Below, one piece after another: positions 1-10,313 of a DNA stretch of 10,313 nt (position 1 is its first letter; each line of letters starts with the position of its first letter). The stretch is from an uncultured archaeon (GTDB lineage Archaea; Thermoproteota; Nitrososphaeria; Nitrososphaerales; CALBXV01): the NCBI GenBank assembly GCA_937890045.1, contig CALBXV010000274.1:1-10313 (forward strand), given 5' to 3'. The position numbers and the translations under genes are program-made. The notes under the pieces were generated by a model. It saw only the letters and a list, made by a program, of their open reading frames with translations, ran no database searches and was not told where the DNA came from.

Positions 1-70
1 ACAAGGGTGAAACTATATTCGTTCTAAATTTGTCTTGTTCTACTGCTATATTTATATGTAAATTCATAGC

Positions 71-553
71 ATGAGTAAAGTGTATATTGGTATAGATAAT
101 GGAGTAACTGGCTCAATTGGAATTATTGATACTAGTAGTTATACTCTTATTCAGACTCCAGTTAAAAAGGAACTAAGTTATACCAAAAAGAAACAAAACA
201 TCACAAGAATTGATGTTGAAGAATTCACAAAAATTCTTAAGGCCTATAAGGATAAGAACTGTATGGTTCTGTTAGAGAGACCAATGGTTAATCCTGGTAG
301 ATTTAAGGCAACTGTTTCTGCTCTTCGTTCCCTTGAAGCAACTATTATAGTACTAGAAATGTTATGCCTTTCTTATGACTATATAGACTCTAAAGAATGG
401 CAAAAGAGACTTTTTCCCGCAGGTATCAAAGGTACAGCGGCGTTAAAGAAGGCCTCATTAAGTAAGGGAAAACAATTATTCCCCAAAGCAAAATGTCAAA
501 ATGATTGTGATGGGCTATTAATAGCTTATTATGCTCAATTAACTAATAGATAG
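71..553 (+). CDS. RuvC-like Holliday junction resolvase / RNase H-fold nuclease
   Basis: 160-residue protein, close to the usual length of RuvC (about 170). The N-terminus has the beta-strand motif YIGIDNGVTGSIG with the first acidic residue at D9. A second acidic residue lies at the end of a hydrophobic strand (MVLLERP, E69), and a C-terminal acidic cluster D145-C-D147 is followed by GLLIAYYA, matching the last catalytic helix of RuvC-fold nucleases. In this family the acidic residues bind Mg ions and cut branched DNA; in phages such enzymes resolve recombination or replication intermediates before packaging. The ATG at 71 is needed to keep the first strand, although no clear SD site precedes it, so translation may be coupled to an upstream gene outside the window. 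The stop codon overlaps the SD of the next gene by one base. The fold call is firm; true Holliday-junction specificity is inferred. Confidence 0.85.
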   Translation: MSKVYIGIDNGVTGSIGIIDTSSYTLIQTPVKKELSYTKKKQNITRIDVEEFTKILKAYKDKNCMVLLERPMVNPGRFKATVSALRSLEATIIVLEMLCLSYDYIDSKEWQKRLFPAGIKGTAALKKASLSKGKQLFPKAKCQNDCDGLLIAYYAQLTNR

Positions 554-563
554 GAGATTATAC

Positions 564-893
564 ATGAAAGTAACCTATACAACCACAGATAAACGCATCA
601 GTGCGGATATCGATGGAAATTCACAGAAGGATATCTTCAAGGGTATTTCTAAGTTTCAGGAAATCTTTGATCATGAAAACTGTGGAGCGTGCGATTCTGC
701 TAATACATCGTATTCTGTCAGAACTATTGATGGAAATGATTATTATGAAAAGAAATGCTTAAAATGTGGAGCTGCGCTTTCCTATGGACAAATGAAAGAA
801 GGCGGTGGACTGTTCCCAAAACGAAAGAATAGTGATGGAAGTTGGGATACGCAGACCAAGGGCTGGCATAAATGGCAGCCTAATAACGGTTAA
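564..893 (+). CDS. Small zinc-ribbon phage protein, function unknown
   Basis: 109 residues. Two CxxC pairs (C40/C43 and C65/C68) separated by 21 residues form a likely zinc ribbon. The segment between them has a two-strand pattern ending in DYYEKKCLKC. The tail is glycine/tryptophan rich (GGLFPKRK, then GWHKW). I recall this arrangement (CxxC, a YYEkxCxxC strand, an FPKRK motif and a GWxKW end) from conserved hypothetical proteins of many phages, often near recombination or single-strand-binding genes, but I know of no established function. The start at 564 has a good GGAG site at 553-556, seven bases upstream, overlapping the stop of the RuvC-like gene. Nucleic-acid binding is a reasonable inference from the fold and neighbours, not something the sequence proves. 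Confidence 0.8.
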   Translation: MKVTYTTTDKRISADIDGNSQKDIFKGISKFQEIFDHENCGACDSANTSYSVRTIDGNDYYEKKCLKCGAALSYGQMKEGGGLFPKRKNSDGSWDTQTKGWHKWQPNNG

Positions 894-911
894 TTACGTT
901 TGGTTAAGGCA

Positions 912-934
912 GGTGTGGGGCAACGCCCCACACC
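912..934 (+). terminator. GC-rich intergenic stem-loop (terminator-like or mRNA-processing hairpin)
   Basis: A perfect 10-bp inverted repeat, GGTGTGGGGC (912-921) and GCCCCACACC (925-934), with a three-base AAC loop, lies in the 58-base gap between two small genes. It stands out sharply from the AT-rich surroundings. The sequence after it is ATTAAATAGG, so there is no U-run as in a classical intrinsic terminator on either strand. It could be an attenuator, an RNase-processing or 3'-end-protecting hairpin, or a terminator of unusual form. Downstream translation starts only 17 bases after the stem. Confidence 0.5.
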
Positions 935-951
935 ATTAAATAGGAAAAAGA

Positions 952-1287
952 ATGAAGAAATATAATGAATTATTTACAAAGAATACCAATAGAAGAGGAG
1001 AGACTTCAAAACTTCTCGATCAGATTGGACAGGCAGTTACCACAGATTTGGAAGAGGTCTTAGTCTTGGCTATGACTTCCCCTAAAGACTCTGTTTTAAA
1101 ACTTTCTGAAATAAATAAGGAATTTCATAAATTATTTATGAAGGTACGCTGGGCGGACGGCTTTAAAGATAAACCTGAAGTAAGATTCGAATTAGTAGAT
1201 ATTCAAAAGAGTATTGATGATATGCGATATGATTTAAAGACTGTAGCTACAATATATATGAATGAAAATAAAACTAATGGGAGCTAA
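952..1287 (+). CDS. Hypothetical protein, small and mainly helical
   Basis: 111 residues with no domain I recognise. It is rich in charged residues and predicted helix (DLEEVLVLA, then a C-terminal stretch VDIQKSIDDMRYDLKTV that has heptad-like spacing). It has no cysteines, no signal peptide and no membrane segment. The ATG at 952 has an AGGA site at 942-945, six bases upstream, just after the GC-rich hairpin. Its 3' end overlaps or abuts the DNA polymerase gene, and the bases encoding its last residues (GGGAG at 1279-1283) can serve as SD for the polymerase, so the two are probably translationally coupled. Position suggests an accessory role in replication; this is inference only. Confidence 0.7.
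   Translation: MKKYNELFTKNTNRRGETSKLLDQIGQAVTTDLEEVLVLAMTSPKDSVLKLSEINKEFHKLFMKVRWADGFKDKPEVRFELVDIQKSIDDMRYDLKTVATIYMNENKTNGS
1279..1283 (+). promoter_or_regulatory. SD site (GGGAG) favouring a GTG start for the polymerase
   Basis: GGGAG sits five bases before GTG 1289, the same spacing as at the exonuclease and DUF445 genes. The in-frame ATGs at 1262 and 1277 have no SD-like sequence at a suitable distance. The site is inside the last codons of the previous gene, whose TAA (1285-1287) ends one base before the GTG. Confidence 0.45.
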
Positions 1288-1288
1288 T

Positions 1289-4117
1289 GTGCTTGATGTT
1301 GATTCTTTACAGGTCAAGGATAGGGCAAAATTATTAAAGGCTCAATCTTATCTTAAAACAAAGGAGTGTTCTTTATGTCACTATGCTCCAGATTTAAGAA
1401 AGGAGTTTCTTTTTCCTGTAGCATCTAATGGAACTGGTAAATTATTAGTAGTGGGTACACAGGCATTTGTAGAAGAACACAAAAATACTATAGCATGTTC
1501 CGGACCATTTAGAACCATATTCAATAATTACTTATCTAAATATACTGGGCTTCTCGAAACAGACTGTACTTTTACTTATGCAGTAAAATGTACTAGTACT
1601 GATAAAAATAATATAATTAAGGCTAAGGTAGCAGAATACAAAGCGTGCTCTCGCTATCTTCTTCAGGAAATAAAGCAGATAGATCCTATTATTATTCTAT
1701 TTCTTGGTAAGGATTCCGCAAAAAGTTTAATAGATAATAAAACTAGAAATAGTGTTCCTGTTGGAACTCCTTTTAAAAGCAGAATTCTAGGTAGAGAGAG
1801 ATGGTGTTACTTTATGACTAATCCTATTGTCACTAAAACAACTACCGCAGCTGTTCCTACAGTGGAGGCCCACTTTAGGGGTTTATATAATTTCTTCGAT
1901 AAGAATACAAATATATATGATACTATTCCAAGGCCCCTTATAGAGCATAATGAAGTAGAGACTGATAGACACTATACTCTAGTGGATAGCATTGAAAAAT
2001 TAATCGAGATGGAAAAAGACTTAAATCAGTATACCTATATTGGAATGGATACAGAGACTACTGGATTAGAGGTATGGAAAGATGACTTTAAAGTAGTTGG
2101 AATATCGCTGGCAGGAACACAAAATAAGGGATATTATATTCCTATATATCATAGTGTTTCTAATGTAACTCAACTTGATTGGGACTCTATAGTTAAGCCT
2201 GTTATTAAAAGAATAGTAGAAGATCCAAGTAAACAGACCATCTGGCATAATTTATACTATGATTATGCTGCGTTAAAAAGAATGGGATTGAATATATTTA
2301 AGCTAGATGCTACTAATAATATATGGACCCATGATTCTATGATTATGACCTATTTACATAATGAGAATTCTAGGATTGGTTTAAAAGACCAAATGTATAT
2401 TCATTTTAATGTAGTACCTAAGAAATTTAAAGGGGTCTTAGAGTCTTCTGATGTAAATACCTTTACTGATGTAAATCCTGCTAATGCTTTAGAGTATGCT
2501 GTGGACGATGCTATTAATGCTTTAACATTATTTAATAAGACTAGTAAATTAGTAAAAGAAGAAAGTAATAATTTTACAGATGGAAAACTTATGAATAGGA
2601 TATATCCCATAGAATTAGAGGTTGTTAAGGTCTTAGCGGATGCTCATCTTAAGGGGATCCGCTTGGATATAGATTATTTAAACAAACTCAGACAAGCGGT
2701 CGAGATTGATTTAAATGAGACCAAAAATGCTGTCTATTCTATTTCAACTGCTGTTATGAACTTGAGTTCTAACCCTAGAATAGTAGAGTTTATTAGTTCT
2801 TTGTTTGAAGATTATTTCTTAGATCGTTTTAATAAAAAGTTTGGCAAAATGAGTGCTCAAGAGAAAGTTCTAAAAGTTATGGTAATGGGCTATTCAAAGA
2901 TGTGGAATCTAGCAAAGGATAGTATTATCAATACAGATACACTAAAGCCTTATAAGAGCCCAGGAAAGTGGGACCCCTCTAAGTTAGAGTCATATGTTAA
3001 TTTAATCATAAGATATCGACATCTGTTAAAGATGAAATCAACATATATCGATGCCATAGATGAATTAAAGCATCAGGTTGGATCTGATTGGTTAATACAT
3101 GCTAATATAAAGAGTATTGGGACTACTTCTGGAAGGATGAGCTCAAACAAGCCAAATCTACAGAATATCCCAAGAGCAGTTCCAGCAGTGCCAACTAAAT
3201 GTTCTGCTTGTTCTATGATATTTAAGGATGACACTGGTATTCTAGAGGATACTCATACAGTAGATATTACTAGAAGTAGATATACTTGCAAAAGATGTGA
3301 ACATGTTAATAAAACATATATTTATGATCTTAGAAGATTATATATTCCCAGAAATGGTATGAAATTTATTGCAGCAGACTATAGAAATATGGAACTATAT
3401 TTAGCGGCAGCAGTTTCAGGTTGTCAGGAACTATATGATGTGTTCCTAAAACGAGAAAAGGATCCAGATGATCCTAATGGGGACATGCATGCTGTTACTG
3501 CCTCAGCAATACTTGGAACCACTCCTGATAAGTGGAAGAAGTTAATGGATTCTAGAATAGAAACAAATAAAAAACAAGCTAAAGAAGCTAGAACTATTGC
3601 GAAGACAGTTAACTTTCTAACTCTATACGGTGGAAGTCCTGCTGGGTTACAAGAAACCTTTAAAGGAATGGGCATTGACAAAACTAAGGAGGAGTGTACT
3701 GGTTATATTGACGCATTCTTTAATACCTTTCCTGCCGTAAAAAGGTGGTTTGATGATCAAAAATATAATATACAAAACTATGGACATTTGATTAATGCCT
3801 ATGGTAGAATAAGACATATTTTAAAGGAAGGTGGCGAAGTTCTAAGCGCTATTAATATGTTAATACAGGGCCTGGGGGCCCAAATTATTAAGGAAAGTCT
3901 AGTAGATGCAGACCATAAATGGAAAGATAAGAATTGGTACCCACTACTTACAATACATGATGAGAATATTATAGAGGTTCCAGTAAGCGATATTAGCGCT
4001 GCAGAGAAGTCTATAGTAGAGATCATGGAAGTATCAGTTGACGATAGCTTAAAGGTAGATCTTAGAGTAGATGTCTCCGCAGGAGTCTCATCTCTTTCTA
4101 AGGCAGAAATGAATTAG
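1289..4117 (+). CDS. polA: Family A DNA polymerase with N-terminal uracil-DNA-glycosylase-like domain and 3'-5' exonuclease
   Basis: Replicative phage polymerase of 942 residues from GTG 1289 (951 from ATG 1262; residues here use the GTG). Residues ~25-190 resemble family 4 UDG: CSLC (C27, C30) and C101/C120 match its Fe-S ligands, but the usual GEAPG motif reads GTQAF (56-60), the TNxVKC motif has Tyr97, and the catalytic HP reads NP (178-179), so glycosylase activity is doubtful. The DEDDy proofreading domain follows: Exo I D254/E256, Exo II N321/D325, Exo III Y403/D407. The polymerase part has TSGRMSS, QNIPR (625-629), motif A D697 and E702, motif B R768-K772-F776-Y780-G and motif C HDE (890-892). 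A likely zinc ribbon (C638, C641, C667, C670) is inserted between QNIPR and motif A. There is no 5'-nuclease domain. The UDG-polymerase fusion is, as I recall, also found in SPO1-type phages. Confidence 0.95.
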   Translation: MLDVDSLQVKDRAKLLKAQSYLKTKECSLCHYAPDLRKEFLFPVASNGTGKLLVVGTQAFVEEHKNTIACSGPFRTIFNNYLSKYTGLLETDCTFTYAVKCTSTDKNNIIKAKVAEYKACSRYLLQEIKQIDPIIILFLGKDSAKSLIDNKTRNSVPVGTPFKSRILGRERWCYFMTNPIVTKTTTAAVPTVEAHFRGLYNFFDKNTNIYDTIPRPLIEHNEVETDRHYTLVDSIEKLIEMEKDLNQYTYIGMDTETTGLEVWKDDFKVVGISLAGTQNKGYYIPIYHSVSNVTQLDWDSIVKPVIKRIVEDPSKQTIWHNLYYDYAALKRMGLNIFKLDATNNIWTHDSMIMTYLHNENSRIGLKDQMYIHFNVVPKKFKGVLESSDVNTFTDVNPANALEYAVDDAINALTLFNKTSKLVKEESNNFTDGKLMNRIYPIELEVVKVLADAHLKGIRLDIDYLNKLRQAVEIDLNETKNAVYSISTAVMNLSSNPRIVEFISSLFEDYFLDRFNKKFGKMSAQEKVLKVMVMGYSKMWNLAKDSIINTDTLKPYKSPGKWDPSKLESYVNLIIRYRHLLKMKSTYIDAIDELKHQVGSDWLIHANIKSIGTTSGRMSSNKPNLQNIPRAVPAVPTKCSACSMIFKDDTGILEDTHTVDITRSRYTCKRCEHVNKTYIYDLRRLYIPRNGMKFIAADYRNMELYLAAAVSGCQELYDVFLKREKDPDDPNGDMHAVTASAILGTTPDKWKKLMDSRIETNKKQAKEARTIAKTVNFLTLYGGSPAGLQETFKGMGIDKTKEECTGYIDAFFNTFPAVKRWFDDQKYNIQNYGHLINAYGRIRHILKEGGEVLSAINMLIQGLGAQIIKESLVDADHKWKDKNWYPLLTIHDENIIEVPVSDISAAEKSIVEIMEVSVDDSLKVDLRVDVSAGVSSLSKAEMN

Positions 4118-4159
4118 ACTTGCATGACAAGCTTAATATATTTATGGAGAAAAAGATGA

Positions 4160-4942
4160 ATGAGAGTATCAAATTTATCTCGAGAAGGAATCGAGAGATT
4201 AGATCGATATGTAAAACAAGTATCTAAGGGTAATAGTCATATCTCTGCAGAGTATGAAAAGAAACTTATACGTAAGTATAGAGCTTCAAGTGGAGTCACA
4301 AAGGAGCAGATACTTACGGAGTTAATTTCATATAATATTACTATTTTAGCAGAGATTGCTATCCAAGTGCTTAATTCTATGAAAGGCGGAGACAGAATTG
4401 ATCCGTTAGATCTTATGCAACTGGGTATTATTACTTTTATGAAAAAGCTGGGAACTTGGGATGAAACCAAGAAGGCAAAGATGATAACTTATTATTATCG
4501 GGATGTTAAAACACAAATGCAACGTTTTATTATGAACAATGCATTTCAGGTTAGACAAGGCTCAGTGTTTTTACAGCACCTAGCTTATTCAATATCTAAA
4601 GTAACTCAAAGATGGCTAGTCGATTATGAAAGAGAGCCTACTGTAACAGAACTCTCGGTGGAACTCGGAATCGCAGAATCTACTATTAAGTATTGTATGC
4701 AGATTACTTCGATTCAAACCTTAAAAATAGAGGATAACTGGGTGATGTATAAATCAACTTTGGATGATACTCATTACAGTTTACCCCCACTCTATACTAT
4801 AGCATCGTTGCTTATTAATAAGGTAATAGATGGAAAATCAGAGACGGTACTTTATGAATTAATGGACTTTCTTGAAAAAAAGCAGGCGTTATCTAGTAAT
4901 ACATTACAAGCGTTACGAGGTGCCTATATTGGCGAACAGTAG
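4160..4942 (+). CDS. Sigma-70-family-like RNA polymerase sigma factor, no recognisable region 4
   Basis: 260 residues. Residues ~82-128 match sigma region 2: DPLDLMQLGIITFMKKL resembles the core-binding helix DLIQEGxxGLxxA, followed by WDETKKAKMITYYYRDVKTQM, which resembles the segment that reads the -10 element. Residues ~146-182 match region 3, with EREPTVTELSVELGIAEST resembling the LGREPTxEELA..LG helix-turn-helix. The last ~75 residues show no clear region 4 helix-turn-helix, so binding to a -35 element would need another protein or be dispensed with. Phage sigma factors of this size (for example SPO1 gp28, about 220 residues) switch host RNA polymerase to middle or late phage promoters. 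The start at 4160 has GGAG at 4146-4149, ten bases upstream; an overlapping ATG at 4156 is in a frame that soon stops. A placement between polymerase and primase is unusual. Confidence 0.78.
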   Translation: MRVSNLSREGIERLDRYVKQVSKGNSHISAEYEKKLIRKYRASSGVTKEQILTELISYNITILAEIAIQVLNSMKGGDRIDPLDLMQLGIITFMKKLGTWDETKKAKMITYYYRDVKTQMQRFIMNNAFQVRQGSVFLQHLAYSISKVTQRWLVDYEREPTVTELSVELGIAESTIKYCMQITSIQTLKIEDNWVMYKSTLDDTHYSLPPLYTIASLLINKVIDGKSETVLYELMDFLEKKQALSSNTLQALRGAYIGEQ

Positions 4943-5012
4943 TTTAGGGACGAATGGTCCTGAATCAAAAATTATATTATAAAAATTTCAGTTATGGAGT
5001 AAGAAATATTAT

Positions 5013-6338
5013 ATGAATGAGCTATTAAACCCTTACTTAGAGAAGTTACCAGAATATTTGGGAAAGTATGGAATCAATTTAAAAATAAATACCTCCGGAA
5101 AATGTCCGATAAAGGAACATAAAAGTTATCAACCTTTTAGATTAGGAATAGGACGCGGTGGAGATCCTGTATGGCACTGCTTTGCTTGTGATATAGGTGG
5201 TAGTATTTTTGATCTAGCTGCTCAACTACATGGGTATCCAAGAGGAACTGAGCCTGGATTTTATGATGTAACAGTTAGACATTTATCAGATAGTCTAACA
5301 CTTCCTTTTCCAAATTTTAAGGTACAAAAAAGGACAGTTAAGGAACAGTATAAAATTGATTTATACAATGTTACTCGGGAAATATCAAACCATCTTTCAT
5401 ACTTACCTGTTAAGGAGTATGCTGAAAAGAGAGGATGGGATGCCAAAATATTAAAGGAATTTAATATTGGAGGAATTTCAGACTATAATAAGTTATTATC
5501 TTATTTAAGAACTAACTATTCTGATAAAGTTTTAACGGATGTTGGATTTCTTACTAAGAATCCAAACTTTAGATCTATATTCTTTGATGATAGAATCATA
5601 TTTACAATTCATGATCCTGTAGGAAGACCAGTTGGTTTTACCGCAAGAGCTATGGATTATGTGGGTGGAAATAATAGGAAGTATATTAATACTTCTAATT
5701 CTGTTATTTTTTCAAAACGAAATATATTATATAATATACATAGAGCTAGAGCAGCGTTAAATAAAGAAGATAGTAAGGTTCTATATATGGTAGAGGGTCA
5801 AGCAGATGTCATAACATTAGCTTCTAATGGAATTAGATCTGCTGTTGCTATATCTGGCACATCTTTTACTGATGAGCATGTAGCTCTAATAAAGGAGTTT
5901 AATCTTGTTGTAAGTTGTCTAGATGCTGACGACGGAGGCACAAAAGCTACTAGGAAACTATATAATAAGTATCATGCCTCTATTGGCAAAGATTTATATT
6001 TATTACAGTTGCCTTCTGGGAGTGATCCTGATGAATTTATTAAGAAAAATGGAATAGATGCCTTTCTTTCCCTGGATCCTATCCTTCCCATTGAGTGGGA
6101 AATATTAAATGAATATATGATTAGAGAAAAAATGTTAGCAAACTATTGGTTACCAAGATTAGCAGTAATGAATAGTTTTTATCATGAAAAAGTATTAAAA
6201 ACTATATCTGTTAAAACGGGTATGTGTATTAATAGTTTAAGAGACAGGTTAAATACACTAATCTTAGAAGAAACACAAAGATTAATTAGTACTGGTTTAT
6301 TAACCGGGTCTATTAATCTTTCAATTGAAAGGAGATAA
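5013..6338 (+). CDS. dnaG: DnaG-type DNA primase (CHC2 zinc finger and TOPRIM)
   Basis: 441 residues, shorter than bacterial DnaG (about 580-600). The zinc-binding domain has C31, H36, C56 and C59 (CPIKEH ... CFAC), so the first pair is C-x4-H rather than the common C-x2-H. The RNA polymerase domain includes DDRIIFTIHDPVGRPVGFTAR (~192-212), the usual R-x-x-F-P-I-x-D motif region. TOPRIM follows with E261 (VEGQADV), D304/D306 (LDADDGG) and a late acidic motif GSDPDEF (336-342). The final ~80 residues are helical and too short for a full DnaG helicase-binding domain, so helicase contact, if any, differs. It makes RNA primers for the phage polymerase encoded upstream. No DnaB-type helicase gene is in this window. 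The SD candidate GGAG (4996-4999) is 13 bases from the ATG, longer than ideal. The 3' end carries the SD of the exonuclease gene. Confidence 0.93.
   Translation: MNELLNPYLEKLPEYLGKYGINLKINTSGKCPIKEHKSYQPFRLGIGRGGDPVWHCFACDIGGSIFDLAAQLHGYPRGTEPGFYDVTVRHLSDSLTLPFPNFKVQKRTVKEQYKIDLYNVTREISNHLSYLPVKEYAEKRGWDAKILKEFNIGGISDYNKLLSYLRTNYSDKVLTDVGFLTKNPNFRSIFFDDRIIFTIHDPVGRPVGFTARAMDYVGGNNRKYINTSNSVIFSKRNILYNIHRARAALNKEDSKVLYMVEGQADVITLASNGIRSAVAISGTSFTDEHVALIKEFNLVVSCLDADDGGTKATRKLYNKYHASIGKDLYLLQLPSGSDPDEFIKKNGIDAFLSLDPILPIEWEILNEYMIREKMLANYWLPRLAVMNSFYHEKVLKTISVKTGMCINSLRDRLNTLILEETQRLISTGLLTGSINLSIERR
6331..6334 (+). promoter_or_regulatory. SD site fixing the exonuclease start at ATG 6340
   Basis: AAAGGAG ends five bases before ATG 6340. 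The reading frame is open to a TTG at 6325, but that TTG has no SD and lies inside the primase gene, so the ATG start is preferred and makes a 258-residue protein. Confidence 0.8.
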
Positions 6339-6339
6339 T

Positions 6340-7116
6340 ATGAATACTGAAAATTCTTTTGTTATTTTAGATATCGAAACTACTGGTTTAAAAATTCCTG
6401 ACGCACGTATTATTAAAGTTAATTTACTTAAGTATAATGATGATAAGACTAGTGAGAAAATGACTGAGTTTATAAATCCTGGAATTAATATTCCAGAAGA
6501 GATCACAGAACTTAATGGAATTAGTAATGATGATGTAGTCAGTATGCCTCATTTCGCTGCGTTAGCTGATAAATTTGAAAAGTTTATTGGCAATAGCCCG
6601 TTAGTAGGATATAATATAAAGTTTTTTGATCTTCCTATGCTTGTTCAAGAGTTTTATATTGCAGGAAAACAACTTGATATCTCTGCAGGTGTGATTGATT
6701 TAAGAGAAATATACATGGATAAAGAACCTAGAACATTAATAGGAGCTTATAAACATTATATGGAAAAATTATTTCAATATACACTGGAACCTAATAAGGT
6801 TGATAAGACTTTATCTGATAGAGAAATTATGTTAGAAATATTTAAGGCTCAAATGACAGTATATAAAAATATGTCAGATAGTTTATTAGAATTATCAGAT
6901 AGCTACAAAGATTCTACTATGTTAGATCTTGCTCGGAGATTTCGTAGAGATACTAATACGGATCAGATATATTTTAGCTTTGGAAAATTTAATAACAAAA
7001 CTATACAGTATGTTGAGGAAAATGATCCTAGTTATATAAGTTGGATTCTTGGATCCGCACTTTTTCCAGAGGATACGAAAGAAATACTCAGAAAATATTC
7101 TGACGTAAAGGAGTAA
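6340..7116 (+). CDS. DnaQ-fold 3'-5' exonuclease with ExoX-like C-terminal domain
   Basis: 258 residues. The N-terminal DEDD exonuclease domain has Exo I D11/E13 (ILDIETTGL), then INPGINIPEEITELNGIS, the typical DnaQ/PolC segment, and Exo II N92/D97 (YNIKFFD). In the Exo III region KVDKTLSDREIMLEIF aligns without gaps to the usual NAHRALDDA...ELF pattern, which puts Asp155 where DnaQ-type enzymes have the catalytic His and keeps the metal-binding Asp160. The C-terminal ~50 residues (SFGKFNNKTIQYVEENDPSYISWIL) match the small ExoX-like C-terminal module, FGKyKGKt...DPxYlxWil. Family members degrade single-stranded DNA or trim 3' ends in repair and replication. The gene starts one base after the primase stop and ends two bases before the DUF445 gene, inside whose SD its stop codon lies. 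Whether it is active with Asp for His is open. Confidence 0.9.
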   Translation: MNTENSFVILDIETTGLKIPDARIIKVNLLKYNDDKTSEKMTEFINPGINIPEEITELNGISNDDVVSMPHFAALADKFEKFIGNSPLVGYNIKFFDLPMLVQEFYIAGKQLDISAGVIDLREIYMDKEPRTLIGAYKHYMEKLFQYTLEPNKVDKTLSDREIMLEIFKAQMTVYKNMSDSLLELSDSYKDSTMLDLARRFRRDTNTDQIYFSFGKFNNKTIQYVEENDPSYISWILGSALFPEDTKEILRKYSDVKE

Positions 7117-7118
7117 TT

Positions 7119-7637
7119 ATGAATTGGATTACTCCTTTTGCTGGAATGTTTATAGGGTGGATTACTAATGTAATAGCATTGGAGATGCTTTTTCTACCAA
7201 AAGATCCTATGTATTTATTAGGATTTAGATTACCATTTACTCCGGGACTGGTTCCACAGAATAAGACAAAGATAGTTAAGACTGCCTCAAAAAACATTTC
7301 TTCTATAGTTATAGATTCGTTGGCCAATGGCAGTAAGGAGAAGGCTTTTTCTTTATTTAATAAGATATTAGATAAGTATTGGGTAACTTCTATATTTGTT
7401 CCAGAGTTTAAAAGACAAGATATATATGATAAGATGGTTACTTCTGTTGCACAGGATAAAGATACACAAAAAGTTATACACTCTATTCTACAGGATCAAA
7501 TGGAAGAATATGATGCAAATCATTTTGAAGATACGGTAAGAAAATTAGCAAAGGAATCCCTAAGAGGGATTAAAGTATTAGGAGGAATAGTTGGGGGCCT
7601 TGTAGGTATACTAACTATGTATATAGGAGCGTTATAA
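7119..7637 (+). CDS. DUF445-family (YheB-like) membrane protein, short phage version
   Basis: 172 residues, far shorter than the roughly 370-420 of many bacterial DUF445 proteins. The N-terminal membrane segment and signature WITPFAGMFIGWITNVIALEM (3-23), then LFLPKDP and LPFTPGLVP (38-46), are the family hallmarks. The middle is a charged helical stretch, and the C-terminus ends in the family's closing element, KLAKESLRGIKVLGGIVGG (142-160), running into a second hydrophobic segment to residue 172. Both family ends are kept and the middle is reduced. Two membrane segments with a soluble part of about 130 residues between them are predicted. DUF445 proteins have no settled biochemical function. 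GGAG at 7110-7113, five bases before the ATG, supports the start. It is tightly coupled to exonuclease and reductase, which may hint at membrane anchoring of replication or an envelope function; this is inference. Confidence 0.82.
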   Translation: MNWITPFAGMFIGWITNVIALEMLFLPKDPMYLLGFRLPFTPGLVPQNKTKIVKTASKNISSIVIDSLANGSKEKAFSLFNKILDKYWVTSIFVPEFKRQDIYDKMVTSVAQDKDTQKVIHSILQDQMEEYDANHFEDTVRKLAKESLRGIKVLGGIVGGLVGILTMYIGAL

Positions 7638-7638
7638 A

Positions 7639-9645
7639 ATGGATTTTAAAATATCAGATAACTTTATAGATAAGTACAGACGTAAGAAGCCGCCATTTGG
7701 TTTCAATGGATTAGGAGAGCTAGTATATATGCGAACTTATTCTAGAATTAAAGAAAATGGTAAAAATGAACGATGGTGGGAAACAGTTCGCCGAGTTGTA
7801 GAAGGTACATACAGAATGCAGATGAATTGGATAAATCATCACCAGCTTGGATGGAATGCTTGGCAAGCCCAAAGGAGTGCACAAGAAATGTATGCCAGGA
7901 TTTGGGGAATGAAATTCTTACCACCTGGTAGAGGTTTATGGAGCATGGGAACTGATTTAACAGAAAAAAAGGAACTCTATGCTGCTTTAAATAATTGTGG
8001 GTTTGTAAGTACAGCAAACCTAAAGAATGATCTTAGTAAACCTTTTACTTTTCTTATGGATGCCTCAATGTTAGGCGTGGGAGTAGGCTTCGATACTAAA
8101 GGAGCTGAATCATTTGAGGTCAAAGGACAAAATAAAGATAAACAAACAGACTTTTATGAGATTCCAGATACTAGAGAAGGATGGATAGAAAGTGTTAAAC
8201 TCTTACTTGATTCATATTTTACTTATGGTGCTCCTATAAAATTCGACTATGGCTTGGTGAGACCTGCCGGGGAAGTTATTAAAGGTTTTGGGGGTGTTGC
8301 CTCAGGTCCTGACCCCTTACAAGAACTTCATGAACAGATTAGTTCTGTTTTAGAGAAAAATACAGGAAAACTTATAAGTGTAACTACTATTGTAGATATA
8401 CAGAATCTTATTGGTAAATGTGTGGTTGCAGGCAATGTTAGACGTACTGCAGAGATAGTATTTGGGGATCCATACTCGGATGAGTACTTAAATCTAAAGA
8501 ATTATAAATTAAACCCAGACAGAGAAATGTATGGCTGGACCTCAAATAATTCTGTATTTGCAGAGTTAGGTATGGATTATGGGCCTGCTTGTGAACGTAT
8601 CGTAGACAATGGAGAACCTGGATTTGCTTGGCTAGAAAATATGCAGGCTTATTCTAGAGTACGTAACGGAAAAGACTGGAAAGATCACCGCGTAAGCGGA
8701 GGAAATCCATGTCTTGAGCAGAGCTTGGAATCTTATGAATTGTGCTGCTTAGTAGAGACCTTTCCAAATAATCATGATGATCTAGAAGACTTTATAAAAA
8801 CTCTTAAGTATGCCTATTTATATGCTAAAACAGTTACATTAGGCAAGACTCAGTGGTCCGAAACTAATAGGGTTGCGTTAAGAAATCGTAGAATAGGAAC
8901 TTCTGTTTCTGGTGTTGCGCAGTTTATTACTAATAATGGATTGCATGAGTTTAAAAACTGGTTAGAGGAGGGCTATGTTGCTTTACAAGAATATGATAAT
9001 CAGTACTCAGATTGGTTAGCTGTACCTAGATCTATAAAAACTACATCAGTTAAACCCTCTGGTACAGTATCTCTGTTAGCAGGCGCTACTCCTGGAGTTC
9101 ACTTCCCAGAAAGTCGTTTTTATATTAGAAGGATGAGAATTTCAAAACATAGTGAGCTACTAGAGCCTTTACGAAAGGCAGGATATCATACTGAACCAGC
9201 TAAAGGTAGCGAAGATTCTACTATAGTTGTAGAGGTTCCTGTTGATATGGGAAAAGGAATTCGGACAGTTGGTGATGTTTCTATGTGGGAACAATTATCC
9301 ATAGCTGCTTTTATGCAGAAGTATTGGGCAGATAATCAAGTATCCTGTACTGTTACATTTGATCCTAAAACAGAGGGACCTCAATTAGAGTATGCATTAC
9401 AATATTTTCAGTATCAATTAAAAGGAATAAGTTTTCTTCCTCGAATGAAAGCTGGAGCTTATGCCCAAATGCCTTATGAGGAAATTAGTAAAAAGAAATA
9501 TAAACAATTAATTTCAAAACTAGGTAGATTAACATTCGGTACTATTTCCGGAGAGGAAGCAGAGGTAGATCGATTCTGTAATAACGATACATGTATGGAA
9601 GAAGAACAGACTTGGTCTGAAATTGAAGTCTGTGAACTCAATTAG
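7639..9645 (+). CDS. nrdJ: Adenosylcobalamin-dependent ribonucleoside-triphosphate reductase (class II, monomeric RTPR type)
   Basis: 668 residues, somewhat shorter than the Lactobacillus leichmannii enzyme (739). Conserved parts in order: KFLPPGRGLWSMG (92-104), NNCGFV with C120 (equivalent to C119), the active-site run NPCLEQSLESYELC with C358, E360 and C369 (equivalent to C408, E410 and C419, the same 11-residue spacing), VKPSGTVSLLAG (471-482) and a C-terminal redox pair C647-x4-C652, the same spacing as C731/C736. Unlike that enzyme, about 16 residues follow the pair. It reduces ribonucleoside triphosphates to dNTPs in the cytosol using adenosylcobalamin to make the thiyl radical, so it needs host B12 but works with or without oxygen. 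The ATG is one base after the DUF445 stop, with GGAG at 7626-7629 nine bases upstream. It supplies precursors for the polymerase in the same cluster. Confidence 0.96.
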   Translation: MDFKISDNFIDKYRRKKPPFGFNGLGELVYMRTYSRIKENGKNERWWETVRRVVEGTYRMQMNWINHHQLGWNAWQAQRSAQEMYARIWGMKFLPPGRGLWSMGTDLTEKKELYAALNNCGFVSTANLKNDLSKPFTFLMDASMLGVGVGFDTKGAESFEVKGQNKDKQTDFYEIPDTREGWIESVKLLLDSYFTYGAPIKFDYGLVRPAGEVIKGFGGVASGPDPLQELHEQISSVLEKNTGKLISVTTIVDIQNLIGKCVVAGNVRRTAEIVFGDPYSDEYLNLKNYKLNPDREMYGWTSNNSVFAELGMDYGPACERIVDNGEPGFAWLENMQAYSRVRNGKDWKDHRVSGGNPCLEQSLESYELCCLVETFPNNHDDLEDFIKTLKYAYLYAKTVTLGKTQWSETNRVALRNRRIGTSVSGVAQFITNNGLHEFKNWLEEGYVALQEYDNQYSDWLAVPRSIKTTSVKPSGTVSLLAGATPGVHFPESRFYIRRMRISKHSELLEPLRKAGYHTEPAKGSEDSTIVVEVPVDMGKGIRTVGDVSMWEQLSIAAFMQKYWADNQVSCTVTFDPKTEGPQLEYALQYFQYQLKGISFLPRMKAGAYAQMPYEEISKKKYKQLISKLGRLTFGTISGEEAEVDRFCNNDTCMEEEQTWSEIEVCELN

Positions 9646-9653
9646 GAGAGCTA

Positions 9654-9777
9654 GTAGAGCACTACGATGGCTGGTTGGGTCCTTTGCGGCCCTATATATT
9701 GGGAATGGACTAGGCTATCAGGTTGATCACCTAACGAAACATGGATATTAGTATAACAGTTACCCTGAACATTCCCA
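9654..9777 (+). other. Structured noncoding segment after nrdJ (5' half of the gap)
   Basis: The first half of the 278-base gap is GC-richer than the rest and folds on paper into nested, non-overlapping stems: 9654-9657 with 9662-9665 (4 bp, loop AGCA); 9677-9681 with 9688-9692 (GGGTC/GGCCC, one G-U pair); and 9700-9707 with 9770-9777 (TGGGAATG/CATTCCCA, 8 bp), which encloses a hairpin 9720-9723 with 9729-9732 (AGGT/ACCT). I see no known riboswitch core and no run of Ts making the GGGTC hairpin a clear terminator. It may be a 3' UTR of nrdJ, part of a longer RNA with the next element, or a leader of recD2. Confidence 0.35.
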
Positions 9778-9786
9778 TACTATTAA

Positions 9787-9900
9787 ATGCCAGAGATCTT
9801 TGTATATTACAAAATCCTCCAGTTTATTACAAAGATAGATTCAGGTTATCCTTTTTAGAATCTTATGATTATTAATTATAATTATATCATTCTCTGGCAT
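9787..9900 (+). ncRNA. Candidate structured RNA or inverted-repeat element with four-way-junction fold
   Basis: A perfect 10-bp stem, ATGCCAGAGA (9787-9796) with TCTCTGGCAT (9891-9900), encloses three hairpins that pack almost without gaps: 9797-9804 with 9828-9835 (8 bp), 9837-9842 with 9858-9863 (AGATTC/GAATCT, 6 bp, with an inner AGG/CCT), and 9865-9869 with 9886-9890 (ATGAT/ATCAT, 5 bp). Only 9836 and 9864 are unpaired at the junction. The 23-base loop of the first hairpin contains CCTCC (9816-9820), the complement of an SD core. There is no open reading frame of note. It may be a phage small RNA, a recD2 leader, or a small inverted-repeat (MITE-like) DNA element. Strand is assigned by context only. 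Confidence 0.42.
9854..9882 (+). promoter_or_regulatory. Possible sigma-70-type promoter for recD2
   Basis: A perfect TATAAT (9877-9882) has TTTAGA (9854-9859, four of six matches to TTGACA) 17 bases upstream, giving a start near 9889 and a short leader to the recD2 ATG at 9924. It overlaps the 3' half of the four-way-junction element, so the structure and promoter may be alternative readings of the same bases. AT-rich sequence makes chance matches common. Confidence 0.3.
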
Positions 9901-9923
9901 AAATTTAAATTAGAGAGAACATT

Positions 9924-10313
9924 ATGCAACTAGCAGGTATTATAGAAAATATTATATATTCAAAGGAAGGCTTTAGTATAGCCAACTTGTCAGAAGATGA
10001 TAGCAATAAGCATCATACTATTCTTGGAAATATGAATGTTGTTATAGGTGAACATTTAAAATTAAATGGACATTTTGAAAAATCTGATTACGGTATAAGA
10101 TTTAAAGTTAAAGAGTATAAACGGAATGTACCCAACACTAGAGAGGGAGTAGCTGCCCTTCTTGGATCTGGTCTTCTAAAAGGAATTGGTCCTTCTAGAG
10201 CTGATTGGATGGTAAATCATTTCGGAACAGAGGTAGTTGATATAATTAAGAATCAAGATTCAAAGATTCTTGAGGTGCCTGGAATTGGAAAGAAGCTAGC
10301 CGATACAATATAT
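9924..10313 (+). CDS. recD2: RecD2-type (YrrC-like) 5'-3' DNA helicase, N-terminal part, runs off the window
   Basis: The first 130 codons are open to the window end. The protein begins MQLAGIIENIIYSKEGFSIA and has an OB-fold-like strand series including GEHLKLNGHFEKSDYGIRFKV, the N-terminal domain of RecD2. Tandem helix-hairpin-helix motifs follow: LLKGIGPSRADWMVNHFG (residues ~84-101) and LEVPGIGKKLADTI (~116-129). The helicase motor (Walker A and beyond) would lie outside the window. RecD2 is a 5'-3' helicase that works without RecBC in many Firmicutes, in repair and fork maintenance; phages carry versions as replication helicases. Only a weak AGAGAG sequence (9912-9917) precedes the ATG. 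It follows the structured gap rather than being coupled to nrdJ, so it may be separately expressed. Confidence 0.9.
   Translation, partial: MQLAGIIENIIYSKEGFSIANLSEDDSNKHHTILGNMNVVIGEHLKLNGHFEKSDYGIRFKVKEYKRNVPNTREGVAALLGSGLLKGIGPSRADWMVNHFGTEVVDIIKNQDSKILEVPGIGKKLADTIY

Follow-up and report, generated by a model that had tools for sequence, protein, structure and literature searches.

Gene setting and fold of the element

The window (the whole stretch of DNA that was analysed, 10,313 nt) has the look of a phage replication module, with resolvase-like, DNA polymerase, sigma factor, primase, exonuclease, DUF445, nrdJ and recD2-like genes. The last two enclose the region described here. The upstream gene, an nrdJ-type ribonucleotide reductase, is an open reading frame (ORF) at positions 7639–9645 of the plus strand (PHROG 367, E 1.4e-132), while the downstream gene, a recD2-like helicase on the same strand, occupies 9924–10313 and runs off the window (PHROG 4412 exonuclease V, E 1.4e-9; Pfam OB_YrrC, E 5.1e-10). 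The gap between them is the largest in the window, with 278 nt vs. −26 to 70 nt between the other ORFs taken as genes. No tRNA or tmRNA genes were found in the window with ARAGORN. Among the neighboring genes, the one separating the exonuclease gene from nrdJ (7119–7637) encodes a DUF445-family protein with 78% identity to its counterpart in the sister phage described below, and a sigma-factor-like protein is encoded at 4160–4942 (PHROG 351). The latter, a phage-encoded protein, suggests that the host is bacterial and that some promoters are under phage control, which a scan for sigma-70 sites would overlook.

Inside the gap, positions 9787–9900 hold the compact element that a previous sequence-only reading of this DNA had singled out, and a direct reading recovered it as described: four perfect stems of 10, 8, 6, and 5 bp, arranged as a four-way junction with two unpaired bases (9836 and 9864). 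The closing stem P1 (10 bp, 5′ arm 9787–9796, 3′ arm 9891–9900) surrounds P2 (8 bp, arms 9797–9804 and 9828–9835), P3 (6 bp, arms 9837–9842 and 9858–9863), and the P4 hairpin (9865–9890, 5 bp between the arms 9865–9869 and 9886–9890), all given for the plus strand, with the 3′ arms of P2 and P3 taken from the sequence and from RNAfold. The P2 loop carries AAAANCCTCCA at 9811–9821 and the P3 loop TTATCCTTTTT at 9846–9856. RNAfold predicted the four-way junction for the plus strand at −32.5 kcal/mol (z −6.94), with P4 drawn in another register of 9 bp and the junction otherwise as read directly. None of 200 dinucleotide shuffles folded as well, so the expectation that the fold exceeds what random sequence would give withstood the shuffled-sequence control. 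The minus strand folds too (z −4.76, 0/200 shuffles as good). The full gap (9640–9925) gave an ordinary fold (z −1.48, 15/200 shuffles as good), which places the fold signal in the element only. Energies of −32.5 kcal/mol or lower were reached by 12 of the 1134 sliding 114-mers of the window, the element not being the lowest, and the case therefore rests on the shuffles and on the sister phage, not on raw energy.

Conservation in a sister phage

The same junction was found in the 24.7-kb contig IMGVR_UViG_3300009332_000436 (L001), at 5110–5214. The order of the compared genes is common to L001 and the window, nrdJ is 84% identical, and the element occupies the same site in both phages, downstream of nrdJ and on its strand. 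The L001 copy folds into the four-way junction at −38.3 kcal/mol (z −5.90, 0/200 shuffles as good), and its minus strand folds as well. The similarity is confined to the fold: the alignment z, 11.9 across the element, drops to 0.2 in the stretch that separates it from the nrdJ stop and to 2.3 over the last 23 bases ahead of recD2, and beyond the 3′ arm of P1 the two sequences are no longer clearly alike. Aligning the two copies takes three gaps, of which two fall in loops and the third at the base of P4. Both phages have the same P3 loop, their P2 loops differ by one base, and the P4 loop is variable (16 nt in the window vs. 6 nt in L001).

Standard base pairs are formed in both phages at 27 of the 29 pairs. 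Double (compensatory) changes amount to four on a hand-adjusted alignment and to three on the MAFFT alignment A4, the adjustment consisting of one gap moved in P4, which is the source of the fourth change. They include an A-U to G-C replacement in P1, one double change in P2, and one in P3, where L001 additionally has U-G in place of two U-A pairs. On the complementary strand these two U-G pairs would turn into A-C mismatches, which favors a plus-strand RNA. When the 27 substitutions were permuted among same-base sites, the 27 pairs were kept in 0 of 200,000 permutations, and in 43 of 200,000 when the 13 stem substitutions were confined to stems. The count of four double changes was reached in 19,971 of the 200,000 free permutations and in 3,925 of the 200,000 restricted to stems.

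As a control with real sequences, 1786 folds were obtained from overlapping 105-nt codon-aligned segments of nine flanking gene pairs (mean identity 0.745), each segment being folded from either phage. The pair retention of the element was reached by four of these folds, and none combined at least four double changes with a retention of at least 0.85; at least four double changes alone were present in 40 of the 1786. The strength of the evidence lies in the pairs kept; a count of double changes would not by itself decide the matter. Simple pair counting, weak as it used two rows only, gave 27/500 shuffles that reached the percentage paired and 62/500 that reached the double changes. Taken together, the stems are kept through compensatory changes between homologues (n = 2 sequences), the pattern of a conserved structured RNA. 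The sequence-only reading had argued for a structured RNA over a chance fold, a view supported by the sister phage, which shares the junction, shows compensatory changes, and is conserved no further than the fold. The comparison of homologous gaps that it had proposed gave 27/29 pairs and three to four double changes with one relative, and found no third sequence. The conservation of the element thus rests on two sequences, the window and L001, which is its main weakness. We consider it likely that an RNA structure is under selection in this lineage.

Further relatives were sought among 47 nrdJ loci from IMG/VR, all of which were searched with a covariance model, and the downstream sequence was read in 43 of them; in the other four the match stops short of the 3′ end of nrdJ, and in L018 the sequence runs on for 9 bases past the stop. 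One of the 47 loci (L001) bears the element. No third relative was recovered from the IMG/VR viral contigs using nrdJ, recD2-fragment, polymerase, arginase-family, and DNA-pattern queries (for one loose DNA-pattern query, this result covers the 120 stretches listed), and the polymerase alignment A3 as well as the arginase-family queries led to the L001 contig only. Screening of 50,697 phage records with blastn returned no relative for window positions 7639–10313 or for the L001 element, and the two short matches of the window element were taken as chance given their best E of 3e-3 over 31% of the query. The covariance model R1 was run over 54 + 79 + 40 + 80 + 3 sources and gave credible matches in the window and L001 only, the next best being L054 (20.2 bits, E 0.17). 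Neither the window nor the L001 contig contained a credible second copy, the next best match in the latter having 14.7 bits (E 0.26). The element had been said to resemble no recognised RNA family, and Rfam 15 likewise gave no matches at the gathering score in either the window or the L001 contig. No description of the element was found in the literature searched (titles and the starts of abstracts), which is no proof of its absence in print.

The arginase-family gene and its remnant

In L001, the element lies within an intact ORF of 275 codons (4985–5812), which runs through it and matches the Pfam family Arginase (PF00491) with 26 bits (cut-off 22). The ORF has a TTG start that overlaps the nrdJ stop. 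The L001 fold overlaps the codons of the motif LGSGDFHHLSG. The encoded protein has 192 database relatives at E 0.001, and sets of homologues were hand-picked among the best 120 of these 192 (A1, 12 besides L001 and P0001; A5, 12). All 12 homologues in A1 are colinear across the element, without insertion, and the motif LGSGD(F/Y)H is found in six of them, a variant of it in five, and none in P0013. Residues G67, S68, G69, D70, and H72 are invariant in the 12 homologues of A5. A profile built from 80 homologues, selected among the best 120 of the 192 by the motif and its position, scored 147.6 bits for the whole L001 protein vs. 139.0 bits without the first 62 residues. The extreme N-terminal part is hence weakly supported as coding, and the motif is not in doubt. 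Pattern-based scans of IMG/VR gave no second phage ORF of the arginase family.

The window holds what is left of this gene. Local protein alignments with the L001 ORF matched two successive plus-strand frames, frame +1 at 9698–9835 and frame +2 at 9831–9872, with scores of 49 (0/200 shuffles as good) and 39 (1/200). The C-terminal part is missing, and ahead of recD2 the window has no ORF that could supply the remainder of the gene. With two successive matching frames, stops, a change of frame, and a lost C-terminus, the stretch 9698–9872 is a broken 5′ remnant of an arginase-family gene, and the combination of homology, a broken frame, and loss of the catalytic part makes the window copy a pseudogene. 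The stretch 9646–9750, between nrdJ and the element, has a GC content of 0.47 vs. 0.34 for the window. In addition, a GTG that overlaps the end of nrdJ opens a possible frame at 9632–9751 for a peptide of 39 residues, hydrophobic in its middle; this may be where the broken gene began, or else a newly arisen small ORF.

Bacterial PF00491 genes belong to the same family as the L001 ORF, whereas no fold of this kind was seen outside this phage lineage. Of 485 bacterial arginase-family loci, 80 were kept, among which 64 were foldable and 16 had no usable stretch by motif search. The fold was not seen among the 80 loci, where the best covariance-model match reached 13 bits (E 4.9), and the homologous place in the 64 foldable ones had a mean fold z of −0.39, with one locus below −3. 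Shuffling the L001 ORF among synonymous codons produced an equally good fold of the stretch in 1 of 2000 cases. By L001 codon position, identity between the two copies of the element is flat (25/33, 26/35, and 24/34), compared with 0.81/0.90/0.53 in five gene pairs, in which 41% of the four-fold synonymous sites are identical (192/466). Constraint on the protein alone is therefore insufficient to explain the element, with third-position conservation that is itself modest, being equaled by 4.2% of gene windows.

Candidate roles of the element

We give about even credence to a selected plus-strand structured RNA that is dual-coding in the sister phage and was kept in the window after the arginase-family gene died. 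According to this proposal, the RNA is a plus-strand domain of approximately 105–114 nt, with a perfect four-way junction and two conserved C/U-rich loops, between nrdJ and recD2 and on their strand. In the sister phage it is embedded in, and overlaps, the arginase-family coding sequence; in the window phage the gene has decayed by frameshift, stops, and 3′ loss, with the RNA domain retained. The fold, its conservation with compensatory changes, the lack of such conservation around it, and the gene remnant are all shown by the sequences. That the domain acts as an RNA, and that it is transcribed together with nrdJ or from a separate, unseen promoter, we infer. Its exposed CCUCC and UUAUCCUUUUU loops may then bind Shine-Dalgarno sites of other messages, in the manner of a loop-based regulatory sRNA.

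These loop sequences look anti-Shine-Dalgarno, and GGAG-type Shine-Dalgarno sequences are found at many of the listed start sites, so that the loops could pair with them. Pairing was scored with RNAduplex against shuffled loops. Over 20 phage start sites, the P2 loop of L001 was matched by 0 of 100 shuffles, while neither its P3 loop (60/100 as good) nor its P4 loop (13/100) stood out. Over 10 start sites in the window, 25/100 shuffles were as good as the P2 loop and 35/100 as good as the P3 loop, leaving targets unsupported there. The exo start site was the top partner of the P3 loop in both phages, as the best picked from 10 or 20 sites and uncorrected for that choice.

LhrC, RsaE/RoxS, and FsrA are sRNAs whose C/U-rich loops pair with Shine-Dalgarno sites. 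The element likewise exposes CCUCC and UAUCCU loops as candidates for such pairing, but no promoter or terminator of its own was seen. Among the Rfam models, sRNA154 (RF02906) matched the L001 element end to end with 29.3 bits (E 1.5e-4) vs. a gathering score of 88, and the window element gave no match to it at E 10, hence we treat it as a resemblance and not as membership of the family. Both have a long closing stem with internal hairpins, but the first internal hairpin of the model is mostly deleted in the L001 match. Moreover, sRNA154 is a nitrogen-regulated RNA of Methanosarcina, an archaeal host, whereas the phage studied here encodes a sigma-factor-like protein. In PMC5867862, loop 2 of sRNA154 is described as holding an anti-ribosome-binding-site sequence that masks a ribosome binding site; PMC12619734 cites sRNA154 in its reference list. 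The anti-ribosome-binding-site loop resembles the idea advanced for the candidate loops here, and by analogy the element may work like sRNA154. A second model, sRNA-Xcc1 (RF02221), is alike over the closing stem (L001, 23.5 bits, E 0.035), but its gathering score of 53 lies above the L001 match, and it has no match in the window.

As for mechanism, pairing of the exposed loops with Shine-Dalgarno sites of other messages is the single likeliest one, with a role in cis nearly as likely, and we propose it tentatively. The complete reading, in which a phage regulatory RNA would have outlasted the enzyme gene it shared bases with and its anti-Shine-Dalgarno loops would act on phage or host translation, is put forward with considerable doubt. 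If it is true, the two phages offer a natural separation of overlapping protein and RNA functions, in which the constraint on the RNA is directly readable because one lineage has lost the protein frame and the other has not. They would also show a structured regulatory RNA arising within a phage metabolic gene, and imply that phage "pseudogene" gaps can contain functional RNA missed by annotation.

The fold could instead act only in cis, protecting or processing the nrdJ-recD2 message as a stabilizer of the nrdJ 3′ end, an RNase III-type cleavage site, or a spacer before recD2, with loop sequences that have no action on other messages. This we regard as rather unlikely. Both phages have the fold in the same place, after nrdJ and on the nrdJ strand, which would fit such a role, and so would the mixed outcome of the loop-target tests and the promoter-like sites, which did not exceed shuffles in either phage (4 vs. 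4.2 in the window and 1 vs. 5.0 in L001). By itself, however, a cis role does not account for loops that are unchanged in P3 and almost unchanged in P2 but variable in P4. A terminator-like hairpin at 9677–9692, between nrdJ and the fold, also argues against it (two such hairpins were found over both strands, with 0.4 expected); if working, it would separate the fold from the nrdJ message. The scan showed no such hairpin in L001. The sequence-only reading had listed a cis-regulatory leader of recD2 among its alternatives, a role that can be set aside as common to both phages, since 579 nt, mostly the arginase-family ORF, intervene between fold and recD2 in L001. A promoter-like site (10/12) is present at 9854–9882, running through P3 and P4 towards recD2. 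It may mark a start of transcription for recD2 alone that the window phage has acquired, such sites being no more frequent than in shuffles.

It is less probable that the window copy is a relic, fairly recent and passively decaying, of a fold that mattered only in the arginase-family message or never. The remnant is indeed a broken gene, two sequences are compared, and the three alignment gaps in the element are too few to show constraint after the death of the gene. However, the upstream part of the same remnant lost its nucleotide similarity (z 0.2) and the fold did not (z 11.9), and neither the retention of pairs nor third codon positions that are not clearly the least conserved would be expected of a relic.

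A function of the DNA itself, as a cruciform or single-strand hairpin (e.g., a replication or recombination site) with arms kept matched by template switching, seems improbable. Folding on both strands and the Holliday-junction resolvase-like gene at 71–553 speak for it, but template correction would be expected to even out the U-G pairs in P3 of L001, and the loops are conserved as well. Finally, a mobile palindromic element inserted in the phage, an option raised earlier and suggested by the inverted arms and compact size, is very improbable, as neither several copies nor an insertion was found: the window and the L001 contig have one credible copy each, and arginase-family homologues are colinear through the L001 fold.

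A further hairpin in the window is the GC-rich GGTGTGGGGCAACGCCCCACACC at 912–934, in the gap of 58 nt that separates the ORF at 564 from the one at 952. The terminator scan of the window recorded no site in this gap. The same gap in the sister phage (L048, 11287–11340, minus strand) holds a hairpin of another sequence and of similar energy (approximately −21 kcal/mol).
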